A stretch of DNA of 64,000 nucleotides from Giesbergeria sp. GTDB taxonomy: Bacteria; Pseudomonadota; Gammaproteobacteria; Burkholderiales; Burkholderiaceae_C. The stretch is taken from the NCBI GenBank assembly GCA_017985015.1, contig JAGNYI010000003.1, forward strand, positions 66,365 through 130,364, in the 5' to 3' direction. A program made the position numbers and the translations under genes. How positions within the stretch are numbered: position 1 is the stretch's first letter; the number at the start of each line of letters is the position of its first letter. The notes beneath the pieces were generated by a model. It saw only the letters and a list, made by a program, of their open reading frames with translations. It was not told the DNA's origin and ran no database searches. Of this stretch, positions 1 through 64,000 are shown one piece after another.

Positions 1-1187
1 TCCAACGCGCCCACGGCGCTTATTTCTGGGACGCCAACGGCCAGAAGTACATCGACTACATCGGTTCATGGGGGCCGATGATTCTGGGCCACGGCCATCC
101 CGCCGTGCTGGAGGCCGTGCAAAAGGCCGCGCTCGATGGTTTTTCCTTTGGCGCCCCCACCGAGCGCGAGGTACAGCTGGCCGAAGCCATCATTGAGCGG
201 GTGCCGTCCATGGACATGGTGCGGCTGGTCAGCTCGGGCACCGAAGCCGGCATGAGTGCCATTCGGCTGGCGCGCGGGGCCACCGGGCGCAGCAAGATCC
301 TCAAATTTGAAGGTTGCTACCACGGCCATGCCGACGCGCTGCTGGTCAAGGCCGGCTCGGGCCTGGCTACCTTTGGCAACGCCACCAGCGCGGGCGTGCC
401 GCCCGAGGTGGTGCAGCACACCCTGGTGCTGGAGTACAACAACGTCGTCCAGCTGGAAGAGGCCTTCGCCCTGCACGGTCGCGAAATTGCCTGCCTGATG
501 ATGGAGCCCATTGCCGGCAACATGAACTTCGTGCGCGCCAGCGTCGAGTTCACCCGCCGCTGCCGCGAGCTGTGCACCGAATACGGCGCGCTGCTGGTCT
601 ACGACGAGGTCATGACCGGCTTTCGCGTGGCGCTGGGTGGGGCGCAGAGCCTCTATGCCCAGCACATTCCGGGGTTTGCACCCGACATCACGGTCATGGG
701 CAAGGTCATTGGGGGCGGCATGCCGCTGGCGGCCTTTGGCGGCCGGCGCGAGGTCATGGAGCAACTCGCACCACTGGGCGCCGTCTACCAGGCCGGCACG
801 CTCTCGGGCAATCCGGTGGCCACGGCCTGCGGGCTGGCGACGCTGCAGGAAATCTCCAAACCCGGTTTTTACGACGCGCTGGCAAGCCGCACGCGCGCAC
901 TGGTCACAGCGCTGGAAGCCGCGGCTACCGACGAGGGCGTTCCTTTCTGCGGCGACAGCGAAGGCGGCATGTTCGGCTTCTTCCTGCTGCCCGAGTTGCC
1001 GCAGAACTACGCACAGGTGATGCGCACCGAGGGCGCACGCTTTAACCGCTTGTTTCACGGCTTGCTCGATCGCGGCGTGTACATCGCGCCTGCGTTGTAC
1101 GAGGCCGGGTTCGTCAGCGCAGCCCATACGGACGAAGACATCGCTGCCACCGTAGCGGCGGCCCGCGAAGTGTTCAGAGCGCTATAA
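1..1187 (+). CDS. hemL: Glutamate-1-semialdehyde 2,1-aminomutase (5' end outside window)
   Basis: PLP enzyme that isomerises glutamate-1-semialdehyde to 5-aminolevulinate in the C5 route of tetrapyrrole synthesis, in the cytoplasm. The reading frame is open from base 3 and runs without a stop to 1187, giving about 394 residues of a protein usually near 430, so only the N-terminus is missing. Visible landmarks are [13 protein letters not shown] near the start, [15 protein letters not shown] (phosphate-binding region), YDEVMTGFR, and [11 protein letters not shown], which carries the PLP-binding lysine. These are the family signatures that separate it from other class III aminotransferases. The stop codon lies inside a two-hairpin repeat copy. 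Confidence 0.97.
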
Positions 1188-1229
1188 ATTAAATAGCTGT
1201 TAGCGCTTTATACATAAGCGCTAGAGGCC
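1181..1229. repeat. Two-hairpin dispersed repeat, copy 1
   Basis: Two adjacent palindromes are visible: GCTAT...ATAGC (1181-1197) and TAGCGCTT...TAAGCGCTA (1201-1223), followed by the usual GAGGCC tail. The hemL stop codon TAA (1185-1187) is inside the first palindrome. Related copies occur elsewhere in this window. It may act as a transcript-end hairpin, but no U-tract typical of a terminator is present. Confidence 0.85.
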
Positions 1230-1265
1230 AAAAATACCTAAATTTCTTTCTGCCCCCGCCCATCC

Positions 1266-2138
1266 ATGTCCGCTGCGTTCAAGTTTCTGTTTGCCTCGCT
1301 GGTTCTTGCCATCAACACCCTGGTGCTGGTGCCATCCATGATTCCAGTGGCGCTCGTCAAGCTGGCGCTTCCCATGCAGGGCGTGCGCCGGGCCTGCGAT
1401 CGCGCGCTGATGGGCATTGCCGCGCTCTGGATCGACATCAACGGCTTCTGGCTCGGCACCGTGAACCGCGGACACTGGGATGTATCCGGCGTAGATGGAC
1501 TGGACCCGCGCGGCTGGTACCTGGTGGCCAGCAACCACCAAAGCTGGGTAGACATCGTGGTGTTGCAGCGGATCTTCAACCGCCGCATTCCCATGCTCAA
1601 GTTCTTTACGAAGAAAGAGCTGATTTACGTGCCGGTGATCGGCTTTGCCTGGTGGGCGCTCGACTTCCCCTTCATGCAGCGCAAGGGCGGCGCCAGTGCA
1701 CGGGCCGACATGGAAGCGGGGCGCCAGGCCTGCGCCAAGTTTCGGCTGGTGCCGACGTCGGTCATGAGTTTTGTCGAGGGAACCCGTTTGACCCCGGCCA
1801 AACACGCCAAGCAAAATTCACCCTACCGCCACTTGCTCAAACCAAAGGTGGGTGGCATTGGCATGGCGCTGGAGACACTGGGCGATGCGTTCACGGGTTT
1901 TCTTGACGTCACCATCGTCTACCCGCAGGGCACGCCCACCTTCACCGACGCCATGGCTGGGCGCATGGGCAAGGTGGTCGTCCGCGCCCATCTGCGTGCC
2001 ATCCCGCCGCAGGTGCTGCCGCCCGCGAACGAACCCGTTCCCCGCGCTGCGGTGCAATCCTGGGTGAACGAACTGTGGCAGGCCAAGGACGAAGAGATTG
2101 GGCAGCTATTGAGCAACACCGACGGCTTGGCAAGCTGA
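1266..2138 (+). CDS. 1-acylglycerol-3-phosphate acyltransferase family protein (YihG-like)
   Basis: Predicted inner-membrane acyltransferase of the PlsC superfamily, which moves a fatty acyl group onto lysophosphatidate-type acceptors. The 290-residue protein has a hydrophobic N-terminus (about residues 5-35), the catalytic NHxxxxD motif as SNHQSWVD, and the acceptor-binding motif as FVEGTRLTP. Strings such as FAWWALDFPFMQR and a HAKQNSPYRHLL stretch resemble E. coli YihG more than PlsC itself, so I assign the YihG/LCLAT-like subgroup. The start at ATG 1266 gives the normal length, but no strong ribosome binding site is seen. It is convergent with purH, with a repeat between the two genes. 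Confidence 0.88.
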   Translation: MSAAFKFLFASLVLAINTLVLVPSMIPVALVKLALPMQGVRRACDRALMGIAALWIDINGFWLGTVNRGHWDVSGVDGLDPRGWYLVASNHQSWVDIVVLQRIFNRRIPMLKFFTKKELIYVPVIGFAWWALDFPFMQRKGGASARADMEAGRQACAKFRLVPTSVMSFVEGTRLTPAKHAKQNSPYRHLLKPKVGGIGMALETLGDAFTGFLDVTIVYPQGTPTFTDAMAGRMGKVVVRAHLRAIPPQVLPPANEPVPRAAVQSWVNELWQAKDEEIGQLLSNTDGLAS

Positions 2139-2214
2139 GCTTTCAGCCCTCAAAATTGGCACGCCCCACACCAGCGGACGCCGCGCAAGGGCCGCCCCGC
2201 CGCGCTGACGTCGT

Positions 2215-2269
2215 CCCCCTTCCGCAGCGCAAAGCGCTGCAAGAGAAGGGGGGAAGCCGCACAGCGGCT
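2215..2269. repeat. GC-rich double hairpin between convergent genes
   Basis: CCCCCTT (2215-2221) pairs with AAGGGGG (2246-2252), enclosing GCAGCGC...GCGCTGC. It is followed by a second hairpin, AGCCGC-aca-GCGGCT (2255-2269). It fills the space between the convergent acyltransferase and purH genes. It looks like a repeat type common in Comamonadaceae (from memory) and could act as a bidirectional transcript end. Confidence 0.65.
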
Positions 2270-2287
2270 CAGGGGGTAGTACCGAGT

Positions 2288-3889
2288 TCAGTGGCGAAAG
2301 TGCCGCACGCCAGAAAACACCATGGCCACGCCACGCTCGTTGGCGGCGTCTATGACCTCCTGATCCCGCATGCTGCCGCCGGGCTGGATGACGCAGCTCG
2401 CGCCCGCGTCCACCACCACGTCCAGGCCGTCGCGGAAGGGGAAGAAGGCATCGCTCGCCACGGCCGTACCTTGCAGACTCAAGCCAGCATGCTGCGCCTT
2501 GATACTGGCGATGCGGGCCGAGTCCAGCCGGCTCATCTGCCCGGCGCCGACGCCCATGGTCATGCCGCCCTTGCAGAACACGATGGCGTTGCTTTTGACG
2601 TACTTGGCCACCTTCCAGGCAAACAACAGGTCTTCCATCTCTTCCAGCGTGGGCTGCTTCTTCGTCACCACCCTCAGGTCGATCAGCGAAAGCTCGTGGT
2701 TGTCGGCCGTCTGAAGCAGCAGGCCCGAGCCAATGCGCTTGGCGTCCATGGCGTTGCGGCCGCGCTCCCAGTCGGTCTTGCCGCCATGCGCAGGCAGTGC
2801 AATCTTGAGCAATCGCACATTCGCCTTCGCTTTGAACACCTCCAGCGCCTCGGCCGTGAACTCCGGGGCCATGAGCACTTCGACGAACTGTTTGCTGATT
2901 TGTGCAGCCGCACTCCCGTCGAGCGTGCGGTTGAGCGCGATGATGCCGCCAAAGGCGCTGGTGGGATCGGTCTGCAAGGCCTTGGTGTAGGCACCGAGCG
3001 CGTCCAGACCCACGGCCACGCCGCAGGGGTTGGCGTGCTTGACGATGACGCAGGCGGCGGCCTCAAAACCCTTGACACATTCCCATGCGGCATCGGCGTC
3101 GGCGATGTTGTTGTAGGAAAGCTCTTTGCCCTGGAGCTGCACGCCCGTCACCAGTGAGCCGGGTGCCGGGTAAAGGTCGCGGTACAGCGCGGCCTGCTGG
3201 TGGCTGTTTTCGCCATAGCGCAGGTCCTGCACCTTGGTGAAGATGCCATTGCTCTGCCCAGCAAACAGGGTGCGCGCGGGCACATAGGTCTCCGACAGCT
3301 TTTCAGCTTCGAATGTGACGGACGACAAATAGTCGCTGATGGCACCGTCGTACTGGGCGACGCGGTTGAACGCGGCCACTGACAGCGCAAAGCGCAGCTT
3401 GTCGGTCAGTTTGCCGTGGGCTTTCAGTTCGCCCAGCACTGCGGAGTACTGCGACGCGTCTGTCACCACGCCCACGTCCCGCCAGTTTTTGGCGGCGCTG
3501 CGCACCATGGCGGGGCCACCGATGTCGATGTTCTCTATCGCGTCCGCCAGCGTGCAGCTGGCCTTGGCAACGGTGGCTTCGAACGGGTAGAGGTTGACCA
3601 CCAGCAGATCGATGGTGTCGATGCCGTGCTCTTTCAGCGCCGCCATGTGCTCAGGCAGTTCGCGCCGGGCCAGCAGGCCGCCATGCACCTTGGGATGCAA
3701 GGTCTTGACGCGGCCGTCCAGCATTTCGGGGAACTGGGTGAGCTCGGCCACCTCGGTCACGGGCAAGCCCTTCTCGGCCAGCAGCTTGGCGGTGCCGCCG
3801 GTGGACAGGAGCTTGATGCCCAGCGCGTGCAAGGCTTGTGCGAAGTCAACGATGCCGGTCTTGTCGGAGACGGAGAGGAGTGCGTTCAT
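2288..3889 (-). CDS. purH: Bifunctional AICAR transformylase / IMP cyclohydrolase
   Basis: Carries out the last two steps of de novo purine synthesis: formylation of AICAR with 10-formyl-THF and cyclisation to IMP. The 533-residue length is standard. The N-terminal MGS-like cyclohydrolase domain (about residues 1-190) includes STGGTAKLL and [14 protein letters not shown]-type sequence. The C-terminal transformylase domain carries KHANPCG at residues 284-290 with its catalytic Lys-His. The usually conserved RYGENPHQ reads RYGENSHQ here. It follows fis and dusB on the same strand, a gene order common in Betaproteobacteria; a repeat copy lies between fis and purH. Confidence 0.97.
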
Positions 3890-3910
3890 GGCATAGGCCG
3901 CAGAGTTTTG

Positions 3911-3958
3911 AATTAAATGGGCTCCAGCGCTTATCCAGAAAGCGCTAGTAGCTATAAA
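3911..3958. repeat. Two-hairpin dispersed repeat, copy 2
   Basis: AGCGCTtatccagaAAGCGCT (3926-3946) is flanked by GAATTAAAT and TAGCTAT remnants of the second hairpin, in inverted orientation relative to copy 1. It sits in the 82-bp gap between fis and purH, so it would lie in their shared transcript. Confidence 0.85.
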
Positions 3959-3971
3959 AGAAAGAGCACAC

Positions 3972-4205
3972 TTACAGCAGCTTGTGCTCCAGCAGCTTTT
4001 TGCGCAAGGTGTTGCGGTTCAGGCCCAGCCATTCGGCCGCGCGCGACTGGTTGTTGTCGGCGTGGCTCATCACCACTTCCAGCAAAGGCTTTTCGACGGC
4101 GCGCACCAGCATGTCGTACATGCCGTCGGGCGCTTCGCCGTCCAGATCCTGAAAGTAGCTGTGCAGACTCTCTCGCACGCATGCATCTATGTGTTGCCGG
4201 CTCAT
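3972..4205 (-). CDS. fis: Fis-family DNA-binding protein
   Basis: Nucleoid-associated, DNA-bending transcription regulator. The 77-residue protein ends in the Fis helix-turn-helix, with [20 protein letters not shown] as the recognition region. This short length is normal for betaproteobacterial Fis, while E. coli Fis has 98 residues. The start was chosen at ATG 4205 because it overlaps the dusB stop in an ATGA arrangement, implying translational coupling; an in-frame upstream extension would only duplicate dusB sequence. The dusB-fis operon matches the E. coli order. Confidence 0.92.
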
Positions 4206-5251
4206 ACCGCCCATCCCTCTGTTTCTTGTATTTCGTCGTTGGCCGCCGCGCGCATTGGCGGCAGCCGGTCCATTTCGCTGCCCAGGCCCTGCAAGTACTC
4301 GGCCACCGCACGGTGTTGCGCAGCGCAATCGTCAATGCCATTCATGCGCTGGCGAAAGGCGTCGCCTCCAGGAAGCGCCCGCAGATACCAACCAATGTGC
4401 TTGCGCGCACTGCGCACGCCGGTCTCTTCGCCATAGAGGCGGTAGTGGTCTTCCAGATGCGCCAGCAGTACGCGCTCCAACTCGGCGATCAGCGGCGGCG
4501 CAAGAAGTTCGCCAGTCGCCAGAAAGTGGCCGATTTCGCGAAAAATCCAGGGCCTGCCTTGGGCGGCGCGCCCAATCATCAAGGCGTCGGCGCCGGTAGC
4601 GGCCAGCACATCGCGCGCCTTTTGCGGCGAATCGATGTCGCCGTTGGCCACCACGGGGATGGACACCGCCGCTTTTACGGCCGCCACGGTGTCGTATTCG
4701 GCCGCTCCGCGGTAGCCCTGCTCGCGCGTGCGGCCGTGCACGGTGAGCATGGCGATCCCGGCCGCTTCCAACTGGGTGGCGAGCGCCACCGCATTCTTGT
4801 GCTGCTGGCACCAGCCGGTGCGCATCTTGAGGGTAACGGGCACGCCGCGCGGGGCGCAGGCGTCCACCACAGCGCGGGCAATCGAGATCGCCAGGGCTTC
4901 GTCCTGCATCAGCGCCGAACCGGCCCATTTGTTGCACACCTTCTTGGCTGGACAGCCCATGTTGATGTCGATGATCTGTGCGCCGCGCTCCACGTTGTGT
5001 AGCGCGGCCTCGGCCATCATTGCGGCGTCGGTGCCGGCAATCTGCACCGCAATCGGGCCCGGTTCACCACTGTGATCGGCGCGGCGTGAGGTCTTCAGGC
5101 TGTTCCACAGATCGCGCCGCGAAGTCACCATCTCGCTGACCGCGTAGCCCGCGCCAAGCGATTTGCACAGCATGCGAAACGGCCGGTCGGTGACGCCCGC
5201 CATGGGCGCGACAAACAGCCGGTTGGGCAACAGGAAAGACCCGATGTGCAT
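4202..5251 (-). CDS. dusB: tRNA-dihydrouridine synthase B
   Basis: FMN-dependent enzyme that reduces specific uridines in tRNA D-loops. The 349-residue protein starts MHIGSFLLPNRLFVAPMAGV, which aligns in character with the DusB N-terminus; an upstream in-frame ATG at 5299 would add 16 unrelated residues. Motifs include DINMGCPAKKV with the catalytic cysteine, HGRTREQGY, VANGDIDSPQKA and ADALMIGRAAQGRPWIFREI. It is first in an operon with fis and purH. Its stop overlaps the fis start by four bases. Confidence 0.96.
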   Translation of the reverse strand: MHIGSFLLPNRLFVAPMAGVTDRPFRMLCKSLGAGYAVSEMVTSRRDLWNSLKTSRRADHSGEPGPIAVQIAGTDAAMMAEAALHNVERGAQIIDINMGCPAKKVCNKWAGSALMQDEALAISIARAVVDACAPRGVPVTLKMRTGWCQQHKNAVALATQLEAAGIAMLTVHGRTREQGYRGAAEYDTVAAVKAAVSIPVVANGDIDSPQKARDVLAATGADALMIGRAAQGRPWIFREIGHFLATGELLAPPLIAELERVLLAHLEDHYRLYGEETGVRSARKHIGWYLRALPGGDAFRQRMNGIDDCAAQHRAVAEYLQGLGSEMDRLPPMRAAANDEIQETEGWAV

Positions 5252-5346
5252 GAAAATCCGAGAGCGCGCAGGAGGAAAGGCGGCATTGTAACTGCTCAAA
5301 TTTTCAGCAACCTGACCGGCGCTGCGCGCGCCGCCGGCACGCCTTT

Positions 5347-5396
5347 GCTGAGAGCCTGTTCACGATCTCGCGGGAGATCGTGAACAGGCTCTCAGC
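5347..5396. repeat. Perfect 23-bp inverted repeat with 4-nt loop
   Basis: Arms 5347-5369 and 5374-5396 are exact reverse complements, separated by GCGG. The structure lies between the start of dusB and the end of the lipoprotein gene, three bases from the latter's stop codon. It may serve as a transcript end for that gene. Its outer part (AGAGCCTGTTCAC) resembles the terminal repeat of the small element at 50725-50990. Confidence 0.85.
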
Positions 5397-5398
5397 AC

Positions 5399-5887
5399 TC
5401 AGTGCGCGGCGATCTCGAGCGCGGGCGGCGGGGCCGGCGTGAAGTGCAGCCCGTCGGCCGACGCCCCATGGAAACGATGGCCGAGCAGCGCCGCGCGCAA
5501 CCAGCGGCGGTTGTATTGCACGTCGGGAGAACGCTCCGCGCCAGCGACGGCGCCGGGTCCCTCCCCCATGTCCACGGGCTCGCCATCGGCCAGGGGCCCA
5601 CGCAGCACTTGGCTGGCACGGGTCGAATCAAGAACGAGCAGGGTCATTGTCCAATGGTTGGGCGCTCGTGCACATTGGGCATCCAGCGCCAAGCCCTGGG
5701 CGCGCAGATCGGCCACCAGAGCGCGCCAATTGGCTTCTTGCTGGCTGGCAACGGCGCAACCGGTTGACTGTCCACCCAACGGCATGCCGCCTGCAAAGGA
5801 CTGCGGTCCTTGAATGCAGCCTGCGGTCAGAACGGCCAGCAGCAGGCCTACGGCGCTGACTGAAGCAAATCGGTACGTTGAACTCAT
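5399..5887 (-). CDS. Putative lipoprotein of unknown function
   Basis: A 162-residue protein starting at MSSTYRFASVSAVG, with a hydrophobic signal segment and the lipobox LTAGC, so it is probably lipidated and membrane-anchored. The mature part has two further cysteines (STGCAV and DAQCAR) and no family I recognise. An in-frame ATG 26 codons upstream would put charged residues before the signal and is less likely. It is divergent from the YqaA-like gene and ends three bases from a perfect palindrome. Function is unknown; a periplasmic role is inferred only from the lipobox. Confidence 0.72.
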   Translation of the reverse strand: MSSTYRFASVSAVGLLLAVLTAGCIQGPQSFAGGMPLGGQSTGCAVASQQEANWRALVADLRAQGLALDAQCARAPNHWTMTLLVLDSTRASQVLRGPLADGEPVDMGEGPGAVAGAERSPDVQYNRRWLRAALLGHRFHGASADGLHFTPAPPPALEIAAH

Positions 5888-6031
5888 GACTGGCCTTCCG
5901 CTCGTGCCTGGCAAAAGCCCTACGATACAAAGCGCCCGCTTTGCAGTCTTGCGTCTCTGCCGCACAACGCCGTAGGACTGGGCCCCGCGGCGAATGGCAG
6001 ACCCTGGCGCGCCGCCTAAACTCGCTCCCCT

Positions 6032-6535
6032 ATGGAAGCTTGGTCACAGTTGCTCGAATGGCTTGCCCTGCCACAGTTCGGGCTCAGCACGGTGCTGGTG
6101 GTTTCTTTTGTCTCCGCCACGCTGCTCCCGCTGGGTTCCGAGCCGGCCGTCTTCGGGCTGATCCAACTCAACCCGGAGCTCTTCTGGCCCGCCATTTTGG
6201 TAGCCACGGTCGGCAACACGCTTGGCGGTGCGCTCAGCTGGTGGATAGGTCTGGGCGCGCACAAGGTGACAGACCGGGTACGCGGCAGCAAGACCGAATC
6301 GCGAGCGCTGGTCTGGCTCGAACGCTTCGGCGCGCGCGCCTGCCTGCTGAGTTGGCTGCCAGTGGTGGGAGACCCCCTTTGCGCGGTAGCCGGCTGGCTG
6401 AAGCTGCCGTTCTGGCCCTGCGTTTTCTATATGGCGATTGGCAAGTTTCTGCGCTACCTGGCCATGACCACGGCCTTGCTGGCCATGGTGCCAGGAAAAA
6501 GCGAGGGGCTCGCTAAAATGCTCTCTTTTTGGTAG
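6032..6535 (+). CDS. YqaA/DedA-family inner-membrane protein
   Basis: A 167-residue multi-pass membrane protein. The segments SATLLPLGSEPAVFGLI, ATVGNTLGGALSWWIG, WLPVVGDPLCAVAGWLKL and GKFLRYLAM match the small YqaA branch of the DedA/SNARE-associated (VTT) family. Relatives are implicated in membrane lipid flipping and envelope homeostasis; the role of YqaA itself is unclear. Four hydrophobic segments are visible. The last residues (KMLSFW and stop) are encoded by a two-hairpin repeat copy, so the C-terminus has been shaped by the repeat. Confidence 0.85.
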   Translation: MEAWSQLLEWLALPQFGLSTVLVVSFVSATLLPLGSEPAVFGLIQLNPELFWPAILVATVGNTLGGALSWWIGLGAHKVTDRVRGSKTESRALVWLERFGARACLLSWLPVVGDPLCAVAGWLKLPFWPCVFYMAIGKFLRYLAMTTALLAMVPGKSEGLAKMLSFW

Positions 6536-6573
6536 CTATATATGCCCGACGAGCAAGCGCTGGAGGCTAAAAT
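6512..6573. repeat. Two-hairpin dispersed repeat, copy 3 (diverged)
   Basis: Contains TTTTTGGTAGCTATA and, after a divergent middle, CAAGCGCTGGAGGCTAAAAT. Only the right half of the AGCGCTT...AAGCGCT hairpin remains clear. It covers the stop codon of the YqaA-like gene (6533-6535) and touches the stop of the convergent diguanylate cyclase gene at 6573. Confidence 0.7.
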
Positions 6574-7925
6574 CAGAAGTTTTTGAGCGGTGTGCGGCTG
6601 CTCTCAATGAAGCCGGCTTCTTCGAGAAGCAGAAACTCCTCATCGGTTCCTTCTCCTGTGTCTTCACTCTGCGCTTCGCCTGTGGCAGCAAAATCTGCCT
6701 CCTTGCTGCGCTCCACTGGCTCCTCGACGACGACCTGATTGCGTCCGCCTTCCTTGGCGAGATAGGTGGCGGTGTCTGCACGCGAGAAGAATTCAAGCAC
6801 TGATTCGCCGTGGACGTACTGCGTCACGCCAATCGACACCGTCACCCGGCAACGCATGCCGTCAGACCAGACATGGTCCTCTACCTGAGCACGCACGCGC
6901 TCGCAGGTGTTGAGCGCCGGCAGCAGCGAGGTGCCAGGGAAGATCAGGAGAAACTCCTCACCCCCGTAGCGGCCGAAGATGTCTTCGTCCCGAACGCTTT
7001 GCTGGGCCACGCGCGAAAAGGTGCGCAGCACTTCGTCTCCGCCCAAATGCCCCATTTCATCGTTGATACGCTTGAAATGGTCCAGATCCAGAATCGCAAT
7101 GCACAGCGGCACACTGAGATCATCGGCCAACTGCTTTTGCTCTTCCAGAGCCGCGACGATATAACGCCGGTTGTAGCAGCCCAGTTGCGGATCGCGCCGC
7201 GCGTCCGCCTCGATGGTGCGAATCTTTCTGCTGGCCTGGTTAAGCACCATGTGCAACAAAGGCACTTTCCCCGTCAGATACACAAAGCCGGGAAGCGCCA
7301 CAGCCAGGGCGGCAAAGTGCATGGCTTCGAGCTCGAGCAGGGCGGGGTTCTGCCGCTCGAGATAGTGCAAGGCAATCACGCACGCGTAGCCCAGCAACTC
7401 GACGGCGACCAGCACAAACGCCGTGTTGCGCGAAATCCGGTACATGCCATACGCAAGAGTCACAAAAGTAAAGGGCGCCAGCAGGATCTGCATCGCCGGC
7501 TCCAGGTACACCAGAGCCAGCATGCCCCCCAGGCAACACACAACAATGGGGAGCTTCAGGCGTTTCTCACGAAACTTGAGGTGCAGGCCAGTACGGAACA
7601 GCAGCAAGAACGCCGCCAATCCCACAACCACCATGCCCAGCAACACGAGCAGCGTGCGCATCTGCACAAAGCCCAGCAGATGAAAGATCAGTGCCACGGC
7701 CCCAAAGCCGCCGACGAGCGCTAACACGATCACCCATTTTTGCGCGTTCGAGCGCTGGCGGCGCAATCGCACGGCGTCCGACTGCCGGCGCGAAAACTGC
7801 CCCGAATGGTCCGCTGAGTCGTTGAAGCCCGACGCCATGGTGTCGGACAAGGGGAACCCTTCGCTCATTGCGAAACCCATGTCCCGGCGCGCCGAGAACA
7901 TTGATCGGAAACCGAATGCACCCAT
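6573..7925 (-). CDS. Membrane-bound diguanylate cyclase (GGDEF)
   Basis: Makes cyclic di-GMP from two GTP. The 450-residue protein has about 60 cytoplasmic N-terminal residues, then six hydrophobic segments (roughly residues 63-215) without a recognised sensory family, then a GGDEF domain. The active site is GGEEF at residues 321-325. An inhibitory I-site RxxD (RDED, 312-315) sits exactly five residues before it, so product feedback inhibition is expected. The tail after residue 410 is acidic and low-complexity. The start is uncertain: MGAFGF (7925) or the later MGFAMSEGF are both possible. Confidence 0.92.
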   Translation of the reverse strand: MGAFGFRSMFSARRDMGFAMSEGFPLSDTMASGFNDSADHSGQFSRRQSDAVRLRRQRSNAQKWVIVLALVGGFGAVALIFHLLGFVQMRTLLVLLGMVVVGLAAFLLLFRTGLHLKFREKRLKLPIVVCCLGGMLALVYLEPAMQILLAPFTFVTLAYGMYRISRNTAFVLVAVELLGYACVIALHYLERQNPALLELEAMHFAALAVALPGFVYLTGKVPLLHMVLNQASRKIRTIEADARRDPQLGCYNRRYIVAALEEQKQLADDLSVPLCIAILDLDHFKRINDEMGHLGGDEVLRTFSRVAQQSVRDEDIFGRYGGEEFLLIFPGTSLLPALNTCERVRAQVEDHVWSDGMRCRVTVSIGVTQYVHGESVLEFFSRADTATYLAKEGGRNQVVVEEPVERSKEADFAATGEAQSEDTGEGTDEEFLLLEEAGFIESSRTPLKNF

Positions 7926-8073
7926 GACATTTGCCGCTGAATGAAAGCGGGAGAGTTACGGAAACGCGTAGAAGGACCTTTTCAGGAAAAGGCGAGGGCT
8001 TGGCTCGAAGATAACAGCTTGCGGGGAATTAGTACGGGTTGTTACAACTGCCGGCCTGGGAATTTGCCACTGA

Positions 8074-9168
8074 TCAGACGTTAAACAGAAAATTCAGCAC
8101 ATCCCCATCTTTTACGATGTATTCCTTGCCTTCGGCGCGCATCTTTCCAGCGTCTTTTGCGCCCTGCTCACCCTTGAGGGAGATGAAGTCATCGAATGCA
8201 ATCGTCTGCGCCCGGATGAAGCCCCGCTCGAAGTCGCCATGAATGACGCCCGCGGCCTGCGGTGCGGTGTCGCCGATATGGATGGTCCAGGCGCGCACTT
8301 CCTTGACGCCTGCAGTGAAGTAGGTCTGCAGGCCGAGCAACTTGAATGCGCCGCGAATCATCCGCGCCAGGCCAGGCTCGCTCTGGCCCATTTCCGCCAG
8401 GAACATATCGCGGTCTTCGTCGCTCATCTCCGCCATTTCCGCTTCGATCTTTGCGCAAATAGCCACCACCGGCGCATTCTGGCCGGCAGCATAATCCTTG
8501 AGCCGATCCAGATAAGGGTTGTTTTCGAAGCCGTCTTCGCTCACGTTCCCAACAAACATGGCGGGCTTGGCCGTAATGAGGCAAAACGGCTTGAGAAGCG
8601 GCAGTTCTTCCTTGCTCATTTCTACCGAACGCGCAGGCTTGCCTTCGTTCAGCGCCTCCTGGATGCGCGTGAGCAAGGCCACCAGCTTGGCGGCTTCTTT
8701 GTCATTGCCCGATTTGGCGGCCTTGCTGTAGCGGTTGAGCGCCTTGTCCACCGTCGTCAGATCGGCCAGGCACAGCTCGGTCTGGATGACCTCGATGTCC
8801 GAAATCGGATCGACCCGACCAGCGACGTGGATGACGTTGTCGTCGTCAAAGCAGCGCACCACATTGACGATGGCGTCCGTCTCGCGGATGTGCGCCAGAA
8901 ACTGGTTGCCCAGGCCTTCACCCTTGCTTGCCCCTGCCACCAGACCGGCAATGTCCACAAATTCGACAATTGCAGGAACAATCCGTTCGGGCTGGATGAT
9001 CTCGGCCAATTGCTGCAAGCGTGGGTCCGGCACTTCCACCACGCCCACATTGGGCTCAATGGTGCAAAAGGGGTAATTCTCGGCCGCGATGCCGGCCTTG
9101 GTCAGCGCGTTGAAAAGGGTGGACTTGCCGACGTTGGGCAGGCCCACGATGCCGCATTGGAGGCTCAT
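8074..9168 (-). CDS. ychF: Redox-responsive ATPase YchF (Obg-type)
   Basis: Universally conserved P-loop NTPase that binds ribosomes and hydrolyses ATP. The 364-residue protein begins [20 protein letters not shown] with the Walker A motif. Further landmarks are [17 protein letters not shown] (G3) and NVSE in place of NKxD, the change that gives this family its ATP preference. A C-terminal TGS domain includes [14 protein letters not shown] and ends in VLNFLFNV. The start at 9168 gives the family length; the frame stays open upstream but that part is not protein-like. It is divergent from the hydroxylase gene at 9315. Confidence 0.97.
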
Positions 9169-9314
9169 GAAAATCCTTGTGGTGAGATCGCGCGCCGCGA
9201 AAGGACACTGCCGAGCTGCGGACCGAAGCAACGGGCAACGCGGGCAGGCTTGCGCGGGCAAGCCCATGATTTTAGCTGCCAGCCCGACCGAGAGCAGGCT
9301 TCTACAATCCCCCG

Positions 9315-10490
9315 ATGGCCAAGTCCTATGACATCTGTATACGCGGCGCAGGCATTGTGGGTCGCACCTTGGCATTGCTGCTGGCGCGCGAGCGCTTCAG
9401 TGTTGCGCTGGTGAACGACCCCTCCACGTCGGGGATCGGGCACGCCGACATCCGTGCCTATGCGCTCAACGCGGCCTCTCACGCCTTACTGGAATCGCTG
9501 CGTTGCTGGCCCGAGCCAGAACACGCCACCCCCGTACTGCACATGCATGTCTGCGGTGATCGCGGCGGCAACGTGCATTTCGACGCTGCCGCCCAGCAGG
9601 TGCCGGCGCTTGCCTGGATCGCCGATGTGCCTGCTCTGGAAGCCCGCCTGGCCGAAGCGGTGCGCTACCAGCCGCGCGTCGAGCAGGTGGCGAGCCCCGT
9701 CAGTGCGCCTCTGACCGTGGTTTGCGAGGGACGCACCAGCCGCACCCGCGAGGAGCTCGGCGTTCGGTTTGACGCCTCGCCCTACCCGCAGACGGCCATT
9801 GCAACGCGCGTTGGCGGCACGCTGGAGCACCAGCAGACGGCGCGGCAATGGTTTTCAGCCGAGGGCATTCTGGCTTTTCTGCCGCTCGGCGGCGCGCACG
9901 GCAAGGAAGTCGCGGTGGTCTGGTCCGTCGCGCCCGAGCGTGCCCGCGAACTGCTTGCGCACAGCGATCAGGTCTTTGCCAGCGAACTCGCACAGGCCAG
10001 CGGCGGCGCCTTGGGCGCCCTCCAAGTGCAAGGCGAGCGCCGTGCCTGGCCGCTGCAGCTGGCACGCGCTGAGCGCTGGTGCGGACTGGTGGCGGGCGCC
10101 ACCGGCGCCGGGCAGTCCTGGGTGCTGGCAGGCGACGCTGCCCACACCGTGCATCCTCTCTCCGGCCAGGGGCTTAACCTCGGACTGGCCGACGTGCAGA
10201 CGCTGGCCCGGCTGCTCACTGCGCGCAGCAGCTGGCGCAGCGTGGGCGATCTGCGCGTCCTGCGCCAGTACGAGCGCGAGCGCAAAAGCGCCTTGCTGCC
10301 CATGCGCCTGACCACCGACGCCCTGGCGCAGCTGTTTGGGCGCGTTGAGGCGCCTTTGCAAACGCTGCGCAACTGGGGCATGCAAGGTTTTGACCACAGC
10401 GGTCCGCTCAAGCACTGGATGGCGCGCCAGGCCATGAACACCGATCCGGCTGCACGCTCTGCAGCATTTAATGGAAACACTGACCCATGA
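9315..10490 (+). CDS. UbiH/UbiF/VisC-family FAD-dependent monooxygenase
   Basis: Predicted flavin hydroxylase acting on the aromatic ring of ubiquinone precursors. The 391-residue protein has the N-terminal dinucleotide motif [18 protein letters not shown], and the FAD ribose motif region [20 protein letters not shown] near residues 270-290, typical of the UbiH/COQ6 group. Which ring position it hydroxylates cannot be told from sequence alone. It overlaps dsbC by four bases (ATGA), and dsbC overlaps the peptidase gene the same way, making a tight three-gene operon. Confidence 0.88.
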
Positions 10491-11206
10491 AGACTCTCCA
10501 TTGGCTACTGGCCAGCACGGCCTTGGCCACCAGCTTGTTCGCATCAGCGCAGGAAAGCGCCATTCGAAAAACCCTGGCCGAACGCATTCCGCAGCTGGAA
10601 AAAATTGACGATGTCCAAAGCACACCGATGCCCGGCTTGTACGAGGTCCGCATCGGAACCGACGTTTTCTATACCGACGCCAAAGGCAACTACCTGATTC
10701 AGGGCGAGTTGATCGACACCAAGGCACGCCGAAATCTCACGGAGGACCGCATTGCCAAACTGAGCGCTGTCGATTTCTCCGCACTGCCGCTGGCCGACGC
10801 GTTCACCGTGGTGCATGGCACGGGTGCCCGCAAGCTCGCCGTCTTTGAAGACCCCAACTGCGGCTACTGCAAGCGTTTCGAGCGCGATTTGCAGAAGGTT
10901 CAGGACGTGACGATCTACACTTTCCTCTACCCCATTCTCAGCCCCGATTCGGCCGAAAAATCGCGCAACATCTGGTGCGCAAAGGACCGCGTGGCGGCGT
11001 GGCAAGACCACATGCTGCGCGAGAAAGTCACACCCCCGGCCAGCTGTGACACCAGCGCCTTGCAGCGCAACCTGGCGTTTGGAAAGAAATTCAAAATCAC
11101 CGGCACGCCTACGTTGATTTTTGTCGACGGCAGCCGCGTCCCAGGGGCCATCAACGACACGGAAGTTGAAAAACGATTGGCACAGGCGCAATCGTCTGCG
11201 AAATGA
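10487..11206 (+). CDS. dsbC: Periplasmic disulfide isomerase DsbC
   Basis: Rearranges wrong disulfides in exported proteins. The 239-residue precursor has a Sec signal peptide (first about 21 residues, ending ASAQ), an N-terminal dimerisation region, and a thioredoxin fold with the active site CGYC at residues 125-128 in EDPNCGYCKRFE. The cis-proline loop reads ITGTPTLIF. Two further cysteines (IWCAKD and ASCDTS) match the structural pair of DsbC. DsbD-type reduction would be needed, but no partner gene is nearby. It is embedded in an ATGA-overlapping operon. Confidence 0.94.
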   Translation: MKTLHWLLASTALATSLFASAQESAIRKTLAERIPQLEKIDDVQSTPMPGLYEVRIGTDVFYTDAKGNYLIQGELIDTKARRNLTEDRIAKLSAVDFSALPLADAFTVVHGTGARKLAVFEDPNCGYCKRFERDLQKVQDVTIYTFLYPILSPDSAEKSRNIWCAKDRVAAWQDHMLREKVTPPASCDTSALQRNLAFGKKFKITGTPTLIFVDGSRVPGAINDTEVEKRLAQAQSSAK

Positions 11207-13011
11207 ACGCACGCAGCGGCAGTCACGTCACTCCCGCAAAAGGGCTTTCGGCTGCCGTGCACTTTTGCATTGAACTGCGGGATCTCCACGCCCACCTCTT
11301 CGCCGTCACCCTGCGCTTGCCGCAGCCACAGGCGCGCCAAGCGTTCCAGCTCCCGGCATGGATTCCGGGCAGTTACCTGTTGCGCGAATTTTCCAGGCAC
11401 CTGCAGGGATTGCAGGCTTGGCAAGACGACCAGCCGATCCGCTTGACGCAGCTGGACAAATGCACTTGGCGCGCCGATTGCGCAGGCGATGGAGCTCTGG
11501 AATTGCGTTACGAGGTCTATGCTGCCGACGCTTCCGTGCGCAGCGCATGGCTGGACGCCTCACGCGCATTTTTCAACGGCACCAGCGTGTTCTTGCGTGC
11601 GCTTGGGTTTGAGCACGCTCTCCACAGTGTGGAGATCGTCGCACCGCCCGGTGCGCCTGACTGGCGCCTCGCCACCGCACTGCACGCCGAGCAGACGGAC
11701 AAGGCGGGTTTTGGGCTCTACAGCGCCAGCAACTACGACGAACTTGTGGACTGTCCCGTCGAAATGGGACCCCACTGGGAAGGGGCTTTCGACACGGGAG
11801 GCATCCACCACCGATGGGCAGTGAGCGGTGCTGCGCCCTCCTTTGACGGTGCGCATCTGCTGGCCGACGCGCAAAAAATCTGCGCTGCCGCCATTGCGTT
11901 CTGGCACGGTGCTGGCGCGCCGCCGCTGAGCGAGTACCTGTTTTTGCTGAATGCCGTGGACGATGGCTACGGCGGGCTGGAGCACCGCGGCTCCACCGCA
12001 CTGATCGCCGCCCGGCGAGACCTTCCGCGCAGCCATGGTGACGGCGCAGCCTGGAAACCCAGCGACGGCTACATCACACTGCTCGGTCTCATCAGCCACG
12101 AGTATTTCCACACCTGGAACGTCAAGCGCCTGCGACCAAGTGAGTTTGAACGCTACGACTACTCCAGCGAAAACTACACACAGTTGCTGTGGTTTTTTGA
12201 AGGCTTTACCAGCTATTACGACGACCTGCTGCTGCTGCGCGCTGGTCTGCTGGACGCGGCCGGCTACCTGAAACTCCTGAACAAAACCATCAACCAGGTT
12301 TTGCAAACGCCAGGGCGGCGTCAGCAAAGTGTCGCCCAGGCGAGCTTTGACGCCTGGGTGAAGTACTACCGGCAGGACGAAAACACCCCCAACGCCACGG
12401 TGAGCTATTACACCAAGGGCGCTCTTGTGGCCCTGTGCCTGGACCTGAGCTTGCGGCGTGAAGGCCGCACCACGCTGGACGCGGTGATGCGCGCGCTGTG
12501 GCAGCGCTGCCAAGGCGGCCCCATGCAGGAGTCCGATGTCCTGGCCGTGTTGCAGGAGCTTTCGGGACGCAGCTACGCCAGCGAGATCACGGCCTGGGTC
12601 CATTCAACGGACGAATTGCCCCTGGCTGAGTTGCTCGCCGCCCATGGCGTGCAGTTGCAGGCCGACGTGGCGCAGCCGGCACAGCGTCTGGGAATTCGCG
12701 TGGCGCCGGGTGACGGCGTGCGCATCAAGACGGTGCTGCGCGGCGGCCTGGCCGAGCGCGCCGGGCTGGCTGCCGGGGACGAATGGCTGGGCATTGAAAC
12801 ACCTGGCGGAGCCTGGCGTCTTCATCGCCTGGACGACCTGCCACTTTATGCACCACCCAATACTGCGCAGGTCACAGCCCTCGTTGCGCGCGACCAGCGG
12901 CTGCTGCGCCTGCCCCTGCAGCTCTCGGCAGGTGCGGACGCTGCAAGCGACACCGTGCAGCTGCGATTGACCGACCCGGCATTGGCGGCTCGCTGGCTCT
13001 CAGAGCTTTGA
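11203..13011 (+). CDS. M61-family metallopeptidase with PDZ domain
   Basis: Zinc aminopeptidase of the glycyl-aminopeptidase family. The 602-residue protein carries the zinc motif HEYFH at residues 299-303 within ISHEYFHTWNVKRLRP, and the downstream glutamate region LLWFFEGFTSYYDDLLLLRAG. A PDZ domain follows at about residues 490-570 (GLAERAGLAAGDEWLGIE). An N-terminal beta-rich domain (residues 15-170) is typical. No signal peptide is evident. It is the last gene of the hydroxylase-dsbC operon, with the ATGA overlap. Confidence 0.92.
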   Translation: MNARSGSHVTPAKGLSAAVHFCIELRDLHAHLFAVTLRLPQPQARQAFQLPAWIPGSYLLREFSRHLQGLQAWQDDQPIRLTQLDKCTWRADCAGDGALELRYEVYAADASVRSAWLDASRAFFNGTSVFLRALGFEHALHSVEIVAPPGAPDWRLATALHAEQTDKAGFGLYSASNYDELVDCPVEMGPHWEGAFDTGGIHHRWAVSGAAPSFDGAHLLADAQKICAAAIAFWHGAGAPPLSEYLFLLNAVDDGYGGLEHRGSTALIAARRDLPRSHGDGAAWKPSDGYITLLGLISHEYFHTWNVKRLRPSEFERYDYSSENYTQLLWFFEGFTSYYDDLLLLRAGLLDAAGYLKLLNKTINQVLQTPGRRQQSVAQASFDAWVKYYRQDENTPNATVSYYTKGALVALCLDLSLRREGRTTLDAVMRALWQRCQGGPMQESDVLAVLQELSGRSYASEITAWVHSTDELPLAELLAAHGVQLQADVAQPAQRLGIRVAPGDGVRIKTVLRGGLAERAGLAAGDEWLGIETPGGAWRLHRLDDLPLYAPPNTAQVTALVARDQRLLRLPLQLSAGADAASDTVQLRLTDPALAARWLSEL

Positions 13012-13080
13012 AGCCGCCGCAGCGCGGCGCGCCAGCCCTTTCGGTATAGTTTCCCGTTTGGCATCGATGAAAGAAAAAAT

Positions 13081-13860
13081 ATGTCCTACACCACGATCGA
13101 AGTGCGCACCGAAGCCGAGAAAGTCGGCGTCATCACACTCAACCGTCCCAAGCAGCTCAATGCGCTCAACGATCAGCTCATGGACGAACTGGGCGAGGCC
13201 CTGCAAGCCTTTGACCGCGACGAAGCCATCGGCTGCATCGTCCTCACCGGCAGCGAGAAGGCCTTTGCAGCCGGCGCGGACATCGGCGCCATGGCCAAAT
13301 TCAGTTTTGCCGATGCGTACAAGGGCGACTACATCTCGCGCAACTGGGAAACCATCCGATCCATTCGCAAGCCCGTCATCGCCGCCGTCAGCGGCTTTGC
13401 GCTGGGCGGCGGCTGCGAGCTGGCCATGATGTGCGACTTCATCATTGCCGCCGACAACGCCAAATTTGGCCAACCCGAAATCAAGCTGGGGGTGATTCCT
13501 GGCGCCGGCGGCACACAGCGCCTGCCCCGCGCGGTGGGCAAGTCCAAGGCCATGGACATGGCCCTGACCGGCCGCATGATGGATGCCGTGGAGGCCGAAC
13601 GCGCCGGGCTGGTCAGCCGCGTCGTGCCGCTCGACAAACTGCAAGACGAAGCCTTGGGCGCCGCGCTGGTCATCAGCGATTTTTCGCGCATTGCCGTCAT
13701 GGCCGCGAAGGAATCGGTCAACCGCGCATTCGAGAGCGGCCTGTCCGACGGCGTGATGTTTGAACGGCGCCTGTTCCACGCGCTGTTTGCTACAGCAGAC
13801 CAGAAGGAAGGCATGGATGCGTTTGTGAACAAGCGCAAGGCGACGTTCACCCATCTTTGA
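13081..13860 (+). CDS. Enoyl-CoA hydratase
   Basis: Crotonase-family enzyme that hydrates trans-2-enoyl-CoA in beta-oxidation. The 259-residue length fits short-chain enoyl-CoA hydratases. The oxyanion-hole regions are [13 protein letters not shown] and [13 protein letters not shown]. The two catalytic glutamates are visible as GGCELAM and [18 protein letters not shown], so it should be a true hydratase rather than an isomerase-only member. It stands alone, 37 bases before the tRNA gene. Confidence 0.95.
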
Positions 13861-13882
13861 GTTTTGACCTCGAAATCTGTTC

Positions 13883-13888
13883 TATAAT
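13883..13888 (+). promoter_or_regulatory. -10 box of the tRNA-Met promoter
   Basis: A perfect TATAAT lies 9 bases before the mature tRNA 5' end. Possible -35 hexamers (TTGACC at 13864 or GTTTTG at 13861) sit at non-ideal spacings of 13 and 16 bases, so the -35 is uncertain. Confidence 0.6.
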
Positions 13889-13897
13889 TTTGCTCTC

Positions 13898-13974
13898 GGT
13901 GATATAGCTCAGTTGGTTAGAGCGCAGCATTCATAATGCTGATGTCGGTGGTTCAAGTCCACCTATCACCACCA
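13898..13974 (+). tRNA. tRNA-Met (CAT anticodon), elongator type
   Basis: A 77-nt cloverleaf. The acceptor arm GGTGATA pairs with TATCACC, there is an encoded ACCA end, a D-loop AGCTCAGTTGGTTAGAGC, the anticodon loop TTCATAA with CAT, and a T-loop GTTCAAGTC. The first acceptor base pair G-C and the body resemble elongator tRNA-Met rather than initiator. A CAT anticodon could also be tRNA-Ile2 after lysidine modification, which is less likely from the body sequence. Confidence 0.93.
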
Positions 13975-13980
13975 GATTCA

Positions 13981-14012
13981 ACCCCTTGCAGGCGCGCCTC
14001 CAAGGGGTTTTT
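13981..14012 (+). terminator. Rho-independent terminator after tRNA-Met
   Basis: ACCCCTTG (13981-13988) pairs with CAAGGGGT (14001-14008), with the self-complementary AGGCGCGCCT in the loop, followed by TTTTT. It starts six bases after the tRNA end. Confidence 0.88.
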
Positions 14013-14082
14013 GCTTTGCGTTTTGCGGCATCGAAGTGGGGCATGCGCCTAGAATCCCCTGTTTCAGCCCCTGGATAGACCC

Positions 14083-14511
14083 ATGATCCGCTGCACCCGC
14101 CTCCACGCGTTTCGCCGCCCGACCCTCGCAGTGTTGCTCGCCCTGTGCGCCGCAGGCCTGCTCCCCGCTGGCACGGCCCTGGCCCAAGTGCCAGGCGAGT
14201 TGGGCGGCTCACGCACCTTCCCCGAACAGGCGAAGCGCGGCACGCTGGCCATCCTGTCCACTGTAGATGCGGAAATCGACGGTAAACCCGTGCGCATGGC
14301 GCCGGGCATGCGGCTTTTGAGCCCTCAGAATTCGCTGGTCATGCTGCACTCCGTGGTCGGCAAGCAATACGTGGTGAATTTCCGGATCGAACCCAGCACC
14401 GGCATGCTGCACACCGCCTGGATTCTGAACAAGGCTGAAATCGCCCTGCCGCGCCCCGGCAGCGGCGAGCAGCGCAACTTCCGCTTCGAGAGCGACGCTG
14501 ATCCGCGATAA
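14083..14511 (+). CDS. Secreted protein of unknown function
   Basis: A 142-residue protein with a clear Sec signal: a basic N-terminus (MIRCTRLHAFRRP), a hydrophobic core and cleavage near ALAQ (about residue 34). The mature part of about 108 residues is predicted to be beta-rich and contains DAEIDGKPVRMAPGMRLL. I recognise no family. It lies between the tRNA terminator and miaB, on the same strand as miaB. Likely periplasmic. Confidence 0.72.
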   Translation: MIRCTRLHAFRRPTLAVLLALCAAGLLPAGTALAQVPGELGGSRTFPEQAKRGTLAILSTVDAEIDGKPVRMAPGMRLLSPQNSLVMLHSVVGKQYVVNFRIEPSTGMLHTAWILNKAEIALPRPGSGEQRNFRFESDADPR

Positions 14512-14579
14512 GACGCGGGCATTTTTGAGCTGCGCCACGGCTGGTGGCTGCTTTGGGCATGGCCCCGCGAGATTTCTTT

Positions 14580-15914
14580 ATGAGCAAAAAAGTCTTTATC
14601 AAAACCTTTGGCTGCCAGATGAACGAGTACGACTCAGCCAAGATGCTGGACGTCATGCACGCTGCGGAAGGCTACGAGCCCACGCAGGACGTCGAAGAAG
14701 CCGACTTGATTCTCTTCAACACCTGTTCGGTGCGTGAAAAGGCACAAGAAAAGGTATTTTCCGACCTGGGCCGGGTGCGCCACCTCAAGGAGCGCGGCGT
14801 GCAAATTGGCGTGGGCGGCTGCGTCGCCAGCCAGGAAGGCGCGGAGATCATCAAGCGCGCGCCTTACGTGGACATCGTGTTCGGGCCGCAAACCCTGCAC
14901 CGCCTGCCCCAGCTTCTGGAGCAGCGCCGCGTGCAGGCCCGCCCGCAAGTGGACATCAGCTTCCCCGAGATTGAAAAATTCGACCACCTGCCGCCCGCAC
15001 GGGTAGACGGTGCATCGGCCTTCGTCTCCATCATGGAAGGCTGCAGCAAGTACTGCAGCTACTGTGTGGTGCCGTACACGCGCGGCGAAGAAGTCAGCCG
15101 CCCGTTTGAAGACGTGCTGGTGGAAGTGGCGGGCCTGGCCGACCAGGGGGTCAAGGAGATCACCCTGCTGGGCCAGAACGTCAATGCCTATCGCGGGCCC
15201 ATGGGGGACACGGCAGAGATTGCCGACTTCGCCCTGCTGCTGGAATACGTGGCCGACATTCCCGGCATCGAGCGCCTGCGCTTTACCACCAGCCATCCGA
15301 ACGAATTCACCCCGCGGCTGATCGAGGCCTATGCGCGCATTCCAAAATTAGCCAACCACCTGCACCTGCCCGTGCAGCACGGCTCAGACCGCATCCTGAT
15401 GGCGATGAAGCGCGGCTACACCGCTATGGAATACAGGAGCACGGTGAAGAAGCTGCGCGCCATCCGGCCCGATCTGGCGATGAGCAGCGACTTTATCGTC
15501 GGTTTCCCCGGCGAGACCGAAGATGATTTCGCCAGGATGATGAAGCTGATCGACGACATCGGCTTCGACAACTCCTTCAGCTTCGTCTTCAGCCCCCGCC
15601 CGGGCACGCCCGCCGCCAACCTGCACGACGAGACGCCCGGCGACGTGAAACTGCGCCGCCTGCACCAGTTGCAGGCCGTCATCAACGCCAACATCAAAAC
15701 GATTAGTGAGCAGCGCGTGGGAACGGTGCAGCGCATTCTGGTGGAAGGCGCGTCCAAACGCGACGCCGAAGAACTCATGGGCCGCACCGAGTGCAACCGC
15801 GTGGTGAACTTCGCCGGCCAGCCGCGGCTGGTGGGGCAAATGGTGGATGTGACCATTACCGAAGCCAAGGCCTACACCTTGCGCGGCGAGGTGCTGGTGC
15901 GCGAAGCGGCGTAA
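14580..15914 (+). CDS. miaB: tRNA-2-methylthio-N6-dimethylallyladenosine synthase MiaB
   Basis: Radical-SAM enzyme that adds a methylthio group to i6A37 of tRNAs reading U-starting codons. The 444-residue protein has the N-terminal UPF0004 domain with its three cluster cysteines ([20 protein letters not shown]), the radical-SAM motif CSKYCSYC near residue 155, and a C-terminal TRAM domain ending [12 protein letters not shown]. The start [12 protein letters not shown] was chosen at 14580; an in-frame ATG at 14544 would add 12 atypical residues. Confidence 0.97.
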
Positions 15915-15961
15915 TGCACCGAAAGTACCCCTGAAGCGAAGAGCAGGTTGAATGCCATTTT

Positions 15962-16014
15962 GCTTCTATTTTTATAGCTACTAGCGATTATCCAATAAGC
16001 GCTAGAGGCCTAAA
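15962..16014. repeat. Two-hairpin dispersed repeat, copy 4
   Basis: CTATTTTTATAG hairpin followed by CTAGCGATTATCCAATAAGC and GCTAGAGGCC. It lies between the convergent miaB and ffh stop codons, a position where it could serve as a shared transcript end. Confidence 0.88.
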
Positions 16015-16025
16015 ACACTAAAAAT

Positions 16026-17405
16026 TTAGAAGGGCATCTTGGGCATGCCACCGCCACCCATGCCCTTCATGCCGCCCATCTTCTTCATCATCTTCATCAG
16101 GCCGCCGCCCTTCATCTTCTTCATCATGCCCTGCATCTGCTCGAACTCCTTGAGCAGGCGGTTGACTTCCTGAACCTGCACGCCAGCGCCCCCCGCAATG
16201 CGCTTCTTGCGGGTGGCCTTGATGAGTTCGGGCTTGCGACGTTCCTTGGGCGTCATGCTCTGGATGATGCCTTCCTTGCGTTTGATGTCTTTCTCGGCCC
16301 GGTCCATGTCCACCGCGCCGGCCTTGGCCATCAACTGCGCGGGCAGTTTGTCCATCAGGCTCGACAAGCCGCCCATCTGCTTCATCTGCTGCAACTGGCC
16401 AAGGAAGTCGTTGAGGTCAAAGCCATCACCGCTTTTCACCTTGGCGGCCAGCTTCTGCGCGGCCTCCATGTCGACACCTGCCGACACCTGCTCGACGAGG
16501 GCGACAATGTCGCCCATGCCCAGAATACGGCCGGCGTGGCGCTCGGCGTCAAACACCTCCAGGCCGTCGAGCTTTTCCGAAACACCGGCGAACTTGATGG
16601 GTGCACCCGTGATTTGGCGCACCGAGAGCGCCGCGCCGCCGCGCGAATCACCGTCGAGCTTGGTCAAGATGATGCCGGTCAGCGGCAGCGCCTCCTTGAA
16701 GGCCTTGGCCGTGTTGATGGCGTCCTGGCCCTGCATGGCGTCCACCACAAACAGCGTTTCCACCGGCTTGATGGCAGCGTGCAGGTCCTTGATCTCCTGC
16801 ATCAGCAACTCGTCAATCGCCAGGCGGCCTGCGGTGTCGACCAGCAACACATCGAAGTAGTGCTTTTTGGCGTAATCAAGCGCAGCGAGGGCGATATCCA
16901 GTGGTTTCTGGTCAGGGGTGCTCGGAAACCATTCGGCGCCAGCCTGGGCCGTGACGGTTTTTAGCTGTTCGATGGCGGCTGGGCGGTAGACGTCGCCGGA
17001 GACCGTCAGCACCTTCTTCTTGCGTTTCTCGATCAGGTGCTTGGCCAATTTTGCCGTTGTCGTGGTCTTGCCGGCGCCCTGCAGGCCCGCCATCAGGATG
17101 ACGGCCGGCGGCTGGGCATTGAGGTTGATGTCGGCCACGCCTTCGCCCATGGTGGCTGCAAGCTCGCGGTTGACGATGCCCACCAGGGCCTGACCGGGCT
17201 TGAGCGAGCCCAGCACGTCCTGGCCCAGCGCCTTTTCCTTGACGCGGGCAATGAAGTCGCGCACCACGGGCAGCGCCACGTCGGCTTCCAGAAGCGCCAT
17301 GCGGACCTCGCGCAGCATGTCCTGCACGTTCGATTCGGTAATGCGGGCCTGGCCGCGCATTTCTTTTACCAGGCGCGTAAGTTTGTCGGTAAGGGCGGAG
17401 GCCAT
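16026..17405 (-). CDS. ffh: Signal recognition particle protein Ffh
   Basis: GTPase that binds 4.5S RNA and signal sequences and targets ribosomes to the membrane. The 459-residue protein has the N domain, the G domain with GLQGAGKTTTTAKLA, DTAGR and TKLDGDSRGGAALS, and a methionine-rich M domain ending in the MKKMKGGGLMKMMKKMGG-type tail. Length and motif order are standard. It is divergent from the CcsA-like gene, an arrangement common in Proteobacteria. Confidence 0.98.
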   Translation of the reverse strand: MASALTDKLTRLVKEMRGQARITESNVQDMLREVRMALLEADVALPVVRDFIARVKEKALGQDVLGSLKPGQALVGIVNRELAATMGEGVADINLNAQPPAVILMAGLQGAGKTTTTAKLAKHLIEKRKKKVLTVSGDVYRPAAIEQLKTVTAQAGAEWFPSTPDQKPLDIALAALDYAKKHYFDVLLVDTAGRLAIDELLMQEIKDLHAAIKPVETLFVVDAMQGQDAINTAKAFKEALPLTGIILTKLDGDSRGGAALSVRQITGAPIKFAGVSEKLDGLEVFDAERHAGRILGMGDIVALVEQVSAGVDMEAAQKLAAKVKSGDGFDLNDFLGQLQQMKQMGGLSSLMDKLPAQLMAKAGAVDMDRAEKDIKRKEGIIQSMTPKERRKPELIKATRKKRIAGGAGVQVQEVNRLLKEFEQMQGMMKKMKGGGLMKMMKKMGGMKGMGGGGMPKMPF

Positions 17406-17488
17406 GTGGGGAAATTCCGGGTAAGCGCCCGCAGCTGCGGGCGGTAGGGCGCCAGGATGCGTGCCTGGGCGAAAGGTAAACTGCGCCC

Positions 17489-18286
17489 ATGATTTTAGCT
17501 AGTAGCTCCCCCATCGCCTTGCTGCTGGGGATAGCGGCCGCGGCAGCCTACACGGTGCCAGCAGCTTTTGCCTCGCGCCTGGGAGAAACTGGCGCGCGGC
17601 TGGCGCTCTGGCTGGCCTGGGCGCTGCACGGCGCCATGCTGGCTGCAGGGATGCTGCAGAACGCCCCACGCTTTGGTTTCGCACCCGCATTGTCGGTGAC
17701 GGCCTGGCTGGTACTGACGGTGTACGCGATTGAGCGCGAGCTGTTTCCCAAGTTGCGCACCCGCTGGGTGCTGGCTGCTTTGGGGGCGCTGACGGTCTTG
17801 CTGGCACTGGTGTTCCCTGGGCAGCCGCTGCATGTCAGCGCAAGCGCCTGGCTGCCGCTGCATCTGGCGCTGGGGATTTCCGCTTATGGCCTGTTCGGCG
17901 CTGCCGTCGTTCATGCGGCGCTGATGACGCGCGCGGAAAAGCGCCTTCGCCTGGCGGAAGATACCCAGAGCGGCGTGCCGCTCCTGACGCTCGAGCGCCT
18001 CACCTTTCGCTTTGTCACGGCAGGCTTCGTGCTGCTGACGGCGACGCTGATTGCTGGCGTCCTGTTCAGCGAAGCGCTCTATGGCCGCGCCTGGCGCTGG
18101 GACCACAAGGCGGTGTTCTCGGTCCTCTCGTGGCTGACCTTTGCCGCCCTGCTCCTGGGGCGCCGACGCTTTGGCTGGCGCGGGCGCAGCGCCGTGCGCG
18201 TGCTGTACGCTGGCGCCGTTCTGCTGCTGCTGGCGTACGTGGGTTCGCGCTTTGCGCTGGAAGTCGTTCTGGGGCGGGCACCATGA
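17489..18286 (+). CDS. CcsA/YpjD-family cytochrome c assembly-like membrane protein
   Basis: A 265-residue integral membrane protein with about eight hydrophobic segments. The C-terminal half, with WRWDHKAVFSVLSW and an earlier HLALGISAYGLFG, fits the CcsA/ResC-type family and resembles E. coli YpjD, which also sits next to ffh. In E. coli that protein has been linked to divalent cation export, so a role in haem delivery is not certain. Its stop overlaps the next start by four bases (ATGA). Confidence 0.85.
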   Translation: MILASSSPIALLLGIAAAAAYTVPAAFASRLGETGARLALWLAWALHGAMLAAGMLQNAPRFGFAPALSVTAWLVLTVYAIERELFPKLRTRWVLAALGALTVLLALVFPGQPLHVSASAWLPLHLALGISAYGLFGAAVVHAALMTRAEKRLRLAEDTQSGVPLLTLERLTFRFVTAGFVLLTATLIAGVLFSEALYGRAWRWDHKAVFSVLSWLTFAALLLGRRRFGWRGRSAVRVLYAGAVLLLLAYVGSRFALEVVLGRAP

Positions 18287-18507
18287 AGTTTCTTGTTCTG
18301 CTGGCGGTCTTGTTCGTGGCGTACCTCGTTTGGCGCGGCAAGCGGGTGGAAAAAAATCCATCGCGCCCGCAAGCCCGGTCTTTGCCCGCGCCGCAGGACA
18401 TGCTGGCCTGTGCGCGTTGCGGTGTCCACGTGCCACGCGGTGACGCCTGGTTGAGCGACGGACGCAGCTACTGCTGCCGCGAGCACCAGCAACAAGATGG
18501 CCACTGA
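18283..18507 (+). CDS. PP0621-family small membrane-anchored zinc-ribbon-like protein
   Basis: A 74-residue protein with one N-terminal transmembrane helix (KFLVLLAVLFVAYLVW) and a C-terminal cysteine motif MLACARCGVHVPRGDAW followed by YCCREH, which could bind a metal. It matches, from memory, the short PP0621 family found beside ffh and pilS. It is coupled by a 4-bp overlap to the CcsA-like gene, and pilS begins inside its 3' end. Function is unknown. Confidence 0.82.
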   Translation: MKFLVLLAVLFVAYLVWRGKRVEKNPSRPQARSLPAPQDMLACARCGVHVPRGDAWLSDGRSYCCREHQQQDGH

Positions 18508-20227
18508 CGCGGGGCCACCCAGCACGCCGACGCCCCCTCGCCGCCGAGGAGTTGGGCAGGACGCGGCATTTCTGCGTTTGTGGCAAGGCTTCCTGACCGG
18601 GCGTGTGGTGGTGGCACTGGCCTTGCTGACGCTCCAGCTCGCCAGTCAGATGCTCAACCAGAACGCGGAACTGGCAGTGGTTCTGGTGTGTGTTTTGTAT
18701 CTGGGCGCCACCATGGCCGTGCGCCTGGTTTCCGGCAAAGCGGCCCCTTCGCCGGAAACCGGCGTGCACTGGCTGCCCTCCATCGGCGTCGATCTGGCCT
18801 TGGTTTGTGCTCTGCAGCTCCTGCACAACGGCAGCATGAGCTTCACGCCCTTGTTCGGACTGCCCATTCTCATGGCTTCGGTGCTGGGCACGCTCACGCT
18901 GGCAATGGGAACGACGGCAGCCGTCACGCTGCTGCTGCTGGCATGGGCCTGGTGGTTTGGCGATCCCAGTGGCAGCGAGGCTACGCAGCGCTCGTTGCAG
19001 GCGGCGCTGACAGGCACTGGCTACTTCATCGTCGCGTTCATGGTGCAGCAGCTGGCGCTGCGCCTGGTGCGGGAGCAGCATATTGCCCAAAGCAGCCAGG
19101 CGACCGCCCTGGTGCAGAGCCAGGTCAGCGAGCTGGTTATCCAGAACCTTACTGAAGGAGTGCTGGTGGTGGACGAAGCGTTCGAGGTGCGCACCGCCAA
19201 CCCTGCTGCCCTGATGATGCTGGGCTCCCAAGCCAGTCTGAGCCCACCGTTCCTGTTGCAGGCACGGCCCGCCTGGCAAGCACTTGCGTCGCTGGCGAGG
19301 CGCAGTTTTCGACAAAACGCGCCGCAGGTGGCGGACATCAACCTGATCAGCGAAACCCAGAGCCCCATCGGTCTGCATGTGCGCACCTGGCTGACAGCGC
19401 CGCTGGCATCCGGCTCCGATGCACCCGGGCAGCGCCTGTGCGTAATGTTTTTGCACGATTTGCGCGAACTCGAAGCGCGCCTGCGGACAGAAAAGCTCGC
19501 AGCCATGGGCCGCATGTCGGCCGCTGTGGCGCACGAAATCCGCAACCCGCTGGCTGCCATTGTGCAGGCCAATGCGCTGCTGGACGAGGACTTGCACGAA
19601 CCCTCCCAGAAGCGACTTGCGCAGATGATTGGACAGAATGCCGACCGACTGGCGCATATTGCCGAAGAAATCCTCGACATCGCCCGCGTGCAGCACCAGA
19701 TGGACCATGCACCCGCCGCCACCTTGGCGCTTGACGAATCGGTAGCCCAGATCTGGCGCGATTGGCAGGCCCATGCCCCCTCGCAGCGACAGGGTTTGCT
19801 GCGCTTGGGCGCACCCACCATGCAAGTCGAGTTTGACGCCGAGCATTTGCGCCGAGTCTTGGTCAACCTGCTGGACAACGCCTTGCGCTATCGTTCAGGT
19901 ACATCGGATTCGCTGCAATTGCACACGCGCATGGAATCGCCTGGGCAGGCCAGTGTGCAGGTCTGGAGCAACGGCCCGCCAATGGACCAATCGGTCGAGC
20001 GGCATTTGTTCGAGCCGTTTTTTTCTTCAGAGAGTCGCTCCAGCGGGCTCGGCTTGTACATCTGCCGCGGCTTGTGCGAGCGCCACGGGGCCAGCATCGG
20101 CTACCAGCGCCTGCAACGCCACGTCGCCGAAAGCGAATGCAGCGGCAATGCATTTACCGTTCGCTTTCGCAGTACCGGTATCCTGTCCTCGCCGGATGCC
20201 TCTCTTTTTGATACCGTTGTGGTTTGA
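18497..20227 (+). CDS. pilS: Sensor histidine kinase PilS
   Basis: Membrane sensor of the PilS/PilR two-component system that controls type IV pilin transcription. The 576-residue protein has about six hydrophobic segments in residues 30-190, a PAS-like linker ([21 protein letters not shown]), the H-box [15 protein letters not shown] with the phosphorylated histidine, and an ATPase domain with [12 protein letters not shown] (N-box) and [12 protein letters not shown] (G-box). It begins 11 bases inside the preceding gene and is followed by pilR. Confidence 0.94.
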
Positions 20228-20241
20228 TCCCCTCCTACTCG

Positions 20242-21705
20242 ATGAACTCCCAGCCCGCTTCCATTTTGGTGGTTGACGACGAGCCCGACCTGCGCACCCT
20301 GTATGAACTGACGCTGCTGCGCGAGGGTTACCGCATCGACACGGCCGGCACCGTAGCGCAAGCGCGAGAGTTGCTTGCAAGCCAACGCTACGATGTGGTC
20401 ATTACCGACATGCGTTTGCCCGATGGCTTTGGCATGGAGTTGCTGCACGATCTGCGCCATCAGCAGCGTCCCGAGCGCTGCCTGGTGATGACCGCTTACG
20501 GGTCTGCCGAGAATGCGGTGGAGGCATTGCGCGCCGGTGCGTTCGACTACCTGACCAAACCGGTGGATCTCAAACAGTTCCGCGCCGTGGTGGCCTCTGC
20601 AATTCAGGGGACCGAGGGCGTCCAGCCACCGCGCGCTGTGGCTGGACGGCCAGGTGCGCCAGGCTCAGCCAGCCGCGTCGGCGGCACTGCACTGGATCGC
20701 CTGGTGGGCGAGTCCGAAGCCATGCGCAACGTCAAGCAACGCGTGGCCAAGGTGGCGCGCGGCATGGCGCCGGTGCTGGTGCGTGGCGAGTCGGGTACCG
20801 GCAAAGAGCTGGTGGCACGCGCCCTGCATGAAAACAGCCAGCGCGCCGCCGGGCCGCTGATTGCTGTCAACTGCGGTGCGATCCCCGAAGCGCTGCTGGA
20901 AGCCGAGTTCTTTGGCGCGCGCAAAGGCTCCTACACCGGCGCCACCCAAGACCGCGCCGGCTATTTTCAAGCCGCACAAGGCGGCACCCTGTTTCTTGAT
21001 GAAATTGGCGATCTGCCGCTGGCCATGCAATCCAAATTGCTGCGCGCGATCCAGGAGCGCAGCGTGCGCCCCCTCGGCGCCACGCAGGAAGAGCCGGTGG
21101 ATGTGCGCATCGTGAGCGCCACCCACCGAGACCTGGCAGCCGACGTGCAGGCGGGGCGTTTTCGACAAGATCTCTACTACCGCCTCAACGTCATCGAGGT
21201 AGTGATCCCACCGCTGCGTGAGCGCCGCGAAGACCTTCCCGCCTTGTGCCGCGCCCTGCTGACACGCATCGCCCATGAATCGGGGACGACTGCACCCGAG
21301 TTGACCGACTCCATGGTGCAAGCCATCGCAGCCCATCCACTGACAGGCAACGTGCGCGAACTGGAAAACCTGCTGCATCGAGCGGTTGCACTGGGCGACG
21401 GCAACGAATTGCATGTGGACTGCGCGGTATCCAGCGTCACGCCCCTGCCCGCCTTTGCGGCGACCGCGGCGCCGGATGCCCCCGCCCTTTCCGCACCCTT
21501 TGCGCCAGAGCCCCTGCCTCGCGACCTGCAGGGTTGGCTGGACCAGCAAGAACGCGGCATTCTCGTTCGCGCGCTGCAAGAAAACCATTTCAACCGCACC
21601 GCGACTGCGGCCCGCCTGGGCATCAGCCTACGCCAGATCCGCTATCGCATTGCACGACTCAACATCAGCGCGCCTGGCGACAACCATGCCGACGAGGACG
21701 CCTGA
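20242..21705 (+). CDS. pilR: Sigma54-dependent response regulator PilR
   Basis: Phosphorylated partner of PilS that activates sigma54 promoters, classically pilA. The 487-residue protein has a receiver domain with the phospho-accepting aspartate in [11 protein letters not shown]. Its AAA+ domain has Walker A GESGTGKE, a sigma54-contact loop GSYTGA (a variant of GAFTGA) and Walker [14 protein letters not shown] Fis-type HTH at the C-terminus ([20 protein letters not shown]) completes it. ATG 20242 was preferred over a TTG at 20224. The tail overlaps the ampD start by 20 bases. Confidence 0.95.
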
Positions 21706-22273
21706 GGGCCCCGATCTCTGGCAGGACGACTGGTACCGCCCTGCCAGCGCCCTGGCATCGCCCCATTTCGACCCCCGACCAGCGGATGCCCACACAGATC
21801 TGATCGTGGTGCACTCCATCAGCCTGCCTCCAGGGCAATATGGAGGGGACGAGGTGGAGGCCCTGTTTCTTGGCACGCTCAACTGTGCTTCCCATCCCTA
21901 CTTCGAGCGCTTGCGCGGTCTGCGCGTTTCTGCCCATTTTTTTGTCAGGCGCTCGGGCGCTGTGGTGCAGTTTGTCGGCTGTGATCAACGCGCCTGGCAC
22001 GCGGGCGAATCACACTACCGCGGCCGCAATCGATGCAATGACGATTCGATCGGCATAGAGCTCGAAGGCCTGGAGGGCGAAGCCTTCGAACCCGCCCAAT
22101 ATGCAGCGCTCACGCGGCTGTGCCAAGCGCTTGCCCAGCGCTATCCCATTGCCTTTGTTGCGGGGCACGAACACATCGCCCCCGGTCGCAAGGCGGACCC
22201 CGGTGCTGCGTTCGATTGGGCGCAGCTCCAGCAAGGGCTCCGCATGCCCGGCATTCACTTACCTGCACGCTGA
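21686..22273 (+). CDS. ampD: 1,6-anhydro-N-acetylmuramyl-L-alanine amidase AmpD
   Basis: Cytoplasmic zinc amidase of cell-wall recycling, cleaving the anhydro-muropeptide amide bond. Its loss classically derepresses AmpC beta-lactamase where ampR/ampC exist. The 195-residue length is standard. Zinc-ligand and active-site regions are visible: [47 protein letters not shown] and [16 protein letters not shown]. The start [12 protein letters not shown] lies inside the pilR 3' end, suggesting coupling. Confidence 0.95.
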
Positions 22274-22451
22274 CCGGCGGGCGGCGGGGTCCACGAAGTC
22301 TTTTTTTGCAGAGGTGTCTTGCAGACGCCGTGCGGCTTCGCGGGACAAATCCGTCCGATAAGCGCATGACGTCTTGCCGGCGCGATGCAACACAAGTCTC
22401 AGTGCCCCGTCTGAAGAATATTTCTTCTGAGCGGATTTTTTATTTTTCTGA

Positions 22452-22467
22452 ACACTACATTTAGTGC
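22452..22467. promoter_or_regulatory. NrdR box 1 upstream of nrdA
   Basis: ACACTACATTTAGTGC matches the NrdR operator pattern (ACAC-WATAT-type palindrome). It starts exactly 32 bp before box 2, the three-helical-turn spacing known for NrdR operator pairs. Confidence 0.85.
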
Positions 22468-22468
22468 A

Positions 22469-22497
22469 TTGAACTTATTTTTAACACTATATATAGT
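22469..22497 (+). promoter_or_regulatory. Predicted sigma70 promoter of nrdA
   Basis: TTGAAC (22469-22474), a 17-base spacer, then TATAGT (22492-22497). The -10 is inside NrdR box 2 and the -35 begins just after box 1, so NrdR binding would block polymerase. Confidence 0.75.
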
Positions 22498-22499
22498 TG
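22484..22499. promoter_or_regulatory. NrdR box 2 upstream of nrdA
   Basis: ACACTATATATAGTTG is close to the consensus NrdR box and overlaps the predicted -10 hexamer of nrdA. NrdR is the ATP-cone repressor of ribonucleotide reductase genes; its own gene is not in this window. Confidence 0.88.
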
Positions 22500-22532
22500 C
22501 ATGTCGTCTCAATTTCTTTGGACTCCCACCCC

Positions 22533-25418
22533 ATGCAACCTACTCTCTCCGTGTCTTATCTTGGCCAGATGCCACCGCTTCCGTCCTCCAGCGAGCCTGT
22601 CCGGCAAGGACCTCCGCATGCCTTGGCGCACTATCAAATCATTCGCCGCAACGGTTCCGTCGTGCCTTTCGAACCGCAGAAAATCACGGTAGCCTTGCTG
22701 AAGGCCTTTCTGGCCGTGCGCGGCACGCAGAGCGCCGCATCGGCCAGCATCCGCGAGTCGGTAGAAACACTGTCCCAGACCGTAGTGCGAGCGCTGCTGC
22801 GCTCACGCCCCAGCGGCGGCACCTTCCATATCGAGGACGTGCAGGACCAGGTTGAGCTGGGTCTGATGCGCGCAGAGCGGCACGACATCGCTCGCGCCTA
22901 TGTGCTTTACCGCGAGCGGCGCGCCCAGGAAAGAGTCCGCCAGCACCCGGAACAGCACCAGGCTGGCGCCCCAGTACTACATATCCTGCACAGTGGTGAA
23001 CGCGTGCCCCTGGACATGCGAAAACTCCGCGCACTGGTGGACGCCAGCTGCAGTGGCCTGGGCGATCACGTCGCCGCAGAGTCCATCGTGCAGGAGACCT
23101 TGCGCAACCTCTATGACGGAATTGCGCTCGACGCAGTGTTCAAGGCTGCGATTCTTGCCGCGCGCACAAGGATCGAAGAACACCCGGACTACAGCTACGC
23201 GACGGCACGTCTGCTGCTGCACACCATTGCACGCGAGGTGCTGGGCACGGAAATGGCCACCGATCAGCACGATCAAAGCTATCGCCAAGCGTTTTCAGAG
23301 CGCCTGCGCGAGGGCGTGAACCACGGCTTGCTGGACGAGCGTCTGTTGCAGTTCGATCTGGAGCGACTGGCGGCTGCGCTGCACCCGGAGCGTGATCTGC
23401 AGTTCGACTACCTTGGACTGCAGACCTTGTACGACCGTTACTTTTTGCACGTACAGAAGCGTCGCATCGAAATGCCGCAAACCTTCTTCATGCGAGTGGC
23501 CATGGGACTGGCACTGAACGAAGTGGATCGGGAAGTACGCACCATCGAGTTCTACGAACTGCTTTCCGCCTTCGATTTCATGTCGAGCACACCTACCTTG
23601 TTCAACAGCGGAACCCGTCGCTCACAGCTCTCCAGTTGCTACTTGACCACAGTTCCGGATGATCTGGATGGCATTTACGAATCGATCAAGGAAAACGCCC
23701 TGCTTTCCAAGTACGCCGGGGGTTTGGGCAACGACTGGACCCGCGTGCGAGCACTCGGCAGCCACATCCAGGGAACCAATGGCGAGTCGCAAGGCGTGGT
23801 GCCCTTTCTCAAAGTGGTGAACGATACGGCCGTCGCCGTCAATCAGGGCGGAAAGCGCAAAGGCGCCGTATGCGCTTATCTGGAGACCTGGCACCTGGAT
23901 ATCGAAGAGTTTCTGGATCTGCGAAAAAACACAGGTGACGACCGACGCCGCACGCACGACATGAACACCGCCCACTGGATCCCTGATCTGTTCATGCGAC
24001 GCGTGCTGGAGAAAGGAAGATGGACACTGTTTTCGCCCTCCGACGTTCCGGATCTGCACGATCTTTTCGGTGCCGAATTCGAAGCGGCGTATGTCGAATA
24101 CGAAGCGCAAGTGGCACGCGGAATAATTGCCCAATCTCGCTCGGTAGAGGCCATCGATCTGTGGCGAAAAATGCTGACCATGCTGTTCGAAACAGGCCAT
24201 CCATGGATCACGTTCAAGGACGCCTGCAACCTGCGGTCCCCGCAGCAGCACGCTGGCGTCGTGCATTCCAGCAATCTGTGCACCGAGATCACGCTCAACA
24301 CGAGTGACACCGAAACCGCGGTCTGCAACCTGGGTTCCGTGAACCTGCTCAATCACCTCGCGCAAGATGAGAACGGAGTTCTGGCGCTGAATCACGCGAA
24401 ACTTCGCCGCACCGTAGCCACCGCGATGCGCATGCTCGACAACGTCATCGACATCAACTATTACGCAGTCAAGAAGGCACGTGACGCCAATCTGCGCCAC
24501 CGCCCGGTCGGCCTGGGCCTGATGGGTTTCCAGGACGCGTTGTACGCGCTGCGCATCCCGTACGCCTCTGAGAAGGCCGTGTTGTTTGCCGACGAATCGA
24601 CCGAAGCACTGTCTTACTACGCCTACGCGTCCTCGTCGAATCTGGCAGTGGAACGGGGACGCTACAGCAGTTTCAAGGGATCGCTCTGGGATCGCGGAAT
24701 TCTTCCGCTCAACACGCTCGACTTGCTAAATAACGAACGCGGCGGATATGTCGAAGTCGATCGCTCGTCGCGCCTTGACTGGGAGGCGCTGCGCAGCAAG
24801 ATCGCACGCGATGGCATGCGCAATTCCAACTGCGTGGCGATTGCGCCGACAGCCACCATCTCCAACATCATTGGCGTCGACGCGTCGATAGAACCGTGCT
24901 TTGGCAATCTTTCTGTCAAATCCAACCTCTCGGGCGAATTCACCGTCATCAACCATGGGCTGGTGCGCGACCTCCAGCGTGCTGGCGTCTGGGACGAAGT
25001 GATGCTCATGGACCTCAAGCACTTCAAGGGTTCGCTCCAGTTCATTGACCGCGTCCCCCAGGAACTCAAGGACCTCTATGCAACGGCTTTCGAGATCGCG
25101 CCGCACTGGCTGGTGGAAGCGGCCGCGCGCCGCCAGAAGTGGATAGATCAAGGACAAAGTCTGAACATTTACATGGCCGGAGCCTCCGGCAAAACGCTTG
25201 ATGAAACCTACAAACTCGCCTGGATACGCGGCCTCAAAACCACTTACTACCTGCGCACGCAATCGGCCACCCATGTGGAGATGAGCACCGTGCATTCGCG
25301 ACAACTCAACGCTGTATCCAGCCAAGCAGACGACATACCCGGTGGGGGCGCGTCGATGTCTGGCAGTGATGTTGCGTTCTGCTCCATCGACAACCCCGAG
25401 TGCGAGGCTTGTCAGTAG
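22533..25418 (+). CDS. nrdA: Class Ia ribonucleotide reductase, large subunit
   Basis: Reduces ribonucleoside diphosphates to deoxyribonucleotides. The 961-residue protein is longer than E. coli NrdA (761) because it has two N-terminal ATP-cone-like regions: [20 protein letters not shown] (about residues 40-130) and a second starting near [20 protein letters not shown]. Catalytic landmarks are [38 protein letters not shown] and a C-terminal redox pair in PECEACQ. The start was set at ATG 22533, 36 bases after a TTG inside the NrdR box. A tandem NrdR site controls it, and nrdB follows. Confidence 0.96.
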
Positions 25419-25540
25419 GCGCAGAGAACACGCCAACCCGATTGTTCTTGTGCTGTGAAGCAACAGAAACCGCGTCGCGCCGCGCTTGCGCGCTTTTCAT
25501 TTCGGAGCAGTGCTCTCATAATGCGAGCACTGGAAAAACC

Positions 25541-26725
25541 ATGCTGACCTGGGACGACGAAGTCACAACGCTTTCGCAAATTTCTACCGACCGCGGAGCA
25601 CACGCTGCGCCGCAGTCTGCCGCAGCGACGCCTGCCGCTGCGTCGACGGCCCAAGGCGCTGGGGCCCAGGCCCGTGCAGTTGCGGCCACCACAGCAGAGT
25701 CCGGCGCCCGTCGCGTGAACGCCACGGACAAACGCATCATCAACGGCAAGACCGACGTCAACCAGCTGGTGCCATTCAAGTACCAATGGGCCTGGGACAA
25801 ATACCTTGCCAGCTGCGCGAACCACTGGATGCCGCAGGAAGTCAACATGACACGCGACATTGCCCTGTGGCGCGATCCCCATGGATTGACCGAAGACGAG
25901 CGCCGCATCGTCAAGCGCAATCTGGGTTTCTTTGTGACCGCCGATTCGCTGGCTGCCAACAACATTGTGTTGGGTACTTACAGACACGTCACCGCACCTG
26001 AGTGCCGCCAGTTTTTGCTGCGCCAGGCGTTCGAAGAGGCCATCCACACCCACGCGTATCAGTACATCGTCGAATCCTTGGGACTGGACGAGGGCGAGAT
26101 ATTCAACGCCTACAACGAGATTCCCTCGATCCGCGACAAGGACGAATTTCTGATCCCGTTCATTGACGCGATCATGAACCCGGCGTTCATCACCGGTACG
26201 CCGCTGGCCGACCAGACGCTGCTCAAGTCGCTGATTGTTTTTGCATGCCTGATGGAAGGGCTGTTCTTCTATGTCGGCTTCGCACAGATCCTTGCGCTCG
26301 GACGACAGAACAAGATGACCGGCGCTGCCGAGCAGTACCAGTACATCCTGCGCGACGAGTCCATGCACTGCAATTTCGGCATCGATCTGGTCAACACCAT
26401 CAAGCTTGAGAATCCACATCTCTGGAACCCCGCTTTCAAGGACGAAATCGAAGCGCTATTTCGCAAAGCTGTCGAGCTCGAATACCGCTATGCCGAGGAC
26501 ACCATGCCGCGCGGCGTGCTGGGCATGAATGCCTCCATGTTCAAAGGCTACCTGCGCTACATCGCCAACCGCCGCGCGTCGCAGATCGGCCTTGGGGCGC
26601 TGTACCCCAACGAGGAAAACCCTTTCCCGTGGATGAGCGAAATGATCGATCTGAAGAAGGAGCGTAACTTCTTCGAAACACGCGTCATTGAATACCAGTC
26701 GGGCGGCGCACTGGCCTGGGACTGA
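25541..26725 (+). CDS. nrdB: Class Ia ribonucleotide reductase, small (radical) subunit
   Basis: Diiron-tyrosyl radical subunit that partners NrdA. The 394-residue protein has an Ala-rich linker (residues 20-60) and then the ferritin-like core. TADSLAANN supplies the first ligand, [12 protein letters not shown] supplies Glu/His ligands with the radical tyrosine four residues after the histidine, and [10 protein letters not shown] supplies the last ligands. The C-terminus ([10 protein letters not shown]) is the usual docking tail for NrdA. The start MLTWDDEV was preferred over an upstream in-frame ATG at 25400 that overlaps nrdA. A weak GC hairpin is in the 122-bp gap. Confidence 0.96.
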
Positions 26726-26823
26726 TCCCCGCCTTGCCATCCTCTTCAATGAACATTTTTGATGCACTCCTCCGCGCTTCAGGCTGGCAAGCCGATGCGG
26801 CAGGCGTGCCCCAGCATTCATGG

Positions 26824-26845
26824 CCTGGAGCGCCGCTCCAGGTTT
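26824..26845 (+). terminator. Possible weak terminator after nrdB
   Basis: CCTGGAGC-gcc-GCTCCAGG (26824-26842) followed by only TTT. A strong stem but a short U-tract, so termination is uncertain. It separates nrdB from the histone-like gene. Confidence 0.45.
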
Positions 26846-26910
26846 ATGAATCTCTCCGTGTCCGATGCAGGCGTGGAGTGCTCTTTGCTCATTGACTCAA
26901 GGAGAACATG

Positions 26911-27480
26911 ATGGCAACTGCGAAGAAGCCGGCCGCCAAGGCCGCAACCCCTGTGAAGAAAGCTGCGCCTGCCAAGACTGCCGCAGCAACAAAAGCCCCT
27001 GCAAAGGCCGCTGTAAAGAAGGCCGCTGCACCAGCAAAAGCACCGGTAGCTGCGAAGAAGGCGGCTCCTGCGAAGAAGGCAGCTCCTGCGAAGAAGGCAG
27101 CTCCTGCGAAGAAGGCAGCTCCTGCGAAGAAGGCAGCTCCTGCGAAGAAGGCAGCTCCTGCGAAGAAGGCAGCTCCTGCGAAGAAGGCAGCTCCTGCGAA
27201 GAAGGCGGCTCCTGCGAAGAAGGCAGCTCCTGCGAAGAAGGCAGCTCCTGCAAAAAAGGCAGCGCCTGCAAAGAAGGCCGCTGCGCCGGCCAAAAAGGCA
27301 AGCGCTCCCGCACAAAACGCGGTGCCAGCGAAGAAGAGCGCGCCAGCCAAAAAGGCCGCGCCAGCCGCGAAATCAGCCCCAGTGAAGAAGCCAGCGGCCA
27401 GCAAAGCCCCAGAGGCCGCTCCACAGACAAAGATCAACCCACAAGCGGCTTGGCCCTTTCCCACGGGCACCAAACCCTAA
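26911..27480 (+). CDS. Histone H1-like Lys/Ala/Pro-repeat nucleoid protein
   Basis: A 189-residue, extremely basic, low-complexity protein resembling the C-terminal tail of eukaryotic H1 and bacterial AlgP/BpH1-type proteins; it probably binds and condenses DNA without a globular fold. Twelve tandem AAPAKK hexapeptides occupy residues 51-122, flanked by degenerate KKAA units. The C-terminus (INPQAAWPFPTGTKP) is non-repetitive and conserved-looking. A good AAGGAG site (26899-26904) favours the second of two adjacent ATGs (26911). A strong terminator follows. Copy number of the hexapeptide is likely to vary between strains. Confidence 0.9.
   Translation: MATAKKPAAKAATPVKKAAPAKTAAATKAPAKAAVKKAAAPAKAPVAAKKAAPAKKAAPAKKAAPAKKAAPAKKAAPAKKAAPAKKAAPAKKAAPAKKAAPAKKAAPAKKAAPAKKAAPAKKAAAPAKKASAPAQNAVPAKKSAPAKKAAPAAKSAPVKKPAASKAPEAAPQTKINPQAAWPFPTGTKP
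27061..27276 (+). repeat. Twelve tandem 18-bp coding repeats (AAPAKK)
   Basis: Unit GCAGCTCCTGCGAAGAAG; units 1-10 (27061-27240) differ only at the third base of GCA/GCG. Units 11 and 12 carry several synonymous changes. Near-identical DNA implies recent expansion by slippage or unequal recombination. Confidence 0.95.
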
Positions 27481-27500
27481 GACAGGCCGCAATCTTGTCC

Positions 27501-27526
27501 ACCGGCGCCTGGCGCCGGTTTTTTTT
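27501..27526 (+). terminator. Rho-independent terminator of the histone-like gene
   Basis: ACCGGCGC (27501-27508) pairs with GCGCCGGT (27512-27519), followed by an eight-T run, 20 bases after the stop codon. Confidence 0.9.
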
Positions 27527-27592
27527 GGGCAGCTGCGGCGCGGCCCTGGTTTGCCTTGCAGGCCGAGGGCGAAGGCCGCTGCTGCCCGCTTG

Positions 27593-28492
27593 TTACAGAA
27601 CGAAGTCCAACTGGTAGTTCTGCGGGCCGCGGCTTGCAATCTTCAACGCGCCCAGTCGGTTCCCGAGCGCCGCACATCGCGGCAGTGACCAGCCCTGTTC
27701 CAGGCCAAAGAGCAACGCACCGCGCCAGGCATCGCCACAGCCCGTCGGGTCAACCACCTGCGAGGCTTGCACGGGCGCGACAGCAGTTTTCGAGCCGGCC
27801 TCCCACACCTCACACCCCTCGACACCCAAGGTAACTACCAAGCCTCGCACGCGCTCGGACAGCTCGGCCAAACCCAAACCGGTACGGTCACACAGCATTT
27901 TCCCTTCGTAGTCGTTGACTGTGACCCAAGTTGCAAGGTCGACAAAATGCGCGAGCTCTTCCCCGGAAAACATCGGAAGGCCTTGTCCGGGATCGAACAC
28001 GAAAGGAATCTCCGCCGCATGAAACTGGGCCGCGTGTTCGAGCATGGCTTGGCGCCCATCCGGCGCAATGATGCCCAGGCGGATGCCATGGGCCGAGTCC
28101 TGGTCAATCGCGTTGCCGTGGGCCTGCATCATGGCGCCAGGATGGAATGCCGTAATCTGGTTGTTGTCTATATCCGTCATGATCATGGCCTGGGCTGTGT
28201 ATGCGTCGTCTACCTGCCGCACAAATCGCGTGCCAATTCCAAGTGCTTCGAGCCGCTGCAAATAGTCCGCCCCGTCGCTGCCCAAGGTCGCCATCGGCAG
28301 CGCCTTGCCGCCCAGCAGGTTCAGGCTGTAGGCGATGTTCCCGGCGCAGCCACCAAAATCACGGCGCAAGGAGGGCACCAGAAACGAGACGTTTAGGATA
28401 TGCAACTGTTCGGCAAGAATTTGGTCGGCAAAACGCCCTTCAAAGGTCATGATGGTGTCAAAAGCCAGAGAGCCGCAAATCAGTACTGCCAT
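27593..28492 (-). CDS. PfkB-family carbohydrate/nucleoside kinase
   Basis: A 299-residue ribokinase-superfamily kinase. The N-terminal substrate motif region FGGCAGNIAYSLNLLGG and the C-terminal signature VVDPTGCGDAWRGALLFG, with the catalytic aspartate in GCGDA, are clear. Sequence character suggests an adenosine kinase-like or ribokinase-like substrate, but the exact one cannot be read from the sequence. The start MAVLICGSLAFDT is at 28492, three codons inside a longer frame. It is last in the accB-accC-prmA-zinc-ribbon gene string, 30 bases after the preceding gene. Confidence 0.88.
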   Translation of the reverse strand: MAVLICGSLAFDTIMTFEGRFADQILAEQLHILNVSFLVPSLRRDFGGCAGNIAYSLNLLGGKALPMATLGSDGADYLQRLEALGIGTRFVRQVDDAYTAQAMIMTDIDNNQITAFHPGAMMQAHGNAIDQDSAHGIRLGIIAPDGRQAMLEHAAQFHAAEIPFVFDPGQGLPMFSGEELAHFVDLATWVTVNDYEGKMLCDRTGLGLAELSERVRGLVVTLGVEGCEVWEAGSKTAVAPVQASQVVDPTGCGDAWRGALLFGLEQGWSLPRCAALGNRLGALKIASRGPQNYQLDFVL

Positions 28493-28522
28493 GAAAATCA
28501 ATCGTTCGGAGCCGCAACTCCA

Positions 28523-30175
28523 TCAGGGATAAAAAGCCAGCACCCGGTAGCCGGCAATGCGCGGTCCACTGTTCGGAATGGTCATGGGAATGACAGCACT
28601 CCATTCGGCGCCAGGTCGAAGCGGGTTGGGGACGGCGAGCTCGGCCGGCATCAGGATCCGGCGCAGCACGGGCTGGTCTTCGGTGTCGGTCAGGGTCAGC
28701 TCGATGGCGGGCGCTTCCACAGGCAATGCAGCGCGGTTGCGCAGCGTCAGAGCGAACTGATAGCGTTCGCCCTGCACACGGTTGAATGAGGAGCCATCCA
28801 CCACCACAGCGCTCATATCCCGGTAGGTGCCCACGGTGCACTGCAAATACCCACAGGCAAAAGTCCAAAATGCACGGCTTTGGGGCCACAGGGCGGTGAG
28901 GCGGGCGCGCTCATGCAAACCGATCTGTGCGGCCAGGCCCAACAAGAGCACGAGCACGGTCACGAACAAGCCGGCTCGCACCCCTGCGCCAGACCAAAAG
29001 GCACGGCGCCGCGCGTGGCGCACGAAAGACAGCTCCAGATCCGACTCATCAAGCGCTTGCGGCTCGGTCGCTGGCCTTCCTTCGTGTCCGTCCACCCGCT
29101 CTCTGAATGGGCTCGGCACTGCGGCGGATACTGACAAAGGTTCATGTGGCAGACCGTCCTGCACCAAGGTCCAGTCGTCAGGCTGGTCGGAGTCTGGGGG
29201 CGCTTCAGGATCGCTGGAAGTTGCGACTGCTTCATCGGCCGCAGCGGGCGCTGGGGCCGATATTGATACAGACGGCGGCAGTGCGATGGGCAATGCCGGA
29301 GCGGCGGTGGGGACTGGCACAGCCTTTGCAGTCTGCTCTGTAGACCACTCGGCTACTTCAGCGATGAAGTGGGCTAGGTCGGGTTCGGGCGCGTCTCCAT
29401 GGTCCCAGCGTGCAGCCTTTGTTGATGCCGCGACTTGCGCTGGCGGCAATTCGTCAAAAAGCGCAGGCCAATCGGTGTCGGTGTCGTCAATCTGTGCGCC
29501 AGGGAGCTCATAGCCGCCCTGCGGCGCTTCCGTTGTCGCCGCGGTATGCCCGTCGGGGTGCCGGTCCGCAGTCCGCCACGGATCTCGCCAAGTGGGATCG
29601 ATGCGTTCGTCCAACGCACCGTGCGATGCAGATTCGGCCGGCGGCATTTCCTTCTCAGCCGCTCCAGCCACTTCCGCTTGGAGGCCAAAACGGCTCCCGT
29701 CGCCAGGCTGCCGTGTCGCCAGTGGTCGAAGGAAATCCGGTTCGCGCGAGGCGAAAGTCTTCAAAAACGCCGGAACATGCTCAGGAACCGCAGGGCTTTG
29801 CACCTCAGGCTCCGTATCGAAGAAGCCGATTTGCGTCGGCGCAAAACCATCGTCAAGGTCTTCGGGTTCCTCCGGCTCCGGAGTCAACACCGACGGCCGG
29901 GCGGCATCGCGAGATGAGGCACCGCCAGCGCCGCCACTGCTGCCCCATGCGCGCGGCTCGGACGTCGGCCCCACGGCGCGTTCCACCGGCCCTCGCAACT
30001 GGTCCAGCCGGATCTCCGGCAGCATGGGCTCAGGCGCTGCCGGTTCCAGTGAGACCGACGCATCAAACACCTGCTTGCAATGTCCGCAGCGCACCCATCC
30101 ATCGGAGATTCGCAATTGGTCTGCAACCACCTTGAAGCGCGTGTGGCAGGCAGGACAGCAGGTGGTCTGGCTCAT
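28523..30175 (-). CDS. Zinc-ribbon (MJ0042-type) and DUF3426 membrane protein
   Basis: A 550-residue protein. The first 45 residues form a zinc ribbon with two CxxC pairs (CCPACHTRF and VRCGHCKQVF). A long Ala/Pro/Asp-rich, low-complexity linker follows (about residues 50-375), then one transmembrane helix (GLFVTVLVLLLGLAAQIGL), then a C-terminal DUF3426 domain (SFNRVQGERYQFALTLRNRA). The function of this family is unknown; the layout suggests a cytoplasmic metal-binding head and a periplasmic domain. It is 37 bases after prmA, probably cotranscribed. Confidence 0.86.
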   Translation of the reverse strand: MSQTTCCPACHTRFKVVADQLRISDGWVRCGHCKQVFDASVSLEPAAPEPMLPEIRLDQLRGPVERAVGPTSEPRAWGSSGGAGGASSRDAARPSVLTPEPEEPEDLDDGFAPTQIGFFDTEPEVQSPAVPEHVPAFLKTFASREPDFLRPLATRQPGDGSRFGLQAEVAGAAEKEMPPAESASHGALDERIDPTWRDPWRTADRHPDGHTAATTEAPQGGYELPGAQIDDTDTDWPALFDELPPAQVAASTKAARWDHGDAPEPDLAHFIAEVAEWSTEQTAKAVPVPTAAPALPIALPPSVSISAPAPAAADEAVATSSDPEAPPDSDQPDDWTLVQDGLPHEPLSVSAAVPSPFRERVDGHEGRPATEPQALDESDLELSFVRHARRRAFWSGAGVRAGLFVTVLVLLLGLAAQIGLHERARLTALWPQSRAFWTFACGYLQCTVGTYRDMSAVVVDGSSFNRVQGERYQFALTLRNRAALPVEAPAIELTLTDTEDQPVLRRILMPAELAVPNPLRPGAEWSAVIPMTIPNSGPRIAGYRVLAFYP

Positions 30176-30212
30176 CGGTTTTCGATTGTAGAAACCGCTG
30201 CGGAAAGCGGCG

Positions 30213-31103
30213 TCAACCCCGCCGGGCGGTCATCAGAACCCATCCGTCCTCGCTATCGGCCACCGAGAGTGCCAGCCAAGGCGCGTACGCCTCCTGCAAC
30301 TCGGCCACTTGGCGATCCAGGATGCCCGCCAGCACCAGGTGTCCCGCATCGGCCACATGCGCGCAGAGCAGTGGCGCGAGCACACGAAGCGGTGTGGCCA
30401 AAATATTCGCCAGCACCACGTTGTAAACGCCCGATGCACCGTCGGGAAGGCCCGTTCGCAATTGCACGCCGTTGGCATCGGCGTTGTAGCGTGTCGACTC
30501 GACTGCGGCCGGGTCAATGTCCACCGCGTCGATGTCGCGCGCGCCGAACTTTGCGGCACCAATAGCCAGAATGCCGGAGCCACAGCCATAGTCCAGCACC
30601 CGTGCGGGCACCATTTCACTGGCATGGGCAGCGATCCAGCGCAGACACATCCGGGTGGTCGGGTGCGTTCCCGTACCAAAGGCGAGCCCAGGGTCCAGCC
30701 GAATCACTTGCCGGGCCTCGCCCGGGGGCTCGTGCCAGGTCGGAACGATCCAGAACGCGGGGGTGATCGACACTGGCGCAAACTGCGACTGCGTCAAACG
30801 CACCCAGTCCTGCTCGGCCAGCGGCGCCATGCCTACGACCTCGCAGTGCGAGAAAAATTCCTGCGCGCGCAACAAGTCCAAGGCCTCGCGCGCGAGCGCC
30901 TGCGTGGCGAAGAGGGCCAGCACGCGACTGCGCTGCCAGGCGCTGCGCGGCGCGGGCATGCCCGGCTCACCAAACAATGCCTGTTCAGCGTCGGTGTGTG
31001 CATCGGCGTCCTCGACGGAAACGCTCAGGGCATCGAGAGCTTCGAGCGCGTCGCTCAACAACTCCACCTGCTCTTGCGGACAGGCCAGGCTCAGTTCATG
31101 CAT
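30213..31103 (-). CDS. prmA: Ribosomal protein L11 methyltransferase
   Basis: SAM-dependent enzyme that trimethylates L11. The 296-residue protein has an N-terminal substrate-binding domain and a Rossmann domain with the SAM motif LDYGCGSGILAIGAAKFGA and the NILA catalytic loop (VVLANILATPLRVL). The start was placed at MHELSLACPQEQVELL (31103); MSMHEL two codons earlier is an alternative. The frame runs further upstream without protein-like sequence. It follows accC by 66 bases on the same strand. Confidence 0.95.
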   Translation of the reverse strand: MHELSLACPQEQVELLSDALEALDALSVSVEDADAHTDAEQALFGEPGMPAPRSAWQRSRVLALFATQALAREALDLLRAQEFFSHCEVVGMAPLAEQDWVRLTQSQFAPVSITPAFWIVPTWHEPPGEARQVIRLDPGLAFGTGTHPTTRMCLRWIAAHASEMVPARVLDYGCGSGILAIGAAKFGARDIDAVDIDPAAVESTRYNADANGVQLRTGLPDGASGVYNVVLANILATPLRVLAPLLCAHVADAGHLVLAGILDRQVAELQEAYAPWLALSVADSEDGWVLMTARRG

Positions 31104-31169
31104 GCTCATAGTGTAGTGTTCACCCCTATTGGTATCTTCAGAGCGAAGCACCACACCAGCAGGCACGCG

Positions 31170-32519
31170 TCAGCGCTTGCGCTGCGAGAGCCACTCTTCA
31201 AGGTAGTGGATGTTGGTGCCGCCGGTGACAAAGTTGGCGTCCACCATCAACTCGCGGTGCAGCGGCACATTGGTGTTGATGCCCTCGATCACCGTCTCGG
31301 ACAAGGCCGCGCGCATGCGCGCCAGCGCCTGTTCGCGCGTGTCACCGTGCACGATGATCTTGCCGATCATCGAGTCGTAGTTGGGCGGCACGTAGTAGTT
31401 GGTATAGACATGCGAATCAACCCGTACTCCCGGCCCGCCCGGCGCATGCCAGGTGGTGATGCGTCCCGGTGACGGAATGAACTTGTACGGGTCTTCGGCG
31501 TTGATGCGGCATTCGATCGCATGGCCACGAATCTGAATCTGGCGCTGCGTGAACGGGAGCTTCTCGCCCGCGGCCACCATGATCTGGGTGCGCACGATGT
31601 CGACGCCGGTAATCCATTCAGTCACCGGGTGCTCCACCTGCACGCGGGTGTTCATCTCGATGAAATAGAACTCACCGTTCTCGTACAGAAACTCGAAAGT
31701 CCCTGCACCACGGTAGCCAATCTTCTTGCAGGCCGCCACACAGCGTTCGCCAATTTTTTCGATGAGCTTGCGCGCAATGCCGGGCGCGGGCGCCTCTTCG
31801 ATCACTTTCTGGTGGCGCCGCTGCATGGAGCAATCGCGCTCGCCGAGATACACCGCATTGCGATGCTTGTCGGCCAGAATCTGAATTTCAATATGCCGCG
31901 GGTTCTGGAGGAATTTCTCCATGTACACCGCCGGATTGCCAAAAGCCGCCCCGGCCTCCGCCTTGGTCATCTGCACCGCGTTGATCAGTGCCGCTTCGGT
32001 ATGCACCACCCGCATGCCGCGCCCACCGCCGCCACCCGCCGCCTTGATGATGACGGGGTAGCCCACGGCCTTGGCAATGCGGCGAATCTGCACCGGATCT
32101 TCTGGCAGTTCACCTTCCGAGCCCGGCACACAAGGCACGCCCGCCTTGATCATGGCCTGCTTGGCCGACACCTTGTCGCCCATGGTGCGAATGTTCTCGG
32201 GCGTCGGGCCAATGAACTGGAAGCCGCTTTTCTCCACTCGCTCGGCGAAATCGGCGTTCTCGCTTAAAAAGCCGTAGCCGGGATGAATGGCCTCGGCGTC
32301 GGTCACCTCGGCTGCCGAAATAATGGCCGGCATGTTGAGGTAGGACAACGGCGAGGGGGCTGGGCCGATGCACACGGCTTCCTCGGCCAGTTTGATGTAC
32401 TTGGCGTCGCGGTCGGCCTCGGAATACACCATCACTGCCTTGACACCCAGTTCATGGCAGGCGCGTTGGATCCGCAGGGCGATTTCGCCGCGATTGGCGA
32501 CCAATATCTTCTTAAACAT
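31170..32519 (-). CDS. accC: Acetyl-CoA carboxylase, biotin carboxylase subunit
   Basis: ATP-dependent carboxylation of the biotin on AccB, the first step of fatty acid synthesis. The 449-residue length is standard. It has the ATP-grasp glycine loop [14 protein letters not shown], the catalytic region [20 protein letters not shown], and [16 protein letters not shown] with the metal-binding Glu/Asn and catalytic Arg. It is 47 bases downstream of accB, in the usual accB-accC order. Confidence 0.98.
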
Positions 32520-32566
32520 GGGGCCCCTTTCGGCGCAGGGCCGTTGCGTTCGTGCTCATGGGCACC

Positions 32567-33019
32567 TTACTCAACGATAAAGAGCGGTTGACCATATTCG
32601 ACGGCCTGGCCGTTTTCGCCGAGGATGCGGGTCACCGTACCCGACTTGTCCGATTCGATCTCGTTGAGGATCTTCATCGCCTCAATAATGCAGATCGTCT
32701 CGCCTTCTTTGACCACGCTTCCCACTTCGACAAATGCTTTGGCTCCGGGGCTGGAGGCGCGGTAGAAGGTTCCCACCATCGGCGACTTCACCGTATGGCC
32801 AGCGGGCTCGGCAGGGACAGGGGCCGGCAGTCCAGGCACCGGAGCCGACGCAGCGGGCTGTGCAGCAGTGGCGGACGCAGGCGCCGGGACCATCTGCTGA
32901 ACCACATTGCCACCACTCTTGACGATGCGCACCTTGCCTTCGGCCTCGGTGATCTCAAGCTCCGACACGTTGGATTCGGAGACGAGGTCGATCAGGGTTT
33001 TGAGTTTTCGAAGATCCAT
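32567..33019 (-). CDS. accB: Acetyl-CoA carboxylase, biotin carboxyl carrier protein
   Basis: Carries biotin between AccC and the carboxyltransferase. The 150-residue protein has an N-terminal helix [20 protein letters not shown], an Ala/Pro-rich linker (residues 45-75), and a biotinyl domain with the attachment lysine K116 in [12 protein letters not shown]. It is first gene of the accB-accC-prmA string. The 131-bp upstream gap holds AT-rich sequence that may contain the promoter, but no convincing hexamer pair was found. Confidence 0.97.
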
Positions 33020-33150
33020 GGAAGCTCCCGCAGCGGATTCAGAACAGGGCGCGAATTTACTCTAATTTCGAACTATTACACGCAAATCAGCGTTTTCCCA
33101 CGTAAACCCTGTCAACTCGCAGCCTGAGAACCCTGCCGCCAATGGTTCGC

Positions 33151-33729
33151 TCAGCGAACTTTCGATGTCCAGTCCTGCAGGTCCTGTGGCTTGATCTGCC
33201 CCATTTTACGATGCACCACCCGGCCGTCTGCAGCAAAAACCACGCTGAATGGTAGCCCGCCGGCCAGGTTACCCAGCGAACGCGAGAGCTCGGTGCCACT
33301 CAGCCCCGCCATGCCAACGGGGAAGTCCACCGGACTGCGCGCGAGGAACTTGCGCACCGCAGAGGGCTGATCCACCGCCAGACCAAGAACCTGCCAGCCC
33401 TGCGCTCGTTGCTCGCCATAGAAACCATTGAGCAAAGGCAGCTCAGCGATGCAGGGCGGGCACCAGGTTGCCCAAAAATTAAGCAGCAGCGGCTTGCCGC
33501 GAAAGGCCGCTGCCACCAGCGGCGCGCCATCGGGGGTCTCAAAGCTTTGCTCAAAAAACGCCGCATCGCCTGCCGACGCAGCACTATCGGCATGGGGCTG
33601 CAAGCGCCACCAGGCCCACGCAGCCCCGGTAGCCGCGGCGGCGGCGGCCACGCCGCCATAGAGCAGGCGTCGGCGGCTTGCGTGCGGCACGCCATCCGCC
33701 TCGGCGGAGAGATGAACAGGTTCGGTCAC
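33151..33729 (-). CDS. TlpA/ResA-family membrane-anchored thioredoxin-like protein
   Basis: A 192-residue protein with an N-terminal signal-anchor containing an RRR motif (ASRRRLLYGGVAAAAAAT) and a periplasmic thioredoxin fold with active site CPPC at residues 90-93 in NFWATWCPPCIAELP. The cis-Pro loop reads GGLPFSVVF. This layout fits thiol reductants of cytochrome c maturation or related redox roles; the specific partner is not evident. It overlaps the preceding gene by four bases (ATGA). Confidence 0.88.
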   Translation of the reverse strand: MTEPVHLSAEADGVPHASRRRLLYGGVAAAAAATGAAWAWWRLQPHADSAASAGDAAFFEQSFETPDGAPLVAAAFRGKPLLLNFWATWCPPCIAELPLLNGFYGEQRAQGWQVLGLAVDQPSAVRKFLARSPVDFPVGMAGLSGTELSRSLGNLAGGLPFSVVFAADGRVVHRKMGQIKPQDLQDWTSKVR

Positions 33730-34331
33730 GTCGGTGGCTCCAGCAGAAGTTTGCGCACAGCCTGCGTGCCGCCCCGGGGCGCACGGCCGTCGCTGCCCGC
33801 GCGCAATGCGCCGCGCAGGTCGTCATGATCGTAAATGAGCAGGTGCAGACCGACGCATTCGCCCCATTCGTCACAGTGCAGAGCGATGGTGAGCGCCTCC
33901 ACCGGCTGCCCATGCAGCCCGCGCACCGTGGCGAAGCGATAGCTCACGCCCTGGTCAATCAGCGCGATTTCCGCAGATTTTGGGTCATCGCAGAACAACT
34001 GCAGGCAAATATCGGAATGGCGGGTGGCCGTTCCCTGCCACACAGCACCGCCCAGATGCGGGCGAAAATCCTCCATGCGCTCCATCCATTCCAGCGCCAA
34101 GGTGCGCAAGGCACGCAATTCTCTGGGCTGGGTGTCCGCGCAGAACAGCGCGATGTGCTCGCGAATCGCTTCTTCCACCCGCTTGTTGTCAGGCAGCGGG
34201 GTGCCCTCCAAGGCACCGAGCTGCTGCAGTGCGCGGCGCTTGGCGCGACCCAGCTCAAGGCCATCCTCCACCACCAGCCGGGCAGCCGTGCGGGCAATCT
34301 CCAACGAGAGGGGCGGTTCAGTGGCTGGCAT
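33726..34331 (-). CDS. Conserved protein of unknown function upstream of the TlpA-like gene
   Basis: A 201-residue, apparently cytoplasmic protein starting MPATEPPLSLEIARTAARLV. The N-terminal helix (RTAARLVVEDGLELGRAKRRAL) resembles a nucleic-acid or nucleotide-binding helical segment, and the rest is mixed alpha/beta with HCDEWGECVGLHLLIYDHDD. I do not recognise a family. Translation from the far upstream in-frame ATG (34481) would read through a repeat copy and is rejected. It is coupled to the TlpA-like gene by ATGA overlap and divergent from mpl. Confidence 0.75.
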   Translation of the reverse strand: MPATEPPLSLEIARTAARLVVEDGLELGRAKRRALQQLGALEGTPLPDNKRVEEAIREHIALFCADTQPRELRALRTLALEWMERMEDFRPHLGGAVWQGTATRHSDICLQLFCDDPKSAEIALIDQGVSYRFATVRGLHGQPVEALTIALHCDEWGECVGLHLLIYDHDDLRGALRAGSDGRAPRGGTQAVRKLLLEPPT

Positions 34332-34425
34332 GCACGCATTGTCGCCCGCCACGCAGACCGCACGCAGCAGGCGGTTTTTCGACCCCCCACGCGCCTTTGC
34401 CGTCCGGTCCCTGGCAGCCAGGAAA

Positions 34426-34474
34426 CTATCAAAAAAATAGCTGGAGGCGCTTACTGCATAAGCGCTGGAAGCCA
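34426..34474. repeat. Two-hairpin dispersed repeat, copy 5
   Basis: CTATC-aaaaaaa-TAG hairpin, then GGCGCTTACTGCATAAGCGC and TGGAAGCC. It lies in the divergent promoter region between the unknown gene (start 34331) and mpl (start 34531). Confidence 0.83.
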
Positions 34475-34530
34475 ATTTCATTCAACTTTGTTCCGTCCGC
34501 ACCGCCGCACGAACAACTAAAATTGCTCCC

Positions 34531-35967
34531 ATGCACATTCACATTCTCGGCATCTGCGGCACCTTCATGGGCGGCCTGGCCGCACTCGCGCGCGAGGCCG
34601 GCCACCGCGTAACGGGCTGCGACGCAGGCGTCTATCCGCCCATGAGCGAACAATTGCGCGCGCTCGGTATCGATCTGATCGAAGGTTTTTCTGCCGACCA
34701 AATGGCGCTCGCACCCGATGTGTTCGTAGTGGGCAACGTGGTCAGTCGCGCCCGATTGCAGGACGGTAGCCCCAAGTTTCCGTTGATGGAAGCCATTCTG
34801 GACGCGGGAGCACGCTACACCAGCGGCCCCCAATGGCTGAGCGAGCACATTCTGGTCGGCCGCCACGTGCTGGCGGTGGCGGGCACGCACGGCAAGACCA
34901 CGACAACGTCGATGCTGGCCTGGATTCTCGAGTGCAGCGGCCTGGCGCCGGGCTTTCTGGTCGGGGGCGTGCCGCTCAACTTCGGTCTTTCGGCCCGCCT
35001 GGGGGCGAGCGAGCGGCCGGGAACGCAGGGCGGTTCGCAAGGTGGTGCACCGCTGTTTGTCATCGAGGCCGACGAGTACGACACGGCGTTCTTCGACAAG
35101 CGCAGCAAGTTCGTGCACTATCGGCCGCGCACCGCCGTGCTCAACAATCTGGAGTTCGACCACGCCGACATCTTTGACGATCTGGCCGCCATCGAGCGCC
35201 AATTCCACCACCTGGTGCGCACCGTTCCGGCGTCAGGCTGCGTGGTGGTCAACGGCCTGGAAGAGAGTCTGGCACGTGTGCTGCACACGGGTTGCTGGAG
35301 TCCGGTCAGCAGTTTTGGCAGTGCGGTCAGCGACTGGAGCGCAAGTGGCGAGCCAGGCGCCTTCGACATCTTGCTGCGCGGGCAGCGCGTCGCGGGGATG
35401 GAGTGGGCGCTGACCGGCACGCACAACCAGCTCAACGCCCTGGCGGCCATCGCCGCAGCGGCGCATGTGGGCGTGGCGCCGGCAGCTGCGGCACAGGCGT
35501 TGCAGACGTTCCAGAATGTGCGCCGGCGCATGGAACTGTGCGGTACGGTGCGCGGCATTTCGATCTACGACGACTTTGCCCACCACCCCACCGCCATCCG
35601 CACCACTCTGGACGGCCTGCGCCGCAGCCTGGGGGGGCAAGCGCGCATCCTGGCGGCGTTCGAGCCGCGCAGCAACACCATGAAGCTGGGCACCATGAAG
35701 GCGCAGTTGCCCTGGGCGCTGGAGAGTGCCGACCTGGCGTTTTGCCATACCGCTGGACTGGACTGGGATGCCGACGCCGCACTGGCCCCCATGGGAATCG
35801 GGCCGCAGGGGCGCGCTCGCACGGCCGCCACTTTGGAGCAACTGGTGCAACAGATCACCCAGGCCGCGCGGCCCGGAGATCACATTGTGTGCATGAGCAA
35901 CGGCGCCTTCGGCGGCGTGCACGCGCGCCTGCTGGAGGCATTGGCGCATCCAATTGCTATCGTTTAA
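34531..35967 (+). CDS. mpl: UDP-N-acetylmuramate:L-Ala-D-Glu-meso-DAP ligase
   Basis: Murein-recycling ligase that attaches the salvaged tripeptide to UDP-MurNAc. The 478-residue protein opens with MHIHILGICGTFMGGLAALA and has the ATP loop VAGTHGKTTTTSMLAW, EADEYDTAFFDKRSKFVHYR and DDFAHHPTAIR, all typical of Mpl rather than MurC. It is complementary to the AmpD recycling step encoded at 21.7 kb. Its last codons (AIV and stop) are inside a two-hairpin repeat copy. Confidence 0.96.
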   Translation: MHIHILGICGTFMGGLAALAREAGHRVTGCDAGVYPPMSEQLRALGIDLIEGFSADQMALAPDVFVVGNVVSRARLQDGSPKFPLMEAILDAGARYTSGPQWLSEHILVGRHVLAVAGTHGKTTTTSMLAWILECSGLAPGFLVGGVPLNFGLSARLGASERPGTQGGSQGGAPLFVIEADEYDTAFFDKRSKFVHYRPRTAVLNNLEFDHADIFDDLAAIERQFHHLVRTVPASGCVVVNGLEESLARVLHTGCWSPVSSFGSAVSDWSASGEPGAFDILLRGQRVAGMEWALTGTHNQLNALAAIAAAAHVGVAPAAAAQALQTFQNVRRRMELCGTVRGISIYDDFAHHPTAIRTTLDGLRRSLGGQARILAAFEPRSNTMKLGTMKAQLPWALESADLAFCHTAGLDWDADAALAPMGIGPQGRARTAATLEQLVQQITQAARPGDHIVCMSNGAFGGVHARLLEALAHPIAIV

Positions 35968-36006
35968 GTAGCTCAAAGCGCTTATCCAATAAGCGCTAGA
36001 GGCCAT
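35954..36006. repeat. Two-hairpin dispersed repeat, copy 6
   Basis: TTGCTATC...GTAGC followed by AGCGCTTATCCAATAAGCGC and TAGAGGCC. The mpl stop TAA (35965-35967) is inside the first hairpin. It sits between the convergent mpl and the 103-codon gene. Confidence 0.9.
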
Positions 36007-36011
36007 TTTGT

Positions 36012-36323
36012 CTAATAACTTATGGCCATGGAAGGCAGGTCGATGCGCACGATGGCCTTCGCCAGGGCGCCGTGGGTGGCACGCGCAAACTTCTGAAACC
36101 AGTCGGGGTCGGCCAGCAAGACGGGGCCGGCTGCGCGCGCCACGGTCAACACCTTGTCGGCCAGCAGCACCTTGCCGCTGGCGCGCAGGGGCTCGCATTC
36201 AAGGCGCATGAATTCATCGTCGAGCCAGCGACGCGCCACATCCGATGGCATGGGCTCGTGGCCTTCGAGGTCGAAACGGAATTCCTGATTGCGGTCGACG
36301 GTGACCGACACTTCGCTGTGCAT
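36012..36323 (-). CDS. Small protein of unknown function downstream of aroG
   Basis: A 103-residue protein starting MHSEVSVTVDRNQEFRFDLE, 61 bases after the aroG stop on the same strand, so probably cotranscribed. It is acidic at the N-terminus, has no cysteine clusters or membrane segment, and I recognise no family. The in-frame upstream extension to 36488 overlaps aroG and is rejected. Residues ADKVLTVARAAGPVLLADPDWF look helical. A repeat copy abuts the 3' end. Confidence 0.7.
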   Translation of the reverse strand: MHSEVSVTVDRNQEFRFDLEGHEPMPSDVARRWLDDEFMRLECEPLRASGKVLLADKVLTVARAAGPVLLADPDWFQKFARATHGALAKAIVRIDLPSMAISY

Positions 36324-36384
36324 GGCATGCCTTTCTCTTTGAAACGAACCGGCCGGGCGCTGGCCCGGTCCCACACAAACAAGC

Positions 36385-37512
<1,128 letters not shown>

Positions 37513-37553
37513 GGAACTCTTTCGAAAGAAGTAAACAAAGAGAGGAAGGCTGA

Positions 37554-37591
37554 AAAACAAAAAACCGCCGGGCTTTGCAGCTTCGGCGGTT
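37554..37591 (-). terminator. Attenuator terminator upstream of aroG
   Basis: Read on the minus strand: ACCGCCG (37590-37584), a 13-nt loop, CGGCGGT (37570-37564), then TTTTTTGTTT. It ends 41 bases before the aroG start and begins 37 bases after the leader-peptide stop. The leader's last codons (GGCGG at 37636-37632) can pair with the terminator's 5' arm (CCGCC), giving a competing antiterminator. Confidence 0.8.
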
Positions 37592-37627
37592 GGGTGGGAA
37601 GTGTTCAGGTGCTTGCGCGCTTGCCTC

Positions 37628-37684
37628 TCATCCGCCAGGGACCGAGAACCAGAACCAAAAGTAGAAAGCGCTGCGCAAATGCAT
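37628..37684 (-). CDS. Aromatic-rich leader peptide of aroG (predicted)
   Basis: An 18-codon frame, ATG 37684 to TGA 37628, encoding MHLRSAFYFWFWFSVPGG. Seven consecutive codons are aromatic (FYFWFWF: four Phe, one Tyr, two Trp), far above chance. Ribosome stalling on these codons under aromatic starvation would leave the distal GGCGG free to sequester the terminator arm. No strong ribosome-binding site is visible. An extended -10-like TGATACATT at about 37701-37693 would start transcription almost at the ATG, so the peptide might be translated from a leaderless mRNA. Confidence 0.75.
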   Translation of the reverse strand: MHLRSAFYFWFWFSVPGG

Positions 37685-37725
37685 GGCCGCGAATGTATCA
37701 CAGCGACACCGTGTCCTTCGCCGGT

Positions 37726-38277
37726 TCACTTTCTCCGGCGGCGCAACCAGGCCAGTGCGCGCTGCCATGCGCTGCCGGGTTGGGCGCGTGCAACCGGCTC
37801 GCTGTGGACGTTCTCTCCCTGCTCGTACATGTCGATCAGCAGCAGTCCCTCGCCCAGCGTGCGCCAAGACAACAGCTCCACGCGATCAAAGGCGGGCCCC
37901 TCCAGCGGGCTGCGCTGCGCCAGCGCATGGTGCCAGGCCTCGACGGCGCGGCGCAGGCTGCGCAGCGCGAGCTGGTAGGAACCCATCTCGTACAGCGCGT
38001 GCCAGGCCGAGCCCATGCCGGTCACAAACAATTGGTGCTCGCGCACGCACTTCACCAAGTTGGCCGCCTGGCGCGTGATTTCCGGGGTGTCCGGCACGGC
38101 CGGCGCAGCGGGCGCGGCGCGGCGTGTGCCAATGGCGTCGTCGATTTGCTGGGCCAGCGCGCCGATGCTGTCACGCAGCTGGCGCGACTCTTCGTCGGCC
38201 ACGCCCGAGCGCAGAAAGCGGCTGACGTCGCCAAACGACTGGACGGTGAGCTGCGAACGGGAACGCGATGCGACCAT
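37726..38277 (-). CDS. Conserved protein of unknown function between tldD and the aroG leader
   Basis: A 183-residue, largely helical, basic protein starting MVASRSRSQLTVQSFGDVSR. It has a proline/alanine linker around residues 54-66 (RRAAPAAPAVPDTPE), then a helical region with VKCVREHQLFVTGMGSAWHALYEMG, and an Arg-rich end. No family is recognised; there is no signal peptide or membrane segment. It follows tldD by 52 bases on the same strand and ends 41 bases before the aroG leader peptide, so readthrough into the attenuator is possible. Confidence 0.75.
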   Translation of the reverse strand: MVASRSRSQLTVQSFGDVSRFLRSGVADEESRQLRDSIGALAQQIDDAIGTRRAAPAAPAVPDTPEITRQAANLVKCVREHQLFVTGMGSAWHALYEMGSYQLALRSLRRAVEAWHHALAQRSPLEGPAFDRVELLSWRTLGEGLLLIDMYEQGENVHSEPVARAQPGSAWQRALAWLRRRRK

Positions 38278-38329
38278 GCCCGCATTGTGCGCGAGGGCTT
38301 TGGTCCACGCACCCGCGCGCGGCCACTAT

Positions 38330-39814
38330 TTACGCGGTGCCGCCCACCGTGAGTCCATCGATACGCAGCGTGGGCTGGCCGACGCCGACCGGCACGCTCT
38401 GGCCTTCTTTGCCGCAGGTGCCCACGCCGCTGTCGAGCCGCATGTCGTTGCCGATCATGCCCACGCGCTTGAGCGATTCGGGGCCGCTGCCAACGATGGT
38501 GGCGCCCTTCACCGGGTACTGAATCTTGCCGTTCTCTACCCAATAGGCTTCGCTGGCCGAAAACACAAATTTGCCCGAAGTAATGTCCACCTGCCCACCG
38601 CCGAAGTTGGTGGCGTACAGGCCTTTCTTGATGCTGGCGACGATTTCCTTGGGGTCCTTGTCGCCGCCCAGCATGTAGGTGTTGGTCATGCGCGGCATCG
38701 GAATGTGCGCATAGCTCTCGCGCCGGCCATTGCCGGTGGGGGCCACGCCCATCAGGCGGGCGTTGAGCGCATCCTGGATATAGCCCTTGAGGATGCCGTC
38801 CTCGATCAGCACATTGCGCCCGCTGGTGTGGCCCTCGTCGTCGACGTTGAGCGAGCCGCGCCGGTCTGGCAGCGTGCCATCGTCAAGCACCGTGACGCCC
38901 TTGGCTGCCACACGCTGGCCAATGCGGCCGCTGAAGGCGCTCGAGCCCTTGCGGTTGAAATCGCCTTCCAGTCCGTGACCGATGGCCTCATGCAGCAGGA
39001 TGCCGGGCCAGCCAGGGCCGAGCACCACCGTCATTTCCCCGGCGGGCGCGGGGCGCGATTCGAGGTTGACCAGGGCGGCATTCACCGCTTCGTCCACGTA
39101 CTGGGCGATCTGCGCGTCGTCGAAATACGCCAGGCCAAAGCGCCCGCCGCCGCCCGCCGAACCCATTTCGCGCCGGCCGTTCTGCTCGGCAATCACCGTG
39201 ACTGACAGGCGCACCAGCGGGCGCACATCGGCCGCCAGCGTGCCGTCGGCGCGCGCCACCAGCACCACGTCGTACTCGCTCGCCAACCCGGCCATGACCT
39301 GCGCCACGCGCGGGTCCTTGGCGCGGGCGCGCTGTTCGGCACGCTCCAGCAGCGCCACCTTGTCGGTGCTACCCAAGGTGCCGATGGGGTCCAGGCCGGC
39401 ATACAGCGATCGGCTTTTTGCTATCTTTTTGGAAGCTACTCGCACCTTTCCCTGTTGCGCTGACGCCGAAATGGACCGCACAGTCCGGGCTGCATCGAGC
39501 AGTGAGGCTTCAGAGATGTCGTCGGAATACGCAAACGCGGTCTTCTCGCCACTGACGGCGCGCACGCCCACGCCCTGGTCGATCGAGAAGGAGCCGGTTT
39601 TGACGATCCCCTCCTCCAGGCTCCAGCCTTCGCTGCGCGTGGTCTGAAAATACAGGTCGGCGTCGTCCACGCGGTGCGCGCGGATCTCGGCCAGGGCGCG
39701 TGCGAGGTGGCTCTCGTCCAGGCCAAACGGTGTCAGCAGCAGGCTCGCGGCCAAGTCGATGCGCCCGCGCGTGGGGGCGGCGTGGGATGCGGCAGAAGGG
39801 GTACGGGTACTCAT
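38330..39814 (-). CDS. tldD: Metalloprotease TldD
   Basis: Zinc protease subunit that acts with TldE/PmbA (not in window) on modified or unfolded peptides such as microcin precursors. The 494-residue protein has the HExxxH zinc motif as LLHEAIGHGLEGDFNRKG near residue 270. The conserved C-terminal region includes YMLGGDKDPKEIVASIKKGL, FGGGQVDITSGKFVFSASEA and GNDMRLDSGVGTCGKEGQ. Around residues 125-135 the sequence GKVRVASKKIAKSRSL is encoded by a partial two-hairpin repeat, apparently accommodated in frame. Confidence 0.96.
   Translation of the reverse strand: MSTRTPSAASHAAPTRGRIDLAASLLLTPFGLDESHLARALAEIRAHRVDDADLYFQTTRSEGWSLEEGIVKTGSFSIDQGVGVRAVSGEKTAFAYSDDISEASLLDAARTVRSISASAQQGKVRVASKKIAKSRSLYAGLDPIGTLGSTDKVALLERAEQRARAKDPRVAQVMAGLASEYDVVLVARADGTLAADVRPLVRLSVTVIAEQNGRREMGSAGGGGRFGLAYFDDAQIAQYVDEAVNAALVNLESRPAPAGEMTVVLGPGWPGILLHEAIGHGLEGDFNRKGSSAFSGRIGQRVAAKGVTVLDDGTLPDRRGSLNVDDEGHTSGRNVLIEDGILKGYIQDALNARLMGVAPTGNGRRESYAHIPMPRMTNTYMLGGDKDPKEIVASIKKGLYATNFGGGQVDITSGKFVFSASEAYWVENGKIQYPVKGATIVGSGPESLKRVGMIGNDMRLDSGVGTCGKEGQSVPVGVGQPTLRIDGLTVGGTA
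39413..39443. repeat. Partial two-hairpin repeat inside tldD, copy 7
   Basis: TTTTTGCTATCTTTTTGGAA and GCTACTC preserve the first (GCTAT...TAGC-type) half of the repeat; the AGCGCTT hairpin is absent. It is in frame within tldD and adds lysine-rich codons. Confidence is limited because only half of the element is present. Confidence 0.55.
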
Positions 39815-39880
39815 CGGCGCATTTTAGGGCGCGGCCCCGAAACCTCGCCCAGGGCGCCGCAGTTCCCATGCCGGGCAAAC

Positions 39881-40216
39881 TCAGAGCGTCTGGTCGTCCA
39901 GTACCGCGCCGGCTGCGTTGCTCTGCACGGACTCGATGCCCCCATCGCGCGCCTTGGCGCCGGAATACATCTGGCTTTGGCCGATCACCTGGCCGTTGAG
40001 CGCCTTGAGGGTGAAGTAGGGCGAGCCGTCCTTGGCAGAAAGGCGGCCGTAGCGCGCGTCGTCGGGCCCATTTTTGCGCACCGATTCGATGCCGCCCAGC
40101 GCGCTGGCTTTGGACTCGTAGGTTTCGCTGGTCAGCACCACCTGGCCATTGGCTGCCAGCAGGTTGAAAACAAATTTGTCGCTCTGGGTTTTCTTCAGCT
40201 CGAACCTGGCGGCCAT
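39881..40216 (-). CDS. YegP family protein (two DUF1508 repeats)
   Basis: A 111-residue protein made of two tandem copies of a roughly 48-residue unit: KFVFNLLAANGQVVLTSETY...GGIESVRKN, and PYFTLKALNGQVIGQSQMY...GGIESVQSN. This is the UPF0339/YegP architecture, whose function is unknown. The start MAARFELKKTQ (40216) was chosen; the upstream in-frame extension lies antisense to the rodA 3' region and is not protein-like. It follows rodA on the same strand with a 77-bp gap. Confidence 0.9.
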   Translation of the reverse strand: MAARFELKKTQSDKFVFNLLAANGQVVLTSETYESKASALGGIESVRKNGPDDARYGRLSAKDGSPYFTLKALNGQVIGQSQMYSGAKARDGGIESVQSNAAGAVLDDQTL

Positions 40217-40293
40217 GCGGATCTCCTCATTGCACCAAAAGGGCTTGGCCCCTGCCTTGTACCTTTCAGGAGCCGTTGTGGCAATGGTGCCCC

Positions 40294-41454
40294 TCAGCGC
40301 ACCTGAGACGGATCGCGCTGCGAGCGCACGATGGACATCAGAATGCCCAGCGCCAGACCCAGCGTGACCATCGCCGTGCCGCCGTAGCTGATGAAGGGCA
40401 GCGGCACGCCCACGACCGGCAAGATGCCGCTCACCATGCCCATGTTGACGAAGGCATAAGTGAAGAAAATCATGGACACGGCCGCCGCCATCAGTCGCGC
40501 AAACAAGGTGTTTGCATGCATGGCGATGGCCAGGCCACGCCACACCAGCAGCAGAAAGCAGACGATCAGCACCAGATTGCCGATCAGACCGAACTCTTCG
40601 GAAAATGCGGCAAAAATAAAGTCGGTGGTGCGTTCTGGAATGAACTCCAGGTGCGTCTGCGTGCCGGCCATGAAACCCTTGCCAAAGGTTCCGCCCGAGC
40701 CAATGGCGATCATGCCCTGGATGATGTGAAACCCCTTGCCCAGCGGATCGCGCGTCGGATCGAGCAGCGTGCAGATGCGCTGCTGCTGGTAGTCGTGCAG
40801 CAACGGCCAGCGCACACCGTCGGCACAGAGCTGGGGCTCAAAACCCACAATCAGCGCAATTCCCACGGCGCCCAGCAAGACGGGAGGCAACACCAGCTTC
40901 CAGGACAAGCCGGCAAAGAAGATCACCGACAGGCCCGCAGCCAGCACCAACAGCGAAGTGCCCAGATCGGGCTGCTTCATGATCAGGCCCACCGGCATGG
41001 CCAGCAGCAGCCCTGCCACGGCAAAGTCGACCGCGCGCAGTTGTCCCTCGCGCTTCTGAAACCACCAGGCCAGCATCAGCGGCATGCCGATCTTGAGCAG
41101 CTCGCTCGGCTGGATGACCACCCCCAGGTCAATCCAGCGCTGGGCGCCCTTCTTGGTGATGCCGGCCAGCGCGACGGCCACCAGCAGCACCACACCAGCG
41201 GCGTAGAGCGGCGGCGCAAAAACCATCAGGCGCTGCGGAGGAATTTGCGCCACGACAAACAGCAGCGCCAGAGCAATCAGCATGTTGCGCCCATGGTCGG
41301 CAAAGCGGGTGCCGTGGTCGTACCCCGAGGAATACATAGCCAGCAGGCCTGCACTTGCCAGAACCAGCACCAGCAGCAGCAGCCAGCCGTCAAAGCCACG
41401 AAACAGTGGCAGGACGCGAGCCAGCAGTGTCGGTTGGTTGATCGTGGTTTCCAT
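40294..41454 (-). CDS. rodA: Rod-shape SEDS peptidoglycan polymerase RodA
   Basis: Glycosyltransferase of the elongasome that polymerises lipid II with PBP2. The 386-residue protein has about ten hydrophobic segments. SEDS-family landmarks include QPSELLKIGMPLMLAWWF, KQPDLGTSLLVLAAG and TEF-type ERTTDFIFAAFSEEFGLIGN, with VGVPLPFISYGGTAMVTLGL near the end. The length is normal. PBP2 and mreBCD, often next to it, are presumably beyond or elsewhere; here the neighbour upstream is a divergent esterase gene. Confidence 0.95.
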   Translation of the reverse strand: METTINQPTLLARVLPLFRGFDGWLLLLVLVLASAGLLAMYSSGYDHGTRFADHGRNMLIALALLFVVAQIPPQRLMVFAPPLYAAGVVLLVAVALAGITKKGAQRWIDLGVVIQPSELLKIGMPLMLAWWFQKREGQLRAVDFAVAGLLLAMPVGLIMKQPDLGTSLLVLAAGLSVIFFAGLSWKLVLPPVLLGAVGIALIVGFEPQLCADGVRWPLLHDYQQQRICTLLDPTRDPLGKGFHIIQGMIAIGSGGTFGKGFMAGTQTHLEFIPERTTDFIFAAFSEEFGLIGNLVLIVCFLLLVWRGLAIAMHANTLFARLMAAAVSMIFFTYAFVNMGMVSGILPVVGVPLPFISYGGTAMVTLGLALGILMSIVRSQRDPSQVR

Positions 41455-41509
41455 GGGACGTGATTATCGCGGCCCGCCCGGTCGCATCCGGCTCGCGGAC
41501 AATCCCTTG

Positions 41510-42115
41510 ATGGCGCCACCGCAACCACCCTCCCCCACCACGCACCTGCTGTACCTGCACGGCTTTCGCTCATCGCCCCAATCGGCCAAGGCGCGCCTCA
41601 TGGCCACGTATGTGGCACAAAACCACCCCAACGTACTGCTTTGGTGCCCGCAACTGCCACCGTCGCCCCGCGCGGCGATGGAAATGCTGCGCCAAGGCAT
41701 CGCCGACTGGCCCAACCCCAACATGGCTGTCATAGGCTCTTCGCTGGGCGGCTACTACGCCGCCTGGGTGGCGCAGCAGGCCCGCTGCCCCAGCGTGCTG
41801 CTGAACCCGGCCGTGAACCCGGCGCGCGACCTGGCACACCACATTGGAGACCAAACCAGCTGGCACGACCCGGAAGAGCATTTCTATTTCGCGCCGGAGT
41901 TCGTCGATGAGCTGCGCGCGCTTGACGTGCGTGGTCTGGCTCCCGCTGCGCGTCAGTTGGCCATCATTGCCAAAGGCGACGAAGTACTCGACTGGCGCGA
42001 GATGCTGGCTCGCTACGCGCAAGCCCAAGTGACGCTGCTTGAAGGCGGCGACCATGCACTGAGCGACTTTGCCCAGCATCTGCCCGCTGTCGCACGGTTT
42101 CTGCGGTTGGCGTGA
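41510..42115 (+). CDS. YqiA/YcfP-type alpha/beta-hydrolase esterase
   Basis: A 201-residue small serine hydrolase. The nucleophile elbow is GSSLGGYYA (Ser in GxSxG), preceded by the oxyanion region LYLHGFRSSPQSAKA. The later Asp (KGDEVLDWREM) and His (EGGDHALSDF) complete the triad. This matches UPF0227/YqiA esterases that act on short acyl esters in vitro; the physiological substrate is unknown. The start at 41510 gives the family length. Confidence 0.9.
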   Translation: MAPPQPPSPTTHLLYLHGFRSSPQSAKARLMATYVAQNHPNVLLWCPQLPPSPRAAMEMLRQGIADWPNPNMAVIGSSLGGYYAAWVAQQARCPSVLLNPAVNPARDLAHHIGDQTSWHDPEEHFYFAPEFVDELRALDVRGLAPAARQLAIIAKGDEVLDWREMLARYAQAQVTLLEGGDHALSDFAQHLPAVARFLRLA

Positions 42116-42162
42116 CTGGCTTTTGTGCCTGAGACGCGCCCTGTACGGACGCTCCAGAGGTG

Positions 42163-42573
42163 TCAGGGCCTAGCCGTGCAGGCCACGCCGGGGCGCGAAG
42201 CTTGTTTCAACCAGGCAATCAAATCCGCACGCTCGCCATCGTCCTTCACGCCGGCATAGCCCATGGCGGTTCCAGGCACGGTTTTCATCGGATCTTTGAG
42301 GAAGACGTTGAGCGACTTCTCGTCCCAGACAAAGCCGCTCGCGCGCAGGGCCTTGGAATAGTCCTCGTAGCCGGGCGCCGTCCCCGCGCGGCGCCCAAAC
42401 AGTCCGCAATGCTGTGGACCCGTGCGGTTGCCCTCGATAGCGTGGCAGGCCGCGCAGCGCGCATAGACCTGCTGGCCGCGCGCCAGTGCTGCGGCATCCG
42501 GCGCTGCGCTGGCGGTGGCCGCAAGCAGGCCGCTCACCAGCCCCAGCGCGACGGAAAGCGCGCGCGGTCTCAT
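42163..42573 (-). CDS. Class I c-type cytochrome, periplasmic
   Basis: A 136-residue precursor with a Sec signal peptide (cleaved near ASAAP, about residue 23), a haem-attachment motif CAACH at residues 40-44, and a probable distal methionine in VPGTAMGYAGVKD. The size and motif spacing fit mitochondrial-like cytochrome c552/c2. It overlaps the ferritin-like gene by four bases and so belongs to an ECF sigma/ferritin-like/cytochrome operon. It may donate or accept electrons for the ferritin-like partner, which is inference. Confidence 0.9.
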   Translation of the reverse strand: MRPRALSVALGLVSGLLAATASAAPDAAALARGQQVYARCAACHAIEGNRTGPQHCGLFGRRAGTAPGYEDYSKALRASGFVWDEKSLNVFLKDPMKTVPGTAMGYAGVKDDGERADLIAWLKQASRPGVACTARP

Positions 42574-43163
42574 GACATGAAGGCCGAAGGCACGGGGTTT
42601 TCGCCCAGCACCTGGCGCAGCACGGCCCAGTGCATGGCCTCATCGCCCAAAATGCTGGCCGCCACTTGCGCCAGGTTGTGGTCGGCAAACAAGGGCACGG
42701 CGCCCAGATAGGCCGAGATGGCGCCTCGCTCCAGACCGGCAGCAAAGCGCAGTACGTCGGCTTCCGCCTTGAGCTTTTCTACCGGAAACTGGTATTTGGC
42801 CTTGGCGACCACGGCCTTTCCACCCATCTTTTCCACCGTAGCGGCGATCGCGGCCGCGTGCTCCTTGTGGTGGCCCTGAAACTGCACAGCTACCGGCAAC
42901 ACGCCTTTGCTGAGCAAACCGCTCTCAGCCCCAAGCTGGTAGGCGGCGATGGCTTCGAACTCGGCACCCAGGGCACTGTTGAGGATGCGCACGTCCGACT
43001 CAAGATCCTTGGCGCTGACTTTGGCACCTGCCGCCAGCGCATCGCGCCCACCCAGCAAGGCCACGGCGCTCGCCGACAGCACGGCGGCGCCAGAGACCGA
43101 CATGGCACGGCGGCGAGAGAGGAACAAGGCTTGGGACGGAACGTAAATGGACGTGTTTTTCAT
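42570..43163 (-). CDS. Exported ferritin-like domain protein
   Basis: A 197-residue protein with a Tat-like signal (LSRRRAMSVSGAAVLSAS) and a four-helix ferritin-like domain. Likely metal ligands sit in EFEAIAAYQ, GHHKEHAAAI, LERGAISAYLG and DEAMHWAVLRQ. The pattern fits the Ferritin_2/DUF4439-type group found with ECF sigma factors. Function is unproven: periplasmic iron or redox handling is inferred. It lies between the sigma factor gene (34 bp upstream) and the cytochrome gene (overlapping). Confidence 0.85.
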   Translation of the reverse strand: MKNTSIYVPSQALFLSRRRAMSVSGAAVLSASAVALLGGRDALAAGAKVSAKDLESDVRILNSALGAEFEAIAAYQLGAESGLLSKGVLPVAVQFQGHHKEHAAAIAATVEKMGGKAVVAKAKYQFPVEKLKAEADVLRFAAGLERGAISAYLGAVPLFADHNLAQVAASILGDEAMHWAVLRQVLGENPVPSAFMS

Positions 43164-43197
43164 GGTGTTCTCCTTGGGTTAAAAAAGAGGGCGGCGA

Positions 43198-43920
43198 TCA
43201 AGGCCGCTGAATGAGGTCACGCTGCTGCAGTTCGGCCAGAACATGGCGCACAACCTGGTCGCAGCGCTCGCCGGCAAAGGCAAAAACGCCCTCGGCATGC
43301 GCCTCTATTTGCGCGCTGAGCGCGTCGCGCAGCAGGGAGCGGGCGCGCAGGTAGCGGGTTTTGACGACGGCATCACTCAACTGCAGGCAGTACGCCGCTT
43401 CGTCCACGCTCATTTCTTGCACGGCGCGCAGCATGAAAACACTGCGGTAGATGGGCGGCAGGCCCTCGATGGCGGACTGCAACAAGGCGCGCAACTCGGT
43501 CCGTGCGGCCGCAGATTCGGGCGACGCGCTATGGGGGGCGCTGAAAGACATCATGTGCTCCGGGGAAGGTTCGTGGTCCACGTCCTGGGCGCAATCGGTA
43601 GGCACCGATCGGCCGCGCCGGCGCAGCACATCGAGCGCCAGGTTGATGGCGATGCGCGCCAGCCAGGTGCCCAGCGACGCACCGCCCTGAAAATCCTGCA
43701 GCCGCGTGAAAGCGCGCAGATAGGTTTCCTGCACCACGTCCTGAGCCTCGGCGTCGTCAGCGACCACGCCGCGCGCTGCGCGGAACAGCAGGCGGTTGTG
43801 GCGCCGCATGATGGCTTCGAACGCGCTTGGCTCGCCCTGCAGTGCGCTGGCCACCAGTTGCTCGTCCGAACCTGCTGGAAACCGCGTGGCTGGGGTACTG
43901 GGCAGAGACAAGGCATGCAT
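43198..43920 (-). CDS. ECF-type RNA polymerase sigma factor
   Basis: A 240-residue extracytoplasmic-function sigma factor. Region 2 is ANAINLAL-like: TWLARIAINLALDVLRRRG after DAEAQDVVQETYLRAFTRL. Region 4 is LPPIYRSVFMLRAVQEMSVDEAAYCLQLS with its HTH. The extended C-terminus (about 45 residues, AGERCDQVVRHVLAELQQ) is typical of a subgroup lacking a dedicated anti-sigma. None is found beside it here; the downstream genes encode a ferritin-like protein and a cytochrome. Start MHALSLPS (43920) is favoured; MITSPSKT (43956) is possible. Confidence 0.93.
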   Translation of the reverse strand: MHALSLPSTPATRFPAGSDEQLVASALQGEPSAFEAIMRRHNRLLFRAARGVVADDAEAQDVVQETYLRAFTRLQDFQGGASLGTWLARIAINLALDVLRRRGRSVPTDCAQDVDHEPSPEHMMSFSAPHSASPESAAARTELRALLQSAIEGLPPIYRSVFMLRAVQEMSVDEAAYCLQLSDAVVKTRYLRARSLLRDALSAQIEAHAEGVFAFAGERCDQVVRHVLAELQQRDLIQRP

Positions 43921-44071
43921 GGTGAGACTCACAGTTTTTGAAGGGCTTGTAATCATTGGACGCTGGCATTGCGCAAAAGGTGACAGGCGCCGGCATACCC
44001 GCAATTGCCACGTGCACAAACCTGGTTCCCACACCCAGCCAAAATGGCCTCTCGTTCAACCGAGTCAGCCC

Positions 44072-44833
44072 ATGAAAATTGCCTTGCTCTCTGACCTGCA
44101 CCTGTCCGTCCAACCCCTGGACCTGCCGCAGACCAATGCCGATGTCGTCGTCCTGGCCGGTGATCTGCAACGCCCCGCACAAGGCATGGCCTGGGCGCGG
44201 CAGTTCAGCCAGCCCACGCTCTACGTCGCTGGCAACCATGAGTTCTATGGCTCCGACCTGGTGAGCACCATGGCGAGCCTGCGCACCGAGGCGCAGGGCA
44301 GCCAGGTGCGCGTGCTGGAGCGGGACGAATGGCGCCACGGCGGCGTGCGCTTTCTGGCCTGCACGCTGTGGTCGGATTACCGGCTGTTCGACTCGCCCGA
44401 GCAACGAGACGAGGGCCTGCAAAAAGCGCAGGAGTTCGTGCGCGACTTCAGCCGCATCGGTCTCACCCCGGATTTCCCGGACCGATTTACGCCCGCCGTG
44501 TCGCAAATGCTGTTTGACCAGTCTGTCGCCTGGCTGGAAGCACGCTTTGGCGAACCCTTCGATGGCCCCACGGTCGTGGTCACGCACTTTGCGCCCTCAC
44601 CGGGCAGCATTGCGCCGCAGTTTGTCGGCTCGCCGCTGAACGCCTGCTTTGTCTCCAACCTGGAAGCGCAGATCCTGCGCTGGCAGCCCTGCCTTTGGCT
44701 GCACGGCCACGTGCACCACAGTTGCGATTACCTTGTGGGCGCCACGCGCGTCGTGGCCAACCCACGCGGCTATGCGCCCAAAGGCGAGGTGGAAAACACG
44801 CAATTCGCACCCAACCTGCTGATCGAGTTCTAA
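44072..44833 (+). CDS. Calcineurin-like metallophosphoesterase
   Basis: A 253-residue cytoplasmic phosphoesterase with the complete dimetal motif set: SDLHL (D-x-H), VVLAGDLQ (GD), GNHEFYG (GNH[E/D]), VVTHFAPS and HGHVHHSCDY (GH-x-H). The substrate is not predictable; small members act on cyclic nucleotides, diadenosine polyphosphates or sugar phosphates. It is divergent from the ECF sigma gene and 57 bp before the RNB exonuclease gene on the same strand. Confidence 0.92.
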   Translation: MKIALLSDLHLSVQPLDLPQTNADVVVLAGDLQRPAQGMAWARQFSQPTLYVAGNHEFYGSDLVSTMASLRTEAQGSQVRVLERDEWRHGGVRFLACTLWSDYRLFDSPEQRDEGLQKAQEFVRDFSRIGLTPDFPDRFTPAVSQMLFDQSVAWLEARFGEPFDGPTVVVTHFAPSPGSIAPQFVGSPLNACFVSNLEAQILRWQPCLWLHGHVHHSCDYLVGATRVVANPRGYAPKGEVENTQFAPNLLIEF

Positions 44834-44890
44834 AAACGCCGGAGCCAGGGCGACCATGGCGTCCCGTGCGGCCATGGGACAATTCGGCCA

Positions 44891-46972
44891 ATGCACGCAC
44901 TTTTTGAAGATTCCGGCAAGTTTTTCGCCGGCCGCATCCTGTCAGAAGCCGAATCCTCGGCCCAGGTCGAGCTCGACTCAGGCAAGCGGGTCAAGGTCAA
45001 GGCCGCCAACCTGCTGCTCAAGTTCGAGAAACCCGCGCCGGCTGAACTGCTCGCGCAGGGCCAGGCGCTGGCGGAGTCCATCGATCTGCCGCTGGCCTGG
45101 GAATTCGCCCCCGAAGGCGAATTTGGGTTTGGTGACTTGGCACGCGACTATTTTTCCGAGCACGCCACGCTGACCGAGCAGGCCGCCGCGCTGTTTCGCC
45201 TGTACGAGGCGCCGCACTACTTTCGCCGCGCCGGCAAGGGGCGCTTCAAGAAGGCGCCCGCCGAGATCCTGCAGCAGGCGCTGGCCGCCATCGAGAAGAA
45301 AAAAGCGGTGCTGGCGCAGATTGCCGAGTGGGCCGAGCAACTCGGGCAAGGCGTTTGCCCCGCGCCGATCCGCGAACAGCTCTACAAGATTTTGTTTCGC
45401 CCCGACAAGAACGCAGCGGAATACAAGGCCGTGGTCGAGGCCAGCCGCGCCACGCACACCGCGCCGCTCGACCTGCTGCAAAAGGCCGGCGCCATTGATT
45501 CAAGCTACCAGTTTCACTGGAAGCGCTTTTTGTTCGACAACTTCCCCAAGGGCACCGCCTTCCCGCCACTCGATGCGCCGCAGCCGCCCGCCGATCTGCC
45601 GCTGGCCGAGGTGCAGGCCTTCTCCATCGACGATTCGCAGACCACCGAAATCGACGATGCGCTCTCTGTCACCGGGCTCGGGACCGGCACGGTCACGCTG
45701 GGCATCCACATCGCGGCACCCGGTTTGGCGATTGCCCCCGGCAGCGCGCTCGATCTGATCGGCCGCCAGCGCCTGTCCACCGTCTACATGCCCGGCTACA
45801 AGATCACCATGCTGCCGGGCAGCGTGGTGCAGATCTATACCTTGGACGAAGGCCGCGACAACCCGGCCGTGTCGCTGTACTGCACCATCGACGAAGCCAC
45901 GCTGGAGATCACCGCCACCGAAACGCGCCTGGACCGCGTGCCCGTGATCGCCAACCTGCGCCACGACCAGTTGGACCACATCGTCACCGAGGACTGGTTG
46001 GGCGACCACCAAATTGAGATAGAAAACACCCCCCAGCGCTTATCTGATCTGCGCCCCCAGCTATCATTTTTGCACCGCTTGGCGCAAAAACTCAAAGCCG
46101 GGCGCGAAGTGGTGCGCGGCAAGCCCGAAAACTTCAACCGGCCGGACTACAACTTCAAGTTGGTCGGTGGCGACGGCGGCGAGCCCGACGGCAGCGAAAC
46201 GGTGCACATCAGCACCCGCCAGCGCGGCGCGCCGCTGGACCTCATCGTGGCCGAAGCCGCCATCGTGGCCAACAGCACCTGGGGCGGCTGGCTCGCGAGC
46301 CTGGGGGTCCCCGGCATCTACCGCAGCCAGGCCAGCATGGCGCCTGGCGTGAAGGTGCGCATGGGCACCAAGGCGCTGCCGCACGCGGGCATGGGCGTGA
46401 AAAGCTATACCTGGGCCACGAGCCCGCTGCGCCGCTATGTCGACCTGGTGAACCAGTGGCAGATCATTGCCTGCGCGCGCCACGGCGCCACAGCAGCATT
46501 GGCCGCGCCGTTCAAGCCCAAGGACGCCGAGCTGTTCTCCATCATCAGCAGCTTTGACGCCACCTACAGCGCCTACAACGGCTACCAGGCGGGCATGGAG
46601 CGCTTCTGGACGCTCAAGTACCTGGAGCAAAACGGCATCACCGAGTTGGAGGCGACGGTCTTCAAGGAAGGCCCCGGTGGCAGCTTTCTGGTGCGCGCCG
46701 ACGCCCTGCCGCTCGTCTTCCCGGTGCTGGGCGCGCAGAACCTGCCGCGTGGTGCGCGCTTGCGTGTCAAGCTGGGCGAGGTGGACGAGATCACGCTGGA
46801 CCTGCATGGCACGGTGCTGGAACGCCTGGACGACCCGCTGGACCCCAGCGACGATGGCCCTGTGGACGACGAAGGCAGCGACGACAGCGACGACGCCGTG
46901 GCCGGCCCGATCGCCATTGCGGTGGATATGAACGAACCCGAAGCGGCTCCGGCCGACGCTGCTGCACCGTGA
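44891..46972 (+). CDS. RNB-domain (RNase II/R family) exoribonuclease
   Basis: 3'-5' processive exoribonuclease. The 693-residue protein has the RNB catalytic signature FSIDDSQTTEIDDALSV with the four acidic residues, and later YRSQASMAPG and YTWATSPLRRYVDLVNQWQ, diagnostic of the family. The N-terminus is not a clear pair of cold-shock domains, which separates it from classical RNase R, and the C-terminus has an acidic tail rather than a basic one. An in-frame two-hairpin repeat copy encodes part of the segment after HIVTEDWLGDH. Its stop overlaps the next start (GTGA). Confidence 0.92.
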   Translation: MHALFEDSGKFFAGRILSEAESSAQVELDSGKRVKVKAANLLLKFEKPAPAELLAQGQALAESIDLPLAWEFAPEGEFGFGDLARDYFSEHATLTEQAAALFRLYEAPHYFRRAGKGRFKKAPAEILQQALAAIEKKKAVLAQIAEWAEQLGQGVCPAPIREQLYKILFRPDKNAAEYKAVVEASRATHTAPLDLLQKAGAIDSSYQFHWKRFLFDNFPKGTAFPPLDAPQPPADLPLAEVQAFSIDDSQTTEIDDALSVTGLGTGTVTLGIHIAAPGLAIAPGSALDLIGRQRLSTVYMPGYKITMLPGSVVQIYTLDEGRDNPAVSLYCTIDEATLEITATETRLDRVPVIANLRHDQLDHIVTEDWLGDHQIEIENTPQRLSDLRPQLSFLHRLAQKLKAGREVVRGKPENFNRPDYNFKLVGGDGGEPDGSETVHISTRQRGAPLDLIVAEAAIVANSTWGGWLASLGVPGIYRSQASMAPGVKVRMGTKALPHAGMGVKSYTWATSPLRRYVDLVNQWQIIACARHGATAALAAPFKPKDAELFSIISSFDATYSAYNGYQAGMERFWTLKYLEQNGITELEATVFKEGPGGSFLVRADALPLVFPVLGAQNLPRGARLRVKLGEVDEITLDLHGTVLERLDDPLDPSDDGPVDDEGSDDSDDAVAGPIAIAVDMNEPEAAPADAAAP
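46009..46075. repeat. Two-hairpin repeat inside the RNB exonuclease gene, copy 8
   Basis: Within the RNB coding sequence, AGCGCTTATCTGATC and, further on, CAGCTATCATTTTTGCACC match the repeat family in inverse orientation. The region is in frame, encoding about 20 residues around NTPQRLSDLRPQLSFLH. Local base use (AT-rich strings) differs from the flanking gene. Confidence 0.68.
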
Positions 46973-47832
46973 AACTGCCCGCCTCGCTCCGCACCCTCAG
47001 CACGCTGCAGATCACGCTGGCGTTTTCGGTGCTGCTGCATGCAGTGCTGCTGTCGGTGCGCTTCGTCGCGCCGGAGCAGTTCGACCGGGTGTTCCAGGAC
47101 ACGCCGCTGGAGGTGATTCTGGTCAATGCGCGCACCAACGAGCCGCCGCCCGAGAAGGCCCAGGCCATTGCCCAGCACGCCCTGGCCGGCGGCGGTGAGG
47201 CCGCCAAGGGCCGAGCCACCAGCCCTCTGCCCTATTCGGCCCTGACCCGCGTCGGCAACGATTTTGAAGACGCGCAGAAAAAGGCCGACGCCCTGCTGGA
47301 GCAGCAAACCCAGTTGCTCGCCCAGCTGCGCCGCCAGGTGGCAGCCCTGCCGCCGCCCGACCCGCGCAAACCCAGCGAAAGCACCGGTGAGCGGGCCCAG
47401 GAAGAGCGCCGGCGCCAGCTCGTCAAAATCCTGGCCGAAATCGAGCGGCGCATCAACGAAGAAAACGCACGGCCGAAAAAGCGCTACATCAGCCCGTCCA
47501 CGCGCGAAGCCGCCTACGCCGTGTATTACGACGCCCTGCGCCGCAAGGTGGAAGACAAGGGCACTGAGAATTTCCCCGAGAAAGCCGGCAACAAGATCTA
47601 TGGCGAACTGACCATGATCGTCACCGTCAACCACGACGGCCGCGTGCTGGAGACCGAAGTCGTGCAGGGCTCGGGCAACCCGCTGCTGGACCACCGCGCC
47701 CAGGCCATTGCCCGCGCCGCCGGACCCTTTGGCCCCTTTACCGCCGAAATGCGCGCCAAAGCCGACCAGATTGCCGTGGTCTCGCGCTTCAAGTTCACCC
47801 GCGACCAGACACTCGAAACGTCGGTGCGCTAG
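46969..47832 (+). CDS. TonB-like energy transducer family protein
   Basis: A 287-residue protein with one N-terminal transmembrane helix (LQITLAFSVLLHAVLLSV), a coiled-coil-like Gln/Arg-rich middle (KKADALLEQQTQLLAQLRRQ) and a C-terminal TonB domain (YGELTMIVTVNHDGRVLETEVVQGSGNPLLDHRA). The proline-rich spacer of classical TonB is short. Translation starts at GTG 46969, overlapping the exonuclease stop by four bases. No exbB/exbD is adjacent, so its partner complex (Tol or Exb) is unknown. Confidence 0.86.
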   Translation: MKLPASLRTLSTLQITLAFSVLLHAVLLSVRFVAPEQFDRVFQDTPLEVILVNARTNEPPPEKAQAIAQHALAGGGEAAKGRATSPLPYSALTRVGNDFEDAQKKADALLEQQTQLLAQLRRQVAALPPPDPRKPSESTGERAQEERRRQLVKILAEIERRINEENARPKKRYISPSTREAAYAVYYDALRRKVEDKGTENFPEKAGNKIYGELTMIVTVNHDGRVLETEVVQGSGNPLLDHRAQAIARAAGPFGPFTAEMRAKADQIAVVSRFKFTRDQTLETSVR

Positions 47833-47893
47833 CCCTCCCCAGCGTCCCGCGAGCATGGAGGACATGACAGCTGCGCCACCCGGTAGAAACACG

Positions 47894-48784
47894 ATGACTT
47901 CATCCGCTCCTTCCGTCGATTTGTATTGCGTCCTGGGCAACCCGATTGCGCACAGCCGCTCGCCCTGGATTCACGCCCGGTTTGCCGAACTGACCGGCGA
48001 GCGCCTGCACTACGAAGCGCGCCTGGTGCCGCTGGGCGGTTTTGCCGGCGCCGTCGCGCAACTTGCCGCCGGGGGCGCGCGCGGCTGCAACGTCACCGTG
48101 CCCTTCAAGCTCGAAGCCGTAGCCGCCGCCACCCGGTGCAGCGAACGCGTACAACTGGCGGACGCAGCCAACACGCTGAGCTTTGCGAACGGCGCCATCC
48201 TGGCCGACAACACAGACGGCCTGGGCCTGGTGGCGGACATCGCGCGCAACGCGGGCTTTGACCTTGCCGGGCGTGACGTGCTGCTGATCGGTGCCGGCGG
48301 CGCCGCCGCCGGGGCGCTGGCCCCGCTGCTGGCAGCCGGCCCGCGCCGCGTGGTGGTGGCCAACCGCACGCTGGCCCGCGCAGAGGCGCTGGTGCGCGCC
48401 CACACACCGCTGGCTATGCTACATAAAACAGAGCTGCTAGCGCAATCCACACAAGCGCTAGAGCATGATTTTGATCTAATTGTCAACGCCACGGTCAGCA
48501 GCCTGGCCGGCGATGCCGTGCCGGTGCCCGCGCAGGTGCTGCGCCGCGGCAGCCTGGCCTACGACATGATGTACGGCCCGGCGGCCCAGGGCTTTCTCGA
48601 CTGGGCGACGGCCGGCGGGGCCCAGGCGCGCGACGGCCTGGGCATGCTGGTGGAGCAGGCGGCGGAAGCCTTCGCCCTATGGCGCGGCGTGCGCCCGCCG
48701 AGCGCGCAGGTGCTGCAGGAGATGCGCGCTGCCGTCAGCGCCGCAGCACCCGCCATTCCAACGACCGGCGCAGGGAATCCATGA
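47894..48784 (+). CDS. aroE: Shikimate dehydrogenase
   Basis: NADP-dependent reduction of 3-dehydroshikimate. The 296-residue protein has GNPIAHSRSPWIHARF (substrate Ser pair), NVTVPFKLEA with the catalytic lysine, NTDGLGLV with the catalytic aspartate, and the nucleotide loop LIGAGGAAAGAL. Start ATG 47894 is favoured over upstream in-frame ATGs at 47855 and 47864. It is slightly longer than the usual about 275 residues because residues about 175-197 (LAMLHKTELLAQSTQALEHD) are encoded by an in-frame repeat copy. It overlaps mtgA by four bases. Confidence 0.95.
   Translation: MTSSAPSVDLYCVLGNPIAHSRSPWIHARFAELTGERLHYEARLVPLGGFAGAVAQLAAGGARGCNVTVPFKLEAVAAATRCSERVQLADAANTLSFANGAILADNTDGLGLVADIARNAGFDLAGRDVLLIGAGGAAAGALAPLLAAGPRRVVVANRTLARAEALVRAHTPLAMLHKTELLAQSTQALEHDFDLIVNATVSSLAGDAVPVPAQVLRRGSLAYDMMYGPAAQGFLDWATAGGAQARDGLGMLVEQAAEAFALWRGVRPPSAQVLQEMRAAVSAAAPAIPTTGAGNP
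48412..48480. repeat. Two-hairpin repeat inside aroE, copy 9
   Basis: GCTATGCTACATAAAACAGA, then GCTGCTAGCGC, a short loop and AAGCGCTAGAGC followed by ATGATTTTGATC match the family in the forward orientation, with a few changes that keep the frame open. It encodes about 23 residues in the Rossmann half of AroE. Confidence 0.8.
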
Positions 48785-49524
48785 AAGCCCTGTTGCGCTG
48801 GGTGGCGCTGGTCCTCATGGCGTTGGTCGCCCTGCAGCTCTTCTTCGTGCTGCGCATTGCGGCCATGGTGGTGATCGACCCGCAGTCGACCAGCTTTCAG
48901 CGCAGCGAAATCTGGACGCAAATACTGTCAATGGGGCGCGGCGGCGAACTGCACTGGCGCCAGCAGTGGCTGCCCTACCAGCAGATTGCCGAATCGCTCA
49001 AGCGCGCAGTGATTGCCTCGGAGGACGACGGCTTCGTCAACCACGATGGCGTGGACTGGAACGCCATTGAAAAGGCCTGGGATCGCAACAACCGCGCCGA
49101 GGAGCTGGCCGCCAAGGCCAGCGCCCGCGCGCCCGACCGCCCGGTGCGAGCGGCCAAGATCCGTGGCGGCTCCACCATCACGCAGCAGTTGGCCAAGAAC
49201 CTGCTGCTCTCGGGCGAGCGCACGATGCTGCGCAAGGGCCAGGAGTTCGTCCTGACCCTGCTGCTGGAAAGGATGCTGTCCAAACAGCGCATTCTGGAGA
49301 TTTACCTCAACAGCGTGGAATGGGGCGACGGCGTCTTTGGCGCCGAAGCGGCGGCGCAGCGCTACTACAAGAAAAGCGCCAGCCGCCTGAGCAACCAGGA
49401 AGCCGCGCGCCTGGCCGTCATGCTGCCAGCGCCCAAACGCTTTGAGAAAAATCCCGGCTCGGCCTACATTGCCGGGCGCACGCGCACCATCATGGGACGC
49501 ATGTCCAGCGCGGAGCTGCCTTAG
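48781..49524 (+). CDS. mtgA: Monofunctional biosynthetic peptidoglycan transglycosylase
   Basis: GT51 glycosyltransferase that polymerises lipid II glycan strands in the periplasm. The 247-residue protein has a single N-terminal transmembrane helix (LLRWVALVLMALVALQLFFV) and the GT51 motifs ASEDDGFVNHDGVDW with the catalytic glutamate, IRGGSTITQQLAKNLLLS and RILEIYLNSVEWGDGVFGAEAA. The ATG overlaps the aroE stop (ATGA). It ends two bases from the convergent FAH-family gene. Confidence 0.96.
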   Translation: MKALLRWVALVLMALVALQLFFVLRIAAMVVIDPQSTSFQRSEIWTQILSMGRGGELHWRQQWLPYQQIAESLKRAVIASEDDGFVNHDGVDWNAIEKAWDRNNRAEELAAKASARAPDRPVRAAKIRGGSTITQQLAKNLLLSGERTMLRKGQEFVLTLLLERMLSKQRILEIYLNSVEWGDGVFGAEAAAQRYYKKSASRLSNQEAARLAVMLPAPKRFEKNPGSAYIAGRTRTIMGRMSSAELP

Positions 49525-49526
49525 GG

Positions 49527-50369
49527 TTACGTCAATTGCTGGCGCTGCCGGCCCAGGCCTTCGACTTCCAGCTCCACCACGTCGCCCGCCTGCAGGTACG
49601 GGAAGCGCCCCGACATCGCCACACCCTCCGGCGTGCCCGTGAGAATCACGTCGCCGGGCTCCAGCACCAGGTACTGGGAGAGGTCGTGCACGATCTGGTC
49701 CACGCTGAAAATCATGTCTCGGGTGGATGAATCCTGGCGTGCCTCACCATTCACCCAAGAGCGGATGCGCAGATTCTCGGGCGAGACTTCATCGGGCGTG
49801 ACCAGCATCGGGCCGAGCGGACAGAAGCCGGGCAACGATTTCCCCTTGCCCCACTGCGAGCCACTGCGCTCCAGCTGAAACCTGCGCTCGGACAGGTCGT
49901 TGGCGACGCAGTAGCCGGCAATGTGCGCCCGTGCTGCCGCCACCGAGGGCAGGTAGCTGGCACGCTGGCCGATGACCACTGCCAGCTCCACCTCCCAGTC
50001 CATGCGCGCCGCGCCGGGTGGCACGGCCACCGCGTCGTTCGGGCCGACCAGGGTATTGGGATGCTTGAAGAACAACACCGGCTGCTGCGGCGCCGGCATG
50101 CCGGACTCGGCCGCGTGCGCCGCGTAGTTGAGCCCGATACACAGCAGCGCCTGCGGCCGCGCCACTGGCGCGCCCACGCGCAGGGCCTGGGCGTCGTGCA
50201 CCAGCGCAAGCTCGCCGCGCTGCAGCGCCCGTGCAACACGCTCGGCACCCTGGGCACTCCAGAACGCGCCGTCGATATCCGCCGTCACGGCACGCAGGTC
50301 GAAATACTGCCCCTGCCACAGGGCCACGGGGATTTCCTGGCCCATGGGGCCAAGTCGCAAAAATTGCAT
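49527..50369 (-). CDS. Fumarylacetoacetate hydrolase (FAH) family protein
   Basis: A 280-residue cytosolic hydrolase/decarboxylase of the FAH superfamily. The metal-binding acidic residues are in DWEVELAVVIG (ExE) and further along, with the fold signature VILTGTPEGVAMSGR. The N-terminal capping domain (MQFLRLGPMGQEIPVALWQG) is typical of ureidoglycolate lyase or 2-keto-acid hydrolase-like members. The substrate cannot be assigned. No catabolic cluster surrounds it. Confidence 0.9.
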   Translation of the reverse strand: MQFLRLGPMGQEIPVALWQGQYFDLRAVTADIDGAFWSAQGAERVARALQRGELALVHDAQALRVGAPVARPQALLCIGLNYAAHAAESGMPAPQQPVLFFKHPNTLVGPNDAVAVPPGAARMDWEVELAVVIGQRASYLPSVAAARAHIAGYCVANDLSERRFQLERSGSQWGKGKSLPGFCPLGPMLVTPDEVSPENLRIRSWVNGEARQDSSTRDMIFSVDQIVHDLSQYLVLEPGDVILTGTPEGVAMSGRFPYLQAGDVVELEVEGLGRQRQQLT

Positions 50370-50412
50370 GGTCTCTTTCTTCTGCCATCAGGAAAAATAG
50401 GAAGCACCCAAA

Positions 50413-50440
50413 AGGCCAAGGGGCCAAGGGGCCAAGGGCG
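50413..50440. repeat. Short GGCCAAGG tandem repeat
   Basis: About three tandem copies of GGCCAAGG in the gap between the FAH-family start and the broken AHSA1 gene. No role is evident. Confidence 0.5.
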
Positions 50441-50451
50441 CGGGCCCGCGC

Positions 50452-51160
50452 TCAACCGGCGATCTGCGGTTCCACCAGCAGTGCCAGCTGCACCAGCGAT
50501 TCCTGCCAGCCCAGCAGGCACTGGTCCACCGGGATCACGGCCGGCAGCCCCTCTTGCAGCACATTGAGCTCGGTGCCGCAGCCCACGGCGCGCAATTGCA
50601 CGGTGGTCTGCATGTCGCCAGGCAGGTTGGGATCGTCGAACCGGTCGGTGTAGCGAATGCATTCGCCGGGCACCAGCTCCAGGTAGGTGCCGCCAAAGCT
50701 GTGCTTCTCGCCACTGCCGAAGTTAGGGCCTGCTAACACTATGCAAGGGGTCGCGAAGGTCATCAGAGCCTGCCCATCAAGGCGCGCGACGCAGTGCGTG
50801 CGTCCGCACGATCAAGGAGCGCAACGCCGAGGGACGGGCTCTGGTGACCTTCCCTTCGGGTTGCCTCGCAAAGGGGCCGTCTGCAGCGTTGCCCGCGCTT
50901 GCAAGGCACCAGCCTTGCTGCGCACGTGCGCCTTGCATACAGCCCCTTTGCGGGGCAACGCGATCCCCTTGCATAGTGTTAACAGGCCCTAATGCCATGC
51001 GGTAGTGGCCACCCACGCGGGCGTCCATGTGCTCGACCGTGCAAGTGAAGCCATGCGGCGGGAGCCATTTGGCCATGGCGGCCGGGTCGAGAAACGCGCG
51101 GTAAACGCGCTCGGGGCTGGCGCGCAGCACGCGCTGCAGGCGGACGGTGCCGGTCTCCAT
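50452..51160 (-). pseudogene. AHSA1/SRPBCC-domain protein, interrupted
   Basis: Two parts of one START/AHSA1-type ligand-binding protein are present on the minus strand. The N-terminal part (51160 down to about 50991) starts METGTVRLQRVLRASPERVY and runs to GGHYRMA. The C-terminal part (about 50724 down to 50452) runs from NFGSGEKHSFGGTYLELVPG to LVEPQIAG. Between them is a 266-bp inverted-repeat element. The two parts are in different frames, and excising the element does not quite restore the frame: about four bases of the original Phe-Thr codons seem lost. The intact homologue is about 145 residues. Certainly non-functional as a single protein. Confidence 0.85.
50725..50990. mobile_element. 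266-bp MITE-like element in the AHSA1 gene
   Basis: Ends are inverted repeats: AGGGCCTGCTAACACTATGC (50725 on) and, from 50990 reading backwards, AGGGCCTGTTAACACTATGC, continuing with AAGGGG on both sides (26 bp, one mismatch). The interior holds a second palindrome (TCGCAAAGGGGC and GCCCCTTTGCGG). No transposase frame fits inside. TTA/TAA at the junctions suggest a TA-containing target. Confidence 0.8.
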
Positions 51161-51290
51161 GTCAGGCTCCTCAAGAATCGGATGGCTTCATTTTGCAGGG
51201 ACGCAGGCCGCGCTGCAATCGCACCCGTATCATGGCTGGGGCGCACCCACCGCGTTTCCCAGACACCCAAATATTTGGTCAAATCGGCCT

Positions 51291-51333
51291 GTAGCGCTTA
51301 TCCCATAAGCACAAATAGCTCACTATTCAATAG
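51291..51333. repeat. Two-hairpin dispersed repeat, copy 10
   Basis: TGTAGCGCTTATCCCATAAG followed by CACAAATAGC and CTATTCAATAGC, inverse orientation, ending three bases before the ruvC start codon. It would lie in the ruvC leader or promoter. Confidence 0.78.
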
Positions 51334-51336
51334 CAC

Positions 51337-51885
51337 ATGCGCATACTCGGCATCGACCCTGGCCTGCAGACCACGGGCTTTGGCGTCGTCGACGTGGACG
51401 GCCACAAGCTCGCCTACGTGGCCAGCGGAACCATTCGGACCACGCAGCTCGCGCTGGGCGATCTGCCGGGGCGCCTGAAGGTGCTGTTCGACGGCATCAG
51501 CGAGGTGGTGGCGCGCTACCAGCCCGACGTGGCGACCGTGGAGATCGTGTTCGTCAACGTCAACCCGCAGTCCACGCTGCTGCTGGGCCAGGCGCGCGGG
51601 GCGGCCATCACGGCGCTGGTGGCACGCGACCTTCCGGTGGCCGAATACACCGCCCTGCAGATGAAAAAGGCGGTCGTCGGCCACGGGCGCGCAGCCAAAA
51701 GCCAGGTGCAGGAGATGGTGCGCCGCCTGCTCAACCTGCCCGGCCTGCCCGGAACCGATGCGGCGGATGCTCTTGGTATGGCCATCACCCATGCCCATGC
51801 CGGGGCCGCCATGGCGCGGCTGGGCGAAGCGGCCACGCTCAATCGGCGCCAGCACGCGATGTACAAGGGCGGGCGCAGCTACTGA
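51337..51885 (+). CDS. ruvC: Holliday junction resolvase RuvC
   Basis: Endonuclease resolving Holliday junctions together with RuvAB. The 182-residue protein begins [19 protein letters not shown] with the first catalytic aspartate. It continues with [20 protein letters not shown] (catalytic Glu) and [16 protein letters not shown] (last Asp residues). It stands alone here, whereas ruvC often follows purH in Betaproteobacteria. ruvA and ruvB are not in this window. A repeat copy sits immediately upstream and an inverted-repeat element immediately downstream. Confidence 0.97.
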
Positions 51886-51887
51886 AC

Positions 51888-51995
51888 TTATTCCATTTCC
51901 ATATCAATCCGACATGTTGTTGCTTCGCCTTGCCGTGCCAGTGCACTGTCTGCGGCTTCGCGCCTAATGTCGCATCGATCTGAAAATGGAATTAA
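51888..51995. repeat. 108-bp element with about 28-bp imperfect terminal inverted repeats
   Basis: The left end (51888-51915, TTATTCCATTTCCATATCAA) and the right end read backwards (51995-51967, TTAATTCCATTTTCAGATCG) match at about 24 of 28 positions, both running on to CGACAT. It lies between ruvC and the convergent GGDEF gene, whose stop codon (51992-51994) is inside the right end. It looks like a small non-autonomous element or a large hairpin terminator. Confidence 0.72.
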
Positions 51996-53389
51996 ACCGT
52001 CGGGGCTTCTTGCGCGGCGGGCGCAGAGGCCAGCGGCCCACCGCCGCCACCCGCCTGCTTGGATAGGTACATGCTTCGATCAGCATGGTCGAGCAAGGCC
52101 GCAGCGTCATCACCATCTTCGGGGTAAAGCGCCGTTCCAATGCTGGGATGCATGTGCAGCACGTTGCCCTCCAGGTCGAACGGATGGGCAAAGGCAGCCA
52201 ATAGCTTGTTCACCACCGTCTGGGCGTGTTCCTTGTTGCGCCCGCTCTCGAGCAGCATCACAAATTCATCGCCACCCAGGCGTGCCACGGTGTCGGACGC
52301 ACGCACACAGCCCTGCAGGCGCCCCGCTACCCGTTGCAGCAAAAGATCGCCCATGGCATGACCCAGCGTGTCGTTGACGCGCTTGAAATCGTCCAGATCC
52401 ACAAACAGCAAGGACACCAGCGTGCCATCGCGGCGCGCTCGCTGCAGGGCAATCTGCAAACGGTCCATCAGCACCATGCGATTGGGCAAGCGGGTGAGCG
52501 CGTCGAACTGCGCCATCTGCTGCAGGCGCTCGTGCATTTGCTTGCGCTCAATGGCGGTAGCCACCTGGGTCGAGACAAACTGCAGCAGATCTTGATCCGT
52601 GGGCGTGTAGGCGACCTCTTCGCCGTAGCTTTGCAGCACCAGCGCGCCGACCACACCGCCCTCCGACCGCAGCGGTACGCCCAGCCAGTACCGTGCCTGG
52701 GGCGCCGCATCTGCCGACGACGCGTGCACGGAAAACCCATGGCGAGCGTCGGGCGTAATCAGCAAGGTGCTGCCGTTGCGAACCACCTCGGCGCAGCGCG
52801 CGTCGCCGCACACTGGCGCGCTGGGCGGCACCCCACGCTCGTTGACGTGGTAGGCATACCGCAGTTCGGCCGTGGCGGCATCGCGCAGCACCACCGAGAA
52901 GTTGGTTGCCACCATCAAACGCCCAATGATCTCGTGGATGCGCTCAAAGAGCGACTCCAGGCTTTGTGCGGCATGCGCCGCTTCCGAGATGGCATAGAGC
53001 GCTGCCTGCAGGCTCTCGTGCCGCTTGCGCTCGGTGATGTCGTGCGCCACCGCCAGCCGCACCTGCCGGTCGGGCAGCCAGCGTGCGGTCCAGAGAATGT
53101 GGGCAATGCGACCGTCCTTGCGCACATAGCGATTCTCAAACTGCAGCTGCAAATCGCCCGCCATGATGCCGGTGACCTGGCCCTGCGTGGCAGGCAAGTC
53201 GTCGGGATGCAGCATATCCAGCATGCGCCGGCCCACGACTTCCTGCGGCGTGTAGCCAAATATGCGTTCGAATGCGGCGCTGACAAAAACAATCCGGCTG
53301 TCTGCCTGCACGATGCACACGGCATCGAGCAGCAGGTCGATGACCTTCTGGGAAGAAATGGTATGCATGAAGCCATCAATGTTGTTCAT
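51992..53389 (-). CDS. PAS-GAF-GGDEF diguanylate cyclase
   Basis: A 465-residue soluble sensor/cyclase. Residues about 14-135 form a PAS domain with PAC (AVCIVQADSRIVFVSAAFERIFGYTP-type), about 150-290 a GAF domain, and about 300-450 a GGDEF domain with GGDEF at residues 372-376. The I-site RASD (363-366) is five residues before it, so product inhibition is expected. It probably makes c-di-GMP in response to a ligand or redox/light cue. The start MNNIDGFMHTISSQK at 53389 (or MHTISS, 53368) was chosen. Confidence 0.92.
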   Translation of the reverse strand: MNNIDGFMHTISSQKVIDLLLDAVCIVQADSRIVFVSAAFERIFGYTPQEVVGRRMLDMLHPDDLPATQGQVTGIMAGDLQLQFENRYVRKDGRIAHILWTARWLPDRQVRLAVAHDITERKRHESLQAALYAISEAAHAAQSLESLFERIHEIIGRLMVATNFSVVLRDAATAELRYAYHVNERGVPPSAPVCGDARCAEVVRNGSTLLITPDARHGFSVHASSADAAPQARYWLGVPLRSEGGVVGALVLQSYGEEVAYTPTDQDLLQFVSTQVATAIERKQMHERLQQMAQFDALTRLPNRMVLMDRLQIALQRARRDGTLVSLLFVDLDDFKRVNDTLGHAMGDLLLQRVAGRLQGCVRASDTVARLGGDEFVMLLESGRNKEHAQTVVNKLLAAFAHPFDLEGNVLHMHPSIGTALYPEDGDDAAALLDHADRSMYLSKQAGGGGGPLASAPAAQEAPTV

Positions 53390-53531
53390 GAAGCAGTCGT
53401 GCAAGGCAGAGGTAGCTGGGCATTGTTGGCCATTGTGCCGATCTGCGCTGCCCGCCCAATTTTTCCCTTTGCGTCTACCAGGCGGGCCACACCTGCCGCA
53501 GCGTGATGGGAGCGTCGGCCGGCAAATGGGT

Positions 53532-54161
53532 TCAACACATCCGTTCGGACGTGATGACATGAACGCCTGGCACCGGATGGATCGCGGCAGCGAGCAGAGC
53601 TTCGGCAATCTTTGGCGCCGGGTTCAACCGCCATCGGCGCGGCAAGAAGGGGCCAAGCCATGCCAACGCAGAAACGCTCGCTCGTTCGCCCGCACGGACT
53701 TCCTGGCGGTCTCCACCGATCAGTCCTGGTCGCACGTACGTGAGGGATGAGAATCCCAGTTTCTCCAGATCGCGCTCCAGCTCTCCCTTCACCCGGTTGT
53801 AGAAAAAGCGCGACGACGCGTCCGCCCCCAGCGCCGAATTCAACACGTAGGTGAGCGTGCCGTGCTGCTTCGCCAATTGGCCGGACGACAGTGGGTAGTC
53901 GTGGTCCACACGCCGGAAGGCCTCTTTGGAGCCGGCCTTGGACATGGTGGTACCCAGGGTGCAAATGAGCGCATCTGCCTGCCACCAAGTGGCATCTTTC
54001 GGCAAATGGTCAAAGTCTACGACCGGGGACAGCAATTTGGGATGCTTGGGCAGTTCCCGACGCGAGGGAGCCACCACACTGTCGATTCGATCGTCGGCCA
54101 GTGCGAGGCGCAAGACATGGCTACCTACCAGCCCCGTTGCTCCGACAAGAAGAAGTTTCAC
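53532..54161 (-). CDS. NAD(P)H-binding atypical SDR-like oxidoreductase
   Basis: A 209-residue Rossmann protein with the nucleotide loop MKLLLVGATGLVGSHVLRLA, a SSALGADASSRFFYNRVKGE segment with Tyr-x-x-x-Lys-like spacing (here FYNRVKGE), and YVRPGLIGGDR typical of the YbjT/HTATIP2-like atypical SDRs. The size and motifs fit small quinone or flavin reductases or isomerase-like SDRs. The substrate is unknown. It lies between the GGDEF gene and the phosphoketolase operon, with a 154-bp gap on its upstream side. Confidence 0.85.
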   Translation of the reverse strand: MKLLLVGATGLVGSHVLRLALADDRIDSVVAPSRRELPKHPKLLSPVVDFDHLPKDATWWQADALICTLGTTMSKAGSKEAFRRVDHDYPLSSGQLAKQHGTLTYVLNSALGADASSRFFYNRVKGELERDLEKLGFSSLTYVRPGLIGGDRQEVRAGERASVSALAWLGPFLPRRWRLNPAPKIAEALLAAAIHPVPGVHVITSERMC

Positions 54162-54315
54162 GCAGCAAGTTCCTCATCTGTAGATTCTTTCCCCCGAGAT
54201 TGTGCTTTGGATTGCGTCGACCTTCGAAGTGCTTCCCTCTCCAACTTCAGGTGCCCCAGACCGTTCGACGGCAAACCCAGCCGGCTGAGTGCCATAGGGC
54301 AGCGCGTTCGCGCAG

Positions 54316-54918
54316 TCATTGGAACGGCGTCAGGCCCGATGGCGGAGCTGGTCGTTCGTTCCACAGCTCGATGGTCCTCCGATCCGGGTGGTGGGCGGCA
54401 ATGCCCAGCGCACTCACAGAGGCCGTGTGCAGCGCAAAGTGCTGGCCCTCGCTGACGGCCAGCCCGATCCAGCGCACGGCAAGCGCAGCGCCGAACTGGC
54501 CATGCGAGAACAGCGCCACCGTGCCTTGCACCGTGCAAAGGCGAGAGATGAGCCTGTCGGCCCGCGCGCTGACATCCAGGGGCGATTCGCCACCGGGGCA
54601 CCCATCTCGCCAGATGTTCCATTGCGGGTTCTCCTGGCGGATGTCTGCAGAGGTCCGGCCTTCGTAGCGACCGTAGTCCCATTCAGACAAGTCGGGTTCG
54701 ATCTCGCTGACTGCCCCGAAGCCGGCGAGCGCGCAAGTCTGGCGCGCTCGCAGGCGTGGGCTGACCAGGACGCGCGTGAAAGCCAGGGCCCGCAGGCGTG
54801 GCGCCAGGGCCCGCGATTCATCTTCGCCATGGGCAGTCAGCCCCAGGTCGGTCAACCCGGTGTGCTGGCCGCTGAGCGTCCAGGCGGTTTCACCGTGGCG
54901 GACCAGACAGATGTTCAT
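54316..54918 (-). CDS. Histidine-phosphatase family sugar phosphatase, Shb17-like
   Basis: A 200-residue phosphatase of the phosphoglycerate-mutase superfamily. The catalytic His is H8 in VRHGETAW, with SPRLRARQT (R57), DLSEWDYGRYEG (E79) and SHGQ (H139). Strings SGQHTGLTDLGLT, SPRLRARQT, WDYGRYEG and WNIWRDGC are, from memory, hallmarks of the yeast sedoheptulose-1,7-bisphosphatase Shb17, rather than of CobC or GpmB. The ATG overlaps the aldolase stop by four bases, third in the operon with phosphoketolase. A sugar-bisphosphatase role is thus inferred from similarity plus context. Confidence 0.84.
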   Translation of the reverse strand: MNICLVRHGETAWTLSGQHTGLTDLGLTAHGEDESRALAPRLRALAFTRVLVSPRLRARQTCALAGFGAVSEIEPDLSEWDYGRYEGRTSADIRQENPQWNIWRDGCPGGESPLDVSARADRLISRLCTVQGTVALFSHGQFGAALAVRWIGLAVSEGQHFALHTASVSALGIAAHHPDRRTIELWNERPAPPSGLTPFQ

Positions 54919-55949
54919 GCCGGAAGTCCTTCGGTCTCCATGGCAGGGCGCCAGGCGCCCCGCACTGCTGCGCCATTGCAGCGTGCCCGGTGCAGCAGCG
55001 CGTTCTGCGCAGCGACACGGTTGGAATCGCTGCCGGCCCACAGGCCGAGCGCCGGTTGCTGCAGCGCTCGCCCGAACGAGAAGGTAAGGGGCCAGGGCAA
55101 GCTGGTTTGCTGGTGCATGGCATTCAAGCGTGCCGTTGCCAGTGCGGCCGGTTGGCCACCGGACAGGAATGCGATGCCCGCAACGGCGGCCGGCACGGCG
55201 CGCCGCAGGCAGCTCAGCGTAGCATCGGCAACTGCGTCCAATGAGGCCGGCGCGCCACAGGACAGGCCGGGCAGCACCATGTTCGGCTTGAGGACCATTC
55301 CCTCCAACGCTACCCCTTGGCGGTGGAGCTGCTCGAAGACCTGGTGCAGCACCTCGGCCGTGACCTCGCTGCACCGCGCCAGCGTGTGCCCGCCGTCCAT
55401 CAGCACCTCGGGCTCGACGATGGGCACGAGTTGTGCTTCCTGGCAGAGAGCAGCGTAGCGCGCCAGAGCGTGTGCGTTGACCAGCATGCAGGCCCGACTG
55501 GGCAAACCGTCTCCAATGGTCAGCACCGCGCGCCACTTGGCGAACTGTGCGCCCAGCGATGCATAGCGCGCGAGGCGCTCGCGCAGTCCGTCCAGGCCTT
55601 CGGTCACCTGCTCTGCTGCATGGCCTGCCAAGGTTTTCGCGCCGGCGTCCACCTTGATGCCGACCACGATACCGGCGGCGCGCAAAACATCGACGAACGG
55701 CACACCGTCGCCGGTGTTCTGCTGCAAGGTCGCATCGAACAGGATGGCACCACTGATGGCTTCGGACAGGCCGGGCGCTGTGACCAGCAACTCGCGATAG
55801 CGGCGACGGGATTCCTCCGTCTGCGCTATGCCAACTTCGGCCAGGCGCCGGTTGCAGGTGCCTACGCTCTCGTCCATCGCGAGCAGGCCCTTGCCTGGTG
55901 CCATCAGGGCCTGCGCCGTCGCGATCAACGGTGCCTGTGAAAACGTCAT
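54915..55949 (-). CDS. Fructose-bisphosphate aldolase, class I
   Basis: Schiff-base aldolase that reversibly joins DHAP with glyceraldehyde-3-phosphate, and in this family also with erythrose-4-phosphate to make sedoheptulose-1,7-bisphosphate. The 344-residue protein has D26 in [11 protein letters not shown]181 in [12 protein letters not shown], the Schiff-base lysine K221 in LKPNMVLPG, and FLSGGQ. It is the animal/plant-like class I type, which is scattered in Proteobacteria. The start at 55949 overlaps the phosphoketolase stop by four bases, so the genes are translationally coupled. Confidence 0.94.
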
Positions 55950-58336
55950 GATTCGCCTCCCTTCCAGCGCCAGTTGCGCACTTCCGGCAGATCCTGGCCA
56001 TGCTCGCGGATGTACCGGTGGTGTTCCACGAGCTTGGCCGCCAGTCGGGCCTTCAAGGCGGCGCCCGCAGCGCCAGTTTGCGGCAAGCGATCGACGGTGT
56101 CCATGACGAGGTGAAAGCGGTCCAGATCGTTCAACACCGTCATGTCGAAGGGCGTGGTGATCGTGCCTTCTTCCTTGTAGCCACGCACGTGGAGGTTGTG
56201 GTGGTTGGTGCGCCGGTAAGCCAGGCGATGGATCAGCCAGGGGTAGCCGTGAAACGCGAAGATGACAGGCTTGCCCTGCGTGAACAGCGCGTCGAAGCCC
56301 GCATCCGAGAGGCCGTGCGGATGTTCGCTCTGCGGCTGCAGCTTCATCAGGTCGACGACATTGACGACCCGGATGCGCAGGTCCGGAAGTTCTGTGCGCA
56401 GGATCTGCACGGCGGCGAGTGTTTCGAGCGTCGGCACATCGCCGCAGCAGGCCATGACCACGTCCGGATCGCCCTTGGACGCGCCTTCGGTCAACTCGTT
56501 GCCGGCCCAGTGCCAAATGCCGATACCGGCGGCGCAATGCGCCGCGGCCGCGTCCATCGCCAGCCACTGCGGCGCCGGGTGCTTGCCGGCGACCACCACG
56601 TTCACGTATTGCCGGCTGCGCAGGCAATGGTCCATCACCGACAGCAGGCAGTTGGCGTCGGGCGGCAGGTAGACGCGCACGACTTCGGCCTTCTTGTTGA
56701 CCACGTGGTCGATGAAGCCCGGGTCCTGGTGCGTGAAACCGTTGTGGTCCTGGCGCCAGACATGCGAGGCCAGCAGGTAGTTCAGCGACGCGATCTTGTG
56801 CCGCCAAGGCAGTTGTGCGCTGACCTTCAGCCACTTGGCGTGCTGGTTGAACATCGAGTCAACGATGTGGATGAAGGCCTCGTAGCAATTGAACAGGCCG
56901 TGCCGCCCGGTGAGCAGATAGCCTTCGAGCCAACCCTCGCACTGGTGCTCGCTCAGCATCTCCATCACCCGCCCCTGGGGCGCCAGCCACTGGTCGCCGG
57001 CAACGGTCGCGGCGTCCCATTGGCGGTTGGTGGCTTCGAACACGGCGGCGAGGCCATTGGAGACGGTCTCGTCGGGCCCGAAGATGCGGAAATTGCGCTC
57101 GGCGTCGTTCAGCTTGGCGACGTCGCGCAGGAATGGGCCGAGCATGCGTGTATCGCCGATGCCCGGAACGCCAGGCATAGGCACCTCGGCTGCGTATGCG
57201 CGGTAGTCGGGGAGGTGCAGGTCGCGCAGCAGCAGGCCGCCGTTGGCGTGCGGATTGGCGCCCATGCGCCGCTGCCCGCTGGGCGCCAGTGCGGCCAGCT
57301 CGGGCTGCAGGCGTCCCTGCTGGTCGAAGAGTTCTTGTGGGCGGTAGCTATTGAGCCAGTCCTCCAGAAGCTGCAAATGCCCGGGGTGATCGGCCGGGTG
57401 CAGCGGCACCTGGTGGGAACGGAAGTTGCCTTCCACCGGCTGACCGTCAACCTCCTTGGGCCCGGTCCAGCCCTTCGGGGAATTGAGCACGATCATCGGC
57501 CAGCGCGGGCGCTCAAGCTTTTCCTGCTGGCCATGCCCGCGTGCCTGGCACTGGATACGCCGGATGTCGGCCACAGCCTGATCCAGCGCCGCTGCCATCA
57601 GCGCGTGCATCGCCGCAGGCTCATGCCCTTCCACAAATATCGGCGTCCAGCCGCAGCCGCGCAGAAACTGCTCCAGCTCCTCGTGCGTGATGCGCGCCAG
57701 TACCGCCGGGTTGGCGATCTTGTACCCGTTGAGATGCAGGATCGGCAGCACCGCGCCGTCACTCACCGGGTCTAGAAATTTGTTGGAATGCCATGCGGTG
57801 GCCAGCGGCCCGGTCTCGGCCTCGCCATCGCCGACCACACAGGCGACGATCAGGTCGGGGTTGTCGAACACGGCGCCGAAGGAATGGCTGAGCGAGTAAC
57901 CCAGTTCACCGCCCTCGTGGATGGAACCCGGGCACTCGGGCGACGCGTGGCTGGGAATGCCGCCGGGAAACGAGAACTGTCTGAACAGCTTCTTCAGCCC
58001 GGCTTCGTCACGGCCGATCTCGGGGTAGACCTCGCTATAGCTGCCCTCAAGGTACGTGTTGCCGACCACGGCCGGACCGCCGTGACCAGGGCCAGACACA
58101 TAGATCATGTCCAGATCGTTCGCTTTGATGACGCGATTCAGGTGCGCATAAATGAAGTTCTGTCCGGGTGTGGTGCCCCAGTGTCCGAGCAGCATGGGTT
58201 TCACGTCGGTCAAGGCCAGCGGGCGCTTCAGTAGCGGGTTGTCCCACAGGAAGATCTGGCCAACCGACAGGAAGTTGGCAGCGCGCCAATAGGCGTCGAG
58301 GTGCTGCAGGGAGGCGCGGTCTTGTCCGTCGGTCAT
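55946..58336 (-). CDS. xfp: Xylulose-5-phosphate/fructose-6-phosphate phosphoketolase
   Basis: ThDP enzyme that cleaves Xu5P (or F6P) with phosphate to acetyl-phosphate plus GAP (or E4P). The 796-residue length is standard. Family signatures include [20 protein letters not shown] and [17 protein letters not shown], the latter being the ThDP/Mg motif. The substrate histidines lie in [11 protein letters not shown] and SGPGHGGPA. It is first of three overlapping genes (xfp, aldolase, phosphatase). No acetate kinase or phosphotransacetylase gene is nearby, so the acetyl-phosphate must be used by enzymes encoded elsewhere. A 241-bp gap upstream probably contains the promoter. Confidence 0.96.
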
Positions 58337-58577
58337 GAGCCCATGCTACGCCTCGCAGGGTATCGGCGTCCGTTCGCCGCCGCACCTCAGGAAGCTTGAG
58401 GTTCTTGCGTGACACGGCGGCGCTGGAAAGAAACCGCGCTCAGCTTGCTGCCGGTCGCCACACGTCTGCCAACTGCCGGAATCGGCCAGAATCGGACCCA
58501 GCCCTTTTTCCTTTGCCAGAGCACCGCGCCACCGACACGTGAGCAGCTTGGTGATGACGTAAGCGGCTTGCCGATGG
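58337..58577. other. Upstream region of xfp, no gene seen
   Basis: A 241-bp gap between the phosphoketolase start and the end of the ABC operon. Both strands have short open frames of poor protein character. No promoter pair or terminator could be assigned with confidence. It could carry the xfp promoter. Confidence 0.5.
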
Positions 58578-59378
58578 TCAATGCATCGGCCCACCGAGCC
58601 GCTTGCTCGCGCTTGATATCGCATAGTTCACCAGGCAATAAAGCATCGCTACCACGAGGTACACGGGCACCAGCGCGTGGTAGTTGGCGATGAGCACCTT
58701 GGCGTTCTGCATGAGTTCACCGTAGGTGACGACGTAGCCGAAAGTGGTGTCCTTGACCACGATGACCAGTTGCGCGACCAGTGCCGGGACAATGTAACGA
58801 AGGGCCTGGGGGAAGACGATGAGGAAGAACACCTGGGCTTCGGTCATCCCCACGCTTCGCGCAGCATCGGTCTGGCCACGGGGAACGGCAAGCACGCCCG
58901 CGCGGTATACCTCGGCCACCACTGCAGCGGTGCTAAGGCCGACGGGCAAGGTCAACATCCAGTAGGTGCTCAGCTTGATCCCGGCCTGCGGAAGCACCAG
59001 AAAACACACATAGATGAGCAGCAGCGTCGGCGTGCCACGCAGGAACTCGATGACCGCGACGCTCGGCCAGCGCACGAGCCGCAACGGCGCCAGGCGCCCG
59101 AGCAACAGCACCAGCCCGAGGGTCAGCGCGATGGCGGCCGCCATCGCCGCCGACGCCAACGTGCCGAGCAGGCCCTTGGCCAGGAAGGCCCAGGTTGTCG
59201 GCCAGGCAAAGAATTCCCAGAACCGGGCGTCGAGCTGCCCTGCGGTATGGAACCGGAGCGCGACACCCGCAGCCAGCAGGAGCAGCATGGCTGCTGCGAT
59301 CCCGCTCACCGCCCGTGTGACGGCCTGGGCCTGGGGGCGCGGATTTCCAAACAGAATCTCTTCCAGAGGGCGGCTCAT
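58578..59378 (-). CDS. Amino-acid-type ABC transporter permease (HisM/GltK family), second
   Basis: A 266-residue inner-membrane permease of the polar amino-acid family. It has about five or six hydrophobic segments and the EAA-loop sequence RAGVLAVPRGQTDAARSVGMTEAQ that docks the ATPase. ALRYIVPALVAQLVIVVKDT is typical of HisM/GlnP permeases. The start overlaps the upstream permease stop by four bases (ATGA). The operon has the binding protein and two permeases but no ATPase gene in the window. Confidence 0.9.
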   Translation of the reverse strand: MSRPLEEILFGNPRPQAQAVTRAVSGIAAAMLLLLAAGVALRFHTAGQLDARFWEFFAWPTTWAFLAKGLLGTLASAAMAAAIALTLGLVLLLGRLAPLRLVRWPSVAVIEFLRGTPTLLLIYVCFLVLPQAGIKLSTYWMLTLPVGLSTAAVVAEVYRAGVLAVPRGQTDAARSVGMTEAQVFFLIVFPQALRYIVPALVAQLVIVVKDTTFGYVVTYGELMQNAKVLIANYHALVPVYLVVAMLYCLVNYAISSASKRLGGPMH

Positions 59379-60037
59379 CGCAGTATCCGCACCTTCTTTT
59401 CCAGGGTGGCGCCAGCCCAGGCAATGAGCAAGCCCGTCGCCACGTACATCGCAGCGGCAACCGCGAACGCGGCAATGCCAGCGGCGGAGTCTGTGGCGAT
59501 CTTGGACACGAGCGCGGTCAACTCCCGGCCGGGAAACGGCACCTGCGACGCCAGCGAGGTCGATAGCATTAATGCAATCAGCAGCGAGGTCAGCGGCTGC
59601 ACCACCGCGCGCAGCGCCTGCGGCAATACCACCGCAGTGATCACGCGCATCGGCCGCAGCCCCAAGCTGAGTGCGGCCTCCATCTGGCCGCCGCCGACGG
59701 TGTTGATGCCCGCCCGCAGGTAGTCCGCCGTGAACGCGGAGCAGACCAGCGTCAAGGTCAGGACCACGCTGGGCTCATAGTCGATCAGGACCTTGAGATC
59801 GGGCAGCGCGAACACGATGAAGATCAAGAGCGCTACGCTCGGAATGTTGCGGAAGATCTCGACGTAGACGGTCAGCACGAAGCGCAGCGGCGGCAGCGGA
59901 AGGAGCCGAAGCACCGTCACCACAATGCCCAGCAAGAAGCCGGGCACGAACGACAGCGCTGTGAGCTTCCATGTCAGCAAAAGGGCCTGCCCGAAGGCAG
60001 GCCCATAGTCGGCCAGAAGCTTGAAAACCTCGCCCAT
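59375..60037 (-). CDS. Amino-acid-type ABC transporter permease (HisQ/GltJ family), first
   Basis: A 220-residue permease with the family motif EIFRNIPSVALLIFIVFALP and the EAA-loop DYLRAGINTVGGGQMEAALSLGLRPMR. It pairs with the overlapping downstream permease to form the membrane channel. It is 16 bases after the substrate-binding protein gene, so all three are one operon. The substrate is probably an amino acid such as glutamate or a related polar solute, judged from family only. Confidence 0.9.
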   Translation of the reverse strand: MGEVFKLLADYGPAFGQALLLTWKLTALSFVPGFLLGIVVTVLRLLPLPPLRFVLTVYVEIFRNIPSVALLIFIVFALPDLKVLIDYEPSVVLTLTLVCSAFTADYLRAGINTVGGGQMEAALSLGLRPMRVITAVVLPQALRAVVQPLTSLLIALMLSTSLASQVPFPGRELTALVSKIATDSAAGIAAFAVAAAMYVATGLLIAWAGATLEKKVRILR

Positions 60038-60053
60038 CCGCTATTGAAACGGG

Positions 60054-60956
60054 TTATGGCAGGGCGGGCGGTGTCGGAACGGCTGTGCTGCCGGTGCGCT
60101 GTCCGATGGAGATCGACCAAAGCTTGGCCCAGGTGCCGTCGGCTTCCACCTTCTTGAGGAAACCATTGATGAAGGCCACGCCGTCCGAGCCCTTGGGCAG
60201 CCCGATGCCGTAGGGGTCCTGCGCACCAAAGGGCGCGCCTGCCAACTGCGCGTCGCCAGCCCCAAGGCTCAGGGCGTTGAGCAGCAGCGTGTAGTCGGTG
60301 ACGTAGGCATCCACACGTCCCTGGCGCAATCCGTCAAGGGCTTCCTGGTGCGTCTGGAACTCTTGCACAACCGCCTTGGGCGCGAACTGCGCGAGGATCG
60401 CGGGCCCCGTGGAGCCCGCCTGCGTGGCAACCTTCTTGCCGCCCAGATCGTTGTACGACTGGATCGCCTTGTTGTTCGCCTTGACCAGCACCCCGGCCTG
60501 CGAGGTGTAGTAGGGGCCGGCGAACGAGATCTTCTCGGCGCGGGCGGGGGTGATGGAGTAGGTGGCGAGCACCATGTCCGCCTGGTCGTTGATGAGCACC
60601 TGTTCGCGCGTAGACGAGGTCACCTGCGTGAACTGGACTTTGGCCCCATCGCCCAGGATGTAGCGCGTGATGAGCTGGGCCAGACCGGCGTCGAAGCCGC
60701 GCATCTTGCCGTCCTTCTCGTTGAGCAGCGAGAACAGATTCGAGGTTTGTGTGCCGCCCAGGCGCAGCGCGCCGGCCTGCTTGATCTTGCTGGCCCAGGT
60801 GCTCGAAGCGATGGTCGCAGCGTCGGCGACGGGGCCCTGCGCGACCAGCGCGTCAAACGCCGCTGTATTGATGGGCTTGCCCTGTGCGAAAAGCGGCGCA
60901 CCGGTCACGATCGCCAGTACCACCACGGTGGATTTCAGAATGGATTGGATCGACAT
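60054..60956 (-). CDS. ABC transporter substrate-binding protein, family 3
   Basis: A 300-residue periplasmic solute receptor. The signal peptide MSIQSILKSTVVVLAIVTGA ends near FAQG (about residue 26). The mature protein has DGKMRGFDAGLAQLI and DMVLATYSITPARAEKISFAGPY, hallmarks of the HisJ/GlnH-type family. The start at ATG 60956 has a good AAGAGGA site; the longer frame upstream is AT-rich leader. The IS66 element ends 160 bp upstream and its transposase genes point towards this operon, so IS-driven or readthrough expression is possible. Confidence 0.92.
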   Translation of the reverse strand: MSIQSILKSTVVVLAIVTGAPLFAQGKPINTAAFDALVAQGPVADAATIASSTWASKIKQAGALRLGGTQTSNLFSLLNEKDGKMRGFDAGLAQLITRYILGDGAKVQFTQVTSSTREQVLINDQADMVLATYSITPARAEKISFAGPYYTSQAGVLVKANNKAIQSYNDLGGKKVATQAGSTGPAILAQFAPKAVVQEFQTHQEALDGLRQGRVDAYVTDYTLLLNALSLGAGDAQLAGAPFGAQDPYGIGLPKGSDGVAFINGFLKKVEADGTWAKLWSISIGQRTGSTAVPTPPALP

Positions 60957-61108
60957 GCATTCCTCTTGGATGGTGTGTGACATAAACCAATATATAGCAG
61001 TTATGGAATACGCGGAGGACTCGTCCGGTTCGTCCACCGTTGCCCACGCAATGCAACGATGGTGCCGATCATGGGCGCCAAAATGCCCCACAGTCATTCC
61101 ACAGGGAC

Positions 61109-61116
61109 GCTCTTGG
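61109..61116. repeat. IS66 target-site duplication, left copy
   Basis: GCTCTTGG, identical to 63598-63605 on the other side of the IS, marking a single transposition event that has not been followed by rearrangement. Confidence 0.93.
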
Positions 61117-61168
61117 GTAAGCGCACGGCGAACCCATGTTGACCGCTGCCAGCGGTCATGGCTGATGC

Positions 61169-62746
61169 TCAGATGGGGGCGGGCTGCCAGCGATGGGGCA
61201 GTAATTCCTGCACCCGGCTGGCCCTGTGCGTAGGCAACCGTGTGAGCACGTCCTTCAGATACGCATACGGGTCGTGCCCATTCATGCGCGCCGACTGCAC
61301 CAGGCTCATCACCGCCGCCGCACGTTGGCCCGCGCGCAAGCTGCCAGCGAACAGCCAGTTATTTCTGCCAATGGCAATGGGCCGGATCTGGTTCTCGATC
61401 CAGTTGTTGTCCACGGGCAGTTGCCCGTCATCTGCGAAGCGCGCCAGCGCCACCAAACGCCGCAGGCTGTAATCCAGGGTTTTGGCAGTTGCTGAGCTGT
61501 CCGGGAGCTTGTGCCGCTGCAATGTCATCCACTGGTGCAGCGCATCGAGCACGGGCTTGGTGTGCTGCTGGCGGATGGCTTTGCGTTGCTGGACGTTCAG
61601 ATCCTTGACCTCCCGCTCGATCTCGTAGACCTTGGCGAACTGCTCCAGTGCGAACCCGGCGATCTGGCTCTTGTTGGCCGCGTGCAGGTCAAAGAATTTG
61701 CGCCGCGCGTGAGCGAGACAACCGACTTCCGTCATGCCTTGCGCAAACCCCGCCTTGTAGCCACTGAAGTCATCGCACACCAGGCTGCCCTGCCAATCGC
61801 CAAGGAAGCGCCTAGCGTGCTCGCCTGCCCTGGACTCGCAGAAGTCGTAAACCACCGCCAACATGCCTTCGAAGGCCCCAGGCGCGTAGGCCCACAGGTA
61901 GGCGCGGTGCGTTGTTCCCTTGCCAGGCTTGAGCATTTGCACCGGCGTCTCGTCAGCGTGCAGTACGCGGTGGGTGAGTATTTCGGCTTTGAGCGCATCG
62001 ACCAGTGGCTGCAGCCGCACGCCGCAGGTGCCTACCCATTGCGCGAGGGTAGAGCGAGGGATAGCCAGACCGGCGCGTGCAAAGATGGTTTCCTGACGGT
62101 ACAGCGGCAGATGGTCGGCGTACTTGGCCACCAGCACCTGGGCCAACAGACCCGTGGTGGGGATGCCTTTGTCGATCACATGCGCTTCGACCGGCGCCTG
62201 GGTGATGGTTTCGCACTTGGCGCAGGCCCACTTGCCACGGATGTGGCGCTCCACCGTGAACACGCCGGGCACATAGTCGAGCTTCTCGGCCACGTCTTCA
62301 CCGATGCGTTTCATCTGGCAACCACAGTGGCAAGTGGTCGACTCGGGTTCGTGGCGAATCTCACGGCGCGGGAGGTTGGCCGGCAGTGGCTGGCGTTTGG
62401 GCTGTTGTTTGGCCTCGGGCGCAGCAGCCGGTGGCTGGAATTGTTCAATCTCCAGGGAGACAGCCGCTAGGTCGGCCTCGATCTCGTCTTCGAGCAGGCT
62501 GCGCTGCTCGGCGTTGAAGCGCTCGGACTGGGCGGCAAACTTCATGCGCTTCAAGAGCGCGTTCTCGTGCGTGAGCTTGGCGCACAGCGCCTGGCTGTGC
62601 TTGAGTTCGGTCTGGTGGCGGGCGATTTGCGCATCCTTGGCGCTCACGTGGCCCATGAGGCTGGCGAGCATCTCGCGCAGTTGTTCTGCGCTGAGATCGT
62701 TCAAGGATTGTTGCTGCACCAGCATGGCAAGCAGTGTGCCAAGCAA
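61169..62746 (-). CDS. tnpC: IS66 transposase TnpC
   Basis: A 525-residue DDE transposase of the IS66 family. It has an N-terminal leucine-zipper-like helix (LRE...LKHSQALCAKLTHEN), a zinc-binding region (STTCHCGCQM and CAKCETI), and a catalytic core with HADETPVQMLKPGKG (Asp), VCDDFSGYKAGF (Asp) and LVDNNWIENQIRPIAIGR (Glu), followed by WLFAGSLRAGQRAAAVMS. The start may be 62746 or the nearby MLVQQQSLND (62725). It appears full length and intact. Confidence 0.95.
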   Translation of the reverse strand: MLGTLLAMLVQQQSLNDLSAEQLREMLASLMGHVSAKDAQIARHQTELKHSQALCAKLTHENALLKRMKFAAQSERFNAEQRSLLEDEIEADLAAVSLEIEQFQPPAAAPEAKQQPKRQPLPANLPRREIRHEPESTTCHCGCQMKRIGEDVAEKLDYVPGVFTVERHIRGKWACAKCETITQAPVEAHVIDKGIPTTGLLAQVLVAKYADHLPLYRQETIFARAGLAIPRSTLAQWVGTCGVRLQPLVDALKAEILTHRVLHADETPVQMLKPGKGTTHRAYLWAYAPGAFEGMLAVVYDFCESRAGEHARRFLGDWQGSLVCDDFSGYKAGFAQGMTEVGCLAHARRKFFDLHAANKSQIAGFALEQFAKVYEIEREVKDLNVQQRKAIRQQHTKPVLDALHQWMTLQRHKLPDSSATAKTLDYSLRRLVALARFADDGQLPVDNNWIENQIRPIAIGRNNWLFAGSLRAGQRAAAVMSLVQSARMNGHDPYAYLKDVLTRLPTHRASRVQELLPHRWQPAPI

Positions 62747-62808
62747 GCCCCTTTGCTGCCATGCGCAGATTCACGGATTGCGCGCTTAGCGGGAGGCCCG
62801 CACAGACT

Positions 62809-63141
62809 TCAAACCATGGTGATGATGCCCGCATCTCCCATGCGCTGCCAGGGCAGGCCAAGCACCAGGGCGTCGAGTTGGGAGTGCTCCAGGCTCCAAT
62901 TGGCACCGCCGGCTGCGGGCCAGATGAACTTGCCTTGGTGCAAGCGCCGAGCCGCCAGCCAGATGCCGATGCCGTCGTGCACGAGGATCTTGATGCGGTT
63001 GGCGCGTTTGTTGGCGAATAGATAGGCATGGTGGGGGTGGGCGGCGCCGAAGACGGCGATCACCCGGGCCAAGGCCGTGTCGGTGCCGGCGCGCATGTCC
63101 AGTGGGGCGGTGGCCAGCCAGGCGGCGTCGATACGGATCAC
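62809..63141 (-). CDS. tnpB: IS66 accessory protein TnpB
   Basis: A 110-residue IS66 Orf2 protein, required for transposition but without a known catalytic role. Typical strings are DMRAGTDTALARVIAVFG, HHAYLFANKRANRIKILVHDG and IWLAARRLHQGKFIWP. It starts at GTG 63141, which overlaps the tnpA stop in a GTGA arrangement. Translational coupling of this kind is the rule for IS66. Confidence 0.93.
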   Translation of the reverse strand: MIRIDAAWLATAPLDMRAGTDTALARVIAVFGAAHPHHAYLFANKRANRIKILVHDGIGIWLAARRLHQGKFIWPAAGGANWSLEHSQLDALVLGLPWQRMGDAGIITMV

Positions 63142-63548
63142 TTGAGCCACTCGCGCAGCCAAGCGGCACATGACGCGGCGTCTTCAAGCGGCCAGATCAC
63201 AGTGACCGTGCCGGCACTGCGCCGGACCTCCACACGGATGTCGCATGATGGATTCGCTGGCTTGGACGCAGGAGCCGGTGCAGGTTGTTGCACAGCAGCG
63301 GGCTTCAGGGCCAGGGCCATGAACTCGTTGCGGGCCGCAGGCATCCGTTGCGCAATCTGCTCACGCAGCCATCGATGAACGATGTTGGCGTTGATGCCAT
63401 GGGCCAGGGCTACGCCAGCAACGGAGGCTCCTCTGACCTGGCATTGCGCCACGACCTGACCCTTGAGTTCTAGGCTGTAGTAACGCCGCTTGGGACGTTG
63501 GGCGATCGCCTCGCTCGCCATGGTGTGCATGATCTCCATCGTGCACAC
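63138..63548 (-). CDS. tnpA: IS66 accessory protein TnpA
   Basis: A 136-residue IS66 Orf1 protein with an N-terminal HTH (YYSLELKGQVVAQCQVRGAS, then VALAHGINANIVHRWLRE) like the IS3/IS66 OrfA DNA-binding domains. The C-terminal region is Pro/Ala-rich and then has RVEVRRSAGTVTVIWP. Possible start codons are 63548 and MEIMHTM at 63539. It precedes tnpB with an overlapping stop and start. Confidence 0.92.
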   Translation of the reverse strand: MCTMEIMHTMASEAIAQRPKRRYYSLELKGQVVAQCQVRGASVAGVALAHGINANIVHRWLREQIAQRMPAARNEFMALALKPAAVQQPAPAPASKPANPSCDIRVEVRRSAGTVTVIWPLEDAASCAAWLREWLK

Positions 63549-63597
63549 GATGCATGTTCAACGAGATTGTCTCAAGATGGGATCACCGGCCGCTTAC

Positions 63598-63605
63598 GCT
63601 CTTGG
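63598..63605. repeat. IS66 target-site duplication, right copy
   Basis: GCTCTTGG, direct repeat of 61109-61116. Confidence 0.93.
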
Positions 63606-63869
63606 CGAGATTGCGCGGTTTGTAGCTGCGGCACGGCCAGAAACTGGCGCGCCTACAACGTCGGCGCTGAGCTGTTTTTGCCATTAAAGTCTGAGACAAG
63701 CTCCCCAGGGGGAGCGACGCGCGAACCAGAGAAATTCAGCGGTGCACGTCTTGGACATTTGCCGACTCCCGAGAGGAAACTGAGCCGGGAGCGCACTCAT
63801 GTCTGGGACAACGCAGTTGAGACGACTGGCTCTCACATCTTGTCTTGTGGGTGCCGAGATCTTCAAGCT
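63606..63869. other. Gap between IS66 and the edge transposase
   Basis: No credible gene. On the minus strand TGTCTCAGACTTTAA and TGTCCCAGACATGAG occur about 110 bp apart (near 63681-63695 and 63797-63811), resembling a terminal repeat of the neighbouring IS and possibly marking its end. Otherwise nothing is recognised. Confidence 0.5.
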
Positions 63870-64000
63870 CTAGCTGTCGCATCCCGGACGATCATAAGGA
63901 CGCTTGTTAAACAAATGCGGGTGCGATTGGTGCCATTCTTTCATGGCTTGCATCGGCGTCTTGCTCTTCAAGGCTGACTGCGGCAACTGGTGGTTGTACA
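63870..64000 (-). CDS. C-terminal end of an IS3/IS481-type transposase (continues beyond window)
   Basis: The minus-strand frame entering from the window edge encodes YNHQLPQSALKSKTP, then QAMKEWHQSHPHLF and RPYDRPGCDS, then stops at 63870. This is the C-terminal end of an rve-type (DDE integrase core) IS transposase, as seen in IS481/IS3-like proteins. Only 42 residues are inside the window, so completeness and exact family cannot be judged. Confidence 0.78.
   Translation of the reverse strand, partial: YNHQLPQSALKSKTPMQAMKEWHQSHPHLFNKRPYDRPGCDS

Follow-up and report, generated by a model that had tools for sequence, protein, structure and literature searches.

A predicted ribosome-mediated attenuator with an all-aromatic leader peptide upstream of aroG in Giesbergeria and other Burkholderiales

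Introduction

DAHP synthase (3-deoxy-7-phosphoheptulonate synthase) catalyzes the first step of the shikimate pathway, and the locus described here raises the question of how transcription of its gene, aroG, might be tied to the supply of phenylalanine, tyrosine and tryptophan. According to excerpts of one study, the aromatic genes of E. coli are controlled by TyrR and TrpR and TyrR regulons have been described for lineages of gammaproteobacteria; no description of TyrR/TrpR control in the bacterial group considered here was found in those excerpts (PMC5343134). The aroG gene in question lies in a 64,000-nucleotide stretch of a Giesbergeria sp. genome (GenBank assembly GCA_017985015.1), hereafter referred to as the window. 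An earlier reading of the window sequence (the original prediction) had placed a transcription attenuator with an aromatic leader peptide in front of this gene. Comparison with related genomes points to a real attenuator, conserved and classical in design though placed at an unusual gene; its predicted sensor codons all specify aromatic residues, and its start is probably leaderless.

Organization of the aroG leader region

As originally claimed, a real aromatic frame precedes aroG. It runs on the minus strand from an ATG (37684-37682) to a TGA (37630-37628), and its codons 7-13 (TTC TAC TTT TGG TTC TGG TTC) specify four Phe, one Tyr and two Trp. A run of seven successive aromatic codons occurs only once in the six frames of the window, where approximately 0.0002 would be expected from codon frequency. 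The features of the locus are as follows (the Comamonadaceae group is defined below).

37692 to 37700, minus strand: predicted extended -10 element (TG-A-TACATT), from the window sequence and its fixed placement in 87/87 leaders of the Comamonadaceae group
37628 to 37684, minus strand: leader peptide frame, MHLRSAFYFWFWFSVPGG followed by a stop codon, from translation, with counterparts at 79/79 aroG loci with upstream DNA
37646 to 37666, minus strand: sensor codons, seven successive aromatic codons, from the sequence and the aromatic identity kept among relatives
37639 to 37648, minus strand: strand 1, 5' arm of the protector hairpin (TTCTC 37648-37644 and GTCC 37642-37639), from pairing by eye, folds and order-wide covariation
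37625 to 37636, minus strand: strand 2 (GGCGG 37636-37632, two unspecified bases, GAGAG 37629-37625), from conservation and folds; kept in more than one reading frame
37584 to 37591, minus strand: strand 3, AACCGCCG, common to antiterminator and terminator, from the sequence, alignment, consensus fold and covariation
37553 to 37570, minus strand: strand 4, CGGCGGTT (37570-37563), with the U-run, forming the 3' arm of the intrinsic terminator, from the sequence, consensus fold and folds
36385 to 37512, minus strand: aroG, encoding DAHP synthase, the presumed regulated gene, from the open reading frame and a TIGR00034 match

The assignment of aroG is borne out by the TIGR00034 match (538 bits against a cut-off of 173.2). 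The terminator (37591-37553) has a stem of eight pairs between strands 3 and 4, six of them G-C, a loop of 13 nt, and a T6-G-T5 tract after the stem; the hairpin and T-run are thus present as described, with eight pairs where the original prediction gave seven. A terminator scan limited to loops of at most 8 nt picked out a different pairing, at 37584-37561, its only hit where 0.6 would be expected. Strand 1 overlaps the last Phe codon of the run, and strand 2 can pair either with strand 1 (protector) or with strand 3 (antiterminator). The GGCGG of strand 2 lies where it was first placed and is able to pair with the CCGCC in the 5' arm of the terminator, but the antiterminator is not the simple one that had been proposed, as it faces competition from a protector hairpin in which GGCGGNNGAGAG pairs with the end of the run. 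This hairpin and the extended -10 box are the two parts that had been overlooked.

Upstream, a 183-codon frame (37726-38277, minus strand) lies between tldD and the leader; it has no NCBIfam match (E ≤0.001) and no Pfam match (E ≤0.01), and tldD is one frame further upstream. Downstream of aroG, a 158-codon frame (36015-36488, minus strand) overlaps the end of the gene and has no Pfam match (E ≤0.01). The same genome encodes a second AroG-type DAHP synthase, 57% identical, with no aromatic leader of this kind upstream.

Proposed mechanism

In the pheL-pheA, pheST and trpL-trpE attenuators of E. coli, strand pairing follows a 1:2 / 2:3 / 3:4 logic, the sensor codons lie just before strand 2, and an intrinsic terminator completes the structure. 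The aroG leader is like the pheL/trpL attenuators in the logic of its strands, in the placement of its sensor codons and in its intrinsic terminator. Its three alternative folds are a 1:2 protector (end of the run with strand 2), a 2:3 antiterminator (strand 2 with CCGCC) and a 3:4 terminator (CCGCC with a second GGCGG), of which the candidate protector completes the pheL/trpL-type design.

Very probably, aroG is controlled by a ribosome-mediated transcription attenuator of this type, and most likely a shortage of aromatic amino acids at the ribosome would switch the gene on. From the arrangement of the parts we infer ribosome stalling, termination, a leaderless start and which amino acids count, in the following sequence. 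Transcription is predicted to begin at the leader AUG or 1-2 nt before it, and a ribosome would load on the leaderless 5' end and move into the aromatic run. When charged tRNA-Phe, -Tyr or -Trp is scarce, the ribosome would stall within the run. The leading edge of a ribosome lies approximately 12-15 nt ahead of the stalled codon, and in the leader it would cover strand 1 and stop short of GGCGG. Strand 2 would then pair with strand 3, and RNA polymerase would read into aroG. When all three amino acids are plentiful, the ribosome would run on to strand 2, strands 3 and 4 would pair, and transcription would end approximately 130 nt in. Should the leader remain untranslated, the 1:2 protector hairpin would form, again leading to termination. 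A ribosome halted at the first codons of the run would not be expected to cover strand 1, which puts most weight on the final three or four codons; the last four are Trp-Phe-Trp-Phe in the window and Tyr-Phe-Trp-Phe in many leaders of the Comamonadaceae group.

Conservation among aroG loci of the Comamonadaceae group

A single search of genome contigs, with AroG as query, yielded 80 aroG loci, most of which we take to belong to Comamonadaceae genera (Acidovorax, Simplicispira, Polaromonas, Variovorax, Comamonas, Delftia, Curvibacter, Ramlibacter, and others); the remainder are labelled Burkholderiaceae, Proteobacteria or uncultured. One locus (L008) was left out because its contig edge leaves too little upstream DNA, giving 79 readable loci. 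The term Comamonadaceae group denotes these 80 loci together with the window and eight loci from own-family genomes found in the covariance-model search described below. Further rows were dropped, namely L083 (the window's own place), L133 (its run misparsed) and L081 (set aside).

All 79 readable loci have a short frame of 8-45 codons with at least six aromatic residues in eight codons. Behind this frame, the terminator is present at 78 of them and in the window, L070 being without that stretch; relatives that keep the hairpin thus keep the aromatic codons as well, and, with GGCGG and CCGCC also retained, these counts support the predicted attenuator. The terminator parser failed on L070 and eight further loci across the whole set (L124, L136, L146, L147, L151, L158, L160, L161), and an aromatic-rich frame is visible in all nine except L158. 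Typical leader peptides of relatives end in YFFAYFWFPVSGGREASA, FYFGYFWFSSASGGREILA or FYFYFWFSVPGGREASA before the stop codon. Phe, Tyr and Trp codons swap for one another from relative to relative, while the positions remain aromatic.

The mix of sensor codons differs by lineage. Within the Comamonadaceae group, almost every leader has Trp codons, and 86/87 contain all three amino acids. Elsewhere the leaders often have only Phe and Tyr: among 59 leaders outside the group, all three are present in 25, Phe and Tyr but not Trp in 29, and only Phe in 4. This variation bears on a narrower version of the attenuator, in which only the last three or four codons would mask strand 1, so that Phe and Trp would matter and Tyr would matter little in this organism. 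The Tyr codon of the window begins 27 nt before GGCGG, and the leaders outside the group that lack Trp, or both Trp and Tyr, also speak for a signal of fewer amino acids. On the other hand, the codons nearest GGCGG include Phe, Tyr and Trp when the whole group is considered, nearly every group leader carries all three, and ribosome edges are known only to within a few nucleotides. We regard this narrower signal as a serious possibility, although we lean against it.

Following the run, the element GGCGGNNGAGAG is conserved in most rows (exceptions include L043, L047, L054, L061 and L090). From the start of the last aromatic codon to GGCGG, the distance is 11, 12, 14 or 15 nt in 82/85 parsed group rows and 11-15 nt in 43/52 parsed leaders outside the group. 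Across loci the element is read in several frames (GGRE, PAAER, ADER), and this, together with its several distances from the run, indicates that it is kept as RNA. GGRE was considered as a conserved peptide motif and rejected, since in several loci, L036, L039, L045, L053, L057 and L072 among them, GGCGGNNGAGAG is translated in a different frame. Retention in more than one frame is also what one would expect if the terminated leader RNA or the peptide acted in trans and the conservation of GGCGGNNGAGAG partly reflected a trans target; a trans role of the trp leader peptide has been reported in Sinorhizobium, as given in excerpts of PMC7298713. Pairing with strands 1 and 3 can by itself explain the conservation, and we consider an additional trans role improbable.

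Distribution in Burkholderiales and beyond

A covariance model was built from the leader alignment and run on 300 Burkholderiales genomes. With stricter filters, which lose weak matches, 95/300 genomes have a match at E ≤0.01; a relative of AroG (E ≤1e-60) is present in 224 of the same 300. The Giesbergeria genome itself has one match at E 2.8e-26, the next best being at 0.049. Among the full-length matches, 72/75 lie upstream of aroG. The other three are weak (E 0.003 to 0.007), two of them being opposite strands of one place in genome G172 and one lying in G299; the two places were inspected as L162 and L163 (E 0.003 and 0.007), the third match being the other strand of the L162 place, and neither has aroG. 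A further 35 matches are short, covering model positions from approximately 50-100 to 132, and none of the six that were fetched (L164-L169) has aroG.

In a draw at the level of the class, 8/274 genomes match at E ≤0.001. Three of these belong to the window's own family, two are full-length matches before aroG from one family outside the order (L170 and L171), and three are short, with no aroG found at their loci. The leaders of L170 and L171 begin FYFWYYFPKPLAEEG and FYRWYYFPKPPAEEG, respectively, and were perhaps acquired by transfer or derive from an older common stock.

Forty aroG places without a model match were also read, in 38 genomes of the approximately 150 unmatched and as second copies in G158 and G240. 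Three of the 40 (L180, L187 and L190) have a leader with a terminator in spite of the missing match. L197 has an aromatic-rich frame with no such terminator in the stretch examined, and the remaining 36 have at most four aromatic residues in nine codons (the stretch of L192 being short). As 37/40 of these places are without such a leader, aroG can do without it. Read by eye, a tldD-like end lies before aroG at 12 places (L175-L177, L181, L184, L185, L189, L194, L206, L210, L212 and L214), which suggests that these relatives either lost the leader region or retain an older arrangement. The element is therefore widespread in the order, but not universal.

A predicted promoter and leaderless start

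The extended -10 element of the window ends 7 nt before the leader ATG, which predicts a transcript start approximately 1 nt before it. A TGnTAnnnT motif ending 6-8 nt before the leader start is present in 87/87 group leaders, as compared with 0.15% at displaced positions, in a test that also accepted an in-frame ATG as much as five codons upstream of the parsed one. Outside the group, the motif is found at this distance in 16/59 leaders (0.7% at displaced positions), and the other 43 have no such promoter arrangement. A promoter scan of the window that required a -35 hexamer gave no site.

With the usual spacing of a -10 box to the transcript start, transcription would begin 0-2 nt before the AUG. 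The E. coli pheL-pheA, pheST and trpL-trpE leaders have a Shine-Dalgarno site, while a Shine-Dalgarno word longer than 3 nt precedes the leader start in 0/87 group leaders. Before aroG itself, a word of at least 4 nt is present in 56/86 group rows, where the gene is assumed to begin with the protein match. The position of the extended -10 element, 6-8 nt before the ATG, thus suggests that the leader is probably translated from a leaderless mRNA, a prediction based on promoter spacing.

The same element bears on whether the hairpin could instead terminate an upstream transcript, with the aromatic frame arising by chance. The stem does follow the end of the same-strand frame at 37726-38277 at a distance of approximately 135 nt. 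However, a promoter-like element stands just before the leader throughout the group, the aromatic frame is found at every locus with upstream DNA, and strand 2 resembles the 3' arm of the terminator more than shuffled sequences do (see below), which leaves this explanation very little probability. Still less credible is a tRNA- or metabolite-binding riboswitch (T-box or other aptamer) in place of a translated leader: a conserved RNA stretch ahead of a terminator would fit one, but neither positions 36000-40000 of the window nor nine related loci match an Rfam covariance model, and aromatic codons interchange in one frame, pointing to translation. The Rfam search of positions 36000-40000 was run at E ≤1 and returned nothing save a sub-threshold CRISPR repeat match at 39292, and the nine loci were searched at the gathering score. 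That match (CRISPR-DR20, 39292-39327, plus strand, 24.7 bits against a gathering score of 42) lies inside tldD and is taken as chance.

Alternative folds and covariation

For the attenuator with a translated leader, the case is comparative, and the predicted folds of the window alone are unexceptional. The fold of the window's whole leader is typical of its shuffles (z -0.06; 87/200 as good), its antiterminator on its own has a z of -0.4, and the 5-nt word common to strands 2 and 4 is matched by 66/200 shuffles. Over 148 rows, the word common to strands 2 and 4 averages 6.6 nt, as compared with 4.2 in shuffles. Mean energies over 79 rows are -10.8 (protector), -15.3 (antiterminator) and -17.5 kcal/mol (terminator). 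Against dinucleotide shuffles, the mean z values of these three folds are -0.9, -2.8 and -3.9, respectively, in 85 group rows, and -1.1, -2.7 and -4.6 in 52 rows outside the group. When the inner part of the antiterminator alone is shuffled, the mean z is -0.94, with 28/79 rows below -1. Some rows have a longer antiterminator by eye, for instance with inner helices AGAU/AUCU and GCGU/ACGC (L067) or GAGUUC/GAAUUC and ACGU/ACGU (L032). These statistics, and those on covariation below, treat rows as independent regardless of relatedness, and the 87 group rows contain close relatives (e.g., L045 and L084).

A consensus fold of the 79-row alignment recovers the terminator alone; a single pair in it is changed on both sides, and there is no gain from covariation, which is nearly absent because the core helices scarcely vary inside the group. 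GGCGG, CCGCC and GGCGG occupy strands 2, 3 and 4 in 137/146 parsed leaders. The bases that flank them (before the GGCGG of strand 2, after CCGCC, and before the GGCGG of strand 4) are C-G-C in 68 of the 137 and T-A-T in 23, followed by A-G-C (14) and T-G-C (11). In one row, L062, strands 2 and 4 have a T and strand 3 the matching A, where the similar leader L042 has C, C and G. The flanking pair of strands 2 and 3 is paired in 75.9% of all rows as compared with 65.3% when shuffled (0/5000), and in 63.5% as compared with 55.4% outside the group (permutation p 0.016), with no difference within the group (p 0.40). Fisher tests of C/T against G/A at this pair give 1.7e-10 for all rows and 4.8e-4 outside the group. 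The compensatory changes that the original prediction had proposed to look for within Comamonadaceae are found across the order, at the flanking base, with no signal inside the Comamonadaceae group. The other flanking positions, 2(-2):3(+2) and 2(+1):3(-1), give no signal (p 0.57 and 0.33).

The protector hairpin was examined in 66 gapless 31-nt hairpins, 20 from the group (including the window) and 46 from outside it; apart from the window, these were drawn from 100 distinct hairpins, of which 65 were used (46/46 outside the group and 19/54 within it). Paired cells (66.7% versus 63.0% shuffled, 0/500), the covariation score (0.261 versus 0.212, 0/500) and cells changed on both sides (46 versus 28.9, 3/500) all exceed the shuffled values. 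Two other measures, the number of pairs changed on both sides and the number of further pair types, do not rise above shuffles (186 and 221 of 500), and sliding the hairpin by +3 yields nearly the score found in register (0.257 versus 0.261). A register-free helix score lies above 1000/1000 re-dealings for all rows, and likewise for the 46 outside rows, with no signal in the 20 group rows (211/1000). The comparison shows the anatomy of the leader, its conservation, and family-to-family covariation of its parts.

Relation to known attenuators

An attenuator at aroR-aroF of Corynebacterium glutamicum was reportedly described by Neshat et al. in 2014. In this actinobacterium, the leader aroR (Phe-Tyr-Phe) precedes aroF, and stalling under Phe limitation has been reported in the accessible text of two papers (PMC11802643; PMC4046766). 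Like the Burkholderiales leader, aroR places aromatic (Phe/Tyr) codons before a DAHP synthase gene. Compared by these partial descriptions, it has no Trp, whereas the run here has seven codons and all three amino acids, and occurs in many families of one proteobacterial order. Our guess is that the two leaders are of independent origin. In Acholeplasma, excerpts of PMC8632094 propose the motif uORFC-13-1 upstream of aroF, in which a small frame containing one or more Phe codons is accompanied by a terminator; it is alike in its short frame and terminator before a DAHP synthase gene, and unlike the Burkholderiales leader in its different phylum, its 24 sequences and its restriction to Phe. The same excerpts mention an earlier hypothesis that attenuation controls aroF in E. 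coli, in a form unlike the uORFC-13-1 motif (PMC8632094).

The pheL-pheA, pheST and trpL-trpE attenuators of E. coli are mentioned in the accessible parts of PMC11802643 and PMC11878033. Each of these responds to one amino acid, at branch enzymes or a tRNA synthetase, and differs in this from the aroG leader with its codons for three. Attenuator leader peptides transcribed without a 5' UTR are described for Streptomyces lividans (Leu, Trp, Ile/Val/Leu, Thr and Met) in excerpts of PMC8079986; the aroG leader would likewise have no 5' UTR, as predicted from promoter spacing, whereas S. lividans, unlike the host of the aroG leader, is an actinobacterium. In Bordetella parapertussis, a table in PMC1173090, seen as an excerpt, lists a putative attenuator before the gyrA-serC-pheA-tyrA cluster and not before aroG. 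The openly readable literature, in part excerpts, yielded no description of an aroG attenuator in Burkholderiales; Vitreschak 2004 and Panina 2001 lie outside this scope, and an earlier prediction is possible. As a correction to the original prediction, attenuators with aromatic codons at the first shikimate step are already known elsewhere, outside Proteobacteria (C. glutamicum aroR-aroF, Acholeplasma aroF). What looks new is a leader with codons for all three amino acids, its distribution across an order, and a probably leaderless leader in Proteobacteria.

Significance

Taken together, one leaderless leader peptide may serve as a three-input sensor, in which shortage of any of Phe, Tyr or Trp would raise the first shikimate enzyme; an attenuator spread through the order would stand in for the TyrR/TrpR control that DAHP synthase is known to have in E. 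coli, with its codon mix retuned between lineages and other lineages going without it. On this joint reading as a whole we are evenly divided. If true, it would explain how a large group of bacteria of environmental and industrial importance sets the flux into all aromatic amino acids, and it would provide a natural sensor of three amino acids by one peptide. It would also be a case of proteobacterial attenuation from a leaderless mRNA, in which ribosome loading and the position of RNA polymerase could be studied without an upstream initiation region. The variation of the run between families offers a natural handle on which codon positions count. For annotation, the regions upstream of aroG in this order can contain a small gene that is easily missed.
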